Source: Thermococcus sp. P6 (GTDB taxonomy: Archaea; Methanobacteriota_B; Thermococci; Thermococcales; Thermococcaceae). From it: a stretch of 64,000 nt of DNA. The position numbers and the translations under genes were made by a program. The stretch is from positions 1,240,001-1,304,000 of the forward strand of contig NZ_CP015104.1 of NCBI RefSeq assembly GCF_002214525.1. Direction: 5' to 3'. Position 1 is the stretch's first letter; every line of letters begins with the position of its first letter. Below, in pieces: positions 1 to 64,000 of this stretch. Under the pieces are notes generated by a model that was given only the letters and a program-made list of their open reading frames with translations, was not told where the DNA came from and did no database searches.

Positions 1-102
1 TTTCAGCCCCCTGAGTTCGGCGGTTGCAACGTTCTCCCCTACCGATCCGGCCCCATCCGAGTGGGTCGAGTGCGTGTGCACATCGTGGGGAAACTCGAGC
101 AT
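1..102 (-). CDS. PHP-domain metal-dependent phosphoesterase, N-terminus only (cut by window edge)
   Basis: The minus strand encodes 34 residues that start MLEFPHDVHTHSTHSDG and run off the left edge. The HTH and later H/D residues are the first metal-binding motif of the PHP (polymerase and histidinol phosphatase) superfamily. Most likely it is a free-standing PHP phosphoesterase, but the exact substrate cannot be told from the N-terminus. A TATA-like run on the minus strand (122-131) is centred about 25 bases upstream of the ATG, so the mRNA is probably leaderless. The gene is divergent from the methylmalonyl-CoA cluster and the two share the 109-base gap. Confidence 0.75.
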   Translation of the reverse strand, partial: MLEFPHDVHTHSTHSDGAGSVGENVATAELRGLK

Positions 103-180
103 AATAACCCTTCTCCCGGGTCTTAAAAAACCTTCTGGACAAAATATCCAAGGTAAAGCCCTGCCTTGAACTTTGACAAC

Positions 181-189
181 ATTTAAATA
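181..189 (+). promoter_or_regulatory. TATA box for the methylmalonyl-CoA operon
   Basis: ATTTAAATA sits about 35 bases before the chosen ATG at 221. This predicts a transcription start near 208-212 and a short leader that carries the GGTGAT ribosome site at 211-216. The three genes that follow have no other plausible promoter and should be one transcript. Confidence 0.55.
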
Positions 190-220
190 AGATGGCGGGG
201 AAGGGTCATCGGTGATGGAA

Positions 221-649
221 ATGGTCGAGCGCTCAAGGGTTAGGGTTCTCGTTGCAAAGCCCGGTCTGGACGGTCACGACAGGGGAGCGAAGGTCATTGC
301 AAGGGCCCTTCGTGACGCGGGGTTTGAGGTTATCTACACCGGCATAAGACAGACGCCCGAGCAGATAGTTGAGAGCGTCGTTCAGGAGGACGTTGACGTT
401 CTCGGGATAAGCATCCTTTCGGGGGCCCACATGGTCCTGATTCCGAAGATCCTGAGGCTTCTTGAGGAGCGCGGTTTGAAGCCCAACGAGGACGTTCTCG
501 TCATAGCGGGGGGGATAATACCGCCCGACGATGCGGAGAAGCTCGAGGAGATGGGCGTTGCAAAGGTTTTCGGCCCGGGAAGTCCGATATCCGAAATCAT
601 AGCCTTCATAGATGAGAACGTTCCAAAGCTGAAGAAGTTCTCCGCATGA
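221..649 (+). CDS. methylmalonyl-CoA mutase, small (cobalamin-binding) subunit
   Basis: The 142-residue protein is a stand-alone B12-binding domain. DGHDRG at residues 17-22 is the DxHxxG motif whose histidine replaces the dimethylbenzimidazole ligand of cobalamin. S-I-L at 64-66 and the later AGG segment complete the fold. With a separate large catalytic subunit, not in this window, it would interconvert succinyl-CoA and (R)-methylmalonyl-CoA. I chose ATG 221 because GGTGAT (211-216) lies 4 bases upstream; GTG 212 and ATG 215 are in frame but would overlap that site. It heads an operon with MeaB and the epimerase, which fits the assignment. Confidence 0.9.
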
Positions 650-687
650 TTTATAACTTTTCTGGATAATTCATCCAAGTGATGGAC

Positions 688-1647
688 ATGATAAAAGAAC
701 TCGTGGAACGCATGCTTTCCGGCGACAGAAGGGCCGCTGCAAGGCTCATAACCCTCGTTGAGAACGACGAGGAGAAGGCCCGGGAGATAGTGGGTCTTAT
801 CTACCCCTACACGGGGAAGGCCTACGTGATCGGCGTAACCGGGCCACCGGGAGCCGGTAAATCGACGCTCCTCGACAAGCTCATAAAGGTGGCCCGGGAA
901 GAGGGTAAGGTCGTGGGAGTGATAGCCATAGACCCGACGTCGCCCTTCACCGGCGGTGCGCTCCTCGGCGACAGGATAAGGATGCAGAGGCATTCAACCG
1001 ATCCCGGGGTCTTCATAAGGAGCATGGCCACCCGCGGTTCCCTCGGCGGTCTCGCCAAGGCCACGAACGATGCCATAAAGGTGCTCGATGCCTACGGCTG
1101 CGACGTCATCTTCGTTGAGACGGTTGGAGTCGGGCAGGTTGAGGTGGACATCGTTAAAACCGCCGACACGGTGCTTCTCGTTACCGTCCCCGGACTCGGG
1201 GATGATGTGCAGGCGATAAAGGCCGGCCTCATGGAGATAGCCGACGTGTTCGTGATCAACAAGGCCGACAGGGAGGGGGCCGATGCCACCTACTTCGAGC
1301 TGAACCTCATGCTCGACCTTGAGAAGGAACGCTGGGAGAAGCGTGGGTGGAGGCCGCCCGTGGTCGAGACCGTGGCGACGACCATGAAGGGCATCAGGGA
1401 GCTTTGGAGAACGGTACTGGAGCACCGCGATTTCCTTGAGCGGAGCGGCGAGATAGAACGGAAGAGGAAGTTCCGGGCCGAGGAGGAGGTCAGGACGATA
1501 ATTTCGGGCAGGATAGCCCGGATGATAGGCGAAAGGCTCAACGAGGGTGAGCTGGCGGAACTCATAGATAGAATCGTCAGGCGGGAGGTTGACCCGTATT
1601 CTGCCGCGGACGTAGTCCTTGAAAAAACTCTGGGGGTGAAGGCATGA
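688..1647 (+). CDS. meaB: methylmalonyl-CoA mutase-associated GTPase (MeaB/ArgK family)
   Basis: This 319-residue G3E GTPase has Walker A GPPGAGKS at about residues 52-59, the switch region ETVGVGQ, and the base-recognition motif NKAD. MeaB proteins guard methylmalonyl-CoA mutase: they gate cofactor loading and protect the enzyme from inactivation. ArgK is an old misannotation of the family. The gene lies between the mutase small subunit and the epimerase and overlaps the epimerase start by 4 bases (ATGA), so translation is coupled. ATG 688 was chosen because GTGAT at 679-683 then serves as the ribosome site; GTG 679 and ATG 682 are the in-frame alternatives. Confidence 0.92.
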
Positions 1648-2045
1648 TAGGAAGGATAGACCACGTTGGTATAGCCGTTAAGAACCTTGAAGAGGCCATC
1701 AGGGTCTGGGAGGGCCTCGGTCTCAAGGTGGAGGAGATTGAAGAGGTGCCGGATCAGAAGGTCAGAACGGCGGTGATACACGTCGGGGAGAGCAGGATAG
1801 AGCTCCTCGAGGGAACCTCGGAGGACTCGCCCATCTCGAAGTTCATAGCGAAGAGGGGCGAGGGCATACACCACATAGCCCTTGGCGTCGATAACATCGA
1901 GGAGCACCTCAGGAAGCTTAAGGAGGCCGGCTACCGCCTCATAGACGAGAAACCGCGCGTGGGGGCCGGCGGAGCAAAGATAGCATTCGTCCACCCGAAG
2001 TCGGTCACCGGAGTTCTCCTCGAACTCTGCGAAAGGGAGGAATGA
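1644..2045 (+). CDS. mce: methylmalonyl-CoA epimerase
   Basis: This 133-residue vicinal-oxygen-chelate protein converts (S)- to (R)-methylmalonyl-CoA. It begins with the family pattern RIDHVGIAV, where His7 is a metal ligand. His76/77 in GIHHIALGV and Glu127 in VLLELCE complete the metal site. The length is typical for archaeal epimerases. The start codon overlaps the MeaB stop, so it is the last gene of the three-gene methylmalonyl-CoA module. Together the genes would link succinyl-CoA to propionyl-type acyl-CoA metabolism. Confidence 0.93.
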
Positions 2046-2109
2046 AGTTCTGCCCGGGTATTTTTCCTTTTCTCTTCGTGATCAGATTTTCCGCAAACAT
2101 ACCGTAATA

Positions 2110-2118
2110 CTTATATAG
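2110..2118 (+). promoter_or_regulatory. TATA box upstream of the DUF835 gene
   Basis: CTTATATAG in the 144-base gap after the epimerase predicts a start near 2138-2142. That gives an mRNA leader of roughly 50 bases to ATG 2190, with GTGAT just before the start. This gap is otherwise featureless apart from an AT-rich stretch. Confidence 0.5.
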
Positions 2119-2189
2119 ATTGGGGTGGATTAGCCTGATGTATAGACCGAAATGTTACATATCATGACGGGACAGTGAAGTGATGGTCT

Positions 2190-2612
2190 ATGGTGCTCGG
2201 AATGTCATCCCGGCGGGAGAACCCCCGGATCGTTGACTATCACCAGCTCGATGGGCTCGTTAAGAGGAACCCCCACAGGGAGAAGATCCTCGTGACCCGG
2301 AGGCATCCTTCGAAGTTTAACCGGGACAACGTTCGCGTCGTGTGGGTAACCCGGGTCTCCCATCCCGATGCCGTTCCACCGGGCAAACTTCACGTCGTGG
2401 AGCAGATCATCTGGGACCGGCTCAATGAAGGGCCGGCCGATGTGATTTTAGACGCCTTGGAATACCTCATCCTTGAGAACGGCCTCGAATCGACGCTCCG
2501 TTTTGTTGCCAAGTTGAGGGACATGGCCCTCCTGAAGGGCTCGAACTTCTTCGTTACCGTGAGCGACGGGATCGATGATAGGACCCTTAACCTTCTCCGC
2601 AGGATAATCTAA
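2190..2612 (+). CDS. DUF835 family protein
   Basis: The 140-residue soluble protein has no recognisable catalytic motif. Its C-terminal half (VILDALEYLILENGLESTL, then a hydrophobic strand) closely resembles the C-terminal half of the membrane-anchored protein at 23015-23773: both share ALEYLI/GLHYLI, the NG-ESTL-F core and a KG turn. That pattern belongs to DUF835, a family common in Thermococcales and of unknown function. The fold looks RecA/Rossmann-like with alternating strands and helices, but no P-loop is present. It sits alone between the methylmalonyl-CoA operon and smc, with its own promoter. A GTGAT ribosome site precedes ATG 2190. Confidence 0.7.
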   Translation: MVLGMSSRRENPRIVDYHQLDGLVKRNPHREKILVTRRHPSKFNRDNVRVVWVTRVSHPDAVPPGKLHVVEQIIWDRLNEGPADVILDALEYLILENGLESTLRFVAKLRDMALLKGSNFFVTVSDGIDDRTLNLLRRII

Positions 2613-2662
2613 CGGGTAAAGTTATATAACTGAGTTACCTTTCTCATGTTTAGGTGTGGGAC

Positions 2663-5600
2663 ATGCCCTATATCGAGAAGATTGAAATGAAGGGTTTCAA
2701 ATCTTACGGTAATCGGAAGGTCGTAGTTCCCCTCTCACGGGGTTTCACGGCCATAGTGGGTGCCAACGGTTCCGGGAAGAGCAACATTGGTGATGCCGTC
2801 CTCTTCGTTCTCGGCGGTTTGTCGGCGAAGGCCATGCGTGCGAGCAGGATAAGCGACCTGATATTTGCGGGCACGAAGACGGAGGCACCGGCAAAGTACG
2901 CGGAGGTAGCCATGCACTTCAACAACGAGGACCGCGGCTTCCCCCTCGATGAGGATGAGGTTGTCGTAAAGCGCCGCGTTTACCCCGACGGAAGGAGCAA
3001 CTACTGGCTCAACGGCAAGAGGACGAGCAGGAGCAACATACTCGACCTGCTCAGTGCGGCAATGATCTCTCCTGAAGGTTACAACCTCGTCCTTCAGGGG
3101 GACATAACCAAATTCATCAAGATGAGCCCCACCGAGAGGAGGATGATCATAGACGAGATCTCGGGAATAGCCGAGTACGATGCTAAGAAGGAGAAGGCCC
3201 TCAACGAGCTGAAGCAGGCGGAGGAAAACCTTGCCCGGGTTGACCTTCTCATCAGGGAGGTCAAATCCCAGCTGGATAAACTCGAAAAGGAGCGCAACGA
3301 TGCCCTCAGATACCTCGACCTTAAGGAGCGCGTTGAGAAAGCCCGGGTTACCCTTCTCCTCGGCGAAATAAAGAAGCTGAAGTCCCTGATCGAGGAGAGC
3401 AGGACCCGTGATGAGGAGATAGAGGAGGAGATAGGGGGCGCAACCGAACGTCTCAGGGAACTGGCCGGGGAGATAGTGGCCAGAGAAGAGGAACTCAGGG
3501 CCATCGAGAAGGAGCTCGAGGAGAAGGGCGAGGACGGCATCCTTGAGGTTACGAGGGAGATAAGCGAGGTTCAGTCGAACATCGAGGTGGCCGAAAAGAG
3601 GATCGAACTGGCCCGTAACGGGATAAAGGAAGCTCAGGAGAGACTCGAAAAGATCAGGGAGGAGCTGAAGAAGGTTTCGGAGGAGATTGAGAGGGACAGG
3701 AACGCGATCAAACGATGGAACAAGAGACGCGAAAAGCTCAGGGTGGAGATAAAGGAGAAGGAAGTGGCGAGAAACGATCTGGTCGTCAGGCTCGGCGAGA
3801 TAGACAGGAACTTTGCGGTGGCGAGGGAGGAGTTCGACAGGGTCGTCAGCGAGCTCGAAGAGAGCAGGAAGGAGCTCTACATGAGGGAGAGCGATATAAA
3901 AAAGTTCAACGAGGAGATAGAGCGCCTTGAGGGTAAGATCTCGAGCGATAAAGCGAAGAGAATCGCACTGAAGTCCAGAATAGATGAGACCAGAAAAACC
4001 CTTGAGGCCAGACGCTCCGAGCTCGGGGATGTGGATGGTAAGATCCTGAGAATGGAGGAGAGACTGAGGAAGGCCGAGAAGGAGCTCGAGGAGAAATCCA
4101 AAACCCTCAGGAACGTTGAAGAAAAGCTTTCAAAGGCCCGTGAGGAGCTGATAAAAGCCGAGGCCCGGGGAGAGACCCTTCGCAACAGGGCCCTTGAGTT
4201 CCTCAGGGGGGAGAACATACCCGGTCTCTACGGGGCCCTCGGGGAACTGATACGGGTGGACGAGAACTACGCACTGGCCGTTGAGGTTGCCCTTGGCGGG
4301 AACTACGGCAACGTCGTGGTGGAGGACGACAGGGTAGCCGAGAGGGCCATCAGGTTACTGAAGGAGAAGAAGCTCGGGAGGCTGACCTTCCTTCCCCTCA
4401 ACAGGATAAAGCCCCGCTCGATGCGTGAGAAACCTCCCCTCGGGATTCCGGCCATGGAAGTCGTGGAGTACGATCCGCACTTTAAGAAGGCCGTTGAATA
4501 CGCCCTCGGGGATACGTTGATCGTCAGGGACATGGAGGAGGCGAGGACCGTCGGAATAGGGAAGGTTCGTATGGTAACTCTGGACGGTGAGCTCCTCGAG
4601 AGGAGCGGGGCCATAACGGGCGGCCACTACAGGCCGAGGGGAAGGCTCGGTGTTAACGTTGAGGAGATAAGGAAGAGCGTTAAGGCGCTGGAGGCCGAGA
4701 AGGAGGCGCTGGAATCCGCGGTTAACTCCCTCAGGGTGGAGATCAACGGGCTCAGAAACGAGCTCTTCAACCTTCGCATGAAGAAAAGCGAGCTGAGCAA
4801 GGACCTTCAGGTTGTTCAAAAGGAGATCGAACGTCTTCTCGCCGAGGATAGGTCCCTGAAGGAGAGCATAGAGGAGGGCGAGAAGGCCGTTGAACTGCTG
4901 AAAGGAAAGATCCACGAGGCCAGAGGGGATATGGCGAAGCTCCGTGGGAGGATAGAGAGGCTTGAGAAGAAGAGGGACAAGCTCAGGAAAGCCCTCGAGA
5001 ACCCCGAGGCGAGGGAGCTTAACAGGAAGATACGGGAGATGGATGCGGAGATAGGCAGGCTCAGGGAGGAACTCAGCAAGGTGGAGAGCAAGCTCGAGGG
5101 CCTCGATGCGAGGATCAACGAGGAACTGCTTCCAAGGAAGGCCGATCTGGAGGAGGAGATAGCCGGGCTGGTGAACAGGATAAACGCCCTCAGGGCCAAT
5201 ATAGCTGAGAACGAGAAGGCCATTGAGGGGTTCAAAGAACGGCTGGAGGAATTGAGGAAAGCCGAGAGGAGCGTTAAGGAGGAGTTGAAGGAGCTCCGCG
5301 AGAGACGGGAGAGGATCAGGGAGGAGATAACGAACCTTCGCTCTGAGAAGGAGGAGCTGAGCTCGAGGGTTCAGGAGCTGCGTATCGAGGCCAACACCCT
5401 CAGGATAAAGCTCGTCCAGTACGAGGCCACCCTGAAGGAGCGTGAGGAAGAGCTGAAGCACCACGATGCCGGGGTAATAAAGAGCATCAGGGAGATTCCG
5501 CTGGACCTCGATTCTCTGAGGAAGGAGATAGAGGAGATGGAAGAGGAGATACGTTCCCTTGAGCCCGTTAACATGAAGGCCATAGAGGACTTCGAGGTCG

Positions 5601-6226
5601 TTGAGAGAAGGTACCTCGAGCTAAAGAGCAGGAGGGAACAGGTTCTCGCGGAGAAGGAGAGCATAGAGGAGTTCATCGAGGAGATAGAGGGACAGAAGAG
5701 GAACGTTTTCATGCAGACGCTCAGGGAGATAGCCCGGAACTTCTCGGAGCTCTTTTCGAAGCTCTCCCCGGGAGGAAGTGCCCGGCTCATCCTCGAGAAC
5801 CCTGAGGATCCCTTCTCGGGAGGACTTGACATCGAGGCCAAGCCGGCCGGCAAGGACGTCAAGAGGATAGAGGCCATGAGCGGAGGTGAGAAGGCCCTAA
5901 CGGCCCTCGCCTTCGTCTTCGCCATACAGCACTACAAACCGGCCCCCTTCTACCTCTTCGACGAGATAGATGCCCATCTCGACGATGCCAACGTCAAGCG
6001 CGTCGCCGACCTGATAAAGGAGGCATCCCGGGAGAGCCAGTTCATCGTGATAACCCTGAGGGACGTTATGATGGCCAACGCGGATAAGATAATCGGGGTC
6101 AGCATGAGGAATGGCGTCTCCAGGGTTGTTTCCCTGAGCCTTGAGAAGGCGATGGAGATCCTCGAGGAGGCACGGAAGAGGAGTGAGGCCGAGCATAACG
6201 AGATGTTCGGCCATGTAAGTGGCTGA
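2663..6226 (+). CDS. smc: chromosome segregation protein SMC
   Basis: The 1187-residue protein has the full SMC layout. Walker A GANGSGKS is at residues 33-40, followed by the first long coiled coil. A hinge region falls around residues 510-670 (it includes PGLYGALGELI and the GAITGG segment). The returning coiled coil leads to the C-terminal head with signature MSGGEKAL (about 1071) and Walker B LFDEIDAHLDD (about 1097). It forms the ATP-driven ring of archaeal condensin. ATG 2663 follows AGGTG at 2652-2656; GTG 2654 is inside that site. The next gene is scpA, its kleisin partner, 13 bases downstream, so the complex is made from one transcript. Confidence 0.96.
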   Translation: MPYIEKIEMKGFKSYGNRKVVVPLSRGFTAIVGANGSGKSNIGDAVLFVLGGLSAKAMRASRISDLIFAGTKTEAPAKYAEVAMHFNNEDRGFPLDEDEVVVKRRVYPDGRSNYWLNGKRTSRSNILDLLSAAMISPEGYNLVLQGDITKFIKMSPTERRMIIDEISGIAEYDAKKEKALNELKQAEENLARVDLLIREVKSQLDKLEKERNDALRYLDLKERVEKARVTLLLGEIKKLKSLIEESRTRDEEIEEEIGGATERLRELAGEIVAREEELRAIEKELEEKGEDGILEVTREISEVQSNIEVAEKRIELARNGIKEAQERLEKIREELKKVSEEIERDRNAIKRWNKRREKLRVEIKEKEVARNDLVVRLGEIDRNFAVAREEFDRVVSELEESRKELYMRESDIKKFNEEIERLEGKISSDKAKRIALKSRIDETRKTLEARRSELGDVDGKILRMEERLRKAEKELEEKSKTLRNVEEKLSKAREELIKAEARGETLRNRALEFLRGENIPGLYGALGELIRVDENYALAVEVALGGNYGNVVVEDDRVAERAIRLLKEKKLGRLTFLPLNRIKPRSMREKPPLGIPAMEVVEYDPHFKKAVEYALGDTLIVRDMEEARTVGIGKVRMVTLDGELLERSGAITGGHYRPRGRLGVNVEEIRKSVKALEAEKEALESAVNSLRVEINGLRNELFNLRMKKSELSKDLQVVQKEIERLLAEDRSLKESIEEGEKAVELLKGKIHEARGDMAKLRGRIERLEKKRDKLRKALENPEARELNRKIREMDAEIGRLREELSKVESKLEGLDARINEELLPRKADLEEEIAGLVNRINALRANIAENEKAIEGFKERLEELRKAERSVKEELKELRERRERIREEITNLRSEKEELSSRVQELRIEANTLRIKLVQYEATLKEREEELKHHDAGVIKSIREIPLDLDSLRKEIEEMEEEIRSLEPVNMKAIEDFEVVERRYLELKSRREQVLAEKESIEEFIEEIEGQKRNVFMQTLREIARNFSELFSKLSPGGSARLILENPEDPFSGGLDIEAKPAGKDVKRIEAMSGGEKALTALAFVFAIQHYKPAPFYLFDEIDAHLDDANVKRVADLIKEASRESQFIVITLRDVMMANADKIIGVSMRNGVSRVVSLSLEKAMEILEEARKRSEAEHNEMFGHVSG

Positions 6227-6239
6227 GAGGGTGAGCCCG

Positions 6240-6914
6240 ATGGAATCGCGCAGTGAGGAGGGCGTAACGCCCGTTGACATCCTCCTTCAGCTGGTTAAGA
6301 TGGGCAGGGTGGACCCGTGGAACATAGACATAGTTGATCTGACCGAGAAGTACCTCGAGAGGCTAAGGGAGATGAAGGAACTCGACCTCAGGGTCTCGGC
6401 GAGGGCCATTTTGGCCGCTTCCATCCTCGTCAGGATGAAGAGTGAAGCCCTGCTCCAGGACGACCTGGAGGGGGAAGAAGAGGACGATGGGGAGGAGAGG
6501 CTTAGGATCGAGGTGGAGCCTTTAGCTCCCCCACTCAGGAGGGTGAAACGCCACTACACCTTCGACGACCTTTTGGATGCCCTGATGGACGCCCTCGAGG
6601 ATGCGGAAAAGAGGAAGCCCCGGAGGAAGAAGAGGGTCGAGATAGAGGAGCAGGTTTTCGTCGTCGAGGACTTCCGCGTTGACATAGAGAAGCACGTTTA
6701 CAGACTCCATAACTTAGTACTGGAGATGTACAGGGAAAGCGGGAAGGCCATAAGTTTCTGGGACCTCGTATTCGATCCAAAGCCAAAGGTCGTGGCCAGA
6801 ACCTTCCTCTATCTGCTGTTCCTCTCGAACATGGGCAGGGTTGACCTGATTCAGGAGGAGCCCTTCGGTGACATACTCATAGTCCCCCTCGATCCTTCGG
6901 TTAAGGCGGAATAG
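6240..6914 (+). CDS. scpA: segregation and condensation protein A (kleisin)
   Basis: The 224-residue kleisin bridges the SMC heads. Its N-terminus (VDILLQLVKMGRVDPWNIDI) is the classic ScpA N-terminal pattern that contacts the SMC neck. The C-terminal 60 residues form a winged helix (SFWDLVFDPKP... FLYLLFLSNMGRVDL). The middle is acidic and likely disordered. I start at ATG 6240, 5 bases after a GAGGGTGA ribosome site; the GTG at 6219 is in frame but overlaps the end of smc. Linkage smc-scpA-hef puts chromosome organisation next to fork repair. Confidence 0.92.
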   Translation: MESRSEEGVTPVDILLQLVKMGRVDPWNIDIVDLTEKYLERLREMKELDLRVSARAILAASILVRMKSEALLQDDLEGEEEDDGEERLRIEVEPLAPPLRRVKRHYTFDDLLDALMDALEDAEKRKPRRKKRVEIEEQVFVVEDFRVDIEKHVYRLHNLVLEMYRESGKAISFWDLVFDPKPKVVARTFLYLLFLSNMGRVDLIQEEPFGDILIVPLDPSVKAE

Positions 6915-6935
6915 CCCGGAACAGGGGAGTGGACC

Positions 6936-9281
6936 ATGTACCTTCGCCGCGATCTGATCGAGCCACGCGTTTATCAGGAAGTTATTTACACCCGGTGCAA
7001 GGAGACAAACTGCCTGGTGGTCCTGCCGACGGGTCTGGGTAAAACGCTCGTGGCCATGATGATAGCCGACTACCGCCTCTCGAAGTACGGCGGAAAGGTC
7101 CTGATGCTCGCCCCCACGAAACCCCTCGCCCTGCAGCACGCGGAGAGCTTCAGGCGGTTCTTCGACCTTCCGCCGGAGAGGATAAACGTGCTCACCGGAG
7201 AGCTCCCGCCCGAAAGGAGGGCCGAACTGTGGAGGAAGAGCACCGTCATAACGGCCACGCCCCAGACGGTTGAGAACGATATCTTGAGGGGGGGCATCTC
7301 CCTCGAAGACGTTGTTCTGCTGGTTTTCGATGAGGCCCACAGGGCCGTGGGGAACTATTCCTACGTTTTCATAGGCAGGGAGTACCTGAAAACCGCCGCG
7401 AATCCCCTCGTGCTCGGCCTCACCGCTTCCCCCGGAAGCGACGAGGAGCGGATACGCGAGATAATCAAGAACCTCGGGATAGAGAGGATCGAGGTGAGAA
7501 CCGAGAGGTCGCCGGACGTGAAACCCTACGTTCAAAGGATAGCCCTCGAGTGGGTGAAGGTGGAACTTCCCGGTATCTACAGGGAGGTTCGCTCTCTCCT
7601 GAGGGAGATGCTGAAGGAGAGCCTCAAACCCCTCGCAAAGTTCAACCTCGTGTCAACCTACTCGCCGGATATCTCAAAGAGGGAGGTACTTCAGGCGGGT
7701 TCGAAGATAAGCCGGGAGATTGCGGAGGGCAACTACTCGATGGGGAAGCTGAGGCTCTATCAGGCCAAAGCGGTGAAGCTTCAGCACGCCATAGAGCTCC
7801 TCGAGACGCAGGGACTGACGGCCCTGAGGGCCTACATCCGAAAGCTCAGAGAGGACAAAAGGACGAAGTCGAACAGGGAGCTCATGGAAGACCCCCGCAT
7901 GAGGAAGGTGGTGTACCTTCTCATAAGAGCTAAGGAACTCGGGCTGGACCATCCCAAGATGGAGAAACTCAGGGAGCTCGTCAGGGGCCAGCTTGAGGAG
8001 AAGCCCGGCTCCAGAATAATCGTCTTCACCAACTACCGCGATACGGGTATGAAGATCGTTGAGCTTCTTCGCGGGGAGGGAATAAGCGTCGAACGCTTCA
8101 TAGGGCAGGCGAGCAGGAAGGAGGATAAGGGAATGACCCAGAGACAGCAGAAAGAGACTCTGGAGCGTTTTTCCCGCGGGGAGTTCAACGTTCTCGTGGC
8201 CACCAGCGTTGGCGAGGAGGGGCTCGACGTTCCGGAGGTCGATCTCGTCGTCTTCTACGAACCCGTACCTTCGGCCATAAGGAGCATACAGAGGCGCGGG
8301 AGGACGGGCAGGCACAGGCCCGGCAGGGTGGTCGTGCTGATGGCGAAGGGAACGAGGGATGAGGCCTACTACTGGAGCTCCCGGAGGAAGGAGAGGGGAA
8401 TGTTCGAGGCGATAAGAAAGCTCGCGAAGGAGCTTGAGAAGGCCCATAAAACGGAAAAGATGGAGGCCGTCGGGATGTCCCAAAGGGGAAGGATAACCCC
8501 GCTTGATGAGTTCCTCACCTTGAAGGGGAAAACCGGGGAGGAAACTGAGGAAAAACCCGATTCGCCCGAAAAATCTGACGAAGAACCGGAAAAAGCCCTT
8601 TTCGTGAAGAAACCCGGGAAGATCCTGATCTACGTTGACAGCCGTGAGCTAAGGAGCGGCGTGCCAAAGCACCTGAGGGAACTCGGGGCGGAGGTGGTGG
8701 TCAGGACCCTCGACGTTGCGGATTATGTTGTCAGCGAGGACGTCGGGATAGAGAGGAAGGGTGCCGGCGACTTCATACAGTCCATCATCGACGGCAGGCT
8801 CTTCGAGCAGGTTGAAAGGCTAAAAAGGGCCTACGAAAAGCCCCTGATAATCGTGGAAGGAGAGCTCTACGGCGTAAGAAACGTCCACCCCAACGCCATC
8901 AGGGGCGCCATGGCCGCTCTGGCCATCGACTGGGGCGTTCCGCTGCTCTTCTCCTCTGGGGTGGAGGAAACCGCCCAGTTCGTATACCTCATAGCAAGGC
9001 GCGAGCAGGAGGAGAGGAAGAGGGAGGTCAGACTCAGGAGTGAGAAGAAGACCCTCAGTCTCGCCGAGAGGCAGAGGCTTATAGTCGAGGGGCTTCCCAG
9101 CGTCTCGGCCACGCTCGCCAGAAGACTCCTCAGGCACTTCGGGAACGTGGAGAGAATCTTCACCGCAACGGAGGAGGAGCTCAGAGAGGTCGAGGGCATC
9201 GGTCCCAAGAAGGCGAGGGAGATAAGAAGGGTCATAACCGCCCCCTACGTTGAGGAGGGTGACCAAGGGGATATTACCTGA
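6936..9281 (+). CDS. hef: Hef, XPF/FANCM-family helicase-nuclease
   Basis: This 781-residue two-part enzyme acts on stalled replication forks. The N-terminal superfamily 2 helicase shows PTGLGKT (31-37), DEAH (about 132) and a QRRGRTGR motif VI. An acidic, lysine-rich linker (about 530-560) leads to the XPF nuclease with GIERKGAGDF (about 602-611; catalytic ERKxxxD). A tandem helix-hairpin-helix region follows (GLPSVSATLARRLL, VEGIGPKKAREI). All motifs look intact and there is no intein. It follows scpA by 21 bases and is probably in the same operon. Confidence 0.95.
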   Translation: MYLRRDLIEPRVYQEVIYTRCKETNCLVVLPTGLGKTLVAMMIADYRLSKYGGKVLMLAPTKPLALQHAESFRRFFDLPPERINVLTGELPPERRAELWRKSTVITATPQTVENDILRGGISLEDVVLLVFDEAHRAVGNYSYVFIGREYLKTAANPLVLGLTASPGSDEERIREIIKNLGIERIEVRTERSPDVKPYVQRIALEWVKVELPGIYREVRSLLREMLKESLKPLAKFNLVSTYSPDISKREVLQAGSKISREIAEGNYSMGKLRLYQAKAVKLQHAIELLETQGLTALRAYIRKLREDKRTKSNRELMEDPRMRKVVYLLIRAKELGLDHPKMEKLRELVRGQLEEKPGSRIIVFTNYRDTGMKIVELLRGEGISVERFIGQASRKEDKGMTQRQQKETLERFSRGEFNVLVATSVGEEGLDVPEVDLVVFYEPVPSAIRSIQRRGRTGRHRPGRVVVLMAKGTRDEAYYWSSRRKERGMFEAIRKLAKELEKAHKTEKMEAVGMSQRGRITPLDEFLTLKGKTGEETEEKPDSPEKSDEEPEKALFVKKPGKILIYVDSRELRSGVPKHLRELGAEVVVRTLDVADYVVSEDVGIERKGAGDFIQSIIDGRLFEQVERLKRAYEKPLIIVEGELYGVRNVHPNAIRGAMAALAIDWGVPLLFSSGVEETAQFVYLIARREQEERKREVRLRSEKKTLSLAERQRLIVEGLPSVSATLARRLLRHFGNVERIFTATEEELREVEGIGPKKAREIRRVITAPYVEEGDQGDIT

Positions 9282-9327
9282 GGGAATATGGGGTGTTGAG
9301 TCCAATAATCCGCGCTCATGAAAAAGG

Positions 9328-9336
9328 TTATATAAG
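9328..9336 (+). promoter_or_regulatory. TATA box
   Basis: TTATATAAG lies about 36 bases before ATG 9368 and predicts a start near 9357. A GGTGAT ribosome site follows at 9359-9364. Confidence 0.55.
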
Positions 9337-9367
9337 TCTTTTTTCATAGAATAGAGTGGTGATAGGT

Positions 9368-9607
9368 ATGCAAATCGTTGAACTCGACATTAAGTTGCCC
9401 TATGAGAACAGAGGGCAGGTATTAAGCCGTATCTATGAGAAGGTCAGGGGCAGGATAAGGGACCTCCACTTCTTTCCTCCGACCGCCGAGGGCCTCAGCG
9501 AGATAAGGATGGAGGTCCTTGAAGAGGACACCTCGAGGCTCCTATCAGAGCTCAGTAAGGTAATCAAAAACGGTAGGGTGACCCTGAGGGTCCTCTCGGA
9601 GGTTTAA
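9368..9607 (+). CDS. small conserved protein, function unknown
   Basis: The 79-residue protein begins MQIVELDIKLPYENRGQVLS. It predicts as a compact alpha/beta fold (strand, helix, strand, strand, helix, strand) that resembles an ACT- or ferredoxin-like domain. No catalytic residues stand out. A strong TATA box and an ideal GGTGAT site support expression. Its stop codon overlaps the stop of the convergent GGGP synthase gene by 4 bases. I cannot name a function. Confidence 0.7.
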   Translation: MQIVELDIKLPYENRGQVLSRIYEKVRGRIRDLHFFPPTAEGLSEIRMEVLEEDTSRLLSELSKVIKNGRVTLRVLSEV

Positions 9608-10365
9608 CCCTTTATCCCCCTGTTGAGCTCTTCCAGCTTTTCTCTGGCCCTCTCGATGGAGCCGGCCTTCTCGATCGCCGTCCCCGTAACGATAACGTCC
9701 GCTCCGGCCTTGACCGCTCTCCTCGCCTGCTCCCCGGTTCTTACCCCACCCCCGACTATCAGGGGCACGTCTATGACCTTTCTCACGAGGGAGATCATCT
9801 CCGGAGGAACCGGCTCTCCGGCCCCGCTTCCAGCTTCTAAATAGACGAGGCGCATTCCGAGGTACTGGCCCGCGAGGGCGTAGGCCGCGGCTATCTTGGG
9901 CTTGTGCCTTGGTATGGGCTTGGCGTCACCGACCCAGCCCACGGTTTCGCCGGGTTCAACCACGAGGTAGGCCATGGGTATGGGTTCTATGCCGTAGCGC
10001 CTGACCGTGAAAGCGCCCAGTGCCTGAGAGCCCGTTATGAAGAAGGGGTTGGTTGAGTTGAGGAGGCTCATGAAGAATATGGCATCGGCGTGTTTGCTTA
10101 TTCCACCGTGGGAGCCGGGAAAGAGTATCGTTGGAAGGCTTGAGGATTCCTTTATGGCCCTAACGACGCCGTCCAGAACCTCGCCCTCGGCCCCCGTGGA
10201 ACCGCCTATCATTATGGCATCCACACCCGCTTCCTCGCTCATCCCGGCCAGCTTCCCGGCCAGAGCCGGGGTAACGTCATCGGGATCGATGAGAACGAAG
10301 TGGAGCTTCTCCCTTTCAAGCTTCTCGTGGATGTAGGATTCCACCCTTCCCAGTTCAAGCTTCAT
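9604..10365 (-). CDS. geranylgeranylglyceryl phosphate synthase
   Basis: This 253-residue TIM-barrel prenyltransferase joins geranylgeranyl diphosphate to sn-glycerol-1-phosphate, the first ether-bond step in archaeal membrane lipids. Diagnostic segments are HFVLIDPDD near the N-terminus, IMIGGSTG, YLEAGSGAGEPV and the phosphate-binding LIVGGGVRTG and VTGTAIEK. ATG 10365 follows GGTGG; GTG 10374 is in frame but weaker. The start overlaps the end of the upstream GIY-YIG gene, so the two are cotranscribed. The enzyme that supplies its substrate, G1P dehydrogenase, is also in this window (19564-20604). Confidence 0.93.
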   Translation of the reverse strand: MKLELGRVESYIHEKLEREKLHFVLIDPDDVTPALAGKLAGMSEEAGVDAIMIGGSTGAEGEVLDGVVRAIKESSSLPTILFPGSHGGISKHADAIFFMSLLNSTNPFFITGSQALGAFTVRRYGIEPIPMAYLVVEPGETVGWVGDAKPIPRHKPKIAAAYALAGQYLGMRLVYLEAGSGAGEPVPPEMISLVRKVIDVPLIVGGGVRTGEQARRAVKAGADVIVTGTAIEKAGSIERAREKLEELNRGIKG

Positions 10366-10804
10366 CTTTCCCACCGGGATTTATAGCTTCCTCCTCGCTT
10401 TTAACCCTTACCCACTCAAGGTTAAACCCCTCGAGTATGCCGGTTAAAAAGGCGTCGGGCTCCGCCTTGAACCTGTAGAGGTTGCTCTTCACGCCGACGT
10501 CTCCCGCACCAAAGCCGTTCACCGGTTCGCCGAACCTCGAGACCTCCAGGGAAAGCCTCTCCTCGAGTTTAACGTCGCTCGGTATCATGTAGGCCCTGAG
10601 AAGCTGGGCCTTCCTGAGGAGGAAATCTATGTGCCAGTGGAGTTTTTTGTTCCTTCTGAAGTGTCTTGCAACCCGCTTCTCGAGGGAGTTCATGGCGGAA
10701 CCGACGTAAACGTAGTAGCCGGCTTTCAGGCGAAACCTCCTGCCCCTGGTCCTCACCTCCGTCTCCGCGGGCAGGCGTATTACGAGAAAGTAGGAACCCC
10801 TCAT
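10355..10804 (-). CDS. GIY-YIG nuclease-like protein (DUF123/Uri family)
   Basis: The 149-residue protein carries the GIY-YIG core as YYVYVGSA, followed by RVARHFRRNKKLHWHIDFLL, which matches the stand-alone DUF123 branch. The conserved Arg and His are present. Members of the wider superfamily cut DNA, but the activity of this small archaeal branch is unknown. ATG 10804 lies about 25 bases from the TATA box at 10826-10833, so the mRNA is probably leaderless. The more distal GTG at 10819 would fall upstream of the transcription start. The gene is the first of a two-gene unit with GGGP synthase. Confidence 0.8.
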   Translation of the reverse strand: MRGSYFLVIRLPAETEVRTRGRRFRLKAGYYVYVGSAMNSLEKRVARHFRRNKKLHWHIDFLLRKAQLLRAYMIPSDVKLEERLSLEVSRFGEPVNGFGAGDVGVKSNLYRFKAEPDAFLTGILEGFNLEWVRVKSEEEAINPGGKDEA

Positions 10805-10825
10805 GGGAGGGGCTCTCACTCAGGG

Positions 10826-10833
10826 TTTATAAA
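10826..10833. promoter_or_regulatory. palindromic TATA box that can serve two divergent genes
   Basis: TTTATAAA is its own reverse complement and lies midway between the divergent starts at 10804 (minus) and 10864 (plus). The spacing to the minus start is about 25 bases (leaderless). On the plus side the predicted start is near 10855, leaving a very short leader with a GGTG site at 10854. Confidence 0.55.
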
Positions 10834-10863
10834 CCTATTAACGAAGTCCCGCTGGTGTGGACG

Positions 10864-11250
10864 ATGGACGAAAGGAAAAAGAAGCGCCCCGTGGATGATT
10901 TCGCATGGCAGGAGTACGAGAGGGATGAGTTTGAGGAACGTTTTCCGGCCCTGGCGAGGGAGCTTGAGGACGAAGGCCTTGAGATAGAAGCCTACAGAAC
11001 CGGGGAAGATGAAACCTCCGGGGAGGAACCGGTGGACTTTTCAGGTTACAGGCCGACGGTCATAGATTTCCTGAGAAGATGCGAAACGGACGATGAGGCG
11101 ATGGAGATAATCAACTGGATGGAGGATAGGGGTGAGATAACCCACGAGATGGCGAAGGATCTCCGGCTGACCCTCGTCCGGAAGGGCGTGAGGGCCTTCG
11201 GACCAAAGAAGGAATGGGGATGGTACGAGAGGCATGGAAGGAGGCATTGA
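10864..11250 (+). CDS. DUF2095 family protein
   Basis: The 128-residue, strongly charged protein has an acidic N-terminal half (DDFAWQEYERDEFEERFPAL) and a helical C-terminus with GYRPTVIDFLRRCETDDEAMEII. It matches my memory of DUF2095, an archaeal family of unknown function. No catalytic motif is visible. GGTG sits 6 bases upstream of ATG 10864. The stop at 11250 directly abuts the stop of the convergent AMP phosphorylase gene. Confidence 0.65.
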   Translation: MDERKKKRPVDDFAWQEYERDEFEERFPALARELEDEGLEIEAYRTGEDETSGEEPVDFSGYRPTVIDFLRRCETDDEAMEIINWMEDRGEITHEMAKDLRLTLVRKGVRAFGPKKEWGWYERHGRRH

Positions 11251-12762
11251 TCAGATGTTGCCTATCCTCTGGAGGACCATCCCCTCTATCCTTATCGGTT
11301 CGGTTCTCCTCGCGAAAACTATGGCCTGATCGAGCCTTGCCTCGCTCTCGGCGTATATCTTGAAGAGGGGGTCCCCCTCTCTGACCTTCTCCCCGACCTT
11401 GACGTAGAGCTCTATTCCGGCGCCCTTGTCCTCCGGCGCCCCGGCAGCCCGGGCTATTCCTGTTATAGCTCTGTTGTCCATGGCCGTTACGTAGCCGCTG
11501 GTGGGTGCCGTGAAGGTGTACGTGTTACTTCCGACGGGTATCTCCTCCGGTTTTATCTCCGGGTTCCCGCCCTGCTCCGCTATTATTTCCTTCATCTTCT
11601 CCCACGCTTTTCCGCTTTTAAGGATCTCTCTGGCAGTGCTTTTACCCATTCCGGCCGGTGCAACACCGCCCATCTCGAGCAGGATACCTGCCAGACCGAG
11701 GGCCTTCTCTATCAGGCTTCCGGGCCCCTCGCCGGTCATGAGTGCTTGAAGGGCCTCTCTGGCTTCCAGCGCGGGACCTACGGTGTGGCCTATGGGTTGC
11801 CCTCCGTAGGTTATGGCCACCTCCACGTACTGGCCGAGCCGCTTCCCAAGTTCTATGAAGTCCTTGGAAAGGCCCCTTGCCTCCTCCAGAGTTTCCACCT
11901 TGACGCCCCTGCCCGTCGGGATGTCTATCAGAACGTACTGGCTCCCCATGGCGTACTTCTTTGACATTATGCTGGCGAGCATCAGCCCCGTGGGGTCGAT
12001 GCTAAGGGCTCGTTCCGCTCTGATGGTTATGTCGTCAGCCGGTGCAAGGTTGAGGGCACCGCCCCATACGAGACAGGCCCCTATCTTCTCCACTATGCGC
12101 TTTATCTCGTCCAGGGAAAAGCTAACCTCGGCGAAAACCTCCACAACGTCCGCGGTCCCCGCGGCGCTGGTTATTGCCCTCGAGCTGGTTTTGGGTATCG
12201 TCAACCCCGCGGCGGCCACTATGGGAACGACGAGGATGTTGGTCTTGTTCCCGGGAACGCCTCCGATGCTGTGAACATCCATTATCGGCTTCCTGTCTAT
12301 GTCAAGCATGTCGCCGGTCTCGGCCATGGCAAGGGTCAGGGCTGCCGTTTCGTCCATATCGAGGCCGTTTATCTCCAGCGAGGTGACGAAGGAGCTTATC
12401 TCTATGTCCCGGAGCTTCCGGTCAACTATGTCCTTGATTATCGCCTCTATCTCAACCTTCCTGAGCTTTTTTCCTTCCATCTTCTTCTTGATGTACCTAA
12501 CGCTCTCGGGAGTGCCGCCCGGTGCCACGTTGACGATCTCCCCCTCGGAGAAGCTGTGGAACTGGAGTATGTCCCTGCTTAAACCCACCTCGTTGCTTTC
12601 AACAAGGTTGCTGATGACAACACTGCCGTAAACCATCTTTTTTCCGGTTTCGATCCTTACGAGGTCGTCCGGATGGAGCCTGGCTTTTCTGGCTTCCTCC
12701 TCGTTGATGAAGACCGAATATCTGCCACTGTAAACGTTGAGTAACCTGACCTTCGCCTTCAC
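11251..12762 (-). CDS. deoA: AMP phosphorylase
   Basis: The 503-residue enzyme releases the base of AMP (also CMP and UMP) with phosphate to give ribose-1,5-bisphosphate. It is the entry step of the archaeal NMP pathway that ends in type III RuBisCO. It has the thymidine-phosphorylase fold ([38 protein letters not shown]) plus the extra N-terminal domain typical of the archaeal enzyme. The start is GTG 12762, behind GGAGGGATCA. This gives the 503 residues usual in Thermococcus; a longer in-frame reading from 12861 would include non-homologous sequence. The isomerase and RuBisCO partners are not in the window. Confidence 0.92.
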
Positions 12763-13052
12763 CTTGATCCCTCCGCTTGATGTGGACTTACAACCTATTG
12801 ATGTGAGCACCAATAAGCCTTTTGGTGGGATGACTGTTAAAGACGGCGTAACTTTTAACACAACTTTGCAGAAAAATGTAAAAATCAGCCGCTGACAGCC
12901 GGTTCATGGCTCAAAACGGCTCCTAAGCTCGTGCGGGATCTTCGTGCTCAGTGAAACGGTGGTTAAAACCCTGAGGGTTTCATAACCCCCTTGGGATTAA
13001 AACGCCGTAGAAACCTTCAACAACAGGAGAATTAAAAGGGGATCCAAAAAGT
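12763..13052. other. 290-base intergenic region with an inverted repeat
   Basis: This is one of the largest gene-free gaps here. It holds the AMP phosphorylase promoter on the minus strand (a CTTATT-like TATA near 12808-12815). It also has a clean interrupted palindrome AAACCC-TGA-GGGTTT at 12966-12980 and several TTTTAA tracts that could act as TATA boxes in either direction. I found no convincing C/D, H/ACA or tRNA structure and no open frame of note. Confidence 0.45.
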
Positions 13053-13301
13053 TCAAAGGTTTTTGACCTCTTCGTCTATGGATTCCTCGAGGGTTCTCTC
13101 CCATTCCTCAACGTCGAAGTCAACGAGCTCGCTTTCAAGGTCTTCCTTGAGGTTGGTGACGCGCCTTTTAAGGGCGTTCTTGGTTTCTTCATCGTAGACA
13201 ACGTAGTAGGGGCTGTTCTTGGCTGAGTAGTAAAGCATGAGAAGGACTATGTTGAGCACGATGAGGATGACCAGGATCCCATAGAGTAGTGCCTCTTCCA
13301 T
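13053..13301 (-). CDS. small membrane-anchored partner of MinD
   Basis: The 82-residue protein has one N-terminal transmembrane helix (residues about 5-26, LLYGILVILIVLNIVLLML) and then an acidic cytoplasmic helix rich in Glu. Its ATG shares one base with the MinD stop (TAATG), so translation is coupled. It has no named family that I recognise. Position and topology suggest a membrane partner or effector of the ParA/MinD ATPase, but this is inference. Confidence 0.65.
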   Translation of the reverse strand: MEEALLYGILVILIVLNIVLLMLYYSAKNSPYYVVYDEETKNALKRRVTNLKEDLESELVDFDVEEWERTLEESIDEEVKNL

Positions 13302-14080
13302 TACCTCCTCCCCCCGAACAGGGCCCTGAATACCCTCTTTATTGGACTCTCTGGTTCAGGTGCCTGCCACTTGATACCGGCGAGCTTGGCCGCGAGCTGT
13401 TTGATGGCTATGGCAGCGGGACTGGTTGGGTTCTTGACCACGAGGGGTACACCGTAAGCGCTCGCGCGCTTGACCTCGGGATCCTCGGGTATCATGGTTA
13501 GAACCGGGACCTCGAGGATGGCCTCTATCTCCTCCTGGCTGAGCTCCGTCTTCTCGTTGGTCACCCTGTTGAGAACCGCCCCAAGGGGCAGGGTCCCGAG
13601 CTTCTCGGCTATCAGTTTGGTCTTGAGGGAATCCGTTATGGCGGATATCTCGGGGTTTGTGACGATTATGAGTTCCTTGCCTATGAGGAGTGCCGTGACG
13701 GACGTCATCTCAAGGCCGGCCGGGGCGTCGATGAGAACGAAGTCCGCCATCTGTCCTATCTCCCTGATCAGCTGCCTGAGCCTCTCCGGCTTGGCCTTCT
13801 TGACCTTTTCAAGGCTCAGTCCACCGGGTATTACCTTAACCCCCGCAGGGCCTTCGTAGATGGCATCCTTGAGCTGGGCCTCCCCTGCCAGAACGTCGTG
13901 GAGCGTTATTGGAATGTCCTCCATGCCCAGAATAAGGCTGAGGTTTGCCATGGTTATATCCGCGTCGAGCAGGATGACATCCTTTCCAAATTGAGCCAGT
14001 GCAACACCCAGATTTGCAACGGTGGTTGTTTTACCCGTTCCGCCTTTTCCAGATGCAAAAACAATCGAACGACCCTCCAA
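13301..14080 (-). CDS. minD: MinD/ParA-type ATPase
   Basis: The 259-residue deviant-Walker P-loop ATPase has GKGGTGKT at about residues 11-18, the DADITMANL switch and the DAPAG Walker B. The tail [15 protein letters not shown] is an amphipathic, basic helix like the MinD membrane-targeting sequence, so it should bind membranes when ATP-bound. The best start is TTG 14080, six bases after a perfect GGAGGTG; the in-frame GTG 14089 lies within that ribosome site. The TATA box is probably at 14154-14163 on this strand. Archaea have several MinD paralogues and lack a standard MinCE system; the actual cargo is unknown. Confidence 0.87.
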
Positions 14081-14253
14081 AGTGAACACCTCCGGATCAG
14101 AGCTGGTGTCTTTGAACGAGGCTCTCCCTTGAGTTTTCGATTTTATGCCGTAGTAAATTTATACGTGTAGTTTACGCTGATACTGTTTTTATCTTTTGCG
14201 GTCTGGATCCCTGAAAAAGAAAAGTGTGGGGGTAATCACTCCACCCGGGCCTT
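14081..14253. other. intergenic region holding the minD promoter
   Basis: A TATA-like element (reverse complement of 14154-14163) predicts minD transcription from near 14130. The rest, up to the stomatin stop codon at 14254, contains no gene that I can support. Confidence 0.45.
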
Positions 14254-15066
14254 TTATTCTTCCTTTCTGGCTTCTTCTTCGAGCTTTGCTTTGACGGCGT
14301 CGGCGGTGTCGGAAAGGCTCCTGAAGAGCTTCAGCATCTCCATCGGCAGCGTCAGGACTATAATGTTGCTCTTGTCACTCGCGACGTCGCTTATCGTCTG
14401 GAGGGTTCTGAGCTGGAGTGCCATCGGGTGCTGAGAAACTATCTCCGCCGCGTCGCGGAGCTTTTCTGCAGCCTGTCTTTCAGCTTCCGCAAGGGTTATC
14501 CTCGCACGCCTCTCGCGCTCCGCCTCCGCCTGTCTCGCCATGGCCTTCTGCATACCGCTCGGCAGTTCGACGTCCTTTATCTCCACGGTCGAGACCTTGA
14601 TACCCCATGGATCGGTCGCCTCGTCTATGATCTTCTGGAGCTCCATGTTGAGCTTGTCACGCTCGCTGAGGAGCTCGTCGAGGTGCGCCTGTCCAATGAC
14701 GCTCCTGAGGGTCGTCTGAGCTATCTGGCTGGTGGCGACGACGTAGTTGGCCACCTGCGTCACCGCCTTCACTGGATCTATAACCCTAAAGTACACCACC
14801 GCGTTAACCTTGACGGGAACGTTGTCCTTGGTTATGGTCTCCTGAACCGGCACGTCGAGAACCTTCGTGCGGAGGTCAACTATGACTGCCTTCTCGAATA
14901 TCGGGATTATGAAGAACAATCCCGGGCCTCTTGCTCCCACTACCCTTCCGAGGCGGAATATCACCGCCCTCTCGTACTCCTTCACTATCTTTATTGCCGT
15001 TGCCAGCACCACCAAAACGAAAAGCAGAACTATGCCCAAAACAGTGTTCGTAAACAGAGAGGCCAT
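14254..15066 (-). CDS. stomatin-like SPFH membrane protein
   Basis: The 270-residue protein has one N-terminal membrane segment (about residues 7-26) followed by a full SPFH domain: EYERAVIFRLGRVVGARGPGL, VKVNAVVYFRV, and a long Ala/Glu/Arg-rich coiled coil (MARQAEAERERRARITLAEAE). It is the equivalent of p-stomatin PH1511 of Pyrococcus, a scaffold that oligomerises at the membrane. Its start codon is directly adjacent to the stop of the NfeD-type protease gene. In Pyrococcus that protease cuts the hydrophobic C-terminal part of p-stomatin, so the two form a substrate-protease pair. Confidence 0.93.
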   Translation of the reverse strand: MASLFTNTVLGIVLLFVLVVLATAIKIVKEYERAVIFRLGRVVGARGPGLFFIIPIFEKAVIVDLRTKVLDVPVQETITKDNVPVKVNAVVYFRVIDPVKAVTQVANYVVATSQIAQTTLRSVIGQAHLDELLSERDKLNMELQKIIDEATDPWGIKVSTVEIKDVELPSGMQKAMARQAEAERERRARITLAEAERQAAEKLRDAAEIVSQHPMALQLRTLQTISDVASDKSNIIVLTLPMEMLKLFRSLSDTADAVKAKLEEEARKEE

Positions 15067-16416
15067 TCATTCCTCCCTCCTTTCTCCGGTTTTTTCCACG
15101 ATGAGTTTAAGCCCCCTTATTTCAACGATCCTGACCTTCTCCCCCACGGGTATCCTGCCCCCATCCCGGCTTTCGGCCTTCCAGAGTTCCCCGTGTACCT
15201 TAACGAACCCCTCCGGGTCGATGTCCTGAACAACCCTTCCGGTTTCCCCCACGAGTTCCTCCTTTCCGGTCTTTGGTCTGCTCCTCCGCGCCCTGACAAC
15301 CGCCGCCACCCCGAAGAGGAAGAACAGCCCTATAAGGATCGCGATGGTTACGATGGTCACCCTTAGGAGTGAGTAGGTCTCGCTCCTTACCAGATAGGGA
15401 CTCCCGCCTCCGCCGAAGAGCATGATGCCACCCAGTATGAGCGTTACAACGCCCGCCGTTGTAAAGAGGCCGAAAGTCGGGGTCAGGGCCTCGGCCACGA
15501 AGAATATCATGGCCAGCGCTATGAGCAACAGGGCGGCACTGCTGTAGCCGAAGTACCCGAGCCCTATGATGCCGAGGACGAGCATTATGGCACCCACGGT
15601 CTCCGGAACGTGCCATCCCGGAGTCAGGAAGCCCAGTATAATTCCCAGGATGCCGATGTTCAGCAGAACGTAGGCTATGGTTGGGTCCGTGATGTAGTTA
15701 ACGACGGTGTCCTTAAAGGAGGGTTCGATGTAGACGAGCCGGGCGTCCTTAAGGTGCAGGGTCACGTTCCCCTTTCCCGCCACGGGGACCCGGGTTTTCA
15801 TCCCGTCGGCCTTCTGGAGGAGCTCGTCAACGTCTTCGGCTATTATCTCGGCGACGCCGTACTTCAGCGCCTCTTCGGCCGTTACGCTCCTGTCCTTCGT
15901 TATGAACTCCTCCGCAAGGGTTACGTTCCTTCCGCTCGTCCTCGCGAGTTCCTTGAGGTACGTCGTGTAGAAGTTGGTTATCTTCGGCGGCGCCTCAACT
16001 ATGCTCCCGTTCTGGCCGTAGCCGAGTATCGGCCTGCAGGCGCCTATAACCGTGCCGGGGCTCATGGCTATGAGGTGCGACGAGAGGGCTATGTAGGTCC
16101 CGGCCGAAGCTGCCATGGCACCCCTCGGATGGACGTAGATTATAACCGGAACCCCTGCGTTCTGGATCCTCGTAACGATGGACTGCATGGCGTCGGCGCG
16201 TCCTCCGGGGGTGTTGAGCTCGATTATTATCGCTTGAGCATCGTTCCTCTCAGCCTCACCTATGTACCGGTCGAACTGGTCGACCGTGTATCCCGTTATC
16301 ATCCCGTCGACCCTTGCCACGTAGACAGCTCCCTCGTTCGCATGGACTCCCGGGAGGACCAGTGCGAGCACGAGTAGAACCATCAATGCAACCCTGTGTC
16401 CCATGGGTACCGCCAT
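15067..16416 (-). CDS. NfeD-family membrane serine protease (ClpP class, PH1510-like)
   Basis: The 449-residue protein has a signal peptide (about residues 1-26), an outward-facing ClpP-like protease domain, about four to five transmembrane helices (about 245-370) and a C-terminal OB-fold NfeD domain. The catalytic dyad is visible: Ser104 in GAMAASAGTY and Lys145 in PPKITNFY, offset by 7 from Ser97/Lys138 of Pyrococcus PH1510. It degrades the C-terminal region of the adjacent stomatin. A TATA box at 16437-16445 is centred 25 bases before ATG 16416, so the mRNA is leaderless. Confidence 0.93.
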   Translation of the reverse strand: MAVPMGHRVALMVLLVLALVLPGVHANEGAVYVARVDGMITGYTVDQFDRYIGEAERNDAQAIIIELNTPGGRADAMQSIVTRIQNAGVPVIIYVHPRGAMAASAGTYIALSSHLIAMSPGTVIGACRPILGYGQNGSIVEAPPKITNFYTTYLKELARTSGRNVTLAEEFITKDRSVTAEEALKYGVAEIIAEDVDELLQKADGMKTRVPVAGKGNVTLHLKDARLVYIEPSFKDTVVNYITDPTIAYVLLNIGILGIILGFLTPGWHVPETVGAIMLVLGIIGLGYFGYSSAALLLIALAMIFFVAEALTPTFGLFTTAGVVTLILGGIMLFGGGGSPYLVRSETYSLLRVTIVTIAILIGLFFLFGVAAVVRARRSRPKTGKEELVGETGRVVQDIDPEGFVKVHGELWKAESRDGGRIPVGEKVRIVEIRGLKLIVEKTGERREE

Positions 16417-16436
16417 GATACACTACTACAGAAGGG

Positions 16437-16472
16437 TTTAAATATCTGTCTGTTCTCCGAAAGTGATTTATA
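16437..16472. promoter_or_regulatory. back-to-back TATA boxes for divergent leaderless genes
   Basis: TTTAAATAT (16437-16445) serves the minus-strand protease gene and ATTTATA (16466-16472) serves the plus-strand gene at 16495. Each box is centred about 25 bases from its start codon. The two core promoters occupy only about 80 bases in total, so initiation on the two strands may interfere. Confidence 0.6.
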
Positions 16473-16494
16473 GGTCCCGGACCAGGTCTCTTAC

Positions 16495-16794
16495 ATGGGG
16501 CTTACAACCCTCGTCAGGCTCTACCGGCTTTCAAAGGGCGATGGGAAGGTTGAGCGGGCATGGGAGCTCGTAAGGGTAGCGGCCCGGTATTCCACCCACG
16601 AACCCTACTGGAAATTCCTGAGAGAGGGCTTTAACATCGGAGAAAAGGACGTGAAGGAGGCCATGCGCCTCCTCGAGGAAAGGGGAAGGATCAGAATAAA
16701 ACGCTCCGTCGATGGGAGGAAGCTCTACGTCTCCACCCTAAAGGATATAAGGGCGAAGCCCGTTACGCTTGACCGATGGCTGGGATCGACCTGA
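16495..16794 (+). CDS. small winged-helix-like protein, function unknown
   Basis: The 99-residue basic protein contains a helix-turn-helix-like segment (NIGEKDVKEAMRLLEERGRIRIKR followed by a beta wing DGRKLYVST). That suggests DNA or RNA binding. It opens a tightly packed four-gene cluster: it overlaps the glycosylase gene by 19 bases, and the next two junctions overlap by 4 bases each. The start is leaderless, 25 bases after the TATA at 16466-16472. I cannot assign a family. Confidence 0.7.
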   Translation: MGLTTLVRLYRLSKGDGKVERAWELVRVAARYSTHEPYWKFLREGFNIGEKDVKEAMRLLEERGRIRIKRSVDGRKLYVSTLKDIRAKPVTLDRWLGST

Positions 16795-17606
16795 GCAAAA
16801 CCACCCGCGAGATGATCCGCAACGGAACCTGGAAGTTCGAAGATGGGGTATTTTACATGGCCCTCGAGAGCGGTGTGGCCGGCTACGACGGGGAGAACTT
16901 TCTGCTTTCCGATTCCCTCTCGAGGAGGGAACGAAAAAACGCCAGAGAAAAGCTTGAGTTCGTCCTCGGACTGGACACGGATCTGGACTCCTTCTACGGT
17001 GAGATAGCCGATTCTCCCTTTGCCTTCCTCGCCGGGGAGTTCCGGGGTCTCGTGGCTTCTGCCTCCCCGACCCCCTATCAGGCCCTGGTGGAGACGATAG
17101 CCCAGCAGCAGGTGAGCTTTGAGTTCGCCCAGAGGACGATCGCCAGCCTTGTAAGGCTCGCCGGAAGGTCCTTCGGGGACCTGCACGCCTTCCCATCCCC
17201 GGGAGAGGTGGCCGGTCTGAGCACGGCCGAGCTTAAGGAAACCAAACTCGGCTACAGGGGCTTTTACATAAAGTCCCTGACGGGGCTCTACCTCGAGGGA
17301 AAGCTCGACCTCGAGCTCTGGGAATGGAAGGTGGAGGACGCCATCGATTATCTCACGAAGTTCAGGGGAATAGGGCGGTGGAGCGCCGAGCTCTTTCTCG
17401 CCTACGGTCTTAGAAAGAACGTCTATCCGGCTTCGGATCTCGGCCTCAGGAGGGGGATCTCGAAGATCCTCGGGAGACCGCTTAAGGAGGTAACCGCCCG
17501 GGAAGTTCGGGAGACCCTCGAGCCCTACGGAAAGTGGAAGGGGCTTCTGGCGTTCTACATCAGCTGTTACGACAGAAAGACTGAAGCGGAGCGGAGGAAG
17601 AGATGA
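16776..17606 (+). CDS. HhH-GPD superfamily DNA glycosylase (AlkA/Ogg-like)
   Basis: The 276-residue protein has an N-terminal beta-rich domain and a helix-hairpin-helix GPD glycosylase core: YQALVETIAQQQVS, LTKFRGIGRWSAELFLAYG, then the catalytic aspartate in PASDLGLRRG (about residue 222). It lacks an iron-sulphur cluster. The layout fits 3-methyladenine DNA glycosylase II (AlkA) or the related archaeal 8-oxoguanine enzymes. It would excise damaged bases to start base-excision repair. The start at 16776 lies inside the upstream gene and lacks a strong ribosome site, so coupled translation is likely. Confidence 0.87.
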   Translation: MAGIDLSKTTREMIRNGTWKFEDGVFYMALESGVAGYDGENFLLSDSLSRRERKNAREKLEFVLGLDTDLDSFYGEIADSPFAFLAGEFRGLVASASPTPYQALVETIAQQQVSFEFAQRTIASLVRLAGRSFGDLHAFPSPGEVAGLSTAELKETKLGYRGFYIKSLTGLYLEGKLDLELWEWKVEDAIDYLTKFRGIGRWSAELFLAYGLRKNVYPASDLGLRRGISKILGRPLKEVTAREVRETLEPYGKWKGLLAFYISCYDRKTEAERRKR

Positions 17607-17941
17607 CCCATGTCGTGACCCTCGATAGGGAGAGGTTCAGGGCCCTTAAAGGGAAGAACGTCGAGGAAATCCTGCGCGATAACCTTAAGAGGGTTGAGGA
17701 AACGCTCATGGCCGAGCGCGAGGAGGAGTTGCTCGAGAGAAAGGGCAAACTGGAGGAGAAGCTCGAGACCATGCTGAAGGAGGTCGAGGAGCTGAGGGAG
17801 TTCTACAGAAAGGCCTTAGCGGATAAGGAGTTCATGATGGCGGAGCGTGAGAGGCTCGCGCTTGAGAACGCCGACCTGAGGAAGAAGGTTGAAGCAAAGA
17901 GAAAGGAACTCGAAGAACGCCCGGTTCGTGAGGGAAGATGA
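17603..17941 (+). CDS. coiled-coil protein, function unknown
   Basis: The 112-residue protein is almost entirely helical and rich in Glu, Lys, Arg and Leu with heptad spacing from about residue 25 to 108 (REEELLERKGKLEEKLETML). It has no enzymatic motif or membrane segment. It overlaps both neighbours by 4 bases. It may pair with the next gene, which is also coiled coil. I do not recognise a named family. Confidence 0.7.
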   Translation: MTHVVTLDRERFRALKGKNVEEILRDNLKRVEETLMAEREEELLERKGKLEEKLETMLKEVEELREFYRKALADKEFMMAERERLALENADLRKKVEAKRKELEERPVREGR

Positions 17942-18336
17942 GGCTCATCGTTAAACCCGAAAGGGGCCTTGGAAAGATCGAGGTGGAGTTAAGCGAGGAA
18001 ACGGTTGCTGCCATAGAACGCCTCGGGAGGCTCTACGGTGTCCCTCCCCAGAGGATCGTGGAGATGGCCCTGAGGGGGGAGTTTAAAAGGCCCAGAGGTG
18101 TTCTAAAGGAGCTCGAGAGAAGGGTGGGGGAGCTCGAGGAGAGGACGTGGAGGCTCGAGAAGGAGTACGCTCCACTGCGCTTCAGGGCCTACGGTCTGAG
18201 CGAGGATAACAGGCTCCTTGCTATCGAACTTTCAGGCCTGCTGGCCGAGAACGCCCAGCTGAGAAGGTTCCTTGGAATGAAACCGGAGCGAAACGTCAGA
18301 TTGAGAAGGCTTATATCCTACTACCTCAAAGGTTAG
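17938..18336 (+). CDS. coiled-coil protein with N-terminal ribbon-helix-helix-like segment
   Basis: The 132-residue protein begins with a short beta strand and a helix pair (IEVELSEETVAAIERLGRLYG, VPPQRIVEMAL) that looks like a ribbon-helix-helix DNA-binding fold. A coiled coil (about 60-80) and a helical tail follow. It ends the four-gene cluster. Its last codons contain a TATA box (18309-18317) for the guide RNAs that begin just after the stop codon. Function is unknown. Confidence 0.68.
   Translation: MRLIVKPERGLGKIEVELSEETVAAIERLGRLYGVPPQRIVEMALRGEFKRPRGVLKELERRVGELEERTWRLEKEYAPLRFRAYGLSEDNRLLAIELSGLLAENAQLRRFLGMKPERNVRLRRLISYYLKG
18309..18317 (+). promoter_or_regulatory. TATA box for the tandem C/D RNA genes
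   Basis: GCTTATATC lies inside the last codons of the upstream coding gene. It predicts transcription start at about 18337-18341, directly before the first C box at 18344. This spacing independently supports the RNA genes. Confidence 0.6.
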
Positions 18337-18339
18337 ACT

Positions 18340-18394
18340 GCGGATGATGATAGCGAATTGCACCGAGCTGTGACGAAAACCCCTCCTGACGCCG
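18340..18394 (+). ncRNA. box C/D guide RNA, first of a tandem pair
   Basis: Ordered boxes are visible. C is ATGATGA (18344-18350), then a 12-nt guide (18351-18362) and D' CCGA (18363-18366). C' is GTGACGA (18370-18376), then a 9-nt guide (18377-18385) and D CTGA (18386-18389). The 12-nt C-to-D' spacing and the full C/D'/C'/D order are typical of archaeal methylation guides bound by L7Ae, Nop5 and fibrillarin. The closing stem is short and imperfect. The D' guide would direct methylation of an A, the D guide of a G; I could not name either target. The TATA box at 18309-18317 fits a start at about 18340. Confidence 0.72.
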
Positions 18395-18473
18395 TTCCGG
18401 ACGGGCTGTGACGATTCCAAGACGGGCTGAGCGGGGCTATGACGTACCCTATGAGCGCCGAGCCCGTCCGGGA
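18395..18473 (+). ncRNA. box C/D guide RNA, predicted to methylate C34 of elongator tRNA-Met
   Basis: Boxes: C GTGACGA (18408-18414), 12-nt guide (18415-18426), D' CTGA (18427-18430), C' ATGACGT (18439-18445), 12-nt guide (18446-18457), D CCGA (18458-18461). A perfect 10-bp terminal stem (CCGGACGGGC at 18397-18406 with 18462-18471) closes the structure next to C and D, as a K-turn RNA requires. The D guide forms 10 contiguous pairs with the tRNA-Met gene at 26363-26372. Its fifth base before box D (18453) pairs with wobble C34. The D' guide resembles the complement of a conserved 23S motif. Archaeal guides for Cm34 are established; the pairing here is read from sequence. Confidence 0.86.
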
Positions 18474-18541
18474 CGTCTCGATGCCGGTTGCTCTTCGAGG
18501 ATGCTGTGGATGTTTCGGAAGATCAACCCCTTTCTCCGGGA

Positions 18542-19030
18542 TCAGCTTCTGCCTTTTCCCTTCCTTTTCCTCGGTATGAGCCTAACCGGACTCCCGCAGT
18601 CGGGACACACCCCCTCCGGTGGCATCTTCTCAAACCGCTTTCCACAGCCCGTGCAGACGTAGTTCCAGCGGATTACCCTTTTTATTCCCCTTTTGAGGGT
18701 TTTGAAGGTTATCCCAAGGGTTTTCGCCACGTTCTGAAGGTTGTAGTCGTCCGTGAGGAGAACGGCCCCGAGCTCATAAGCCAGAGCCAGAACCTCAAGA
18801 TCGGCCTCGCTGAGCTCCTCCAGCTCTCCCGTCCTTCTGGCGGCCTCCTCGACCATCCTCACGCTTTCCCTGGATGGGACCCTTACGATCACCTTGCCCG
18901 CGTTCATGAGGCCTTCAAGGAGGAGCCTCGACTCCGGATCCTTAACCTCCTCAACGACCTTTGGGGTTGTAAAGCCCTCCACGTCAACTCCCTGAATGAA
19001 CATTGCAGCGTCGATAACGTAGACGGTCAT
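18542..19030 (-). CDS. nob1: rRNA maturation endonuclease Nob1
   Basis: The 162-residue protein has an N-terminal PIN nuclease domain ([10 protein letters not shown] with Asp7; acidic residues in [13 protein letters not shown] and LTDDYNLQN) and a C-terminal zinc ribbon (CTGCGKRF and CPDCGS). Nob1 cuts the 3' end of 16S rRNA during small-subunit maturation. The extreme C-terminus is very basic (RKRKGKG), suited to RNA binding. All four zinc cysteines and the PIN acidic residues are present. It is convergent with the C/D RNA pair. Confidence 0.92.
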
Positions 19031-19099
19031 GGGAAGAAGTCTGAAGGGACCTTTTTTAGTTTTCCGTAAACCCCGGAAAGGGATGGGAAAAAGGAAACG

Positions 19100-19534
19100 T
19101 TAATCCTTCTTGCGCATGACCTTGACGATCCTGTAGGTTCTACCGTTGCACTCGACCTCTCCGGTTACCTCAATTATCTTAACGCTGTCGCCCTCGAAGA
19201 GGCCCTCCGGCCTGAAGACGTCGGCCTTTTCTTCGTCGTTGCACTCCTCGAAGCGCAGCCTTATCACCGAGCCGGGTATCGCGAGCCTCGGCTCTACGGC
19301 AACCTCGATGCTCGGTTCGACCACCTCAACAACCCGGGCCTTGCCCTCGTGCAGCGGGCAGTGGTGGGAGGGCATGCTCCTTACCCGGAGTATCTTGTAC
19401 CTCCTGCCGGGTTCGAGGTTTCCGACGCAGACCCCTGCCAGTTTGCACGTCTTGCACGGCTCTGCCGGGCCGTAGTATATGAACTCCATTCCGGGTTTCG
19501 CGAGTTTTTCTCCAACCAGCGTGATTATCGCCAT
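19100..19534 (-). CDS. UPF0179 family protein
   Basis: The 144-residue protein matches the archaeal UPF0179 family. It has a cysteine cluster near the N-terminus ([11 protein letters not shown]) and further Cys/His ([19 protein letters not shown]), so it may bind zinc or an iron-sulphur cluster. The rest is beta-rich. Function is unknown. A perfect GGAGGTG precedes ATG 19534. The 69-base gap to nob1 has no clear promoter, so both may be cotranscribed with G1P dehydrogenase upstream. Confidence 0.8.
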
Positions 19535-19563
19535 TTAGACACCTCCACGTGAACGGGTGATCT

Positions 19564-20604
19564 TCAGATGACTCCAGTGATTTTAGCGGCCTTTTCAGCG
19601 GCTTCCCTCGTTAGACCGTCCCTTCCGAGGATGGTATACCTCTCGGGCCTTATCGTGTGAGCCATCGTCAGGGCCTCGATGATTATCTCTGGATCGATGC
19701 CCAGCTCGTATGCGTTGGTTGGCGCCCCCACCTTCTTTAAGGTTTCCCTGATCTCCTCCCAGTTGAGGCCGTGAAGGTAGGCCATTATTATCGTGCCGAC
19801 GCCGACCTGCTCACCGTGCAGGGCGGGTTTGGGGGCTATAACGTCGAGTGCGTGGCTGAAGAGGTGCTCCGCACCGCTGGCGGGTCTCGAGGAACCGGCT
19901 ATGCTCATGGCCACACCGCTCGAGATCAGGCCTTTCACGACCTTCCTCACGCTCTCCTCTTTGCCAAGCCTTATTATGTCCGCGTTCTTTATAACCATCT
20001 TGGCGCTCATCAGGCTCAGGGAAGCGGCGTACTCACTGTAGTACTCGCCCTTCAGTCTGTGGGCCAGCTGCCAGTCCTTTACGGCCGTTAGATTGCTTAT
20101 CATATCCCCAACGCCAGCGGCCAGATAGCGGTAGGGAGCGGTTTTTATCACCCTGACGTCCGCTATCACCGCCACCGGCGGCACGGCTTTTACCGAGGTC
20201 TTGGAGTTGAGGCCCTTGATGGACGCGTTCGCACTTGCTATGCCGTCGTGAGAGGCTGTCGTGGGAAAGCTGATGAAGGGAACGCCGGCCTTAAACGAGG
20301 CGAGCTTGGCGACGTCTATTATGCTCCCGCCGCCGACGGCTATAATCCAGTTGATGTCGTTGTTTTTCGTCTCCTGCAGGGTTCTCTCGACCTCTCCGAG
20401 GGTGGCTTCCCTTACGACGAGGGCATCAACATCGAAGGCCTCCTTCAGGTTTTTCTCGACTTCCTTCCCCGCTATCTCCCGGGTCCTCGGTCCGTAGAGC
20501 ACTAAAACTCTCTCTCCCAGTCCGAGCCTCTTTGCAACGTTAACGACCTCTCCTTTGAGATCCTCGCCAAGCAAAACCTCCCGCGGGAGTTGCATCAGAT
20601 GCAC
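19564..20604 (-). CDS. egsA: sn-glycerol-1-phosphate dehydrogenase
   Basis: The 346-residue NAD(P)H- and zinc-dependent enzyme reduces dihydroxyacetone phosphate to sn-glycerol-1-phosphate, the stereo-specific backbone of archaeal lipids. Visible motifs are the nucleotide-binding AVGGGSIIDVAK, SFPTTASHDGIAS with an Asp ligand, and the zinc histidines in GAEHLFSHALD and ALHGEQVGVG. I start at GTG 20604, after GGTGAGAGAA, which gives the usual length of about 347; a longer frame from 20688 overlaps the divergent DUF63 gene. Its product feeds the GGGP synthase encoded at 9604-10365. Confidence 0.92.
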   Translation of the reverse strand: MHLMQLPREVLLGEDLKGEVVNVAKRLGLGERVLVLYGPRTREIAGKEVEKNLKEAFDVDALVVREATLGEVERTLQETKNNDINWIIAVGGGSIIDVAKLASFKAGVPFISFPTTASHDGIASANASIKGLNSKTSVKAVPPVAVIADVRVIKTAPYRYLAAGVGDMISNLTAVKDWQLAHRLKGEYYSEYAASLSLMSAKMVIKNADIIRLGKEESVRKVVKGLISSGVAMSIAGSSRPASGAEHLFSHALDVIAPKPALHGEQVGVGTIIMAYLHGLNWEEIRETLKKVGAPTNAYELGIDPEIIIEALTMAHTIRPERYTILGRDGLTREAAEKAAKITGVI

Positions 20605-20676
20605 TTCTCTCACCACCCCTTCCTTTAGGGTGGGAAAAGCTTTAAGACTATCGGAAGAACCCTTCACGGTGGTGTA

Positions 20677-21489
20677 ATGGGGCTTCACGAGTTCTTTCAG
20701 GACTACTTCGTCAGGCCGATAACGGAAAATCAGGGTTACAATCCGGTGAATACCCTCGTTTACGCTCTCATCCTTGGTGTGGCGGTTATACTGCTTTACA
20801 AAATGCTCAAGCGCATGGGGATAAGGGTCGACGACCGCTTTTTCAGGGCCCTTATGCCCTACGTAATCCTCGGCCCGCTCATGAGGAGCATGACCGATAC
20901 CGGGATCCTTCCGCGCACATACCTAACGGTCAGCCCCGGGGCGTACTTTGTCATAGCGGCCTTTGCCATAGCTTCCCTCTACGCCGTCTGGATACACCTC
21001 GGCCCGGAGGAGAGGCTTTACCCGATCTACCGGGATTTCGGCTGGGTTCTGGTCGGGGGACTGCTCTTCATCCTGCTCATAAACCATGAGAGGGTTAACC
21101 TGAACCTTAAACCTCTCGAATACTTCATCCCCGCCCTCCTGATAGCCGAAGCTTTCGTATGGCTCACCTCGAAGTTTCTTCCAGTGGTTAAGGACAACTC
21201 CCTGCTTTTCTACACCCACTTCTACGATGCCACGACGACCTTCGTCGGGCTCCAGTTCTTCGGCTTCTGGGAGCAGCACGTCCTGGCGAGGTGGCTCATC
21301 AACCTCTCGGGAACGCCGGCGGTTATGTATGTGGAGAAGTTCCTCGTGCTGCTTCCCATAGTCTGGGTGCTCGATGGGTGGATGGAGGAGGAAGACCGGG
21401 ACCTCATAAACTTCGTGAAGCTCACGGTCTTTATACTCGGCTTCGGGCCGGGCACGAGGAACCTGCTCATAATGCTGATGGGTGGTTGA
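20677..21489 (+). CDS. DUF63 family multispanning membrane protein
   Basis: The 270-residue protein has about seven to eight hydrophobic segments. It starts FFQDYFVRPITENQGYNPVNTLVYAL and contains LGPLMRSMTDTGILP, LLFYTHFYDATTTFVGLQFFG and FILGFGPGTRNLL, all typical of DUF63. A paralogue with the same blocks is encoded at 55887-56684. Conserved Asp/His residues within helices (THFYDATTT) suggest transport or a membrane enzyme, but nothing is established. It heads a three-gene unit with IMPase and rhomboid. Confidence 0.85.
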   Translation: MGLHEFFQDYFVRPITENQGYNPVNTLVYALILGVAVILLYKMLKRMGIRVDDRFFRALMPYVILGPLMRSMTDTGILPRTYLTVSPGAYFVIAAFAIASLYAVWIHLGPEERLYPIYRDFGWVLVGGLLFILLINHERVNLNLKPLEYFIPALLIAEAFVWLTSKFLPVVKDNSLLFYTHFYDATTTFVGLQFFGFWEQHVLARWLINLSGTPAVMYVEKFLVLLPIVWVLDGWMEEEDRDLINFVKLTVFILGFGPGTRNLLIMLMGG

Positions 21490-21490
21490 G

Positions 21491-22249
21491 ATGATCCGTT
21501 GGAACGAGATCGCACTTGAAATAGCCGGAAAGGTTGAGAGGGAGATAATGCCCCTCTTCGGCACCCCGAGGGCCGGTGAGAACCTCGGGAAGAACGTCAG
21601 TGGCGACGTGACCAAGTACGTCGATAAAGTGGCGGAGGACGTTATCCTAAGTGAACTTCGGCCCCTCGGAATCAACATCGTCAGCGAGGAGAGGGGCCTG
21701 ATCGACAGCGGGAGCGATTACACGGCCGTCGTTGACCCGGTGGACGGTTCCTACAATTTTGTCTCAGGAATACCGCTGTTCTCCTTTAGCTTTGCCGTAT
21801 TCAGGGGTAAAAAACCCGTCTACGGTGCGATATACGAGTTTGTGACGAAGAACTTCTACGAGGGGATCCCCGGTAACGGTGCCTTCATGAACGGGCGGCC
21901 GATAAGGGTGAAGAAACCGGAACCCGGGAGGGAAGCCCTGAGCTTCTACACACGGGGCAGGGGTACCGGGCTGATAGGGAAGGTTAAGAGGGTCCGCGTC
22001 CTCGGTACAATAGCCCTCGAGCTGGCCTACCTTGCCAGAGGGGCCCTTGACGGGGTGCTCGACGTGAGGAACTACGTCAGAACGACCGACGTGGCGGCCG
22101 GGGTTCTAATCGCCAGAGAAGCGGGGGCTATCGTGACGGACGAGCGGGGAAGGGAGCTGAGGCTGAGGCTCGACGCATCGAGCAAGACGAACGTTATAGC
22201 CGTCAACGACCGCCTTCTTCTCGATAAGGTTCTGGAGGAGCTGCGATGA
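21491..22249 (+). CDS. inositol monophosphatase / fructose-1,6-bisphosphatase (class IV)
   Basis: This 252-residue Mg-dependent phosphatase contains the metal-binding motifs SEERG (Glu), DPVDGSYNF (two Asp) and the C-terminal TTDVAAGVLIAREAGA. Archaeal members hydrolyse both inositol-1-phosphate, for inositol lipids or di-myo-inositol-phosphate, and fructose-1,6-bisphosphate. ATG 21491 follows GGTGGTTGAG; GTG 21482 lies inside the upstream gene. The 3' end overlaps the rhomboid start by 4 bases. Confidence 0.9.
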   Translation: MIRWNEIALEIAGKVEREIMPLFGTPRAGENLGKNVSGDVTKYVDKVAEDVILSELRPLGINIVSEERGLIDSGSDYTAVVDPVDGSYNFVSGIPLFSFSFAVFRGKKPVYGAIYEFVTKNFYEGIPGNGAFMNGRPIRVKKPEPGREALSFYTRGRGTGLIGKVKRVRVLGTIALELAYLARGALDGVLDVRNYVRTTDVAAGVLIAREAGAIVTDERGRELRLRLDASSKTNVIAVNDRLLLDKVLEELR

Positions 22250-22854
22250 GCCTTGAGCGTTACTTCCACCGCTATGGAAAGGCGACCTTCACGCTCTTCC
22301 TGATGAACGTCGGCTTCTACGTTCTGGAATCCGTTCTCAGCGGTAACCCCCTCTTCATAAGCCGCGGGGTCCTTGAAAGGCTCGGCCAGTGGAACTACGC
22401 CGTCCTGCATTACGGCTGGTGGTGGCAGCCTCTGACTTCGATGTTCGTGCATGTTGGAATGCTCCACATAGCCTTCAACATGTACTTCCTGCTGGTGATA
22501 GGGCGACAGCTCGAGGGGATCCTCGGACCGGGGAGGCTGGCGATGGTTTACCTCGTCTCGGGCCTCGGTGGGAACCTGCTAAGCCTTTTAATGCTTCCCC
22601 CCTACGCGGTCAGTGCGGGGGCGAGCGGGGCCCTCTTCGGGATAGCGGGGGCGCTGATACTCATAACCGGTGTTGTGGGCGGGAACGTTCAGGGGGCGCT
22701 GTTAAACGCCCTCATGCTCTTCATCATAAACAGCATCCTGCCGGGCGTCAACGCCTACGCCCACCTCGGAGGGTTGCTCGTGGGAATGGGAATAGGCCAC
22801 TACTACGGAAGGAGGATAAGAAGGCACCTGATGGAGCGGATTTACGGATGGTGA
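22246..22854 (+). CDS. rhomboid-family intramembrane serine protease
   Basis: The 202-residue protein has six predicted transmembrane helices. The catalytic serine is in AGASGALFG (GxSG) and the histidine in AHLGGLLVG. The WQPLTSMFVHVGMLHIAFNMYFL segment with HxxxN is the L1/TM2 hallmark. It cleaves membrane proteins within the bilayer. It is translationally coupled to the IMPase gene and followed by a convergent tRNA-Leu. Confidence 0.92.
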   Translation: MSLERYFHRYGKATFTLFLMNVGFYVLESVLSGNPLFISRGVLERLGQWNYAVLHYGWWWQPLTSMFVHVGMLHIAFNMYFLLVIGRQLEGILGPGRLAMVYLVSGLGGNLLSLLMLPPYAVSAGASGALFGIAGALILITGVVGGNVQGALLNALMLFIINSILPGVNAYAHLGGLLVGMGIGHYYGRRIRRHLMERIYGW

Positions 22855-22859
22855 TTGGC

Positions 22860-22947
22860 TGGTGCGGGGGCGGGGATTTGAACCCCGGAACCCCTACGGG
22901 ACAGGACCCTCAATCCTGCGCCTTTGACCAGGCTCGGCAACCCCCGC
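22860..22947 (-). tRNA. tRNA-Leu (anticodon GAG)
   Basis: On the minus strand the acceptor GCGGGGG pairs with CCCCCGC and the CCA end is encoded. The anticodon stem CAGGA/TCCTG encloses the loop TTGAGGG. A long variable arm (class II) marks leucine. A TATA box (TTTATAAA near 22976-22985) lies upstream on this strand. No intron is present. Confidence 0.95.
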
Positions 22948-23014
22948 GTTGCCAGATTATAACGCTCTGGAGCCCTTTATAAATTTTGTGGTAACCCCCT
23001 TATGGCAGGCAGCC

Positions 23015-23773
23015 TCATTCCGGCATCCATTTGAATTCCCTTTCGAGAATCGCGAGCTGCCTCTTCTCCAGTGTCCCGGGATCAACGATGAGCATTATAC
23101 CTGCTCCCTTTTGAAGGAGGATATCCTTTAAGGACAGCAGGAATTTGAGGGTTGATTCAAAGCCGTTCTGGACGATGAGATAGTGTAAACCATCCAGAAT
23201 GACAAAGGTGTTGTCATCAGCGCTGTTTTTTACGGCGTGCAGCAGGGGGGCGAGACTCGTTGGGGAGATCGCCCGCGGGTGGTCCATGTTCGTTAACCAG
23301 ATGTGGGGAACACCGGCCTCCTCGTAGGGCTGGGGGTCCCTCGTTATGGCAAGCACCCTCTTTCCGGGTATAAGTCCAAGAATACGCTGGAGGGGCAGGG
23401 GTTTGATCAAATAAGCCCCGGTCTCCACCCCCGAAGTTCCATTGAGAACGACCTCGGGTTTCACGTGGGCCGTTATCTCCTTTTTAATCCCCACCATCGA
23501 TACGGTTATTATCACCATGCCTATGGCCACTATAACGTCGTCCAGTACCTTCATGAACTCCAGAGGGAAGACGTCGTTGAGTACGTTTACCAGATACCCT
23601 GACCAGAAAACGATCACACCGACGTAAACCATCCTTACTGTAGAACCCCCTAAAACTTCTTTTATTACCTTTCTAAGGGGGAATATAAGGTAAACTACCG
23701 CGGTGATGGAAGCGAATGCAACCAACTCGGCCGCGAGCTTGATACCTTCGTACGTTATCATCGTAACGTTCAT
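23015..23773 (-). CDS. membrane-anchored DUF835 family protein
   Basis: The 252-residue protein has about three N-terminal transmembrane helices (about residues 10-33, 45-66, 78-97), a short linker, and a cytoplasmic DUF835 domain (LAITRDPQPYEEAGVPHIWLT, VILDGLHYLIVQNGFESTL). The soluble relative at 2190-2612 shares the domain core. Many Thermococcales have several DUF835 proteins with different anchors. The role is unknown; a regulatory or sensing function at the membrane is a guess. A GATAAAGATTTAAA element ends about 12 bases before the start, so the leader is very short or absent. Confidence 0.75.
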   Translation of the reverse strand: MNVTMITYEGIKLAAELVAFASITAVVYLIFPLRKVIKEVLGGSTVRMVYVGVIVFWSGYLVNVLNDVFPLEFMKVLDDVIVAIGMVIITVSMVGIKKEITAHVKPEVVLNGTSGVETGAYLIKPLPLQRILGLIPGKRVLAITRDPQPYEEAGVPHIWLTNMDHPRAISPTSLAPLLHAVKNSADDNTFVILDGLHYLIVQNGFESTLKFLLSLKDILLQKGAGIMLIVDPGTLEKRQLAILEREFKWMPE

Positions 23774-23865
23774 ACGCTTTGAACCTTTAAATCTTTATCT
23801 CAAACTCACGATCTTCCTGACCAAAAAACTTATAAGCCAACTTCCCCTCTATGGCTTTGGGTTGA

Positions 23866-23943
23866 GGGCCGGTAGCTCAGCATGGTTAGAGCGCGGGACT
23901 CTTAATCCCGTGGTCGGGGGTTCGAATCCCCCCCGGCCCGCCA
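23866..23943 (+). tRNA. tRNA-Lys (anticodon CTT)
   Basis: The acceptor GGGCCGG pairs with CCGGCCC, followed by discriminator G and an encoded CCA (23941-23943). The anticodon stem CGGGA/TCCCG encloses CTCTTAA. The T arm contains GGTTCGAATC. A TATA box (ACTTATAAG, 23829-23837) predicts a start just upstream of the tRNA. No intron. Confidence 0.95.
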
Positions 23944-24012
23944 GATCGCGTTTCTTCTCAACGCGTTCCGTTTGAGGAGGAGTGCGTTTGAGCATATTAA
24001 GGAGCTGTAAAG

Positions 24013-25179
24013 ATGAGTTTTGAAAGCTTGGGTTTATCCGAGGCCACGCTGGTGGCCGTCAGGGAAAAGGGTTTTGAAACCCCAACGGACATTCAGAGGG
24101 AGGTAATCCCGCGCCTTATATCGGGTGAAAAGGATATAATCGGCCAGTCCCAGACCGGGACCGGAAAGACCGCCGCCTTCGCCCTGCCGATACTCGAGGC
24201 CGTCGATCCTGAACTGCTTGCAGTTCAGGCCATAGTGCTCACCCCCACGAGGGAGCTCGCCCTTCAGGTGGCGGACGAGATCAGGAGCCTCCGCGGGAGG
24301 AAGAGGGTTTACGTTTACGCCGTCTACGGGGGCCAGCCGATAGGACCCCAGATCAGGGCGCTTGAGAGGGGAACCCACGTCGTGGTGGGAACCCCCGGGA
24401 GGATTCTCGACCACATAAGGCGCGGAACCCTCGATCTCGGGTCCGTGAGGTTCTTCATCCTCGACGAAGCGGACAGGATGCTCGACATGGGCTTTATCGA
24501 TGATATAGAGGCGATTTTCAGGGAGACCCCCAGACAGAAGAGGGTGCTGATGTTCTCCGCCACGATGCCGGCTGCCATTAAAAGGCTCGCGAGACGCTAC
24601 ATGACCAACCACGAGGTGATAAGCGTCAGCAGTGACAGCCTCGTTCCCGAGATGGTGGATCAGGAGTACGTCGAGGTTCTTCCGGGAAGAAAGTTCAACG
24701 TGCTGAGGAAGGTGCTCGACGATAACTTCTACGGTATCGTCTTCTGCGCCACCAAGAGGGAGACCCGCGAGCTGAGCGAGAGGCTCAGGAGGGCCGGCTA
24801 CCCGGCCGAGGCTTTAAACGGCGACATGAGTCAGGCCGCACGCGAGAGAACCTTCAGGCGCTTTAAAAACCGGAAGACGAGGATCCTCGTGGCGACGGAC
24901 GTGGCAGCGAGGGGATGGGACGTTCGGAATATAACCCACGTCGTGAACTACTCCCTGCCAATGACGCCCGAGGATTACGTCCACAGGATAGGCAGGACCG
25001 GAAGGATGGGCAGGCGCGGAAAGGCGGTAACCTTCGTGGTCCCCGGCGAGAGGGACAGGCTGGACTACTTCGCCCGGAGGGCCGGCGTTGAGGTGAAGAG
25101 GTCGGAGCTCAGCGAGGAGCTTTCGGACTACAGAGGGCGCAACTACCGCCGTCCTAAGAACTACCGAGGTAGATGGTGA
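24013..25179 (+). CDS. DEAD-box RNA helicase
   Basis: The 388-residue core helicase has no large extensions. Motifs in order are the Q motif (TPTDIQREVIP), I SQTGTGKT, Ia PTRELALQV, Ib TPGRILDHI, II DEAD, III SAT, V ATDVAARGWD and VI HRIGRTGRMGR. The tail is basic (RRPKNYRGRW). It unwinds structured RNA, probably in ribosome assembly or mRNA turnover. AAGGAGCTG is the ribosome site. The last 26 bases overlap the convergent transglutaminase-like gene. Confidence 0.94.
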   Translation: MSFESLGLSEATLVAVREKGFETPTDIQREVIPRLISGEKDIIGQSQTGTGKTAAFALPILEAVDPELLAVQAIVLTPTRELALQVADEIRSLRGRKRVYVYAVYGGQPIGPQIRALERGTHVVVGTPGRILDHIRRGTLDLGSVRFFILDEADRMLDMGFIDDIEAIFRETPRQKRVLMFSATMPAAIKRLARRYMTNHEVISVSSDSLVPEMVDQEYVEVLPGRKFNVLRKVLDDNFYGIVFCATKRETRELSERLRRAGYPAEALNGDMSQAARERTFRRFKNRKTRILVATDVAARGWDVRNITHVVNYSLPMTPEDYVHRIGRTGRMGRRGKAVTFVVPGERDRLDYFARRAGVEVKRSELSEELSDYRGRNYRRPKNYRGRW

Positions 25180-26239
25180 GGATCAGGTCCTCGCCTTCCT
25201 TTCTTGCGTCTATCCAGACCGCATCGCTTTTCTCGATCTCTTCCTCGAGCTCTCCATTCGAGAGCATTCTGGAAACCAGCCACTCAGAGTATCCATCACG
25301 GAACAGGGGATGGTAGGCATCCGCCAGAGCGTAGTAAGTGACCTCCCACCTCCGGATCTTTCCGTAGCCCTCTGGAAAACCTCCACCCGCTTCCCGCAGG
25401 GACCCGTCCGCTTTCAGGTTGTATCTATCCCGGAGAAGGCTCATCATCGAGAGGGCCAGACCCCTGACGTCGGCATCGGTCACTGTATAATCCTGCCCGA
25501 GGAACCACCCTTTGGAGACGGTCCCGAGGACCCTCACATCCGCTTTGTTTCCTCGGATGGTGACCTCGTAGAGCGTTGCGTTGAGTACATCCCTTCCCTC
25601 CCTTTTCCAGTGGCGGTAGTAGGAAGCGGGGTCCATGGGTGGCAGGTGCTGGTCGAGGAAGAAGTACCATCCCCCAATCCTCACCAGTGCCGCCGCGTGG
25701 CCCTCCCCCGTGAGGTTCATCTCCATGGCGTAGACCGGGGAGTGGTTCATCGCCAGAAGCAGCGCGACCGTTAGGACGGTGTAGTCCGCACATACCCCCT
25801 TTTTCCTCTTTATCGTTTCGTAGGGCGTCTGGATGGTGTTGTTCCGTCCCTCAATGACCTCCTGATGTCCATCGGGATGGGTTACTATCCTCACGGAGGG
25901 TTCTCTGGCCTTTTCATAGTCGTAGCTCAGTTCTTCCCCCTCCCACCTGAGGACGTTCCATACGCTCCGGGTTAGGTTCTCACCCCTCAGCCGTTCCGCC
26001 AGAGGGGAGAGGGCATTGAGCTCCTCTTCGTTGAGCATGCACCCAAGAGCCTCCCTCAGGACGTAGCGCCACAGGATCCCGGAGCAGTTGAAGGTTCCAT
26101 TCCGATCGGGAAGGGAGAAACCCTCGTTGGCCGGCCCCGGGGCCTTTGGCATTGTCGTTGAGCTGCCGGGAGGGAAGGAGATACAGCCCGCCGTGATCAC
26201 CATGAGGGCGAGGGCGATCGTCAGGGAGAACTTCATCAT
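25154..26239 (-). CDS. secreted lipoprotein with transglutaminase-like (protease-fold) domain
   Basis: The 361-residue protein has a signal peptide ending in the lipobox ITAGC, then a Ser/Pro/Thr-rich linker. The papain-like transglutaminase core has the Cys in KKGVCADYTVL, His in GEGHAAALVRI and Asp in YFFLDQHLP, a complete triad. It should be anchored to the outer face of the cell membrane. ATG 26239 lies about 25 bases after a TATA box (ACTTATAAG), so the mRNA is leaderless and the longer in-frame start at 26278 is unlikely. Activity could be proteolysis or crosslinking; the substrate is unknown. Confidence 0.82.
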   Translation of the reverse strand: MMKFSLTIALALMVITAGCISFPPGSSTTMPKAPGPANEGFSLPDRNGTFNCSGILWRYVLREALGCMLNEEELNALSPLAERLRGENLTRSVWNVLRWEGEELSYDYEKAREPSVRIVTHPDGHQEVIEGRNNTIQTPYETIKRKKGVCADYTVLTVALLLAMNHSPVYAMEMNLTGEGHAAALVRIGGWYFFLDQHLPPMDPASYYRHWKREGRDVLNATLYEVTIRGNKADVRVLGTVSKGWFLGQDYTVTDADVRGLALSMMSLLRDRYNLKADGSLREAGGGFPEGYGKIRRWEVTYYALADAYHPLFRDGYSEWLVSRMLSNGELEEEIEKSDAVWIDARKEGEDLILTIYLGSS

Positions 26240-26330
26240 GGGAAGGGATGGGGCGTGCTCCTTATAAGTTCTCCTCATCGAAAGGTTTAAAAATGCCCCC
26301 CTGAAGGTATAAGCCGGGCGCTCGGACAGT

Positions 26331-26436
26331 GCCGGGGTAGCTTAGCCTGGTCAGAGCGCTCGGCTCATAGGGCGCTTCCTTCGGGGAAGCCTGAGAAACC
26401 GAGAGGTCCGGGGTTCAAAGCCCCGCCCCGGCACCA
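26331..26436 (+). tRNA. elongator tRNA-Met (anticodon CAT) with a 28-base intron
   Basis: The acceptor GCCGGGG pairs with CCCCGGC (26426-26432) and an ACCA end is encoded (26433-26436). The anticodon stem CTCGG (26359-26363) pairs with CCGAG (26399-26403); the anticodon is 26366-26368. An intron at 26370-26397 follows position 37 and can form the bulge-helix-bulge needed by the splicing endonuclease (GCTTCC/GGAAGC inside). The first pair G-C and the intron mark the elongator rather than the initiator. Its last 22 bases overlap the convergent XPD gene. It is the predicted target of the C/D RNA at 18395-18473. Confidence 0.93.
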
Positions 26437-28358
26437 TCGACTTCTACCTTCCAGAACCTCTTCAGGTGGAGCCTCATTCTCCCGAGATCCACGGGTTTGA
26501 TCCCCTCCCGCATCCAGTCGGGCAGGTCCTTCCTTATCGACCTCCAGAGGAGCCTGTAGTCCAGCACTATTATCGAGCCCCTCTCCTCGGCCGAGCGGTG
26601 CACCCTTCCGGCCGCCTGAACGAGCCTTCTGTGGGCAGGCAGGTAGTAGCCGTAATAGCGCCCCTTGCCCGGAAACTTCCTCTCGAAGTACCTTATCTGA
26701 GCCTGAACCCTCGGGGTTGGCCTCGAGTAGGGTATCCCGACGAGAACGACCCCGTTCATTTCGTCGCCGCTGTAGTCCTGCCCTTCGCTGTTCCTTCCCC
26801 CCATGACGCCGAGGAGAACGGCCCCGTTGCCCCGGGCGTGGGCCTTGAAGCTCGCCACCATGGCGTCGTTCTCTCTGGAAGAAACTCCCTGTCTCTCTAT
26901 GAAAACCGCCTTTCCTGTTTCCTCAAGGCGAAGGGCGAGGTTTGCGGAGAGCAATCCCTGAAGAACCTCATAGGATGCGGTAAAAACCCCAACGTTCTTT
27001 GGGATGATCTTAGCGGCCTCGACGATGTACTCTGTCATGCGCCTGTAAACCTTCGGCGAGCGCTCGTCGCCCCTCGTGGAAACGTCCTTTGCCACGAGAA
27101 CCTGCGCGTTTTCCCTCTTCACCATCCTCGGGAACTTCTTCATCCTGACCCTCTCGATGCCCATAACGTCCCTGAACGCTTCCATCGGGGTGAGCGTTCC
27201 GGAGATGAAAAGGGCACTGTGAACGTTCCTCAGGAAGCCGAGGGCCTTTGCGGGATCCAGAGCCACGAGCTCAAGGCTTAAGTTCCGTTCCCGGCTCATG
27301 AGGAAGAGGTAGTCGTCCCTTCCGGTGAGGGAGAGCCACAGCAGGAGAAACTCCCCGATTCTGCCTATGTAGGAGCGCGGTGGCCTGCCCTTCCCTATCC
27401 TGTCCTCCCTTATGGCGTCACCAACGGAGACCATGTCGTTCAGTATCCTGACCAGTCTCCGGGCGTTCAGGTTCAGGATGTCGACAACGTGGGAGAATAT
27501 GAGCTCCGGCTGGATGGGGGTTTCCCTGATCTCCCTGTCCCTGAGCTTTTCTTCGTGGAGTATCTCCAGTCCCCGCCCGAATATGCTCAGGAAGTTCGCT
27601 ATCTCGTGCTCGTTGTACTCGTCGGCCTCCTTTATCGCCCTGTTCACCGTGTAAATGCTTATACTGTCGCTCAGGGCCGAGATGGCCTGGTCGGGAAGGT
27701 TGTGGGCCTCATCGAAGACGACCACCAGATCGGAGTAGTCAACGTCGAGGGAGCCTATGAAGTTCTCCCTTATCGTCGGGTTGAGGAGGTAAAGGTAGCT
27801 GGCCACTATTACATCGGCCCTCTCGGCCACCCTTTTGGTCACGTCGTAGGGGCAGAGTTCCAGCGTCTCGGCGTAGCTCAGTATCTCCGCGGGATGGGCA
27901 GGCTCGCTCAGGAAGAACCTCACCAGCTCCTCGAATTCGTTCTTTTTCTTCTTCTCGTTCTCGTAGAACTCGCATTTTCCGAGCTTCTTAAGGTTCCTGC
28001 AGACCACCATTGCAGTATAAGCGTCGCTCGTGAACTGAGTCAGGTAGGTGTGGAGGCAGAGGTCCTTTCTGCTCCGCAGTTCAACCCCTGAGACCGGTGT
28101 TTTGCCGTTTATGGCCTTCAGCTCTTCGATGACCCTGTCCATCTGCTTGTGGGTTCTCGCCAGATAGAGGACTTTATAGCCCCTCTCCCTGACGTGGGGA
28201 AGAACGCCGGCCAGAACGCTCACGGTCTTTCCAAAACCCGTGGGGGCCTCTATTATGGCGTTCTCGCCCTTTTCTACGGCTTCGGAGACGATCCTTATGA
28301 ACTCCCTCTGATTGGGCCTCAGGGTGGCGTATGGAAAGTAGCTCTGAAGTTCTTCCAT
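26415..28358 (-). CDS. XPD/Rad3-family iron-sulphur DNA helicase
   Basis: The 647-residue 5'-3' helicase has Walker A APTGFGKT (38-45), four cluster-binding cysteines at 101, 120, 129 and 169, DEAH in VVFDEAHNLP, and motif VI QAAGRVHRS. The 4Fe-4S domain and an arch-like insertion (about 220-380) are in place. Archaeal XPD unwinds damaged or structured DNA. The final codons (GAGAGL and TGA) lie in the T arm and acceptor of the tRNA-Met gene on the opposite strand. That overlap probably fixed the Gly/Ala-rich tail. Confidence 0.94.
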   Translation of the reverse strand: MEELQSYFPYATLRPNQREFIRIVSEAVEKGENAIIEAPTGFGKTVSVLAGVLPHVRERGYKVLYLARTHKQMDRVIEELKAINGKTPVSGVELRSRKDLCLHTYLTQFTSDAYTAMVVCRNLKKLGKCEFYENEKKKKNEFEELVRFFLSEPAHPAEILSYAETLELCPYDVTKRVAERADVIVASYLYLLNPTIRENFIGSLDVDYSDLVVVFDEAHNLPDQAISALSDSISIYTVNRAIKEADEYNEHEIANFLSIFGRGLEILHEEKLRDREIRETPIQPELIFSHVVDILNLNARRLVRILNDMVSVGDAIREDRIGKGRPPRSYIGRIGEFLLLWLSLTGRDDYLFLMSRERNLSLELVALDPAKALGFLRNVHSALFISGTLTPMEAFRDVMGIERVRMKKFPRMVKRENAQVLVAKDVSTRGDERSPKVYRRMTEYIVEAAKIIPKNVGVFTASYEVLQGLLSANLALRLEETGKAVFIERQGVSSRENDAMVASFKAHARGNGAVLLGVMGGRNSEGQDYSGDEMNGVVLVGIPYSRPTPRVQAQIRYFERKFPGKGRYYGYYLPAHRRLVQAAGRVHRSAEERGSIIVLDYRLLWRSIRKDLPDWMREGIKPVDLGRMRLHLKRFWKVEVDGAGAGL

Positions 28359-28407
28359 GGGAAAGAGTTTTAACGGCCCGCTTTTAACCTTTCCTCAGGT
28401 GAAGGGC

Positions 28408-28665
28408 GTGGAGGAAAGGGAGCAGAAACTCATCGAGTACTCGGTGGAAGCGGTCATAGTGGGCTGGCTCGCCTACCTGTTCTTCTATCAGAACTTCCTG
28501 CTCTACAACTGGCACCGCGGGTTGCCCCTGCCTTCGAAATGGCCTTTTGTCGTTCTGGGGGTGGTTTCCGGTGTGCTGTTCTTCTGGTACGAATGGATGA
28601 AGCTCGAAAAGAGGGAATCCCCCCCGGAGGTCGCCCCGGAGGATGCCAGCCCTCGAGAACCCTGA
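28408..28665 (+). CDS. small two-helix membrane protein, function unknown
   Basis: The 85-residue protein starts at GTG 28408 behind GGTGAAGGGC. It has two transmembrane helices (about residues 15-32 and 45-62), separated by a short basic/aromatic loop (YNWHRGLPLP), and an acidic, proline-rich tail (SPPEVAPEDASPREP). A TTTTAA element at 28381-28387 is about 24 bases upstream. It is divergent from the XPD helicase gene. No family is recognised. Confidence 0.6.
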   Translation: MEEREQKLIEYSVEAVIVGWLAYLFFYQNFLLYNWHRGLPLPSKWPFVVLGVVSGVLFFWYEWMKLEKRESPPEVAPEDASPREP

Positions 28666-28706
28666 TACCCTAATCCCCGGGTTTAAATGGGTAGAAGGGA
28701 GTAAAA

Positions 28707-29780
<1,074 letters not shown>

Positions 29781-29859
29781 TTAATGGATATTTAAGGTTT
29801 TAGGTGTCCCGCTAAAAAAGCTTAAATTACGTTTCCTCAAATTAAAGATGGTGACGAAC

Positions 29860-30120
29860 ATGGGGGGCAAATATAATCCATACATCTGGCTGTTTTCTTT
29901 TGGCTTTGCATACTCTTTCATCGCAAAGGAAATAATGGACCTCTTTCCACAGAAATGGACACTTATATTTTTGAACGTTATAGTGCTCATTCCCTATATC
30001 GGAGCTCTACAAAAATCTGGAGGAAAAAGTTTGAGGATCGGGCTGATGCTTGGCTTCTCCCTCATATTAGGCGTTTTGATTGGAGGAATTTTTGCCTTCA
30101 GCCTGCTGGGGGGTGAGTAG
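29860..30120 (+). CDS. small AT-rich membrane protein, function unknown
   Basis: The 86-residue protein has three hydrophobic segments (YIWLFSFGFAYSFIA, TLIFLNVIVLIPYIGAL, IGLMLGFSLILGVLIGGIFAFSLL). ATG 29860 is 5 bases after GGTGA; ATG 29848 is in frame. Base composition is clearly more AT-rich than its neighbours, together with the surrounding gaps (about 29765-30255). That suggests recent acquisition or weak codon selection. No family is recognised. Confidence 0.6.
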   Translation: MGGKYNPYIWLFSFGFAYSFIAKEIMDLFPQKWTLIFLNVIVLIPYIGALQKSGGKSLRIGLMLGFSLILGVLIGGIFAFSLLGGE

Positions 30121-30165
30121 GGCAGGGTCAGAACGGTCAGAAAAAGGCCAAAGCCCCTGTCCAGC

Positions 30166-30199
30166 AAACCAGAAACATGGTTAAACCAGAAACATGGTT
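30166..30199. repeat. two perfect tandem copies of a 17-base unit
   Basis: The unit AAACCAGAAACATGGTT occurs at 30166-30182 and again at 30183-30199 with no spacer. It lies in the 135-base gap upstream of sfsA, about 25 bases before its TATA element. Each unit has the partial dyad AACC..GGTT. It could be replication slippage or a doubled regulator site. Confidence 0.7.
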
Positions 30200-30255
30200 G
30201 AATGCCCCATGCCAACCCGGCAAACCTTTTTAATCTGTAGGGTTTAAATTGTTCC

Positions 30256-30969
30256 ATGCTACTGAAGCTTCCGGTAATCGAGTGCACCTTTCTGAAGAGG
30301 CTCAACCGCTTCGTGGCCCTCGTGGATGTGAACGGCGATCCCAGAAGGGCCCTCGTTACGAACACCGGTAGACTGGATGAGTTCATGATCCCCGGAAGGA
30401 AGGCCTTTTGCACCCCCAAGAGCGGCGGAAAGACGGACTTCGTTCTCGTCGCCTTCGAGGACTCTGGAGGAAAGGGGGCTATAATAGACACGCGAACTCA
30501 GGCTAAAGCCTTTGAGAGGGCCCTCGAGCTCAATCTCATCCCGTGGCTTGAGAACTGCAGGATAAAGCGGAAGGAAATTACCGTGGGAAGATCGAGGCTC
30601 GACTACCTCTTCGAATGCCCTTCCGGGGAGATATACGCCGAGATGAAGAGCGCCGTTCTGCGGGGAGGGGATAGGGGAGAATACGCCATGTATCCAGATT
30701 GTCCGAGCGTCAGGGGGAGGAAGCACATCAAAGAACTCATGGAACTCTCGAAGGAGGGGAAAAGGACCATGATATTTTTCGTGGGTGCCCTCCCCGGCGT
30801 TGAGAAGTTCAGGCCCTACGAAAGAGGCGATCCCGAGATAGCCCGGCTTTTGAGGGAAGCCCGGGAAAGGGGCGTTGAGATAAGGGCTCTGGGCATGCAC
30901 CTGCTCCCGGACGGGAGGGTGGTCCTCGAGAGGCCCGATCTTAAGGTTGACGTTGGGGAGGATTTTTAA
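30256..30969 (+). CDS. sfsA: SfsA family protein (sugar fermentation stimulation homologue)
   Basis: The 237-residue protein shows the SfsA pattern. It has an N-terminal OB-like domain (RFVALVDVNGDPRRALVTNTGRL) followed by a PD-(D/E)XK nuclease-like core (SRLDYLFECPSGEIYAEMKSAVL, DCPSVRGRKHI). Members may bind DNA and regulate, or act as nucleases; no role is proven in archaea. The TATA element TTTTAATC (30228-30235) is centred 25 bases before ATG 30256, so the mRNA is leaderless. Confidence 0.85.
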   Translation: MLLKLPVIECTFLKRLNRFVALVDVNGDPRRALVTNTGRLDEFMIPGRKAFCTPKSGGKTDFVLVAFEDSGGKGAIIDTRTQAKAFERALELNLIPWLENCRIKRKEITVGRSRLDYLFECPSGEIYAEMKSAVLRGGDRGEYAMYPDCPSVRGRKHIKELMELSKEGKRTMIFFVGALPGVEKFRPYERGDPEIARLLREARERGVEIRALGMHLLPDGRVVLERPDLKVDVGEDF

Positions 30970-31010
30970 GGACTTCTCCATAGTTCTGACGAAGTACCCG
31001 GGTGATGGAA

Positions 31011-31889
31011 ATGACCATAGTTGACGTCAGGATACTTGTTGAAGGTGCGAGCGACGTTGAGGTGGTAAGCAAGGCCCTCAGGGGCATGGCCCTTGGGAGC
31101 GAGTACAACGTAACGATTTCGGCCATAATCCCTACGACGAACATCGAGATAGCGAAGGGCGCCGCCGCGGGGGCGGATCTGCTCATAATAGCCACCGACG
31201 CCGATAGGGTTGGACGGGAACTCGCCGAAAGGCTGTTCAACGAGCTCGGTGAGATGGTGGGCCACGTTGAGAGGATGAAGCTCCCCCTCGGCCATGATCT
31301 GGAGCACATTGATGTGGAGCTCGTCAGGAAGGAGCTGAAGAACGCCCTCGTAAGGGCGGGCCTGAAGAGCCTTCAGGTGCTACCCGAGTACATGAGCCTG
31401 AGGAACCAGCTCCTCGACCTCAAGGGGCGCTACGATAACCTGACCGAGGAGTACAGGAAGCTCAGGGAGGAGTACGACTCTGCCCTAAGGGCCTACGGGG
31501 AGATCAAAGAGGAAAACGAGAGGCTTAGGAAGAACAACGAGGAGCTCAGGACGATCCTTGAGAACTCCAGAAAGGTCTACCCCATCGAGGAAGCATGGAA
31601 ATCACTCTTCCCGGCGGAGCCCGTCCCCGATGAGGCCTACATCGGGAGGGCCGTTGAGAAGCTCGGGCTGGCCGGAAGGGTGGTAGTTGGACAGGGTTAC
31701 ATCTTTGCGGAGGAGAGGGCCCTCGTGGACGAGCTCCTCAGGACGGTTTACCTCAGCATAAGCATAAAAGAACCTTCTGAACCACCGGAGGAGCTCCCGG
31801 AGATTGCGGAAGGGCCGGTTGAAGAACCTCAAAACTCTGAAGGGTCCCCTGAGGAGCCTATGAAGCCGAGGGAAGCAGAGGGGCAGTGA
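31011..31889 (+). CDS. Toprim-domain coiled-coil protein
   Basis: The 292-residue protein begins with a Toprim fold. The Glu is in [10 protein letters not shown] and the DxD in [15 protein letters not shown], the metal-binding residues of topoisomerase/primase-type nucleotidyl transferases and OLD nucleases. A coiled coil follows (about residues 125-190), then a small globular part ([17 protein letters not shown]) and a Pro/Glu-rich tail. ATG 31011 is chosen behind GGTGAT. XerA starts 2 bases after the stop, so the pair is one operon. A role in chromosome or plasmid DNA handling is plausible but not shown. Confidence 0.75.
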
Positions 31890-31890
31890 T

Positions 31891-32733
31891 ATGAACCTTC
31901 GGGAGACCCTTGAGGAGTACGAGACCTACCTGGACCTCGCGGGAAAGAGCCCGAACACGGTCAGGATGTACTCCTACTACGTGAGGCGCTACCTCGAGTG
32001 GGGCGGGGGAACCAGCGCCCGCTCCGCCCTTCGCTTTCTGGCAAGCCTGAGGAAGAAGGGCTACTCCAACAGGAGCCTCAATCTGGTGGTTCAGGCGTTG
32101 CGTTCCTACTTCCGTTTTGAGGGCTACGATGACGAGGCGGAGAAGCTCAAACCTCCAAAGGCCCCCAAAAGCCTGCCGAAGGCCCTCACGAAAAAGGAGA
32201 CGAAGAAGCTCCTCTCAGTGATACCCGAAACGAAGAAACGCGACAGGCTTATATTCCTCCTCCTCTACGGCGCAGGGTTGAGGGTTAGCGAGCTCTGCAA
32301 CCTCAAGAGGTCGGACGTTGATTTCGAGCGCTCGCTCATAGTCGTGCGCGGCGGTAAGGGGGCGAAGGACAGGGTCGTTCCGGTTTCGGAGGTTCTGATG
32401 GAGGCCATAAAGTCCTACCTTGGGACGAGGGACGATTCAAGCGAGTACCTCATAGTTGAGGACAGACGGAGGAGAAAGGACGGGATCTCGCCGAAGACAG
32501 TCTGGTACCTCCTCCGGAAGTACGGTGAGAGAGCTGGGGTAAGGGTGACCCCCCACATGCTCCGCCACAGCTTCGCCACCCACATGCTCGAGAACGGAGT
32601 TGACATCAGGGTCATTCAGGAGTTCCTCGGCCACTCGAACCTCTCGACGACTCAGGTGTATACCCGGGTAACCGTTGAACACCTCAAGAGGGCGCAGGAG
32701 AAGGCCGGACTGATGGAGGAATTAATGAAGTAG
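31891..32733 (+). CDS. xerA: XerA tyrosine recombinase
   Basis: The 280-residue site-specific recombinase resolves chromosome dimers at dif in archaea without FtsK help. The N-terminal SAM-like core-binding domain ([16 protein letters not shown]) precedes the catalytic domain. Its key residues are Arg in [10 protein letters not shown], Lys in [31 protein letters not shown] and the nucleophilic Tyr in VYTRV. All are intact. It is cotranscribed with the Toprim protein. I saw no dif-like site beside it. Confidence 0.94.
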
Positions 32734-32735
32734 AA

Positions 32736-34115
32736 TCAAAGGGCGTTCTTCTTTCTCAGCATCGCGAGGTAGCTCGTGAACGCTCCGGCCGAGATCGTAT
32801 CCCCGAGGCCGACGGTGGAGACGGGATTTTTGACGAGCCTCGTGGGGATTATCACAACCTTGTACTCTCTGGTTCTGAGCTTCCTCTTTGCCTCCTCGAA
32901 GCGGAGCTTCACGAACTCGCCGTGCTCGTTATAGGGAACCTTCATGCCCGCTTTTATGTCCTCCGGGGAGTTTATTTCCCCGAGGGATGCCCTTGAAGCC
33001 GCGAGTGTCGTTGCGAGCTCGAGGCTGCTCCTCAGTTCCGCCTCGCTCAGCGGGTTGTCGGAGTGGGTTATGTAGGCTATGTAGTAGATCGTGTGTATCT
33101 GGAGCACCTCGAGGTTCATCTCGTCCACGAGGATCTTCCCGCCGAGGATGGTGTCCTGTATGTGGTTGTAGGTGAATATCCTATCCGCGAGCTTTGAGTA
33201 GCCGAGGGCGTTGAGGACGTGGGCTATCTCGGCCTCGTCCATGCCGACGCTGTCCACGAGGGGAAACAGGTTGTAGATCACCTTCTTCCTCAGCTCGCGG
33301 TTCTGTATCGAGGCGAACTCCAGATGGACCTTGACGTCCTTCTCCCGCTTGAGGAGGAGTATGTCCCTCTTGGCCTCCCGGAGGTAGTGGTTGGCGTCCT
33401 TACCGTCCGAATAGCGAAGCTTTATTCCCTGATAGCCCGATAGGATTGCCCCGTCGACCTGAAGGCCTATCTCGGGCAGGAAGGGCTTAAGCTCCGGATC
33501 GGTGTATATCCTTATGCTCTCGAACCTCGAGGAGACGATGAACCTTCCGGAAAATGGAACCTCTATCCTTTCGTTCCCGAGTCTAAAGGTCGTTCCGGCG
33601 CGGAACTCGAAGATGCGGTTCACCTTTACGGGATCGCCCTCACGGTAGGCCCTGCGGGGGTGTTTGAACGCTAACCTTCCGTCCTCAACGACGGGATAGA
33701 GGAGGTTGGGTCTGTCCACGAACATCTCGGCCTGCTTCTTCGCGAGGTGGGGAGTGTAAACCACCACCCTGTTGAGGTTCAGGTTGGCCAGCAGATTGGC
33801 TATGATCCCCGCCTGACCGCCCATTCTCTCGACGTCGTATCTGAAGTGGGAATCGAACCATTCGTGGAGTTCCTCGTTGACCAGTGGCACCGCCATGGGC
33901 TTGCCCGTTTTGAGGGCATGAACAAGTCTCGCTACGAAGTCCAGGGGCTCGTTTATCTCCCGCGGGTAATCCTCGATCCTCTTTCTCACGGCATCGGCCC
34001 CGAACTCGTCTATAAGCCCCTGCACGATCTCCCCTTTCAGGAAGGTTATAGCGTCCACGTTCGTGTTGTAGGCGGTGTACAAGGAAAGCTTCTGGATATC
34101 ATCGATGAGCCCCAT
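32736..34115 (-). CDS. pfkC: ADP-dependent phosphofructokinase
   Basis: The 459-residue ribokinase-fold enzyme phosphorylates fructose-6-phosphate with ADP as donor in the modified Embden-Meyerhof pathway of Thermococcales. Features are YTAYNTNVDAI (sugar site), MGGQAGIIANLLANL, SRFESIRIY and the C-terminal GLGDTISAGAF with the catalytic Asp. It follows the Pyrococcus enzyme almost segment by segment; the ADP-glucokinase paralogue is less similar. The ribosome site GGTGG precedes ATG 34115. A Tgr-motif-like palindrome lies between the TATA and the start, as expected for a glycolytic gene. Confidence 0.92.
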   Translation of the reverse strand: MGLIDDIQKLSLYTAYNTNVDAITFLKGEIVQGLIDEFGADAVRKRIEDYPREINEPLDFVARLVHALKTGKPMAVPLVNEELHEWFDSHFRYDVERMGGQAGIIANLLANLNLNRVVVYTPHLAKKQAEMFVDRPNLLYPVVEDGRLAFKHPRRAYREGDPVKVNRIFEFRAGTTFRLGNERIEVPFSGRFIVSSRFESIRIYTDPELKPFLPEIGLQVDGAILSGYQGIKLRYSDGKDANHYLREAKRDILLLKREKDVKVHLEFASIQNRELRKKVIYNLFPLVDSVGMDEAEIAHVLNALGYSKLADRIFTYNHIQDTILGGKILVDEMNLEVLQIHTIYYIAYITHSDNPLSEAELRSSLELATTLAASRASLGEINSPEDIKAGMKVPYNEHGEFVKLRFEEAKRKLRTREYKVVIIPTRLVKNPVSTVGLGDTISAGAFTSYLAMLRKKNAL

Positions 34116-34118
34116 TTA

Positions 34119-34135
34119 TACCACCCCGGGTGACT
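34119..34135. promoter_or_regulatory. degenerate Thermococcales glycolytic motif (TGM) at ADP-PFK
   Basis: TACCAC-CCCGG-GTGACT compares with the TGM consensus TATCAC-N5-GTGATA with 9 of 12 positions matching. It is downstream of the TATA element (minus strand, reverse complement of about 34159-34167), just before the start codon. In Thermococcus kodakarensis the sugar-responsive regulator Tgr (TrmBL1) represses glycolytic genes from motifs placed downstream of the TATA box. Location and gene identity support the call; the mismatches lower it. Confidence 0.5.
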
Positions 34136-34180
34136 AACGCCTGAAAATATGGGAGGGCTCTTAAAAGTATTTCGGACGTT

Positions 34181-34894
34181 TCAGAACTCCGTGAAGAGCC
34201 TCCCAAGCTCTGGAATCCGTTCCATAATGTCCATTTCCCTCAGGGCGAGCCAGAGGGACGCCTGATTGCTCGTCACAACCGGAACGCCGAGGTCCTCCTC
34301 GAGGGGTTCGATTATCTCAAAGGTCCTGAGGTTGGTGCAGCTGATGAATATCGCCTCCGCCTCGTCCATGAAGCTCGCCTTTGAGAGACGATACGCCTCG
34401 TGGGGTTCGAGCCTTCCGATCCGGGAGTTGTCCTCAATCCCAAGGCCCCTGATGTCGAGCACGTTGAACTCGTTCGCCTCGAGGAACTCCTTCTCACGCC
34501 TGTTTATCTCGTCGGTGTAGGGGGTTATGACGAGTACGTCCCTCGCGTCGAGCATCTTGAGCGCCTCAACGACCGCCGTGCTCGTGCTCACTACGGGAAC
34601 CTTTACCTCCTCCTCTATCCTGTTCTCGAGCTCCTTCTCGTAATCCTTCCCGCCGATGAAGGATCCACTCGTGCAGCCGTAGAGTATGAGCTCAACGCCC
34701 GCGTCCCTCAGGAGTCTGGCCGCCTCAACCCCGAAGGAGTTCATCTTCACGAGCTCCTCCTCGGTCACGCTGCCGAGGGGAACCCTCGCCGTGTGCAGTG
34801 ATACACCCTCCGGAAGTACCGAATGCAGCTCCATTTCCATCGTCGTGTTGGACGATGGGACTATAAGCCCAAGTCTGCCCCTCCACCCGTACAT
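34181..34894 (-). CDS. Asp/Glu racemase superfamily protein, maleate cis-trans isomerase-like
   Basis: The 237-residue protein carries two symmetric cysteine motifs, YGCTSGSFIGG and ISCTNLRTFEII, typical of the racemase / arylmalonate decarboxylase / maleate isomerase group. The N-terminus GLIVPSSNTTMEMEL is characteristic of the maleate isomerase branch. Likely it isomerises or epimerises a small dicarboxylate or amino acid; the substrate is not readable. It ends 65 bases before ADP-PFK begins on the other side of the TGM region and shares its strand. Confidence 0.78.
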   Translation of the reverse strand: MYGWRGRLGLIVPSSNTTMEMELHSVLPEGVSLHTARVPLGSVTEEELVKMNSFGVEAARLLRDAGVELILYGCTSGSFIGGKDYEKELENRIEEEVKVPVVSTSTAVVEALKMLDARDVLVITPYTDEINRREKEFLEANEFNVLDIRGLGIEDNSRIGRLEPHEAYRLSKASFMDEAEAIFISCTNLRTFEIIEPLEEDLGVPVVTSNQASLWLALREMDIMERIPELGRLFTEF

Positions 34895-35072
34895 GTTGTC
34901 ACCACCCTTAGTTGGTCCCGGTTCTCTTAAACCTTTAGTTTCGAAAAGCTTAATTAATACCCTCGGAGAAGTCCTTCAGGTGGGGTTTAAGAGGTCATAT
35001 CGTTGAGAACCTCAGTGAGGTACTTCCTTAGGGGGAATCGCCCGGTTGATCTAAAAATCAGGATGTGGGAGG

Positions 35073-35399
35073 ATGATAGAGTTCGTGGTGTTCCTTGGCG
35101 TCATCGGAGGGTGGGTTATCTTTGCATCGACCCTCTTCCTTATGCTGGCCCTTGGAAAAATATGGGGCCTTGCCGGTCTCCTCCTTCTCCTCCCTGCTCT
35201 GGAGGTAAACCGCTGGCTCAAGAGGAAATACATGCGTGCCATACTGGATGCAACGCCGAGGGCGAAGGCCATAGCATCCCACATCTTCGAGATGAACGAG
35301 CTCATACTCCTGTCGTCCTACATTATATCCACGATCCTCTACGTCGTCATACAGAAGTACGTGGAGATCGTCCTGAAGTTCCCGCGCGTGGGGGGGTGA
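35073..35399 (+). CDS. small membrane protein, function unknown
   Basis: The 108-residue protein has an N-terminal hydrophobic pair of helices (FVVFLGVIGGWVIFASTLFLMLAL, GLAGLLLLLPAL), a basic loop (NRWLKRKYMR) and a C-terminal membrane helix. It starts at ATG 35073 after GGGAGG. A TATA-like GGTTTAAGA (34984-34992) and a 13-base palindrome ACCTCA-G-TGAGGT (35009-35021) lie upstream. The following thiI gene starts 5 bases later. Confidence 0.6.
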   Translation: MIEFVVFLGVIGGWVIFASTLFLMLALGKIWGLAGLLLLLPALEVNRWLKRKYMRAILDATPRAKAIASHIFEMNELILLSSYIISTILYVVIQKYVEIVLKFPRVGG

Positions 35400-35403
35400 T
35401 GGT

Positions 35404-36534
35404 ATGAACGTTGTGGTTGTGAGGTACGGCGAGATAGGAACGAAGTCGAGGCGGACGAGGAGATGGTTCGAGAACATCCTCATAAACAACATCCGTGAGG
35501 CGCTGGTAAGCGAAGGGATGGAGTTCAAGGAGGTTACGGCGAAGCACGGGAGGGTCCTTGTGAGGATGAACGGGGCGGAGAAGGCCGTGGAAACCCTCAC
35601 AAGGGTTTTCGGAATAGTCTCCCTGTCGCCCGCGATGGAGATCGATGCCACCCTCGAGAAGATAAACAGAACCGCTCTAAAGCTCTTCAGAAGGAAGAAG
35701 CGCGAGATGAACCTCAAAAAACCCCGGTTCAGGGTTACCGTGAAGAGGATAACCAAGGAGTTCCCGATGAAGAGCCCGGAGATTCAGGCGAAGGTCGGGG
35801 AGTACATCCTCGAGAACGAAGAGAGCGAGGTCGACCTCAGGGATTACGACATCGAGGTGGGCGTTGAGATAATGGAGGGCAGGGCCTACGTCTTCGTCGA
35901 TAAGGTCCGGGCATGGGGTGGCCTTCCCGTGGGAACCCAGGGAAAGGTCGTAGCCCTCCTGAGCGGCGGCATAGATTCTCCCGTTGCGGCCTTCCTGATG
36001 ATGAAGCGCGGTGTCGAGATAATCCCCGTTCACATCTATATGGGAGAGAAAACCCTCGATAAGGTCAGGAAAATCTGGAACCGGTTGAAGAGGTATCACT
36101 ACGGCGGAAAGGCGGACCTGATAGTTGTTAAGCCCGGAGAACGGGAGAAGGTCTTACAAAAGCTCAGGGAGCTGAAGAGGGAGAAGTACACCTGCGTTTT
36201 CTGCAAGTACATGATGGTAAAGCACGCCGGAGAAATAGCCCGGAAGTTCGGGGCAAAGGGGATAGTGATGGGCGATTCCCTCGGTCAGGTTGCCTCCCAG
36301 ACCCTCGATAACATGTACATCGTCAGTCAGGCCACGGATCTGCCGATTTACAGACCGCTCGTGGGGCTGGACAAGGAGGAGATAGTGGACATAGCCAGGA
36401 GGATAGGCACCTTCGAACTTTCAATCCTCCCGGAGGATGAGTGCTCCTTCATACCGGCGCATCCGATCATAAGGGGCTCGTGGGAGGAGTTCAGGAAGCT
36501 CTACCGGGAGATATTCGGAAAAGAACCGAAGTGA
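35404..36534 (+). CDS. thiI: tRNA 4-thiouridine synthetase ThiI (no rhodanese domain)
   Basis: The 376-residue protein has an N-terminal ferredoxin-like domain plus THUMP domain (about residues 1-170) and a PP-loop adenylation domain with LSGGIDSPVA (about 184-193). It activates U8 of tRNA with ATP for sulphur insertion. The C-terminal rhodanese domain of the Escherichia coli enzyme is absent, as in most archaea; candidate active cysteines are in CVFCKYMM. The short upstream membrane gene ends 5 bases earlier. Confidence 0.93.
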   Translation: MNVVVVRYGEIGTKSRRTRRWFENILINNIREALVSEGMEFKEVTAKHGRVLVRMNGAEKAVETLTRVFGIVSLSPAMEIDATLEKINRTALKLFRRKKREMNLKKPRFRVTVKRITKEFPMKSPEIQAKVGEYILENEESEVDLRDYDIEVGVEIMEGRAYVFVDKVRAWGGLPVGTQGKVVALLSGGIDSPVAAFLMMKRGVEIIPVHIYMGEKTLDKVRKIWNRLKRYHYGGKADLIVVKPGEREKVLQKLRELKREKYTCVFCKYMMVKHAGEIARKFGAKGIVMGDSLGQVASQTLDNMYIVSQATDLPIYRPLVGLDKEEIVDIARRIGTFELSILPEDECSFIPAHPIIRGSWEEFRKLYREIFGKEPK

Positions 36535-36543
36535 GGTGGTTCC

Positions 36544-37095
36544 ATGGATTTAACAAGACTATCCGCCTATTTGAGCGTTTCATTTCCCCTGATCTTCGTC
36601 CTTGGCCTCCTTCTGGTGGTGAGCCTGAACCCGTGGTTTTCCCTGACTGAGAACGCCCTGAGTGACATGGGGTCGATAAGGAACCCCGTCAATTACTACT
36701 TCAACGGTTTTCTGATGATCCTCGCCCTTCTGGGATTCGTGGCTTCATTCGGTGCCTTCAGGAACGGTTTGAGCTATTTAATGCCCCTCGCCATGGTGTT
36801 CCTCTTTCTCGTGGGGCTTTTCCCGGAGGAGTACGCACCCCACGGACCGTCGGCGGTGCTCTTCTACGTCCTTGCCCTGTCGGACGTGTTCATAATCGGC
36901 CTGAAGCTCGGCAGGAAAGGGCTTTCGACGGGCTACCTCTGGTCGGTTCTGGCCGGGGTTACCTTCCTCCTCATGGTCTACCTCGTGAGGGCACGGGTCT
37001 TCAAAGGTCTGGCCATTCCGGAGCTCGTGGGGGCATTTACGATACTCTCGTGGTTCCTCTATCTCGGCCTGCTGGAGCTTGGAGTCTTCAAGTAG
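36544..37095 (+). CDS. DUF998 family membrane protein
   Basis: The 183-residue protein has about six transmembrane helices. The early motif SLTENALSDMGSIRNPVNYYFNG is the DUF998 signature, and EEYAPHGPSAVLFY with conserved Glu/His follows. Members are widespread and uncharacterised. It follows thiI by 9 bases with a GGTGG ribosome site, so the genes are probably cotranscribed. Confidence 0.85.
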   Translation: MDLTRLSAYLSVSFPLIFVLGLLLVVSLNPWFSLTENALSDMGSIRNPVNYYFNGFLMILALLGFVASFGAFRNGLSYLMPLAMVFLFLVGLFPEEYAPHGPSAVLFYVLALSDVFIIGLKLGRKGLSTGYLWSVLAGVTFLLMVYLVRARVFKGLAIPELVGAFTILSWFLYLGLLELGVFK

Positions 37096-37148
37096 TCTCC
37101 CGACGATGGGTTTAAATAGCCGGTCCCCGAGGGGAACCCGGTGGTTCA

Positions 37149-37304
37149 ATGGGCGGCCCGAAGATAGCTTCCTCCTTGCTCCTTCTCAGTGGCCTCTTTT
37201 TCCTTTACTACGCCTGCTCCATTCCCTCCGGGGTTTACCTGGCCTTTGCCCTGCTGAACGCTGGACTGGCCTACGGTGTGTGGGCTGGAACCGGACGGCC
37301 GTGA
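37149..37304 (+). CDS. 51-residue membrane microprotein
   Basis: ATG 37149 follows a GGTGG site (37140-37144) and reads 51 codons to TGA 37302-37304. The product begins MGGPKIASSLLLLSGLFFLYY and has two hydrophobic helices. A TATA box (GTTTAAATA, about 37109-37117) lies 30 bases upstream. The stop overlaps the GTG start of the next microprotein (GTGA), which strongly suggests both are translated. Function unknown. Confidence 0.6.
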   Translation: MGGPKIASSLLLLSGLFFLYYACSIPSGVYLAFALLNAGLAYGVWAGTGRP

Positions 37305-37456
37305 GGGTTGCCCTTGTCTACTCGGGGGTTACGTTTTTCTTCGCCCTCCTGTTCCTGATGGCCGGCGAGGTGTCCCTCCTCTTTGAGGTTCTGATCAACC
37401 TCCTCATAATCCACGACATCCTGAGCTACAAAGGGGGGACGAAGGTGGAGGAATAG
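37301..37456 (+). CDS. second 51-residue membrane microprotein
   Basis: It starts at GTG 37301, coupled by a 4-base overlap to the previous reading frame. The 51-residue product has two hydrophobic segments (VRVALVYSGVTFFFALLFLMAG and LLFEVLINLLIIHDIL) and a charged tail KGGTKVEE. Reading further upstream in this frame would give an implausible Ser/Arg/Pro-rich head, so the GTG start is preferred. The equal size and coupling suggest a two-component membrane complex. Confidence 0.58.
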   Translation: MRVALVYSGVTFFFALLFLMAGEVSLLFEVLINLLIIHDILSYKGGTKVEE

Positions 37457-37479
37457 CCGGAGTCGGGAAAAAAGAAGGA

Positions 37480-38196
37480 TCAGCGGGGTGCCTTCAGGAT
37501 TATCCTTGCATCAACCACAACCGCACCCCTGCCCTTCTCGTAGACGAAGACCGGGTTCAGGTCCATCTCCCTGATGTAATCGCGGAGGTCGTTGACGAGC
37601 TCGCTGACCTTAAGGAGGAGGTCCACTATCGCGTCTGTATCGGCGGGCTCCTCACCGCGCGCTCCCGCGAGGATCGGGTAGGCCTTTATCTCCCTGATCA
37701 TCTTCCGGGCGTCGCGTTCGGTTATGGGCACTATGCGGAAGGTGACGTCCTTGAGTATCTCGACGAAGATCCCACCGAGGCCGAACATTATGGCGTGGCC
37801 GAACTGCGGGTCTTCGGTGACGCCGATTATCACCTCTCTCCCGACCCTGAGCATGGGGGCTATGAGAACCCCCAGTATCTCCGCATCGGGCCTGTAGTTG
37901 CGCGCGTTTTCGTGGATGACCTCCCACTTCTCCCTGAGCTCTTCAGGGCTTTTTACGTTAAGAATGACGACCTTAGCATCGCTCTTGTGGAGGATCTGGG
38001 GTGACATGAGTTTCATGGCCACCGGATAGCCTATCTCCTCCGCGTAGCGGAGTGCCTCATCGAGGTTTCTGGCGAGCTTTTCTTCCGGAACGGGAAGGCC
38101 GTAGGCCTTGAGCACCTGCTTTGCCTCGTATTCAACGAGGGCCGTCCTGCCCGAGGACAGGACTTCGTTTATAACTTTTAGGGCTTCCTCCTTCAT
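37480..38196 (-). CDS. acdB: ADP-forming acyl/acetyl-CoA synthetase, beta subunit
   Basis: The 238-residue ATP-grasp subunit conserves energy in peptide and sugar fermentation by making ATP from an acyl-CoA, ADP and phosphate. His70 in SPQILHKSDAK is the phosphorylated beta-subunit histidine, and EVIIGVTEDPQFGHAIMFGLGG is the grasp core. It lies 22 bases downstream of the alpha-subunit gene on the same strand, so both form one operon. Which of the several Thermococcus isozymes this is cannot be decided from sequence. Confidence 0.92.
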   Translation of the reverse strand: MKEEALKVINEVLSSGRTALVEYEAKQVLKAYGLPVPEEKLARNLDEALRYAEEIGYPVAMKLMSPQILHKSDAKVVILNVKSPEELREKWEVIHENARNYRPDAEILGVLIAPMLRVGREVIIGVTEDPQFGHAIMFGLGGIFVEILKDVTFRIVPITERDARKMIREIKAYPILAGARGEEPADTDAIVDLLLKVSELVNDLRDYIREMDLNPVFVYEKGRGAVVVDARIILKAPR

Positions 38197-38218
38197 GATA
38201 CCACCACCAAAAGGCCGA

Positions 38219-39634
38219 TCAGGCCTTCTTCAAATAGCGGGCGTAACCCACGAGACCGGCCAGAGCGCGGACACCCCTCTCCGGGGTTGGGTAAACGGGA
38301 ACTCCCCTCTCCTCGAGCATTCCGGCGTAGTGGTTCGTCTTCTTACCGCCCATCGCCACCGCGACTATGGGTTTGTCGCTCTTCTTCTGGTACTCCGCGA
38401 GGATGTCTATTATCTTCTCCTCGTCGAGGAGCGGGACCTGGAAGAGGACTATAACGACTATCGCATCGACGTTCGGATCTTTCACAAAGCCCTCGATGGC
38501 TATCCTGTAGCGCTCCGCGTCGGTATCTCCCACCACGTCCGTCGGGTTCCCTGCAACGGCGTGCGGCGGGAAGTTATCCTTCAGGAACCTGAGGGTGTCC
38601 TCGCTGAGCTCGGCCATCTTTAACCCGAATTTTGCGACCGCATCGCTCGCCATAACCCCTGCGCCACCGCCGTCGGTGATTATGCCCACCTTGTCACCCT
38701 TCGGGAGCTTGTGCCCCAGTGCCGCGAAGGCCTTGGCAAGATCGAACATGTGCTCGAAGTCCTCGGCGCGGATTATTCCCGTCTGCTTGAAGACGGCATC
38801 GTAAATCGTGTCGGCCCCGGCGAGCGAACCGGTGTGACTTGAGGCCGCTCTGGCACCGTACTCACTCCTCCCGCTCTTCAGGGCTATCACGGGCTTGACC
38901 CTCGTTATCTTCCTCGCCGAATCGATGAACTTCCGCCCGTCTTTGACGCCCTCTATGTAGAAGGTGACGACTTTTATGGTATCGTCGTGGAGGAAGTATT
39001 CCATCAGGTCGGCATCGTCCACGTCAAGCTTGTTGCCGTAGCTTACCATCTTCCCTATGCCTACGCCCGCCATGGCGGCCCAGTCGAGCATCGCCGCCGC
39101 GAAGGCACCGCTCTGGCTCACAAAAGCTATGGGCCCGCTCTTTGGTCTGTCCATCTTCTCCTCCGGGAGGAAGACGGTGTCAACCCCGGTATCTGGAACG
39201 TAAACGCCCACGCAGTTGGGACCTATTACCCTTATCCCGTTCTCGCGGGCTACCTCGAGTATCTCGCGCTCCATTCTCTTGCCTTCCTCACCGAGTTCGC
39301 CGAAGCCCCCCGTGATGATCACGACGGATTTTATTCCCTTTTCGGCTATCTCCCTCATGGTGGGGGGCACGAAGCGCGCGGGGATCGCTATGACCGCCAG
39401 ATCGGTGTCATCGGGGAGGTCCTTAACGCTGTGGTAAACCCTGTAGCCTTCTATCTCGTCGAGTTTCGGGTTAACCGGGTAGACGTTGCCCCTGAAAATT
39501 CCCCTTTCTTTGTTCCTCCTGAAGTTTTCAAAGATAACGTTACCCACCTTGCCCCTCTTGTCCGTTGCACCGATGATGGCGACGGCCTTCGGCTCGAAGA
39601 AGGGTTTCATCTCCTCTATTACGCTTTCCCCCAT
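38219..39634 (-). CDS. acdA: ADP-forming acyl/acetyl-CoA synthetase, alpha subunit
   Basis: The 471-residue subunit has an N-terminal CoA-binding Rossmann domain (AVAIIGATDKRGKVGN), ligase domains (VIGPNCVGVYVP, FVSQSGAFAAAMLDWA) and the phosphohistidine in AASSHTGSLAG (about residue 260). Together with the beta subunit it converts acyl-CoA, ADP and phosphate to acid, CoA and ATP. The promoter is probably the TATACAT element near 39682-39691 on this strand, with an inverted repeat at 39720-39737 further upstream. Confidence 0.93.
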   Translation of the reverse strand: MGESVIEEMKPFFEPKAVAIIGATDKRGKVGNVIFENFRRNKERGIFRGNVYPVNPKLDEIEGYRVYHSVKDLPDDTDLAVIAIPARFVPPTMREIAEKGIKSVVIITGGFGELGEEGKRMEREILEVARENGIRVIGPNCVGVYVPDTGVDTVFLPEEKMDRPKSGPIAFVSQSGAFAAAMLDWAAMAGVGIGKMVSYGNKLDVDDADLMEYFLHDDTIKVVTFYIEGVKDGRKFIDSARKITRVKPVIALKSGRSEYGARAASSHTGSLAGADTIYDAVFKQTGIIRAEDFEHMFDLAKAFAALGHKLPKGDKVGIITDGGGAGVMASDAVAKFGLKMAELSEDTLRFLKDNFPPHAVAGNPTDVVGDTDAERYRIAIEGFVKDPNVDAIVVIVLFQVPLLDEEKIIDILAEYQKKSDKPIVAVAMGGKKTNHYAGMLEERGVPVYPTPERGVRALAGLVGYARYLKKA

Positions 39635-39760
39635 TCTTATCCCTCCTCAAGAAACCGCTTCCGGGAGAAACTCGCCCCGGATGTATAAAAAAGTTGCGTT
39701 TTGTAAAACCTGAGTTGCGATGAACTGAAATGTTCATTCGCGATTCAAAATTTGCAGGCA
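39635..39760. other. intergenic region upstream of acdA with an inverted repeat
   Basis: The gap holds the acdA promoter (minus strand; TATACAT near 39682-39691) and the inverted repeat ATGAAC-TGAAAT-GTTCAT (39720-39737). The repeat is upstream of the TATA box, the place where archaeal activators bind. The sequence is not a match to the SurR site. Confidence 0.45.
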
Positions 39761-40477
39761 CTACCTGATGTCCTCCCTCCTGATGAGACCCATTGCGTAG
39801 GGACAGAGCTGTCTGAGCGGACAGGAGTCGCACTTTGGGTTTAAGGGCCTGCATACGGTCTTTCCGTGGTCCACCATCGCGTGGTTCACGTATATCCACC
39901 TGTCCTGAGGAATGAGCCGCTTCAGGTACTCCTCCACCTTCTCGGGGCCCACCTTCGGTGGGGCCAGTCCAAGGCGCTTGCTTATCCTGTTCACGTGGGT
40001 GTCAACGGGGATGGCCTGCCTTCCGAAGCCGTAGGCCAGAACTATGTTGGCGCACTTCCTGCCTATGCCCGGGAGTTTCATGAGCTCGTTTATGTCGTCG
40101 GGAACCTTTCCGCCGTAGTCCTCGAGGATTATCCTCGAAGCCCTGACTATCCATTCCCCCTTGGTCTTCCAGAGTCCAACCCCGCGCTTCCTGAGGAACT
40201 CCCTCATCTCCTCGACCGGCGTGTCGGCTATTCTCCTCAGGTCCCCGTACCTCTCGAAAAGCTCCCGCCAGACCCTGTAAGTCACCTCATCCCTCATCCT
40301 CTGGGATATTATGCAGTGCACCAGCGCCCTGTAGGGATCCCCTATGAGGAGGTTCTCCCTCGGGTAGGTTTTCATCAGAACGTCAACTATCTTCCCGGCG
40401 CGTCTTCTCTTCTCTTCCCAGCTCTCCTCAAAGGTGAAACCCTCAAGATCTAACGAGCCTGAGCTTTTTTCTGCCAT
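39761..40477 (-). CDS. nth: endonuclease III
   Basis: The 238-residue HhH-GPD glycosylase/AP lyase removes oxidised pyrimidines. The helix-hairpin-helix LPGIGRKCANIV carries the catalytic Lys, AIPVDTHVNR the catalytic Asp, and the C-terminus a 4Fe-4S cluster: CRPLNPKCDSCPLRQLC (Cys-X6-Cys-X2-Cys-X5-Cys). ATG 40477 follows GGTGATAATCC and lies inside the upstream gene, a 35-base overlap that suggests coupled expression. Confidence 0.94.
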   Translation of the reverse strand: MAEKSSGSLDLEGFTFEESWEEKRRRAGKIVDVLMKTYPRENLLIGDPYRALVHCIISQRMRDEVTYRVWRELFERYGDLRRIADTPVEEMREFLRKRGVGLWKTKGEWIVRASRIILEDYGGKVPDDINELMKLPGIGRKCANIVLAYGFGRQAIPVDTHVNRISKRLGLAPPKVGPEKVEEYLKRLIPQDRWIYVNHAMVDHGKTVCRPLNPKCDSCPLRQLCPYAMGLIRREDIR

Positions 40478-40874
40478 GGATTATCACCACTGTTCTTCCG
40501 GAAACCCTAACTCCATTCAGGTCCTCGAACTCGTCGCTATAAATCTTTTGCCCGTTCTGGTTCAATATCAGAACCTTCCTCCCGAGCAGGACGACGAAGC
40601 CTCCCTCGAAGGTTAGGACGTCATCGATGGGTTCGTCGAACTGAAAGTCGACCACGTCAACGGAACCACTTGAAAGCTCTATCCTCGTGTTTCGTTTTAC
40701 ACTCACCGGGGAGGGCTCCGCCAGAAGGACCCTGAAGCGGAGGGACTTTCCGAGGAGTTCCACCTCCACCTCTTCACCCGTTCTGAGCTCTCTCCCGGCG
40801 AGCTTTTCCCTCAGGACGTCCAGGAAGTCAGCGGGGAGTTCGGCCTCGAAGAGGGGTTTTAGAACGACCCTCAT
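40443..40874 (-). CDS. beta-rich protein of unknown function
   Basis: The 143-residue protein is nearly all beta strand. Its first half (RTGEEVEVELLGKSLRFRVLLAEPSPVSV... TRIEL) resembles the double-psi barrel and CDC48-type N-terminal domains of archaeal AAA proteins; the second half predicts another small barrel. No ATPase module is attached. GGTGATGGA is its ribosome site. It is cotranscribed with nth and divergent from the padR-ABC operon. The domain similarity is a tentative reading. Confidence 0.6.
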   Translation of the reverse strand: MRVVLKPLFEAELPADFLDVLREKLAGRELRTGEEVEVELLGKSLRFRVLLAEPSPVSVKRNTRIELSSGSVDVVDFQFDEPIDDVLTFEGGFVVLLGRKVLILNQNGQKIYSDEFEDLNGVRVSGRTVVIIHGRKKLRLVRS

Positions 40875-40903
40875 TCCATCACCCGTGGAAGCTCCACGGA
40901 AAA

Positions 40904-40932
40904 GCTTATAAGGATAACATATCGAACGATAT
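40904..40932 (+). promoter_or_regulatory. promoter with palindromic operator of the padR-ABC operon
   Basis: The TATA element CTTATAAG (40904-40911) is followed by the perfect palindrome ATATCG-AA-CGATAT (40919-40932), which covers the predicted transcription start near 40930. A partial third half-site (ATATCGG) follows. PadR regulators usually bind such dyads at their own promoter, so autorepression is the simplest reading. Confidence 0.6.
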
Positions 40933-40945
40933 ATCGGTGAGAGTT

Positions 40946-41395
40946 ATGGAGCATCCCAGCTTCAAGAACTACATGAAGGTGCTCGTGCTGGATCTTCTCC
41001 ACGAGCCGAAGCATGGCTATGGGATAATGTCCGAGCTGGAGGAGAGGTACGGGGTAAAGCCCAGCGCCGGAACGATCTATCCCATCATCAACTCACTGCG
41101 CAGGAAGGGTCTGATAGAGGTCGTGGGTACGGGAAAGAGGGAGAAGAAACTGTACCTGATCACGGAGAAGGGGAAGGAATACCTCAGGGAGCACTCGGGG
41201 GAGCTTGAGGAAGTCCGTAGAAGGATGCGCGCCTACAGGACCTTCCTCGACCTCGGGGGAAACGAGCTCAAACTGGCGTTTAAGGAGCTCTTTGAGTCCA
41301 TTGATGGGCTAACGGAGGAGCAGAAGGCCCGGGTCAGGGATCTTCTGACGGAATGCGCCCGGGAACTGAGGCTGATCCTTCTGGGGGGTGAGTGA
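40946..41395 (+). CDS. PadR-family transcriptional regulator
   Basis: The 149-residue winged-helix protein has the PadR hallmark LLHEPKHGYGIMSELEE, then PSAGTIYPIINSLRRKGLIE and KKLYLITEKGKEYL, plus a C-terminal helix for dimerisation. ATG 40946 follows GGTGAGA; GTG 40937 is part of the site. It is cotranscribed with an ABC exporter (next start overlaps closely). PadR proteins typically sense small hydrophobic or drug-like molecules and repress such exporters. Confidence 0.9.
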   Translation: MEHPSFKNYMKVLVLDLLHEPKHGYGIMSELEERYGVKPSAGTIYPIINSLRRKGLIEVVGTGKREKKLYLITEKGKEYLREHSGELEEVRRRMRAYRTFLDLGGNELKLAFKELFESIDGLTEEQKARVRDLLTECARELRLILLGGE

Positions 41396-41396
41396 T

Positions 41397-42365
41397 ATGA
41401 AGGCGATAGAGGTCGAGAACCTCGTCAAGAAGTACGGCGACTTTGAGGCCGTTAAAGGTGTATCCTTCAGTGTGAAAAGGGGCGAGATATTCGCCTTTCT
41501 CGGGCCGAACGGGGCCGGGAAGACCACGACCGTCCACGTGCTGACCACCCTTCTCAAACCCACCTCCGGGAGGGCCAGCGTGGTCGGTCACGACGTCGTT
41601 AAAGAGCCCATGGAGGTCAGGCGGAAGATAGGCATAGTTTTTCAGGACCCGAGCGTTGACAGGGAACTCACCGCCTACGAGAACATGGTGATCCACGGGA
41701 GGATATACGGGCTCCGCGGGAAGGAGCTGAGGGAGAAAATAGAGAACCTTTTGAAGTTCGTCGAGCTCTGGGATTTTCGCGACAGGCCCGTTAAGTTCTT
41801 CTCCGGCGGGATGCGGAGGAGACTTGAGATAGCCCGTTCCCTGATTCACGAACCCGAGGTGCTCTTCCTCGACGAGCCGACGATAGGCCTCGATCCCCAG
41901 ACGAGGGCCCACATATGGGAGTACGTAAGGACCATGAAGGAGGAGCACAACATGACGATATTCCTGACCACCCACTACATGGACGAGGCGGAGCAACTCG
42001 CGGACAGGATAGCCATAATGGACCACGGCAGGATAATAGCCGAGGGGACGTCGGAGGAACTGAAGAAGCTCGTCGGAAAGGACGTGATTTACCTTAGGCT
42101 ACAGAGCCCCGCTGAGGAGCTTAAATGCCTAAAGGCGGATTTCATCAAGGGTTGCAAGCTTCTTCCGGACGGGAGGGTCAGGATAGACGTGGAGAACGCC
42201 CTCGAGGCCCTGCCGGCTATCTTCGAGCTCGCTGGAGAAACCGGGGTTAAGATACTGGAGGCAAGCTACCACAGGCCGACCCTCAACGACGTGTTCATCC
42301 ACCTGACGGGCAGGGAGATAAGGGAGGAAAACGGCGGAAAGAGGGGACCCCTCTGGAGGAGGTGA
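41397..42365 (+). CDS. ABC exporter ATP-binding protein (DrrA-like)
   Basis: The 322-residue ATPase has Walker A GPNGAGKTT, signature FSGGMRRRLEIA, Walker B VLFLDEPTIGLD and the switch His in FLTTHYMDEAEQL. The C-terminal extension matches the daunorubicin-resistance (DrrA) subfamily. ATG 41397 follows GGTGAGTGA. It pairs with the permease 4 bases downstream. The cargo is unknown; control by PadR suggests export of a toxic or hydrophobic compound. Confidence 0.92.
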   Translation: MKAIEVENLVKKYGDFEAVKGVSFSVKRGEIFAFLGPNGAGKTTTVHVLTTLLKPTSGRASVVGHDVVKEPMEVRRKIGIVFQDPSVDRELTAYENMVIHGRIYGLRGKELREKIENLLKFVELWDFRDRPVKFFSGGMRRRLEIARSLIHEPEVLFLDEPTIGLDPQTRAHIWEYVRTMKEEHNMTIFLTTHYMDEAEQLADRIAIMDHGRIIAEGTSEELKKLVGKDVIYLRLQSPAEELKCLKADFIKGCKLLPDGRVRIDVENALEALPAIFELAGETGVKILEASYHRPTLNDVFIHLTGREIREENGGKRGPLWRR

Positions 42366-42369
42366 TAAC

Positions 42370-43134
42370 ATGCAGGTCTTTCTAACCATGATATACCGCG
42401 AGCTGAAGCGCTTTTTGCGCTCCCGTGCACGGGTTTTTGGGAGCCTGATCTTCCCCCTCATATGGCTGATCTTCTTCGGTAAGGGCTGGGCAGGGGTGTT
42501 CAACAACCCCTACGCGAAGAACATCTTCGGCGGCGTGGATTACCTCACCTACCTCGTGCCCGGTGTGGTGACCATGACGGTTTTCAACATGAGCTTCATG
42601 CAGGGTATAACGCTCATCTGGGACAAGCAGTTCGGCTTCCTCAAGGAGATCCTCGTCGCACCGGCGAGCAGAACCGAGGCCATAGTCGGCAGGATCACGG
42701 GGGGATCCATAGTGGCCATGATACAGGGCGTGATACTCCTGCTCCTGAGCTTCCTTCTGGCCGATCTCAGGGTGAGTGGGGTCCTTCCGACGCTCGGGAT
42801 GAGCTTTCTCGTCGGCGTTGCCATAGCGGGCATGGGCGTCGCCATAGCCCTCAGTATGACGAGCATGGAGGCTTTCCAGATGGTGGTTACCATGCTGATG
42901 CTTCCGCTAACCTTCCTCAGCGGGGCGTTCTATCCGATAGACTCCATGCCCGGCTGGATGCAGTGGCTTGCGGAGATAAACCCGCTAACGTACGCGGTGG
43001 ACGGTTCCCGCTACTACCTAGCGGGGGTGGAGCCGGCCTTTGGAATCGTCACCGACTGGGCGGTGCTCCTGCTCTTAGCGGTGCTCTTCACCGGAATTGC
43101 CGCCATGAGCTTCAGAAAGGCGACGATAGACTGA
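42370..43134 (+). CDS. ABC-2 type permease (DrrB-like)
   Basis: The 254-residue protein has six transmembrane helices and the ABC-2 core (FLKEILVAPASRTEAIVGRITGG, LPLTFLSGAFYPIDSMPGWMQWLAEINPLTYAVD). GGAGGTGATAAC is a near-perfect ribosome site. It forms the membrane part of the PadR-controlled exporter. Confidence 0.92.
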   Translation: MQVFLTMIYRELKRFLRSRARVFGSLIFPLIWLIFFGKGWAGVFNNPYAKNIFGGVDYLTYLVPGVVTMTVFNMSFMQGITLIWDKQFGFLKEILVAPASRTEAIVGRITGGSIVAMIQGVILLLLSFLLADLRVSGVLPTLGMSFLVGVAIAGMGVAIALSMTSMEAFQMVVTMLMLPLTFLSGAFYPIDSMPGWMQWLAEINPLTYAVDGSRYYLAGVEPAFGIVTDWAVLLLLAVLFTGIAAMSFRKATID

Positions 43135-43139
43135 AGGGG

Positions 43140-43172
43140 TTTTTGATGTATTTTTGGGCCCCCATCTTTTGA
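43140..43172 (+). terminator. oligo-T terminator of the padR-ABC operon
   Basis: Three T tracts (TTTTT at 43140 and 43151, TTTT at 43167) follow the permease stop in the 43-base convergent gap. Archaeal RNA polymerase ends at such U-rich runs without a hairpin. Confidence 0.5.
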
Positions 43173-43177
43173 CCATC

Positions 43178-44413
43178 TTATGGCTCGACTTTATCCTTAA
43201 AACGTTCGTAGCTTATCCTCAACGCCTCGAGAACCGGAAGTTTTTCCCCGGCGAAGAAGCTTAACATCGCGCCGCCGCCCGTTGAGACGTGGTCTATTCC
43301 CGTTATGCTGTTCTCCCTGATGCTCGCCACCGAGTGTCCCCCTCCCACAACGCTGAAGGCCCGGCTTTCCCCTATCCCCCTGAAGACACCCACGGTTCCC
43401 GCGGCGAACTCCCTCATCTCAAAGACTCCCATCGGCCCGTTGGCCACTATTACGCCGGCCTTCCTTAGAATCTCTCCGTACTTCTCCACCGTCCTCGAAC
43501 CGATGTCGAGTATTGGATGGTCGTCGAACAGCCACTTCTCGTCGCTCAGAAGGTCAACCTCGACGCGCTTTCCTTTGTAATCGATGGCAAAGTCCACGGG
43601 GGTTCTCACGTAGGGATAGAACTCATCGAGTATCCTCTCGGCCCGATCCACGGACTCCAGAAGGCCCCTTTTTTCGAGGAACTCGAGGTTCGTGTCGCCG
43701 AGGTTAAAGCCCTTGGCGAGGGTGAACACCTGTCCCACGAGGCCGCCGGTCAGTATGAGATCGGCCCTGTCGTTTTTAAGGACGTTTTCCGCAACCCGGA
43801 GCGAATCCCTTACCTTCGATCCACCGAGGACGTAAACGCGGGGTTTTTCACTGGCATCATATGCATGGGTGAGGGCGTTGATTTCCCTCTCCATGAGGAG
43901 GCCCATTATCATGGGCTTTAACCTCGCAAAGCCAACCAGTGATGGCTGGCTTCTGTGGGATGTCGCAAAGGAGTCGTTCACGACGTAATCTATGAGGGGT
44001 GCCAGTTTCCTTACGAAAAAAGTCCCCTCACACTCCTCAAGGGATCTGTATTCAACCTCCTCGGCGGAAAACCGGAGGTTCTCCAGCATGAGGACCTCTC
44101 CCGGCTTGAGGAGCCTTATCCTCTCGCGGGCGTACCTCCCGAAGATGTCCTCCACGTATTCGACTTCCGTTCCCAGAAGGTTGCTCAGGATCCGGGCGTG
44201 CTCTTCCGTGGTGTTGTAGTCGCCCCCGTAGGGCCTGCCCTGGTGGGTTCCCACGACGACCCTTGCCCCATGCTCCAGAAGGTACTCCAGAGTGGGAAGA
44301 ACGGCCCTGAACCGGGCATCGTCCGTTATCCTCCCGTTCCTCACGGGCGAGTTAAGGTCAACCCTCAGAAACACCGTTCTGTTGTGGTAGTTGAAGTCCG
44401 TGAGCCTGAACAT
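43178..44413 (-). CDS. pgk: phosphoglycerate kinase
   Basis: The 411-residue two-domain kinase interconverts 1,3-bisphosphoglycerate and 3-phosphoglycerate. Motifs are FLRVDLNSPV, GTHQGRP, MLENLRFSAEEVE, YVLGGSKVRDS, NGPMGVFE and STGGGAML. In Thermococcales GAPOR bypasses this step in glycolysis, so PGK works mainly in gluconeogenesis. The minus-strand upstream region has GTGATGG as ribosome site. I did not find a clear TGM there. Confidence 0.95.
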   Translation of the reverse strand: MFRLTDFNYHNRTVFLRVDLNSPVRNGRITDDARFRAVLPTLEYLLEHGARVVVGTHQGRPYGGDYNTTEEHARILSNLLGTEVEYVEDIFGRYARERIRLLKPGEVLMLENLRFSAEEVEYRSLEECEGTFFVRKLAPLIDYVVNDSFATSHRSQPSLVGFARLKPMIMGLLMEREINALTHAYDASEKPRVYVLGGSKVRDSLRVAENVLKNDRADLILTGGLVGQVFTLAKGFNLGDTNLEFLEKRGLLESVDRAERILDEFYPYVRTPVDFAIDYKGKRVEVDLLSDEKWLFDDHPILDIGSRTVEKYGEILRKAGVIVANGPMGVFEMREFAAGTVGVFRGIGESRAFSVVGGGHSVASIRENSITGIDHVSTGGGAMLSFFAGEKLPVLEALRISYERFKDKVEP

Positions 44414-44662
44414 CCCATCACCACTTCCGTGTTAAATTCCAACCGTTAAAAACCTGCTTTGACACCGAAGGTGGTAATACAAACTCAGGGGAAAGAGATT
44501 TATAAAACGATGCCGGATACGTCACAGTGGCGGTGTAAGTGGTGAGGAACATGCCATGGAACAGGGACATGTTAACGCTCGCATCGGATGATGTTTTGCT
44601 CGAGAACGTGGTCGAACTTGGCCAGACTCAAGGGGCTCCAGCTCGAGGGAAAATACAAATGA
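44414..44662. other. 249-base gap upstream of pgk
   Basis: It contains the pgk promoter region on the minus strand, a strong plus-strand TATA box at about 44499-44507, and the doubtful small frame described above. No RNA structure was convincing. Confidence 0.4.
44551..44662 (+). pseudogene. possible small gene with a frameshift
   Basis: A strong TATA element (ATTTATAAA, about 44499-44507) and GGTGAGG ribosome site precede ATG 44551. The frame reads MPWNRDMLTLASDDVLLENVVELG and then degenerates. Dropping one base near 44621 continues as RLKGLQLEGKYK and stops at 44662, exactly abutting the convergent gene. Either a roughly 36-residue gene is frameshifted, or only the unshifted 40-residue reading is real (stop 44671-44673). 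No homology is known to me. Confidence 0.35.
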
Positions 44663-45322
44663 TCAGGCCATGAGCATGTTTTCTATCATTTTTATGGCTT
44701 CCACTATCTTGTTACCCGGCTTATCGTCGTTCTTCGGTATCTCAAGGTTGATGACGAGCCTTTCCTCCTTGGTGTCCTCGAAGTCGTAAACCTCGAGCTC
44801 CTCGATCTCAACGTCCTCGAAGATGCTCTCCAGCTCGGGGCTTATGATCTTTCCGTCGTTGCCGTAAACCTCAACGCGCACCACATCGTCCGTGGTTGAG
44901 ACCACGACCATCACGTTGTAGGCCCCCAGTTTTTTGGTGAACCTGAGGACGTTTCCGTAGCCCTCAACCTCCTCCTTAAAGCCGAGCTGGTGCATGGTGC
45001 TCCTTATGGCTTCGGTTTTGCTCCTTATGCCGTTGAGGATCCTCTCACGAAGTTTGTAGCTCTCCAGGAGGGCCTTCTTTATTCCCTCCCCGGCCTCCTC
45101 GATTTTACCTTCCCATATACCGATGACCTTTATCCCGGAGGAGGTTGGCCTGAGCTCCAGCTTGATGGAATCAACGTCAAAGTCTCGCAGGTCCGTTATC
45201 TTAAGCTCGCCGAGGGTGAGGATCTCGAATTCAATCCTCACGAAGTTGCCGAAGGCTTTGCCCTTGAACTTCACCTCCATCACCATGGGGGGCTTGCGGA
45301 TACGGTTTAAAAACTCTTCCAT
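44663..45322 (-). CDS. conserved protein of unknown function
   Basis: The 219-residue soluble protein has a beta-rich N-terminal domain (MVMEVKFKGKAFGNFVRIEFEILT), a long helix (KKALLESYKLRERILNGIRSK) and a C-terminal alpha/beta domain (RFTKKLGAYNVMVVVSTTDDVVRVEVYG). No catalytic motif or membrane segment. It starts 33 bases after the DUF447 gene on the same strand and has no ribosome site, so it may be the last gene of that operon. I cannot name a family. Confidence 0.65.
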   Translation of the reverse strand: MEEFLNRIRKPPMVMEVKFKGKAFGNFVRIEFEILTLGELKITDLRDFDVDSIKLELRPTSSGIKVIGIWEGKIEEAGEGIKKALLESYKLRERILNGIRSKTEAIRSTMHQLGFKEEVEGYGNVLRFTKKLGAYNVMVVVSTTDDVVRVEVYGNDGKIISPELESIFEDVEIEELEVYDFEDTKEERLVINLEIPKNDDKPGNKIVEAIKMIENMLMA

Positions 45323-45355
45323 GGCTAAACGTCAAGGGAAGGGCCCACAATGGAC

Positions 45356-45985
45356 TCATGGGTCGCTGGTTTCCCTCTTCGGGAACCTTCCAGAGTCCCT
45401 GAACATCTTTTCGGCCTCCTGAGCCATTCTCCGGGCAATAGCCGAGCTCCCACCGAAGCGTTTGTAGGCCCTGTAGTTCAACATCACCCCCTCGTAGAGG
45501 TCCTTTGCAACGTCCCCTCTTCCATTTCTAAGGGCCACTGGAAGCCTCGTGAGGTGAATCGCCATCTCAAGCAGGTGAAAATCCGCCCGGCTCAGGGGCC
45601 TTGGTGCGGGCTTTCCGGGGATGTAGCCGAGGGGTTCCATGAAGCAGAGGAGCGTCCTCGCCTTCCCCAGCTCGTCCTCGTGCTCTTCCTCCTCAACCTC
45701 AACCCTCCCGTAGAAACCGGGAAGGTTCCTGATCCAGCGGTATCCTTCGCGCCCTTCGAACTCGAGGGCGACGTCCATGTTTAGGGCCAGTTTTACGAGG
45801 AGTTCCACGTCACCGGTTATCTGGATTGTAGCCTGAGGCCATTCCCTGAGTTCTTCGGCGCTCTTTCCCCCGAAGAGCCTGAAGAAGAACTTCCTGCCCC
45901 TCCGTACAACGCCTACAGGGGTGGCGTTTGAGCGCGTAACGAGGATAACCTCGTAAACCTGACCCTCGTTGAAGAACTCCAGCAT
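45356..45985 (-). CDS. DUF447 family (putative flavin-binding) protein
   Basis: The 209-residue protein begins MLEFFNEGQVYEVILVTRSNATPVGVVRRG, the typical DUF447 opening. The family has a split-barrel, FMN-binding-like fold and unknown function. ATG 45985 follows GGTGGTCGG; an in-frame start at 46045 would overlap the ABC ATPase gene. It is the gene directly after the importer ATPase, 28 bases away, so cotranscription is likely. Confidence 0.8.
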   Translation of the reverse strand: MLEFFNEGQVYEVILVTRSNATPVGVVRRGRKFFFRLFGGKSAEELREWPQATIQITGDVELLVKLALNMDVALEFEGREGYRWIRNLPGFYGRVEVEEEEHEDELGKARTLLCFMEPLGYIPGKPAPRPLSRADFHLLEMAIHLTRLPVALRNGRGDVAKDLYEGVMLNYRAYKRFGGSSAIARRMAQEAEKMFRDSGRFPKRETSDP

Positions 45986-46013
45986 CCGACCACCGGGGAA
46001 ACGTAAAGGAAAA

Positions 46014-47078
46014 TCAAAGCCTCCCCCTCGGAAGGACGATGACATCGTCCCTGTCCACGTAGAAGGTCACCGGCTTTGTGGGCTTCAGGCCCGCAACTTC
46101 CCTGTCGTTGATGGTTCTGGCTATGATCCTCGTGTCCCCGAACAGGCCGACCACCTCGATGAAGAAGCCGTAGTACTCAACGAGGTCCACCGTTCCCTGG
46201 AGCGAAATCGCGTTCTCGGAGGGCTTGAGCCTTATTCTTTCAGGCCTGATGACGACCACCACGTCGTTGCTCTCCCCGCTGTACCTCAGGCCGTCCAGTT
46301 TCATACCCTCGAACTCAACCGATACGAGCTCGCCGTTCCTCTCCACGACCTTTGCTGGAATGACGTTGGTTTTGCCCATGAAACTGGCGACGAACTCTGT
46401 TTTCGGACTCTCGTAGATCTCCTTCGGTGTTCCGACCTGCTCGACGGTCCCGACGTTCATAACGGCTATCCTGTCGCTTATGGCCATGGCCTCCTCCTGG
46501 TCGTGGGTCACGTAGATTACCGTGATTCCGAGCTCGCGCTGGATTCTCCTTATCTCGGAACGCATCTCGAGGCGGAGTTTGGCATCGAGGTTGCTCAGCG
46601 GCTCGTCGAGGAGGAGGACCCTCGGCTCAACAACGAGGGCTCTGGCTATGGCAACGCGCTGCTGCTGGCCCCCGGACAGCTGGGTCGGGTAGCGGTCCTC
46701 GAGACCCCTGAGCCTGATGAGATCGAGGGCCCATTCGACCCTCTTCTTTATATCCTCTTTGGGGAGCTTCCTGATTTTGAGGCCGTAGGCGACGTTGTCG
46801 AAGACGGTCATGTGCGGCCAGAGGGCGTAGTTCTGGAAGACGAGCACCGCCCCGCGCTTGCTCGAGGGTAGGTATGTGACCTCGTCGTCACCGAAGTATA
46901 CCCTCCCGCTGTCCGGGAAGTCGAGACCCGCGATTATCCTGAGGGTGGTGGATTTTCCACAGCCGCTCGGCCCGAGCAGGGTGAAGAGCTCTCCCTCCTT
47001 TATATGGAGGTTTATCCCCTTGAGGGCGACGGTTTCCCCGAAGGTCTTGACGACGTTTTCAAGTTTGACTTCAACCAT
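46014..47078 (-). CDS. ABC importer ATP-binding protein (Fe3+/polyamine type)
   Basis: The 354-residue ATPase has Walker A GPSGCGKST, signature LSGGQQQRVAIARAL, Walker B LLLDEPLSNLDA, His switch VTHDQEEAM and a C-terminal TOBE regulatory domain (VIRPERIRLKPSENA). This layout is that of FbpC/PotA-type importers. ATG 47078 follows GAGGTGGTC. It is the energy unit of the permease upstream (11-base gap). The substrate is probably iron(III), a polyamine or another small anion. Confidence 0.9.
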   Translation of the reverse strand: MVEVKLENVVKTFGETVALKGINLHIKEGELFTLLGPSGCGKSTTLRIIAGLDFPDSGRVYFGDDEVTYLPSSKRGAVLVFQNYALWPHMTVFDNVAYGLKIRKLPKEDIKKRVEWALDLIRLRGLEDRYPTQLSGGQQQRVAIARALVVEPRVLLLDEPLSNLDAKLRLEMRSEIRRIQRELGITVIYVTHDQEEAMAISDRIAVMNVGTVEQVGTPKEIYESPKTEFVASFMGKTNVIPAKVVERNGELVSVEFEGMKLDGLRYSGESNDVVVVIRPERIRLKPSENAISLQGTVDLVEYYGFFIEVVGLFGDTRIIARTINDREVAGLKPTKPVTFYVDRDDVIVLPRGRL

Positions 47079-47088
47079 CCAGACCACC

Positions 47089-48927
47089 TCACGTGAGACC
47101 TATGAAGGAGTACCTCTGTTTGGTTATCACGTTCGCCAGAACGATGGCTATGATCTGCACCGTCATCAGGAAGACTCCCAGCGCCGCGGCGAGGTTGGCA
47201 CTCCCTACAGCACTCGTCATCAGCTCGACCATTCTGGCCGTTATCGGGTAGTAGTCGGGGTTGATGGAACCGAGGGTGATGCCCACACTCGTCTCGCTCA
47301 TGCAGTAGACGAAGCTGAGCATTGCACCTCCGAGCAGGTTGAGGAGTATCAGGGGTATGAGTATGCCCGTGAGGGCCTTCCACCTGCTCGCCCCGAGGTT
47401 CAGTGCCGCCTCCTCAAGCGACACGTGGACCTGCTGGATTCCGGCCGATATGGAGCGGGCCGCGAAGGGCAGACGCCTTATGGAGTAGGCCAGCACGAGC
47501 ACCATAGCTGGATTGAAGCCGAGGAGGTTCGTTGGGTCGAGGGGCGTGTCCGGGAAGACCTTCGCGAAGAAGAAGAAGTAGCTCATGGCTATGACTATTC
47601 CGGGAACGGCTATGGGTATGGTGGCCAGGCTGTCCAGAGTGGGCCCGAGCTTGCTCTTTTTGAACCTGCTGGAGGCGTAGGAGGCCGTGAGTGAGAGGAG
47701 GATGATGACGACTATGGCTATTGTTGAATAGGTAACGCTGTTGATGATGACCCTCTCGATGTCCGGCTGGGTTACGATGCTCTTTATGTGGGCCGTGGTG
47801 AACCCGGTGGGCCACGTTCCCGCCCAGCTCCTGCTGAAGGCGAGGAGGACGACACCAACCTGCGGGAATATGGATATGAGGAGCATGGGAATGACCACGA
47901 GGTATATGAGGGCCGCCTGCCAGCCCCTGGGCTTGGCCACACGGGGCTTCCACCTTCCACCCTTGCTTATCATGGAGTACTCCTTCATGCTTACGTACTT
48001 CCTGATGCCGAGGAACATTAGAAGGGCTATGGTGAGCATTACCAGGGCGAGTGCCGCCAGCTGCGGGCTTCCAACGTTGAATCCACTCGTAAACGCGCTG
48101 TATATCTGGAAGGACATGAGCTTTCTGGCGAGGGGGTTGCCCTGAAATACTATGGGTGCGGCGAGGTCCTCGAGGCTGAATATACCAACCAGCGTCGCTC
48201 CGGCAGCTATTCCCGGAAGTGCCAGCGGAAAAGTTACCGTCCTGAAGAGGTGTAGGCCCCCGCTCCCGAGGTTCTCGGCCTGCTCCTCGAGCGTCGGGTC
48301 TATGTTGATGAAGCTGGCGTAGGCGTTCAGGTAGACGATCGGGTAGTAGGTCATCGTCTGGCCGACTATAACGCCCACGAGACCGTCAATAACGATTCTG
48401 TGGGGGAAGAGGTGAAGGATGTCGTAGAAGATCCAGTTGATGAGCCCGTTCGGGAGGAACATCTTCTTCACAACGAAGACGTTCACGAAGGGCGTGACGA
48501 GAAGCGGAACGAAAAGGAGGATCCTGACGATGTTCTTTCCGGGGAAGTCGTAGCGGGCCATCACAAAGGCGAAGACCGTCCCCAGAATCGTCGTGAGGAG
48601 CATAACGCTGAGGGATACTATTATCGAGTTCAGGACAACCCCAAAGTCGACGCCCTGAACGTAGTATATCTTCTCACTCGAGGTCTCCACCAGCTGTGAG
48701 AAGGTCCCCTGAGGGTGAAGGCTGATGAAGTACTCCGAGGTGAGTATGCTCTTGAACCAGTGAAGGGAAAAGCTGCCGTTGTACTCGAAGGCCACCGCCA
48801 GCATGGCAATTACAGGTATCACGAGGAACGTCAGCAGGTAAAGGAGCGGCAGCAGAAACGAGGTGCCCACGACCGGATCGAAGATCGGTGTTCCGAACAG
48901 TCTCTCACTCCACTTGCTAACCTTCAT
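47089..48927 (-). CDS. fused two-domain ABC importer permease
   Basis: The 612-residue protein contains two permease units in one chain, about 12 transmembrane helices. Two EAA loops that dock the ATPase are visible: LEEQAENLGSGGLHLFRTV and LEEAALNLGASRWKALTGI. Fused permeases are common in the iron/thiamine (FbpB/ThiP) subfamily. GGAGGTTGAG precedes ATG 48927. A separate TATA box (reverse complement of ATTTAAAC, about 48985-48992) suggests independent transcription from the binding protein. Confidence 0.9.
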   Translation of the reverse strand: MKVSKWSERLFGTPIFDPVVGTSFLLPLLYLLTFLVIPVIAMLAVAFEYNGSFSLHWFKSILTSEYFISLHPQGTFSQLVETSSEKIYYVQGVDFGVVLNSIIVSLSVMLLTTILGTVFAFVMARYDFPGKNIVRILLFVPLLVTPFVNVFVVKKMFLPNGLINWIFYDILHLFPHRIVIDGLVGVIVGQTMTYYPIVYLNAYASFINIDPTLEEQAENLGSGGLHLFRTVTFPLALPGIAAGATLVGIFSLEDLAAPIVFQGNPLARKLMSFQIYSAFTSGFNVGSPQLAALALVMLTIALLMFLGIRKYVSMKEYSMISKGGRWKPRVAKPRGWQAALIYLVVIPMLLISIFPQVGVVLLAFSRSWAGTWPTGFTTAHIKSIVTQPDIERVIINSVTYSTIAIVVIILLSLTASYASSRFKKSKLGPTLDSLATIPIAVPGIVIAMSYFFFFAKVFPDTPLDPTNLLGFNPAMVLVLAYSIRRLPFAARSISAGIQQVHVSLEEAALNLGASRWKALTGILIPLILLNLLGGAMLSFVYCMSETSVGITLGSINPDYYPITARMVELMTSAVGSANLAAALGVFLMTVQIIAIVLANVITKQRYSFIGLT

Positions 48928-49070
48928 GGGTTCTCAACCTCCGCTCTCTTTAGATCCCTGTTCCATGCATGGTTCTGGGGTGCCTATTTAAACGTTTCCA
49001 AAAGCTCCTTGCGTTCAAAAACATGGAAATTCGGAAGATAAAATAGGAAATTTTCAGAAAGATGTTAAAC
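48928..49070. other. intergenic region with the permease promoter
   Basis: The 143 bases are AT-rich. A TATA box on the minus strand (near 48985-48992) would start the permease-ATPase transcript about 35-40 bases later, giving a leader to ATG 48927. No other feature is seen. Confidence 0.45.
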
Positions 49071-50522
49071 TCATCCGGTTATCCCCTTGAGATCCTGAAG
49101 GACTTTGTTGTACTTGTCCATGGCGGCCTGACGCCAGGCCTGAACGAGCTGGTCCTGGAAGTTCCTGTCCTTTACGATCCTGTCGTTGATGCTCTTGGCG
49201 TATTCCTCCGTGAAGGTGACCGTCTTGCCAGTCTCGGGGTCCTTGAACTCTATCGGATCGGTGAGCTCCTTCTTGAGACTTTCGAACTGATCTTTGGTTA
49301 TCTTGCCTTCTCTGTACGCCTTGGCTATGGCCACCCACGCGCTGTGGAGCTGCTGGTTCGGATCGACGAGCGTGGCCTTGAAGTAGTACTGGAGGGCACT
49401 TACGGTCTCGAGGGCCCTCTTGTCGTCGAAGGGTATTCCCTGGGCACTCGTGGCATCCTCGTAGGCCTTCTTAAGAGCGGGTCTCGCCTGACCGTAGGTC
49501 TGGCCCTCGTGCTGACCCTTGAATATGACATCGGCGTAGGTCTTGGTCACCTTCATGTCGAATATCTGGGGGTTGATGGGGAGCCTGTTTATGTCCGGGC
49601 TCATCCAGATGGCCTGCCCCTCCGTCAGGACCCAGTAGATGAAGGCCTGCGCCGCCTCGGGATGCTCTGCCTTGGCGAGGAGCGCTATCGGGTCACCGTT
49701 GATGATGCTCTCCCCCTTCGGGACGACGTAAAGGCAGTCGGGGTTCTGCTGCATGGCCGTGTAGCCGTAGAAGTCTATCGTGTTTCCTGCTGCTATCTCG
49801 CCGTTTATCACGGCGTCCCTAACGGCATCACTCGCCATGTAAACCTTGGAGTTGGCGGCTATCAGGGTCATCACGCGCCAGCCCTCTTCCCATCCAAAGG
49901 CCTGAAGGATGATCTGGTATATCCTCGTGTTGGAGGTGCTCTTCGTTGGATCCGCTATGCCGTACTGGGGCGGATCGATGGCCCATTTTTCGCTGGCAAC
50001 GTCCTCCCACTTCTCCGGCATCTCGAGGTTCCACTTTTTGAGCTGGGCCTTGTTGACGGTGAAACCAAAGGAGGAAAGCGCCGCCGCTATCCAGTAGACC
50101 TTGTCCCCGTCCTTTCTGACCATGGACATTCCCGCGAGTTCGGTTGGTATCTGGTTGCCGAGCAGGTTCAGGATTTTCTCATCGGTTATCGGGGCGAGGT
50201 AGTTTTCCCTGTAGAGGTCATCGAAGAGCGTTGGCCCCCCGCCCCATCCGACGTCCGCGCCTTTCTCGATGTAGCTCGGCCAGAGGCTTTCGGGAACCTT
50301 GATGAACTTGAGGTCCTTTATGTTGTACTCCTTGGCTACGTCGCTCTTGAGGAATATCTGCTTCGTCATGTACTGGATGGTGGCATCGTGCCTCGTAACG
50401 ATGACGAGGGTTATTCCCTCGCCGGAAGTTGCCGTCGAGGTGTTCTCACCTCCTATGCAGCCACTGGCAACCATGCTGAGTGCGAGAAGAGCTATCACAA
50501 CCGCCGAAGCGAGCTTTTTCAT
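49071..50522 (-). CDS. ABC importer extracellular solute-binding lipoprotein
   Basis: The 483-residue protein has a signal peptide ending in the lipobox VASGC, then a Ser/Thr-rich linker, then a two-lobed periplasmic-binding fold (LVIVTRHDATIQYMTK, GADVGWGGGPTLFDDLY, SKVYMASDAVRDAVINGEIAAG). This matches the Fe3+/spermidine group 1 binding proteins. It is anchored outside the cell. ATG 50522 follows GAGGTGG; the longer in-frame GTG lies in that site. The downstream permease and ATPase complete the importer. Confidence 0.9.
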   Translation of the reverse strand: MKKLASAVVIALLALSMVASGCIGGENTSTATSGEGITLVIVTRHDATIQYMTKQIFLKSDVAKEYNIKDLKFIKVPESLWPSYIEKGADVGWGGGPTLFDDLYRENYLAPITDEKILNLLGNQIPTELAGMSMVRKDGDKVYWIAAALSSFGFTVNKAQLKKWNLEMPEKWEDVASEKWAIDPPQYGIADPTKSTSNTRIYQIILQAFGWEEGWRVMTLIAANSKVYMASDAVRDAVINGEIAAGNTIDFYGYTAMQQNPDCLYVVPKGESIINGDPIALLAKAEHPEAAQAFIYWVLTEGQAIWMSPDINRLPINPQIFDMKVTKTYADVIFKGQHEGQTYGQARPALKKAYEDATSAQGIPFDDKRALETVSALQYYFKATLVDPNQQLHSAWVAIAKAYREGKITKDQFESLKKELTDPIEFKDPETGKTVTFTEEYAKSINDRIVKDRNFQDQLVQAWRQAAMDKYNKVLQDLKGITG

Positions 50523-50595
50523 TTTTACCACCTCAACCTTAACGGGTGGGGCTTCTCAAAACACAATAAAAAATTAATGGAAGCAAGAGAAGGCG

Positions 50596-51642
50596 TCACT
50601 TCCTCCTCCTGAGGAGTGGAAGCAGTGCAAGGCCGAGAATGGCAGCGGGACCACAGGTGCTTTCCCCGCTCTCGCTCTTCGTCTGGCCCAGAGTGCTCTG
50701 GACCGAGGTGGCCCACTTAATGAAGTTGCTGACGAACTGCGGGCCATCGAGCTTGACGCCGTGATATTCCGGTGCCCACATCGGCTCATAGCCACCGTAG
50801 GGTGTCTCACCGCTGACTATGAGGACGTTCTTCTTGTCCGGGAAGAGCTGGACGGCCATGAGCGGGAACACGCCGGTGCTGCCGGCCTCGTAGGCGTTGG
50901 CCGCCGGGTCGTTGTTCTCAACGATCTGCCCGTCCTTGCTGCTGGTGACGATCACGTAGACGTTTTCAATACCGGCGTTTGGAGTGAGGGCCTTCCAGTT
51001 GCCGCTGTCATCGACGTAGGCCACGACGCCCGGGCCGTGGAAGAGAACCTTCCCCCCGTTGGCAAGGTCCTTGGTTATCATGTCCTTGTCCGGGGTGCTC
51101 GAGTCGGGGTTAACCTGACCCACGACACGGTAGCCGGCCCCGGCGTTGCTGGTGGCATCCTCAACGGAAGCCTGATCAACGCGGAGGTTGGCCCCGATGT
51201 TGTCGAGAATAGCGTCGGCGAAGTCGATCCTGTTCACACCGTCTCCATAGTCGGAATCGGCGGCAACCCAGAGGATCCTGTTACCGTCGCTCCACCACTT
51301 CACGATGGCCTGAATCTCGTCCTGGGCGAAGGCCTGACTCGGCTGACCGAGGATGAGGAAGTCAACGTCCTTGATGGCATCGTAGGTTATCTTCTCCCCC
51401 ACGCTGTCGATTCCGAGCGTGTCTGCCTCGGCCGGGTCTCCGATGTAGACCCAGTTGAAGTCGCCGAGGGTCTTTATCATTCCTTCCGCGAGAACGGTGC
51501 CGTTTTTGTCAGTCAGGGCCGCCAGTCCCTTATCGCTCTCGCCGTGGGCGAGATCAACACCGATGGTGGTTGCGCTTGCCATGGCAAAGCCAAAAACACC
51601 AAAGAACACAAACACGGCCACTATCATTGCAGCCTTTCGCAT
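50596..51642 (-). CDS. secreted CGP-CTERM surface protein
   Basis: The 348-residue protein has a signal peptide (about residues 1-24), a mature alpha/beta domain similar to DUF4350/GATase-like folds (FLILGQPSQAFAQDEIQAIVKWWSDGNRILWV), and a C-terminal tail ESTCGPAAILGLALLPLLRRRK. That tail is the CGP-CTERM sorting signal: Cys-Gly-Pro, one hydrophobic helix, basic end. It is a hallmark of Thermococcales proteins that are processed and attached to the surface. It lies 73 bases upstream of the importer binding protein on the same strand and may work with it. Confidence 0.82.
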   Translation of the reverse strand: MRKAAMIVAVFVFFGVFGFAMASATTIGVDLAHGESDKGLAALTDKNGTVLAEGMIKTLGDFNWVYIGDPAEADTLGIDSVGEKITYDAIKDVDFLILGQPSQAFAQDEIQAIVKWWSDGNRILWVAADSDYGDGVNRIDFADAILDNIGANLRVDQASVEDATSNAGAGYRVVGQVNPDSSTPDKDMITKDLANGGKVLFHGPGVVAYVDDSGNWKALTPNAGIENVYVIVTSSKDGQIVENNDPAANAYEAGSTGVFPLMAVQLFPDKKNVLIVSGETPYGGYEPMWAPEYHGVKLDGPQFVSNFIKWATSVQSTLGQTKSESGESTCGPAAILGLALLPLLRRRK

Positions 51643-51763
51643 GGTATCACCGGGTTAATAACGTTTCATGGGGTTATAAATCTTATGAATCGAACTTTAA
51701 CAGGTTAGAAAAACTTCCGCAAAGTCCTTAAAGGTTCCCGTCCTTCAGGCTTCAGGTGGTGTT
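51643..51763. promoter_or_regulatory. divergent promoter region of the CGP-CTERM gene and tyrS
   Basis: On the minus strand ATTTATAACC (about 51672-51681) fits a TATA box for the surface protein. On the plus strand TCCTTAAAG (51725-51733) fits tyrS, with a start near 51755. No other feature is seen. Confidence 0.45.
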
Positions 51764-52891
51764 ATGGACGTTGAAGGAAGGATAGAGCTTATCAGGAGAA
51801 AGCCAACGGAGGAGCTTCTGACGGAGGAGAACCTCAGGCACCTGCTCGAGACTGGCGTTCCAATGCAGCACTACATAGGGTTTGAGATAAGCGGTTACAT
51901 CCACCTTGGAACCGGCCTCATGGCCGGGGCGAAGATAGCGGACCTTCAGAAGGCTGGAATTAAAACGAGGGTTTTCCTCGCCGACTGGCACAGCTGGATA
52001 AACGACAAGCTCGGCGGTGACCTCGAGGTTATCCAGAGGGTGGCGCTCACCTACTTCAAGGAGGGCATGAAGCAGAGCATAAGGATAATGGGCGGTGATC
52101 CGGACAAGGTGGAGTTCGTGCTCGCAAGCGAGATTCTCGAGAAGGGCGACTACTGGCAGACCGTCATAGACATATCCAAGAACGTCACCCTCGCCAGAAT
52201 GATGCGTTCCATAACGATAATGGGCCGTCAGATGGGCGAGGCCATAGACTTCGCCAAGCTGATATACCCCGCGATGCAGGTGGCGGACATATTCTATCAG
52301 GGCGTCACCATCGCCCACGCCGGCATGGACCAGAGGAAGGCCCACGTGATAGCTCTGGAGGTGGCCCAGAAGCTCAGGTACCACCCCCTCGAGTGGAAGG
52401 GCGAGAAGCTCAAACCCGTTGCCCTTCACCATCACCTCCTGCTCGGCCTGCAGGAACCTCCGGTCTGGCCCATAGAGAGCGAGGAGAAGTTCAAGGAGCT
52501 TAAGACCCAGATGAAGATGAGCAAGAGCAAGCCCTATTCGGCCGTTTTCATCCACGATACGCCCGAAGAGATCAGGGAAAAGCTCAGAAAGGCCTTTTGC
52601 CCGGCAAAAGAGGTTAACTACAACCCCGTCCTCGACTGGGCGGAGCACATAATCTTCCGGGAGGAGCCGATCGAGTTCACGATCCACCGTCCCGCGAAGT
52701 TCGGTGGGGACGTTACCTACACGACTTTCGATGAGCTCAGAAGGGACTTTGCGGAGGGCAGGCTCCACCCCCTCGACCTCAAGAACGCCGTGGCCGAGTA
52801 CCTCATCGACCTCCTCAGGCCCGTGAGGGACTACTTTGAGAGGAACCCCGAACCGCTCGAACTGATGCGGGAGGTAAGGATAACCCGCTGA
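51764..52891 (+). CDS. tyrS: tyrosyl-tRNA synthetase
   Basis: The 375-residue class I synthetase has the HIGH motif as HLGT (about 47-50), the KMSKS loop (about 249) and the archaeal TyrRS segments LADWHSWINDKLGG and YQGVTIAHAGMDQRKAH. It charges tRNA-Tyr. The length equals that of Pyrococcus TyrRS. GGTGGTGTT precedes the ATG, and a TATA-like TCCTTAAAG (51725-51733) lies upstream. TrpRS is less likely. Confidence 0.94.
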   Translation: MDVEGRIELIRRKPTEELLTEENLRHLLETGVPMQHYIGFEISGYIHLGTGLMAGAKIADLQKAGIKTRVFLADWHSWINDKLGGDLEVIQRVALTYFKEGMKQSIRIMGGDPDKVEFVLASEILEKGDYWQTVIDISKNVTLARMMRSITIMGRQMGEAIDFAKLIYPAMQVADIFYQGVTIAHAGMDQRKAHVIALEVAQKLRYHPLEWKGEKLKPVALHHHLLLGLQEPPVWPIESEEKFKELKTQMKMSKSKPYSAVFIHDTPEEIREKLRKAFCPAKEVNYNPVLDWAEHIIFREEPIEFTIHRPAKFGGDVTYTTFDELRRDFAEGRLHPLDLKNAVAEYLIDLLRPVRDYFERNPEPLELMREVRITR

Positions 52892-52916
52892 TTTTTTCCT
52901 CCGGCCGGTGGAACCC

Positions 52917-53387
52917 ATGCCAGGGGTGGACGAGAAGGACAGGGAGATACTCAGGATACTCCGGAGGGAGGGTCGTATAACCCTGACCGAGCTCGGAAGG
53001 CGGGTAGGCCTCTCCCCGGCAAGCGTTAAGAACAGGATGGAAAAGCTGGAAAAACTGAGGGCCATCAGGGGCTACTCGGCCATCGTCGATCCCGCCTTTC
53101 TTGAGGAGTACGTTCAGGTCTTCATCGAGCTCGAGCTGGCGATAGACGATCACACCGTCGATCCAATCCTCAGACGGATTGCGGCGCTGGAGGAAGTTCA
53201 GAGCCTCCACAGACGCAGTGGCGGGGAGCAGATACTGATAAGGGCGAGCTTTCATAACACCGACGAGGTAAAGGCCTTCGCCGGGAGGCTCAGGAGGTTC
53301 TTCGGTAAAAACCTTGAGCGGGTTGAGGTAAGCCTCATCATGGAGACCTTCAAGGAGAACTGGGTGTCCTTCAGGGGAAGGGAGTGA
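52917..53387 (+). CDS. Lrp/AsnC-family transcriptional regulator
   Basis: The 156-residue protein has an N-terminal helix-turn-helix (DEKDREILRILRREGRITLTELGRRVGLSPASVKNRM) and a C-terminal RAM ligand-binding domain. ATG 52917 follows GGTGGA with normal spacing; GTG 52908 is in frame. The stop overlaps the possible GTG start of the downstream helicase, so expression may be linked. The ligand is probably an amino acid. Confidence 0.9.
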   Translation: MPGVDEKDREILRILRREGRITLTELGRRVGLSPASVKNRMEKLEKLRAIRGYSAIVDPAFLEEYVQVFIELELAIDDHTVDPILRRIAALEEVQSLHRRSGGEQILIRASFHNTDEVKAFAGRLRRFFGKNLERVEVSLIMETFKENWVSFRGRE

Positions 53388-53389
53388 GG

Positions 53390-55885
53390 ATGCTCTTCGT
53401 GATTCGACCGGGAAGAAAAAAGAACGAGCTTGAAGCCTTTTTCATCGAGAAGGAGCCCCACAAACTCTCAGGGATGGAGAACATTAAGGCCGACAGGGTG
53501 TACCGCCTCCTGATGCGCGATGGAAGGCTTTTCAAGGTCCTCGAAGGGAGCAACTACAGGAACCCCAAGGAGATTGAGAAACTCCTCAGGGAGGCGAGGA
53601 TCGTTCTGGTGGGGGCTGAAGAGTGGGAAGACTACTTCAGGAAGAGACTCCAGAACGGGAAAGTTGAGAGGGCCGAGCTCTGCCGCCTCTGTCTCCTCGA
53701 AGGCAGAATAACCGTCCTGACGCCGGGTAAGAGGATCAAATACCGGGATGAATACATATGCGAGCGCTGTGCCGAGGACGAGCTGAAGAGGGAGCTCCGC
53801 TTCAGGTTCAGGAGCACGGCCATGTTCGATCAGGCGAAGAACCTCCTCAAACGTTTCCGCGATCTCGACAAGGTCCTCTACGCCTTTGACCCGCGCTTCG
53901 ATCCCGTGAAGCATCCGGAGGTGACGCGGTGGGACGAGCTGAAGGCCAGGCACGTTAAGGTCGAGGGAATCCGACTCGATGAACTTCCGGTTCCGGAGGA
54001 GTTTAAATCGGTTCTTAAGGAGGAGGGCATCGACGAACTCCTCCCGGTTCAGAGTCTGGCCGTAAGAAACGGCCTCCTCGATGGGGAGAGCCTCCTCGTG
54101 GTTTCAGCAACTGCAAGCGGCAAAACCCTTATCGGAGAGCTGGCGGGCATCCCGAGGGCAATGGAGGGGAAGAAACTGCTGTTCCTGGTTCCCCTCGTGG
54201 CCCTGGCCAACCAGAAGTACGAGGACTTCAGACGGAGGTATTCCCGGCTCGGGCTGAAGGTGGCCATCCGGGTGGGCATGAGCAGGATTAAAACGAAGGA
54301 CGAGCCGGTGGTCGTTGATACGGGTATAGACGCCGACGTGGTGGTCGGAACCTACGAGGGGATAGACTACCTCCTCCGCGCCGGCAGGAAGATAGGAAAC
54401 GTCGGGACGGTGGTTATAGACGAGATACACATGATAGACGATGAGGAGCGCGGTCCGAGGCTCGACGGCCTCATAGCCCGCCTTAGGATGCTCTACCCGA
54501 AGGCCCAGTTCATAGGTCTGAGCGCAACCATCGGGAACCCCGGGGAGCTGGCCAGGGAACTTGAACTGAAGCCGGTGCTCTACGACGAGAGACCGGTCGA
54601 TCTGGAGAGGCACGTCATCGTGGCGAGGAACGAGTCAGAAAAATGGCGCCACATAGCGGCCCTCTGCCGGGCGGAAGCGATGAGAAAATCCCCGCAGGGC
54701 TACAAGGGGCAGACGATAGTCTTCACCTTCTCCCGAAAGAGGACCCACGAGCTTTCCGCCTACCTTACTTCAAAGGGCCTGAAGGCCAAACCCTACCACT
54801 CGGGTCTTCCCTACAGGCAGAGGAAGCTAACCGAGATGGAGTTCCTGAGCCAGCGTCTGGACGTTGTGGTCACCACGGCCGCACTTGGAGCCGGGGTCGA
54901 CTTCCCGGCAAGTCAGGTTATCTTCGAGAGCCTCGCGATGGGGAGGAAGTGGCTCACCGTCCGGGAGTTCCACCAGATGCTCGGCAGGGCCGGAAGACCC
55001 CTTTACCACGAGAAGGGGAAGGTCTACCTCATCATCGAGCCCGGAAGGAAGTACTCCGCCGGGATGGAGGGTTCCGAGGATGAGGTCGCCTTCAGGCTCT
55101 TAAACGAGCCGGTGGAACCCGTGAAGGTTGAGTGGAGCGACGAGCTCGAGCAGGACAACGTTCTGGCACATTCCTGCGTCTTCAACCGGCTGGACGTGAT
55201 CGAGGAGGTACAGGGGAGGTGCCTCGGCGCCAACCAGAGCGCCGAAAAGGTCCTTGAAAAGCTCCAGGAATTCGGTTTCGTTCGTCTTAAAAGGCCCTTC
55301 GTTGAAGTTACGCCCTACGGAAGGGCCGTTAGTATGAGTTTTCTGCTCCCGAAGGAAGCTGCCTTCATAAGGGACAACCTCGGGAAGAGGCCCGCCCGCT
55401 GGATGGCGGTTAAGTTATTTCCCTTTGAGAACCTTTACATGGGCGGAAGGCTCCAGAGGGAGCTCGAGGGGGCAATCAGGGGAAGGCTGAGCGCCAGAAT
55501 CTTCTCCCCGGGTTTCGCCTCAATCCTCGAGGAGCTGGACAGGGTCATCCCCGAGCTGAGCCCCAACGCCGCCGAGAGGCTCTTCACCATCTATCAGGAG
55601 TTCTTCATGTGCCCGGAGGAGGATTGCACGGAGTATGCCATGGAGAGGGTGAGCGATCTGATAATCGAACTCAGGAGGGACGGCAGGCATCCGACGCAGA
55701 TAGCGGAGCACTTCAGGAAGGTTTACGGTCTGACGGTCTACCCCGGGGACGTGTTTACGTGGCTCGACGGGATTGTCAGGAAGCTCGAGGCCATCGGGAG
55801 GATAGCGAGGGTCTTCCGCGTTAGGAAAACGGAGGAGGAAGCCAGAATCCTCAGGAGGGAGATCGAGGAGGGAAGAAGGAGGTGA
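53390..55885 (+). CDS. Ski2-like RNA helicase with N-terminal zinc finger (probable ASH-Ski2)
   Basis: The 831-residue protein carries an N-terminal region with a Cys4 zinc finger (CRLC near 98-101 and CERC near 124-127). A superfamily 2 core follows (motif I SATASGKT, II DEIH, III SATIGNP, VI QMLGRAGRP) and a helical C-terminal extension. In Thermococcales the helicase ASH-Ski2 pairs with RNase J and the exosome, and its N-terminal zinc-finger extension matches this layout. ATG 53390 was chosen behind GGGAGTGA; GTG 53384 is an alternative. Hel308 is excluded by the different N-terminus. Confidence 0.83.
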   Translation: MLFVIRPGRKKNELEAFFIEKEPHKLSGMENIKADRVYRLLMRDGRLFKVLEGSNYRNPKEIEKLLREARIVLVGAEEWEDYFRKRLQNGKVERAELCRLCLLEGRITVLTPGKRIKYRDEYICERCAEDELKRELRFRFRSTAMFDQAKNLLKRFRDLDKVLYAFDPRFDPVKHPEVTRWDELKARHVKVEGIRLDELPVPEEFKSVLKEEGIDELLPVQSLAVRNGLLDGESLLVVSATASGKTLIGELAGIPRAMEGKKLLFLVPLVALANQKYEDFRRRYSRLGLKVAIRVGMSRIKTKDEPVVVDTGIDADVVVGTYEGIDYLLRAGRKIGNVGTVVIDEIHMIDDEERGPRLDGLIARLRMLYPKAQFIGLSATIGNPGELARELELKPVLYDERPVDLERHVIVARNESEKWRHIAALCRAEAMRKSPQGYKGQTIVFTFSRKRTHELSAYLTSKGLKAKPYHSGLPYRQRKLTEMEFLSQRLDVVVTTAALGAGVDFPASQVIFESLAMGRKWLTVREFHQMLGRAGRPLYHEKGKVYLIIEPGRKYSAGMEGSEDEVAFRLLNEPVEPVKVEWSDELEQDNVLAHSCVFNRLDVIEEVQGRCLGANQSAEKVLEKLQEFGFVRLKRPFVEVTPYGRAVSMSFLLPKEAAFIRDNLGKRPARWMAVKLFPFENLYMGGRLQRELEGAIRGRLSARIFSPGFASILEELDRVIPELSPNAAERLFTIYQEFFMCPEEDCTEYAMERVSDLIIELRRDGRHPTQIAEHFRKVYGLTVYPGDVFTWLDGIVRKLEAIGRIARVFRVRKTEEEARILRREIEEGRRR

Positions 55886-55886
55886 A

Positions 55887-56684
55887 TCAGAGCTGGAGGA
55901 TCATCTGGGCGGGATCCCTTATGGCCGGTCCAAGGCCGAGGATGTAAACCGCGAGGTACCAGTACCTCCTCTCCTCCTCGTCCGGCACGAGGTATTTTAG
56001 ACCGTAGTAGACGACCACGAGTATTATGGTTATCCACGGATAGTAGAAGTAGGCACCGAAGCGGTTCACGAGCATGCTCTCCAGCCAGTGGACTTCACGG
56101 TAGCCGTAGAAGTGGATGGCCACGACGGTCGAGGCTATGTCGAAGTAGTGGGCCAGAACGGGGTAGAGGTAGAGTCTGTCGAAGGGCCTCCACCTGTAGA
56201 AGGCGAGCACTGCAACGAAGCTAACCGCCGTGTGCAAAAGGGTGAGACCGTAAGGTTCCCAGTTCTTCGCGCTGGTAACCAGCAGGTAAAGGGCCCAGAG
56301 GGCCAGAAGGGAGCCCCAGGCGGTTGTTATCTTCGGATACGTTCCAAGCCTCGCATCGGCCACGATGGCCGGCAGGATGAGGAAGAAGGCCGTGAAAAAC
56401 ACGCCCGGCGTCAGTAGGAGCGGGTGTTTCGGAAGAACGCCTCCATCCACCAGCGCCCTCACCGTGGCACCGAAGACGACCATCGGGGTAACCGCCAGAT
56501 AGAGCCTCCCGTCCACCTTTATCCCGAGGGGCTTTATTATATACCTGTATGAGTATATCACACCGAGTCCCAGAAGGAGCGCGTAAACAAGGGTGTTGAT
56601 CGCGTTGTAGCCGCTCCTCGTGAACATCGGCTCCCAGAAGTACGCGTTAAAGAACTCCCACAGAGATTGCCAGATACCCGTCAT
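55887..56684 (-). CDS. DUF63 family membrane protein (paralogue)
   Basis: The 265-residue protein has about seven helices and the DUF63 blocks FFNAYFWEPMFTRSGYNAINTLVYAL, DGGVLPKHPLLLTPG, LAHYFDIASTVVAIHFYG and YILGLGPAIRDPAQMIL. The same blocks occur in the copy at 20677-21489. ATG 56684 follows GGGAGG. Its stop lies one base from the helicase stop. A TATA box (CTTTAAACC near 56713-56721) lies upstream. Confidence 0.85.
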   Translation of the reverse strand: MTGIWQSLWEFFNAYFWEPMFTRSGYNAINTLVYALLLGLGVIYSYRYIIKPLGIKVDGRLYLAVTPMVVFGATVRALVDGGVLPKHPLLLTPGVFFTAFFLILPAIVADARLGTYPKITTAWGSLLALWALYLLVTSAKNWEPYGLTLLHTAVSFVAVLAFYRWRPFDRLYLYPVLAHYFDIASTVVAIHFYGYREVHWLESMLVNRFGAYFYYPWITIILVVVYYGLKYLVPDEEERRYWYLAVYILGLGPAIRDPAQMILQL

Positions 56685-56784
56685 GAGCCTCCCCCCCGTG
56701 CCTCTCATCCTCGGTTTAAAGGCCTTTCGGACGGGAGGGAAAGGGTGATAAAGCCCTTAACCCTAAGTGCCCCGGGTGATAGAA

Positions 56785-57156
56785 GTGTACGGAATTCCCT
56801 ACGTCTTTGGTGGAGCGGTCCTGATGGTCCTATTTCTGGGCCTCTTCGTGGCGGCTCTCTTCCTCTGGGCTGCGGCGAAGCTCATCGGGATCCGTGATGC
56901 CTCAATCGGAAAGGCCATGGTGGGGATACTCGGCGGTGGTCTTCTCGCGTTCCTCGTCCTCATCATAGTCGGGTTTATCCTCCGGCCGCTCGGGGTCATA
57001 GCTTCCCTGATAACCTACATCTGGGTCATAAAGGTCGTTTTCAACACCGACTGGTTCCGGGCCTTTATGGCATGGCTGGTGGCGGGTGTGATAGAGGGGT
57101 TGGTGGTCCTCATCACCGTCATCCTCGGCTTCGTTACCCTCGGATCGCTGGGATGA
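56785..57156 (+). CDS. membrane protein of unknown function
   Basis: The 123-residue protein has about four transmembrane helices and few charged residues. GTG 56785 follows GGGTGAT with proper spacing; the in-frame GTG 56767 has no site. It is divergent from DUF63. No family is recognised. Confidence 0.6.
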   Translation: MYGIPYVFGGAVLMVLFLGLFVAALFLWAAAKLIGIRDASIGKAMVGILGGGLLAFLVLIIVGFILRPLGVIASLITYIWVIKVVFNTDWFRAFMAWLVAGVIEGLVVLITVILGFVTLGSLG

Positions 57157-57195
57157 TACGCAAGGTATAAATAGCCCCATGTTCCAGTCGACCTG

Positions 57196-57831
57196 ATGGC
57201 CATGTTCTTCAAACCGGCCGAGGCTCAGGTAAGGGAGCTTAAACCCTTCGAAGGTTTTCCGGTTACCTTGAGGGAGGGGAGCATGGCCGGAGTCGTGGCA
57301 ACGGACAAGCTCGCGGGAGTTGTTTTCCTTTATCACCTCGTCGCGAAGGCCCTTGAAGGGGGTCCGGTTTATCACCTCGGCCCCGGGGTGTCCCTTTCAA
57401 TCCCCCTCCTGAAGCGCTTAACCGCGGATCTATCAAACCTCTACATGGGAAAGGTTTACTCCTCAGAAGAGCTGGTGGGGGCGCTTAACCTCGTTCAGGA
57501 CGGCTCCCTTGTTGTGGTCTCGCTCTTCCCGACGCTCCTGAACCGTTCCGCCGAGGCCCTCGTTGAAATAAGGCGGCTCGTCGACGGGAAGGGACTGATG
57601 CTCGTTCTGGGACACGAGGTCATGGCCCTCAACGAGCTCGACCTTCCGGGCGAGTTCGGGCGTTTCTTCCTCGTTCCAGAGATCTTTGAGATTCTGGCGG
57701 TTCTGAGGGTTAGTTCCTACCGCGGTCATTACCGTCTCAACACAACGCTCCTCAGGGCGCCTCCGGAGGAGGTCTCGGCTATCGGCGACCACTCCCTGCC
57801 GGTGGATTCTCTGGTAAAGCCCCTCCTCTAA
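57196..57831 (+). CDS. RecA/KaiC-like fold protein lacking a P-loop, function unknown
   Basis: The 211-residue protein alternates hydrophobic strands and helices like a RecA-type ATPase (GVVATDKLAGVVFLYHLVAKALE, GSLVVVSLFPTLLN). No GxxxxGK(T/S) is present where Walker A would be. The mRNA is leaderless, with a TATA box (GTATAAATA, 57166-57174) 25 bases upstream of ATG 57196. The stop overlaps the ECF transporter gene. The fold assignment is inference from pattern. Confidence 0.55.
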   Translation: MAMFFKPAEAQVRELKPFEGFPVTLREGSMAGVVATDKLAGVVFLYHLVAKALEGGPVYHLGPGVSLSIPLLKRLTADLSNLYMGKVYSSEELVGALNLVQDGSLVVVSLFPTLLNRSAEALVEIRRLVDGKGLMLVLGHEVMALNELDLPGEFGRFFLVPEIFEILAVLRVSSYRGHYRLNTTLLRAPPEEVSAIGDHSLPVDSLVKPLL

Positions 57832-58583
57832 ACGCTTACGTGCCCCATTCCAAGGCCGTAGCGGAGGTAGAGGGCCACCGCAAAGAGCGCCAGAACGATA
57901 CCTATGGCCGCGTAGTCCCTTTTTGTCATCTCGATGTCGTGGAGGAACGTCCTCTTTCCGCTCGCTCCAAAGGCCCTGCTTTCGAGGGCTATGCTCAGCT
58001 CGTGGGCGGTTTTGAGGGATGCAACGAGGAGGGGTATCAAAACGGCGCTCATCCTCCTGATCCTCGTCAGCAGGTTTCCCTTCTCCACCTCCCAGCCGCG
58101 GCTCTTCTGGGCGTCCATCACGTTGCCGGCGAGGGCGTAGAGCGTTGGGATGTAGCGCAGGGATATCGAAACGGTCAGGCCGAACTCGTAGGGCATGCCG
58201 AGCTTTACGAAGCCCAGAATAAGATCGCGCTGGCTCGTGGTCACGAGGAGAAGGAACGTTAGGAGGGCAAACGTCAGGAGACGCATGGAGAAGGAGATTC
58301 CAAGGAGAAGGCCGCGGAGCCTCGGGGTGTAAACCAGCGGCCACAGGAGTATCGTTATGATAACTATCGGGAGGAGGGGCTTGAGGAGGCGGAGCATCTC
58401 CGTCACGCTCACCTTCCCGAGGACCTTTCCGAGGATCAGGACGGTGAAGAAGGCCGGGATAAGAAAGGTCGGGTCGTTGTAGAGCATTATCGTGGCCATC
58501 CCGACGAGGCTAATCAATATCTTCGTCCTCGGGTCGAGGGAGTGCAGTATCGAGTCCCTCTCCGAGTAGAAGAGGTACATCAT
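57828..58583 (-). CDS. ecfT: ECF transporter transmembrane component EcfT
   Basis: The 251-residue protein has six predicted helices and the ATPase-coupling Ala-Arg-Gly-type motif in ALESRAFGASG. FYSERDSILHSLDPRTKIL is the conserved N-terminus. It joins the S component and the EcfA ATPase. Its start overlaps the EcfA stop (ATGATG). The S component BioY is divergent, 1 kb away. Confidence 0.9.
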   Translation of the reverse strand: MMYLFYSERDSILHSLDPRTKILISLVGMATIMLYNDPTFLIPAFFTVLILGKVLGKVSVTEMLRLLKPLLPIVIITILLWPLVYTPRLRGLLLGISFSMRLLTFALLTFLLLVTTSQRDLILGFVKLGMPYEFGLTVSISLRYIPTLYALAGNVMDAQKSRGWEVEKGNLLTRIRRMSAVLIPLLVASLKTAHELSIALESRAFGASGKRTFLHDIEMTKRDYAAIGIVLALFAVALYLRYGLGMGHVSV

Positions 58584-59371
58584 CCCCCATCACCCACGAG
58601 GGCGTTTATAACGTCGGAGGTGCTCCTCACGAACCCGAGGCCGAGCTTTTCGGCTATCCTGAGGAGTTCGGGCTTTTCAAGTCCGTAATCGTGGAGCTCG
58701 AGGGAGAAGAACCCGGCTGGAGATCCGTCAAAGCGCTTCCTACCGCCGTGCAGAAGAACCACCCTCTCGGCAAGCTCGAGGACGAGTTCCATATCGTGGG
58801 TTATCAGGAGTATCCCGTGGCCGGCTTTCCTCAGTTCCCCTATCGTTTCCCTGACACTTCGGGCGTTTCTCTCGTCCAGTCCCGTCGTGGGCTCGTCGAG
58901 GATCAGATACCTCGGTTTCATGGCCAGCACCGCCGCTATGGCGAGCCTCTGTTTCTCCCCGCCGCTGAGGGAGTAAGGTGACCTGTCCTCGTAGCCCTCG
59001 AGGTTAACGGCCTTCAGGGCCCACCTCACCCTATCCTCCACCTCCTCCTCGCTCAGGCCGAGGTTCCTCGGTCCGAAGGCGACTTCCCTGAAGACGTTCT
59101 CCTCGAAGAACATGTGTTCCGGGTTCTGGAAGACGTAGCCAACCACCCTCGAGAGTTCGGCCACGGTGTGCTCCCTCGTGTCCATTCCATCAACCGTCAC
59201 CCTTCCCTCCGTGGGCTTCAGAAGGCCGTTGAAGTGTTTCGCCAGCGTGGTCTTTCCGCTCCCGTTTTTACCCACGAGAGCCACTATCTCCTCGCCCATC
59301 TCAAAGTCCACGCCTCTGAGGGCTTCCCTTCCGTTCTCGTATCTGTACCAGACGTTCTCGGCCTTCAGCAT
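58580..59371 (-). CDS. ecfA: ECF transporter ATPase EcfA
   Basis: The 263-residue ATPase has Walker A GKNGSGKTT (34-42), Q loop VFQNPEHMFF, signature LSGGEKQRLAIA and Walker B LILDEPTTGLD. A single EcfA suggests a homodimer. ATG 59371 follows GTGAGTGG. It is cotranscribed with ecfT and divergent from bioY with a 99-base gap. Confidence 0.92.
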   Translation of the reverse strand: MLKAENVWYRYENGREALRGVDFEMGEEIVALVGKNGSGKTTLAKHFNGLLKPTEGRVTVDGMDTREHTVAELSRVVGYVFQNPEHMFFEENVFREVAFGPRNLGLSEEEVEDRVRWALKAVNLEGYEDRSPYSLSGGEKQRLAIAAVLAMKPRYLILDEPTTGLDERNARSVRETIGELRKAGHGILLITHDMELVLELAERVVLLHGGRKRFDGSPAGFFSLELHDYGLEKPELLRIAEKLGLGFVRSTSDVINALVGDGG

Positions 59372-59470
59372 CGCCACTCACTTCTGAGGGGCAGTTTAAA
59401 AAAGTTCCCGGTGATGCCGGGGGAACCAAAACGTTTTAAGAATCGGTGGAGTGCCCCCGTGGGGGATCAA

Positions 59471-59983
59471 ATGAAGGCGGCTGATGTGGCGTTTGCGGCC
59501 CTCTTTGCGGCCCTGACTGCCGTTGGGGCTCAGATCAGCGTTCCAATAGGAACCGTTCCGGTAACGTTTCAGGTGTTCTTCGTCCTTCTGAGCGGTCTCG
59601 TCCTCGGCGCGAGGCTTGGCTTCCTCAGTCAGCTGGTTTACGTCTTCATGGGAGCCGTTGGAATTCCCGTCTTTGCCGGCTTTCAGGGTGGCTTTGCGGT
59701 CCTTTACGGGCCAACGGGGGGTTACATAGTGGCGTTCCCTCTGGCGGCGTTCGTTGCAGGCTACATGACGGAGAAACTCGAAAGGAGGGCTGGGATGATA
59801 GCCGGCTCCCTCACGGGCATCGGGATCATCTACCTCCTCGGCTGGCTGAGGCTGGGTTACTTCCTTGGGGGCGACTTTCAGGGGGCCTTTCTCCTCGGGG
59901 TTCTGCCCTTCGTGGCCATAGACCTCGGAAAGGCCGCTCTGGCGGTCCTTGTGGCGGAGAGGGTGAAGTCAATCCCCGGTTGA
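59471..59983 (+). CDS. bioY: biotin ECF transporter S component BioY
   Basis: The 170-residue protein has six helices and the BioY signatures ISVPIGTVPVTFQVFFVLLSGLVLGAR and GPTGGYIVAFPLAAFVAGY. It binds biotin with high affinity. A TATA-like GTTTTAAG (59430-59437) lies upstream. With EcfA and EcfT it gives a complete biotin uptake system; I saw no biotin-synthesis or BirA gene here. Confidence 0.93.
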   Translation: MKAADVAFAALFAALTAVGAQISVPIGTVPVTFQVFFVLLSGLVLGARLGFLSQLVYVFMGAVGIPVFAGFQGGFAVLYGPTGGYIVAFPLAAFVAGYMTEKLERRAGMIAGSLTGIGIIYLLGWLRLGYFLGGDFQGAFLLGVLPFVAIDLGKAALAVLVAERVKSIPG

Positions 59984-59987
59984 TTCT

Positions 59988-60578
59988 CTATTTCTCCCTT
60001 CTGAGGGTTTCCTCGGCGAACTTAACGTCGAAGGGACTCCTGACCCTGAAAAAGCTCAGCGTGACCTTTGGGTTCCTTCCGGCCAGTTCTTCTATGGGGA
60101 GCGGTTCGTAATCGAGGAATTCTCCTATCCTTGAAAGGCTCCTGTACCCCTCCGACAGGGCGGCCTCTATAGCGTTCCTCAGACTCAGGGGCTCGTAGAT
60201 CGCGTGGGTAACCTCCTCCGTTCCGTCCTTCCACACGGGTATCAACGCCTCGGGTTCGTTCTCGTAGAAGACCCCCACCATGTAGTTGACGAGGAAGGGC
60301 ATTATCAACGGCATGTTGCCGCCGGCCAGAAAGAAAGGTTCGTCCGGGAGGGCTTTGAGGAGGGCCTCCATCCCGCTCCCTGCCGAAACGGGTACCGGCT
60401 TCGAGACGTGAAGGGAATAAGCCCTGAGAAGGTCCTTCCTCACGATCGTGATGATATCGTCGATCCTTTTGCTAAGGAAAAGCCTCCTCTCGGTTAACTT
60501 TACCAAGGGCTGACCCGCAAGGGGAAGGGTGTGGTTTTCCACCCTTCTCTCCGGGAACGCCATTATCGCTCCGAGCAT
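59988..60578 (-). CDS. MobA-like nucleotidyltransferase with degraded active site
   Basis: The 196-residue protein follows the MobA/GlmU N-terminal plan: MLGAIMAF at the LAGG loop, LPLAGQPLV, and FFLAGGNMPLIMPFLVNYM at the GDMP loop. The glycine-rich loop and conserved Lys are gone, and the metal-binding Asp of GDMP is Asn. Catalytic activity is doubtful. The mRNA is probably leaderless (TATA near 60598-60608, 25 bases upstream). Confidence 0.72.
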   Translation of the reverse strand: MLGAIMAFPERRVENHTLPLAGQPLVKLTERRLFLSKRIDDIITIVRKDLLRAYSLHVSKPVPVSAGSGMEALLKALPDEPFFLAGGNMPLIMPFLVNYMVGVFYENEPEALIPVWKDGTEEVTHAIYEPLSLRNAIEAALSEGYRSLSRIGEFLDYEPLPIEELAGRNPKVTLSFFRVRSPFDVKFAEETLRREK

Positions 60579-60633
60579 GGCAGATGATACTGACCGGGCT
60601 TAAATACCTTCCCCTTAAAAAATGAAAAAGGGC

Positions 60634-62529
60634 TTACTCATTTCCCAGCCACCTCTCCATCCACCCGGTGATCAGCTCGAGCCTCCTGATCCTGTGTTTC
60701 GGCTTTCCTCCCCTGCTCAGGTCGTGGTTCTCGCCCGGGAAGAGGGCCAGTTCAACGGTCTTTCCGAGGTATTTGAGTGCCGTGTAGAACTGCAGCGCCT
60801 CCGGCAGCCAGCAGCGGTAGTCCTCCATAGAGTGGATTATGAGGAGAGGTGTCTTAACGTTGGGCGCGTACTTCAGGGGCGACTTCTCCCAGTAACCGTC
60901 GGGATTGCTCCACGGGTCGCCACCGATCTGGTCGGGAGCGAAGTAGTAGCCGATGTCGGTTGTACCGAAGAAACTCACCCAGCTGGATATGGAGCGCTGG
61001 GTTACCGCAGCCCTGAAGCGGTCAGTGTGTCCGACTATCCAGTTCGTCATGAACCCGCCGTAGGAACCCCCGGTGACGCCTATCCTTTCCCCGTCGATGA
61101 AGTCGAACCTCCTCAGGGCTTCGTCGATCACTTCCATCAGGTCCATATAATCCCTCTCGCCGTAGTGCCCCCTTATGTCGGCGAAGTCCTCGCCGTAGCC
61201 GTCGCTCCCGCGCGGATTGGAGAACACCACCACGAACCCCTTGGCCGTGAGGACGTGGAACTCGTGCATGAAGGAGTGACCGTAGGCCGTCTTCGGACCG
61301 CCGTGGATCTCGAGCACCGCCGGGTACTTCTTCCCGGGTTCGAAGTTAACCGGCTTCATCACCCACGCGTCGATTTCAACGCCATCGCTCGCCTTAACCC
61401 TGAAGTGTTCGGGTCTGGAGAGTTTGTAGTCCTTGATCCAGTCGTTGAAGCGGGTGATCCTCCTCTCCCTTCCGTCCCGCAGAACGTAGAGTTCCGTCGG
61501 GTTTAGCTCATCCTGAGCCGTGAAGGCCACGTAGTCACCAATGGCAAAGCTCTCAATGCTCCTGTCTCCAGCTACAACCCTCTCCACCTTCCCCTCGAGG
61601 TTGACCCTGAAGAGGCTGGCCCTCGGCCCGTCGGTGGCTATGTAGTAGATCCAGCCGTCCCTGAAGACCAGTTCGGCCCTCTGGCTTCCGCGAACGTCAC
61701 AGTTGAGGGAGTTGTAGGCGGAACGATCGAGCCGGGAGGTTAGCTTCCTCATCTCACCCGTCTCGGGGTTGTAGTGGTAGATGTGGGTGTTCGTTGGAAT
61801 CCCTCTCTCCCTCGTGTTGGCCTTCAGGATGAAGGTCCCATCATCCAGAGGTATGAAGTCGCTGATCCCCCACCTTCCCGGGGTTAGCCTCTCCGCCTTC
61901 CTGCCCCTGAGGACGTAGAGATCGCTCACCATCGGCTTCCTCTCGCGGTCTTCCTGAGCCGTGAAGTAGAGCCTGCCCCCGTGGAACCTCACCTGACCCA
62001 CGTCAAGGTTCTTGGGAGTCAGGCGCCTCTTCCTCCCGGTTTCGACGTCAACTACATAAACAGCATTCCTCCTGCCGTAGACCCAGCCGACGCCGTTGGA
62101 CCAGAAGGGTATCTCCCTTATGCGGTGGACATCATCCCTCGGCTTTTTCTCAACGTCAACGGGCGTGACCACTGCCACGTTCCCATCTTCCGTGAAACGA
62201 ACCTTCCTGATCTCGTACCTGAACCGGGTGAGGAGCCTCGCCTCTCCCCCGCCGGTCGGGATGACGTAAAGTTCCGCCCCTTCCTTCTCCCCGCGCTTTG
62301 ATGCAAAGGCTATGAGCTTCCCGTCCGGCGAGAACCTTGGGTTGGAGTCCTTTTTGCCGGAGGTGAACTGTCTAACTTTCCTCCCGTTGTAGAGGTAGAG
62401 CCTTGAAAAGTAGTCGTCTTCCTTAACGCTTATCTCCGTTACCTGAAAGACGAGCTTCCTTCCGGAGGCGTCGACGTTTCCGACGAGTCTGAACTTTCCG
62501 AGGTCCTTCTCCGTGAGAACCTTTACCAT
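60634..62529 (-). CDS. S9 family serine peptidase (acylaminoacyl/oligopeptidase type)
   Basis: The 631-residue cytosolic peptidase has an N-terminal seven-bladed beta-propeller (SPDGKLIAFASKRG and repeats, to about 370) and a C-terminal alpha/beta-hydrolase. The triad is Ser in GGSYGGF (about 487), Asp in HSMEDYRC (about 566) and His in GENHDLS (about 597). The propeller filters short peptides. GGTGGTCGT precedes ATG 62529. It probably trims peptides made by proteasome and M42 peptidases. Confidence 0.92.
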   Translation of the reverse strand: MVKVLTEKDLGKFRLVGNVDASGRKLVFQVTEISVKEDDYFSRLYLYNGRKVRQFTSGKKDSNPRFSPDGKLIAFASKRGEKEGAELYVIPTGGGEARLLTRFRYEIRKVRFTEDGNVAVVTPVDVEKKPRDDVHRIREIPFWSNGVGWVYGRRNAVYVVDVETGRKRRLTPKNLDVGQVRFHGGRLYFTAQEDRERKPMVSDLYVLRGRKAERLTPGRWGISDFIPLDDGTFILKANTRERGIPTNTHIYHYNPETGEMRKLTSRLDRSAYNSLNCDVRGSQRAELVFRDGWIYYIATDGPRASLFRVNLEGKVERVVAGDRSIESFAIGDYVAFTAQDELNPTELYVLRDGRERRITRFNDWIKDYKLSRPEHFRVKASDGVEIDAWVMKPVNFEPGKKYPAVLEIHGGPKTAYGHSFMHEFHVLTAKGFVVVFSNPRGSDGYGEDFADIRGHYGERDYMDLMEVIDEALRRFDFIDGERIGVTGGSYGGFMTNWIVGHTDRFRAAVTQRSISSWVSFFGTTDIGYYFAPDQIGGDPWSNPDGYWEKSPLKYAPNVKTPLLIIHSMEDYRCWLPEALQFYTALKYLGKTVELALFPGENHDLSRGGKPKHRIRRLELITGWMERWLGNE

Positions 62530-62647
62530 ACGACCACCGGAGGAATCTGGTGCATTTCGTATAAAAGCTTAGCGTTTCGATGATTATCGAGAAATTCCGG
62601 CCAACCTTTTTAAGTTTCTCTCCCTTCCATACCCGGGAGGGATGACC

Positions 62648-64000
62648 ATGGCCGTTAAAGTCCGCTTTGATGAGAGGGTGAGGGAATACGCCAGAGGCGA
62701 GGGGGTTGACGATGGCGTTCTCAAGCTAACCGAGACGGCACTCGCTCAGGCCCTTGAGAAGTTCCACAGAAGGATGATACTGATTCAGGGTGACACGCTG
62801 AGGAAGGCCGAGCTGGCGGGAATCCTTGCCGGGGCATCTTCCCGGTTCTTGAGCGGGATCGTCGAGGAACTCGTAAGGAAAAGGCTCAGGAGCGAGGATG
62901 AGGGAGGGATAAGCGTTCTGTACGCGACCGATGCCCTCGGCGAGGAGACCTTCGGGCGGAAGCGTTACGATGCCTTCAGGAAGCACTTCGACGTTCTAAC
63001 CGGCCCGAAGGTCGAGGTTAAGGCTGTTACCTTCAAGCACACCCGGGACATCCTCGGTAGAACCTACGACATCCTCGTTCTGGATATGAGCTACGATCAC
63101 TCCCCCAACGACCTCGGCAGGATCATTGAAACCGTCCGCGGTGGCGGTCTGATATTCGTCCTCGGCCATCCGTTCAAGAAGTGGAAGAAGATGTGGACGG
63201 GTTTCCACAAGAGCCTCGTAACCCCACCCTACACCATAGACGACGTTAAGAAGAGGTTCAACAGGCGCCTTATACGGAAGTTTGTGGAGCACGAGGGGAT
63301 ATACATAATCACCGAGGGCGGAAAGCTCAAGAAGAAGCCGAAGCGGGGGAAAAAGGTGGCGAGGATAAGGGCCCGGAAGGGCGTTAAGATTCCAAGGGGC
63401 AGGCTCTTTCCCCGGGAACTCTACGGGATGGCCCTCACGGAGGGACAGGTTAATGCTATCGGCTCCTTCGAAGGACTCGTTCGTGAGGAGGGCATGATAG
63501 TTCTCACGGCAGACAGGGGAAGGGGCAAGAGCGCTTCCCTCGGCATGGCCGCGGTGGGCTTTGGCCTGAGCATCAAAAAGCGCGCGAGGATAGTCGTCAC
63601 CGCCCCCGAACCCGAGAACGTTCAAACGCTGTTCCGCTTCGCGAGGAAGGCACTGGAAAGACTCGGTTTCGAGCCGCGCGTCGTTGAGGAAAACGACCTC
63701 ATCGTTGGGCTTCAGACGGAAGGACTGATCATCAGCTATCACCCGCCCGCGGGGGGGTATAGGGAAAAGGCCGACCTCTACGTGATCGACGAGGCCGCGG
63801 GGATTCACGTGCCACTGCTCTACAGGTACCTCAACATGCCAAGGGTGGTTTACTCCTCAACAGTGCACGGCTACGAGGGTGCCGGTAGGGGTTTCTCGGT
63901 CAAGTTCCTGAAGAGGGCCCGCGAGCGCAGGGAGTTCAGGGAGCTCCACCTTGAAGAGCCCATCAGGTACGCCGGGAACGATCCAATCGAGAGGTGGCTC
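62648..64000 (+). CDS. tmcA: tRNA(Met) cytidine acetyltransferase TmcA/Nat10 family, N-terminal part (cut by edge)
   Basis: The 451 visible codons show the DUF1726 N-terminal domain, then the RecA-like helicase module with Walker A DRGRGKS (about 288-294) and Walker B VIDEAAGIH. The GNAT acetyltransferase domain must lie beyond the window. The family uses acetyl-CoA and ATP to make N4-acetylcytidine. The bacterial enzyme modifies wobble C34 of elongator tRNA-Met; in Thermococcus the homologue acetylates many RNAs. ATG 62648 follows GGAGGGATGA; ATG 62642 is also in frame. Confidence 0.9.
   Translation, partial: MAVKVRFDERVREYARGEGVDDGVLKLTETALAQALEKFHRRMILIQGDTLRKAELAGILAGASSRFLSGIVEELVRKRLRSEDEGGISVLYATDALGEETFGRKRYDAFRKHFDVLTGPKVEVKAVTFKHTRDILGRTYDILVLDMSYDHSPNDLGRIIETVRGGGLIFVLGHPFKKWKKMWTGFHKSLVTPPYTIDDVKKRFNRRLIRKFVEHEGIYIITEGGKLKKKPKRGKKVARIRARKGVKIPRGRLFPRELYGMALTEGQVNAIGSFEGLVREEGMIVLTADRGRGKSASLGMAAVGFGLSIKKRARIVVTAPEPENVQTLFRFARKALERLGFEPRVVEENDLIVGLQTEGLIISYHPPAGGYREKADLYVIDEAAGIHVPLLYRYLNMPRVVYSSTVHGYEGAGRGFSVKFLKRARERREFRELHLEEPIRYAGNDPIERWL

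Follow-up and report, generated by a model that had tools for sequence, protein, structure and literature searches.

In a window of 64,000 nucleotides from Thermococcus sp. P6, part of a 1.52 Mb archaeal genome, we identified a complete dual box C/D sRNA gene (18399-18469, + strand) that is related to the sR-tMet and sR41 guides and kept across the family. Very probably, the D guide of this sRNA acts on the unspliced elongator tRNA-Met and would direct 2'-O-methylation of its wobble base, C34, before splicing. Both the mechanism and the methylation on the precursor are already published and are not new here, which limits the interest of the finding in the window itself. What is new is the comparative sequence evidence that the guide and the intron to which it pairs have changed together during evolution.

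Architecture of the sRNA gene

The original prediction covered positions 18439-18461, which do hold the half of the gene made up of box C', guide and box D; read from the sequence, the whole sRNA spans 18399-18469. It is enclosed by a terminal stem of eight pairs, in which the 5' arm GGACGGGC (18399-18406) pairs with the 3' arm GCCCGTCC (18462-18469), all elements lying on the + strand. In an alignment of 14 same-genus relatives compensatory changes on both sides are seen at six of the eight pairs, and 97% of the cells are paired; this stem frames a predicted kink-turn. A single T separates the 5' arm from box C (GTGACGA, 18408-18414), a variant of RTGATGA that the alignment also recovers, and this is followed by the D' guide TTCCAAGACGGG (18415-18426), box D' (CTGA, 18427-18430), the spacer GCGGGGCT, box C' (ATGACGT, 18439-18445, likewise seen in the alignment), the D guide ACCCTATGAGCG (18446-18457) and box D (CCGA, 18458-18461), a variant of CTGA. 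The box upstream of the tRNA-Met guide is thus box C' and not box C, and box D reads CCGA rather than CUGA. The order C, D', C', D with guides of about 10-12 nt is that of archaeal box C/D sRNAs, with three of the boxes (C, C' and D) off-consensus.

Most other genera have CTGA as box D, in contrast to the CCGA of the window sRNA. The combination of a GTGACGA box C with a CCGA box D would place C-C where the kink-turn usually has U-U, and the haloarchaeal sR-tMet model has the same box types.

Directly upstream on the same strand lies a second box C/D sRNA (approximately 18339-18393), which is likely to be co-transcribed with the tRNA-Met sRNA. Its D' guide AGCGAATTGCA matches TGCAATTCGCT in 23S rRNA over 11 bp, and its D guide varies among same-genus relatives. 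We considered whether the element described here could be a fragment of this neighbor and rejected the idea because the boxes and the stem mark off two separate RNAs. The neighboring gene at 18542-19030, on the - strand, encodes a ribonuclease that has a PIN domain and a zinc ribbon.

Pairing with the elongator tRNA-Met precursor

The elongator tRNA-Met(CAU) gene of the window (26331-26436, + strand, CCA included) carries a 28-nt intron, GGGCGCTTCCTTCGGGGAAGCCTGAGAA (26370-26397), at the canonical 37/38 position. As ARAGORN and the Rfam tRNA model both missed this intron-containing gene, it was identified through its sequence and orthology; all 94 genomes of the family gave DNA matches to it. 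In its bulge-helix-bulge core CTCA (26364-26367) pairs with TGAG and TAG forms the 5' bulge, and AAA is also part of the splice-site motif; when the precursor RNA was folded in silico, neither the cloverleaf nor this splice motif appeared in the minimum-energy structure.

A C/D guide aimed at C34 of the elongator tRNA-Met across the intron junction, as originally predicted, is supported by the boxes, the N+5 register, the Rfam similarity, the conservation and the co-variation (the strongest). The computed pairing agrees with the prediction throughout: positions 18447-18456 form ten unbroken pairs, all of them Watson-Crick, with the target site GCTCATAGGG (26363-26372), and G18453, five bases ahead of box D, faces C34 (C26366), in keeping with the N+5 rule. 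Three of these pairs come from the intron bases 26370-26372, and the spliced tRNA-Met is limited to seven. The D guide hence has the features of a tRNA-Met C34 guide, with intron bases included in its target. The initiator tRNA-Met (L114) and tRNA-Ile(CAU) (L099, L104) encoded in the same genome offer only GCTCATA, that is, seven pairs.

Relationship to known guide RNAs

In a search with 241 bases, Rfam model RF02163 (sR-tMet) matched at 18403-18465 with an E value of 6.8e-4 and 30 bits, below its gathering score of 50, and RF01126 (sR41) at 18405-18463 with 12.4 bits, below its gathering score of 54. Orthologous sRNAs with the same guide from other genera of Thermococcaceae pass the gathering score of RF01126. 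Judged by its sequence, the locus is a same-function relative of sR-tMet and sR41, in a form that falls below the cut-off of both models. With sR-tMet it shares the guide core CCCUAUGAG, the target C34 of the elongator pre-tRNA-Met, the terminal stem, a D'-C' stem, the CCGA box D and the GACG-type C boxes, whereas the D' guide, the spacer and the archaeal lineage differ. sR-tMet was described by Joardar et al. 2011 (cited in PMC6601510 and PMC4033218) for the pre-tRNA-Met of Haloferax volcanii. The guide in the sR41 model, CCCUAUGAGcgCUGA, is the same as that of the window sRNA; however, the form found in the window and in its same-genus relatives is set apart by a long covarying terminal stem, the CCGA box D, a longer D'-C' spacer and a D' guide that matches 23S rRNA.

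sR41 is probably the sRNA named sR49 in PMC2584109. That study of 2008 describes a free sRNA guiding Cm34 of archaeal pre-tRNA-Met, gives sR49 of Pyrococcus by name together with a list of 18 candidates, and deduces from the participation of intron bases in the pairing that methylation must precede splicing. A free sRNA that pairs with the intron is given for Cm34 of pre-tRNA-Met in PMC4033218 as well. A Pyrococcus sRNA is also listed for the tRNA-Met wobble base in PMC7994747, and PMC6601510 reports that archaeal C/D RNPs make Cm34 of elongator tRNA-Met. The tRNA-Trp intron guide (sR50) is another C/D guide acting on C34 of an intron-containing pre-tRNA, but in that case the guide is the intron, whereas the window has a separate gene for the guide. 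The human SNORD97 and SCARNA97 are likewise C/D guides that direct Cm34 formation in elongator tRNA-Met (PMC6601510); unlike the window sRNA they are eukaryotic and pair with the tRNA anticodon stem-loop.

Conservation and co-variation of guide and intron

The pattern of C' box, guide and D box is present in 89 of 94 Thermococcaceae genomes. Four of the five remaining genomes are 53-86% complete, and in the fifth (G065) a contig end cuts the sRNA region. When 21 genomes from other families of the class were searched for the pattern with the Thermococcaceae guide, none gave a match. In each of the 70 Thermococcaceae genomes in which it was read, the tRNA-Met intron starts with GGG, and the later intron bases vary; no intronless elongator tRNA-Met was encountered among the genomes in which that gene was read. 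One intron (L183, in G045) is shortened to 16 bases and retains GGG and the splice motif.

The constancy of GGG within the family could have another cause as well, since these three bases are also part of the splice-site structure. This alternative is countered by the co-variation of guide and intron between families, which we compared in Thermococcaceae and four related families (f2-f5). Here the introns start with AGT (f2 and f4), AGC (f3) and AGCTC (f5). The genomes of f2-f5 were searched for the guide predicted from their own intron start, and C/D sRNAs with that guide and with N+5 on C34 were found in all four families, namely ACTTATGAG in f2 and f4, GCTTATGAG in f3 and GAGCTTATGAG in f5, the matched guide and intron of f4 coming from one genome (G110). 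Intron start and guide correspond as GGG/CCC, AGT/ACT and AGC/GCT. When guides and introns were swapped between families in a matrix, own guides paired with 3-5 intron bases in each family examined, and Thermococcaceae guides with 0 intron bases of f2-f5, the reverse combination likewise giving 0. Swaps among f2-f5 still paired 2-5 intron bases, the first two intron bases being common to these families. The N+5 register on C34 is retained in each lineage examined. This co-variation across five families is evidence, beyond a single-genome prediction, that the pairing of guide and intron is under selection.

Proposed mechanism and alternatives

Archaeal C/D RNPs consist of the RNA together with L7Ae, Nop5 and fibrillarin, and they methylate the target base that faces the fifth position from box D. 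The window sRNA would, if expressed, assemble with these three proteins, and its D guide would pair with seven exon bases and three intron bases of the unspliced elongator tRNA-Met, whereupon the wobble C34 would receive its 2'-O-methyl group. In this complex the guide would occupy CTCA, a strand of the helix, and TAG, the 5' bulge, both of which are recognized by the splicing endonuclease. Because the guide covers both the central helix and the 5' bulge, guide pairing and recognition by the endonuclease are expected to be mutually exclusive. Methylation and splicing cannot share one fold, and methylation should therefore come first. The three intron pairs would add stability, and may set the elongator apart from the initiator tRNA-Met and the tRNA-Ile(CAU) with which it shares GCTCATA.

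The dependence on the intron may not be exclusive. Cm34 has been reported on the intronless initiator tRNA-Met of P. furiosus (PMC7668247), an observation that argues against full intron selectivity and suggests that seven pairs may suffice or that another enzyme may act. Together with the identical seven pairs offered by the initiator of the window's genome, it favors the proposal that the sRNA guides Cm34 without needing the intron, with the mature elongator and perhaps the initiator also being methylated and the intron match merely reflecting splice-site structure. We regard this proposal as unlikely, given that the intron bases change between families and the guide changes to match, and that seven pairs would equally fit tRNA-Ile(CAU), whose C34 becomes agmatidine in archaea (PMC7668247).

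It could also be proposed that the main role lies in regulation or folding, with the sRNP acting like a chaperone to hold back the splicing of the pre-tRNA-Met and the methyl group being secondary. Such a role would be in keeping with the way in which the guide covers the splice-site motif at its central helix and 5' bulge, but the unvarying placement of N+5 on C34 in all lineages examined, and the Cm34 of elongator tRNA-Met that the literature ascribes to archaeal C/D RNPs, make it very improbable in comparison with a guide for methylation. Loose units of C box, guide and D box number 20 on both strands of the window, as against 5-8 in simulations, and the expected number of loose C...D units per window that carry exactly this 10-mer in register is about 2e-5; this expectation, the conservation within the family, which by itself already refutes it, the covarying stem and the co-varying guide rule out chance complementarity in a non-functional stretch of DNA, a reading of negligible probability that has nothing but the sub-threshold Rfam score in its favor.

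The D' guide and a possible second docking site

Part of the D' guide, TCCAAGACGG, matches nucleotides 646-655 of 23S rRNA over 10 bp with N+5 at U649, which is probably its target. Among the matches listed, TCCAAGACGGG is identical in 30 distinct same-genus sRNAs, the pattern used for their selection itself containing TCCAAGACGGG. The tRNA-targeting sRNAs of Pyrobaculum have been described as being without a target for the other guide (PMC7994747); in contrast, the D' guide of the window sRNA matches 23S rRNA and its same-genus relatives keep it.

A different situation is seen in f4 (G108, G109, G110 and G112) and f5 (G113 and G114), which a named scan assigns to records of Methanofastidiosia and Theionarchaea. 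Their tRNA-Met introns (L310-L312, L340-L345, L303-L305) carry TTGGATTCA(T), beginning 12-15 bases into the intron. No string longer than TTGGATTCA is shared by all six introns, which, leaving aside the pair G113/G114, are 46-67% identical overall. Over a length of 9-11 bases this motif complements the D' guide ATGAATCCAAT of the same tRNA-Met sRNA, and an sRNA with this D' guide was found in G110, G111, G113 and G114. The same D' guide also fits a conserved 16S rRNA site, AATTGGATTCAACG, as read in the window's own rRNA, and five of the six introns match this guide one base further than 16S rRNA does. Upon shuffling, 0 or 1 of 5000 introns match the D' guide as well, shared descent lying outside this test. 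This raises the possibility, to which we would give slightly less than even chances, that one sRNA holds the pre-tRNA by both of its guides, the intron having acquired a look-alike of the rRNA target as a second docking site. Since G108, G109 and G112 yielded no such sRNA, and f2 has the D' guide without the intron motif, two-guide docking is a lead, not a result. If true, the tRNA intron would be a dedicated element through which the tRNA is recognized for its modification.

Biological implications

The retention of introns by certain archaeal tRNA genes is an open question, for which the pairing described here provides a clean case. The seven bases around C34 are common to three CAU tRNAs and, on paper at least, the intron would let one guide single out the elongator from among them.
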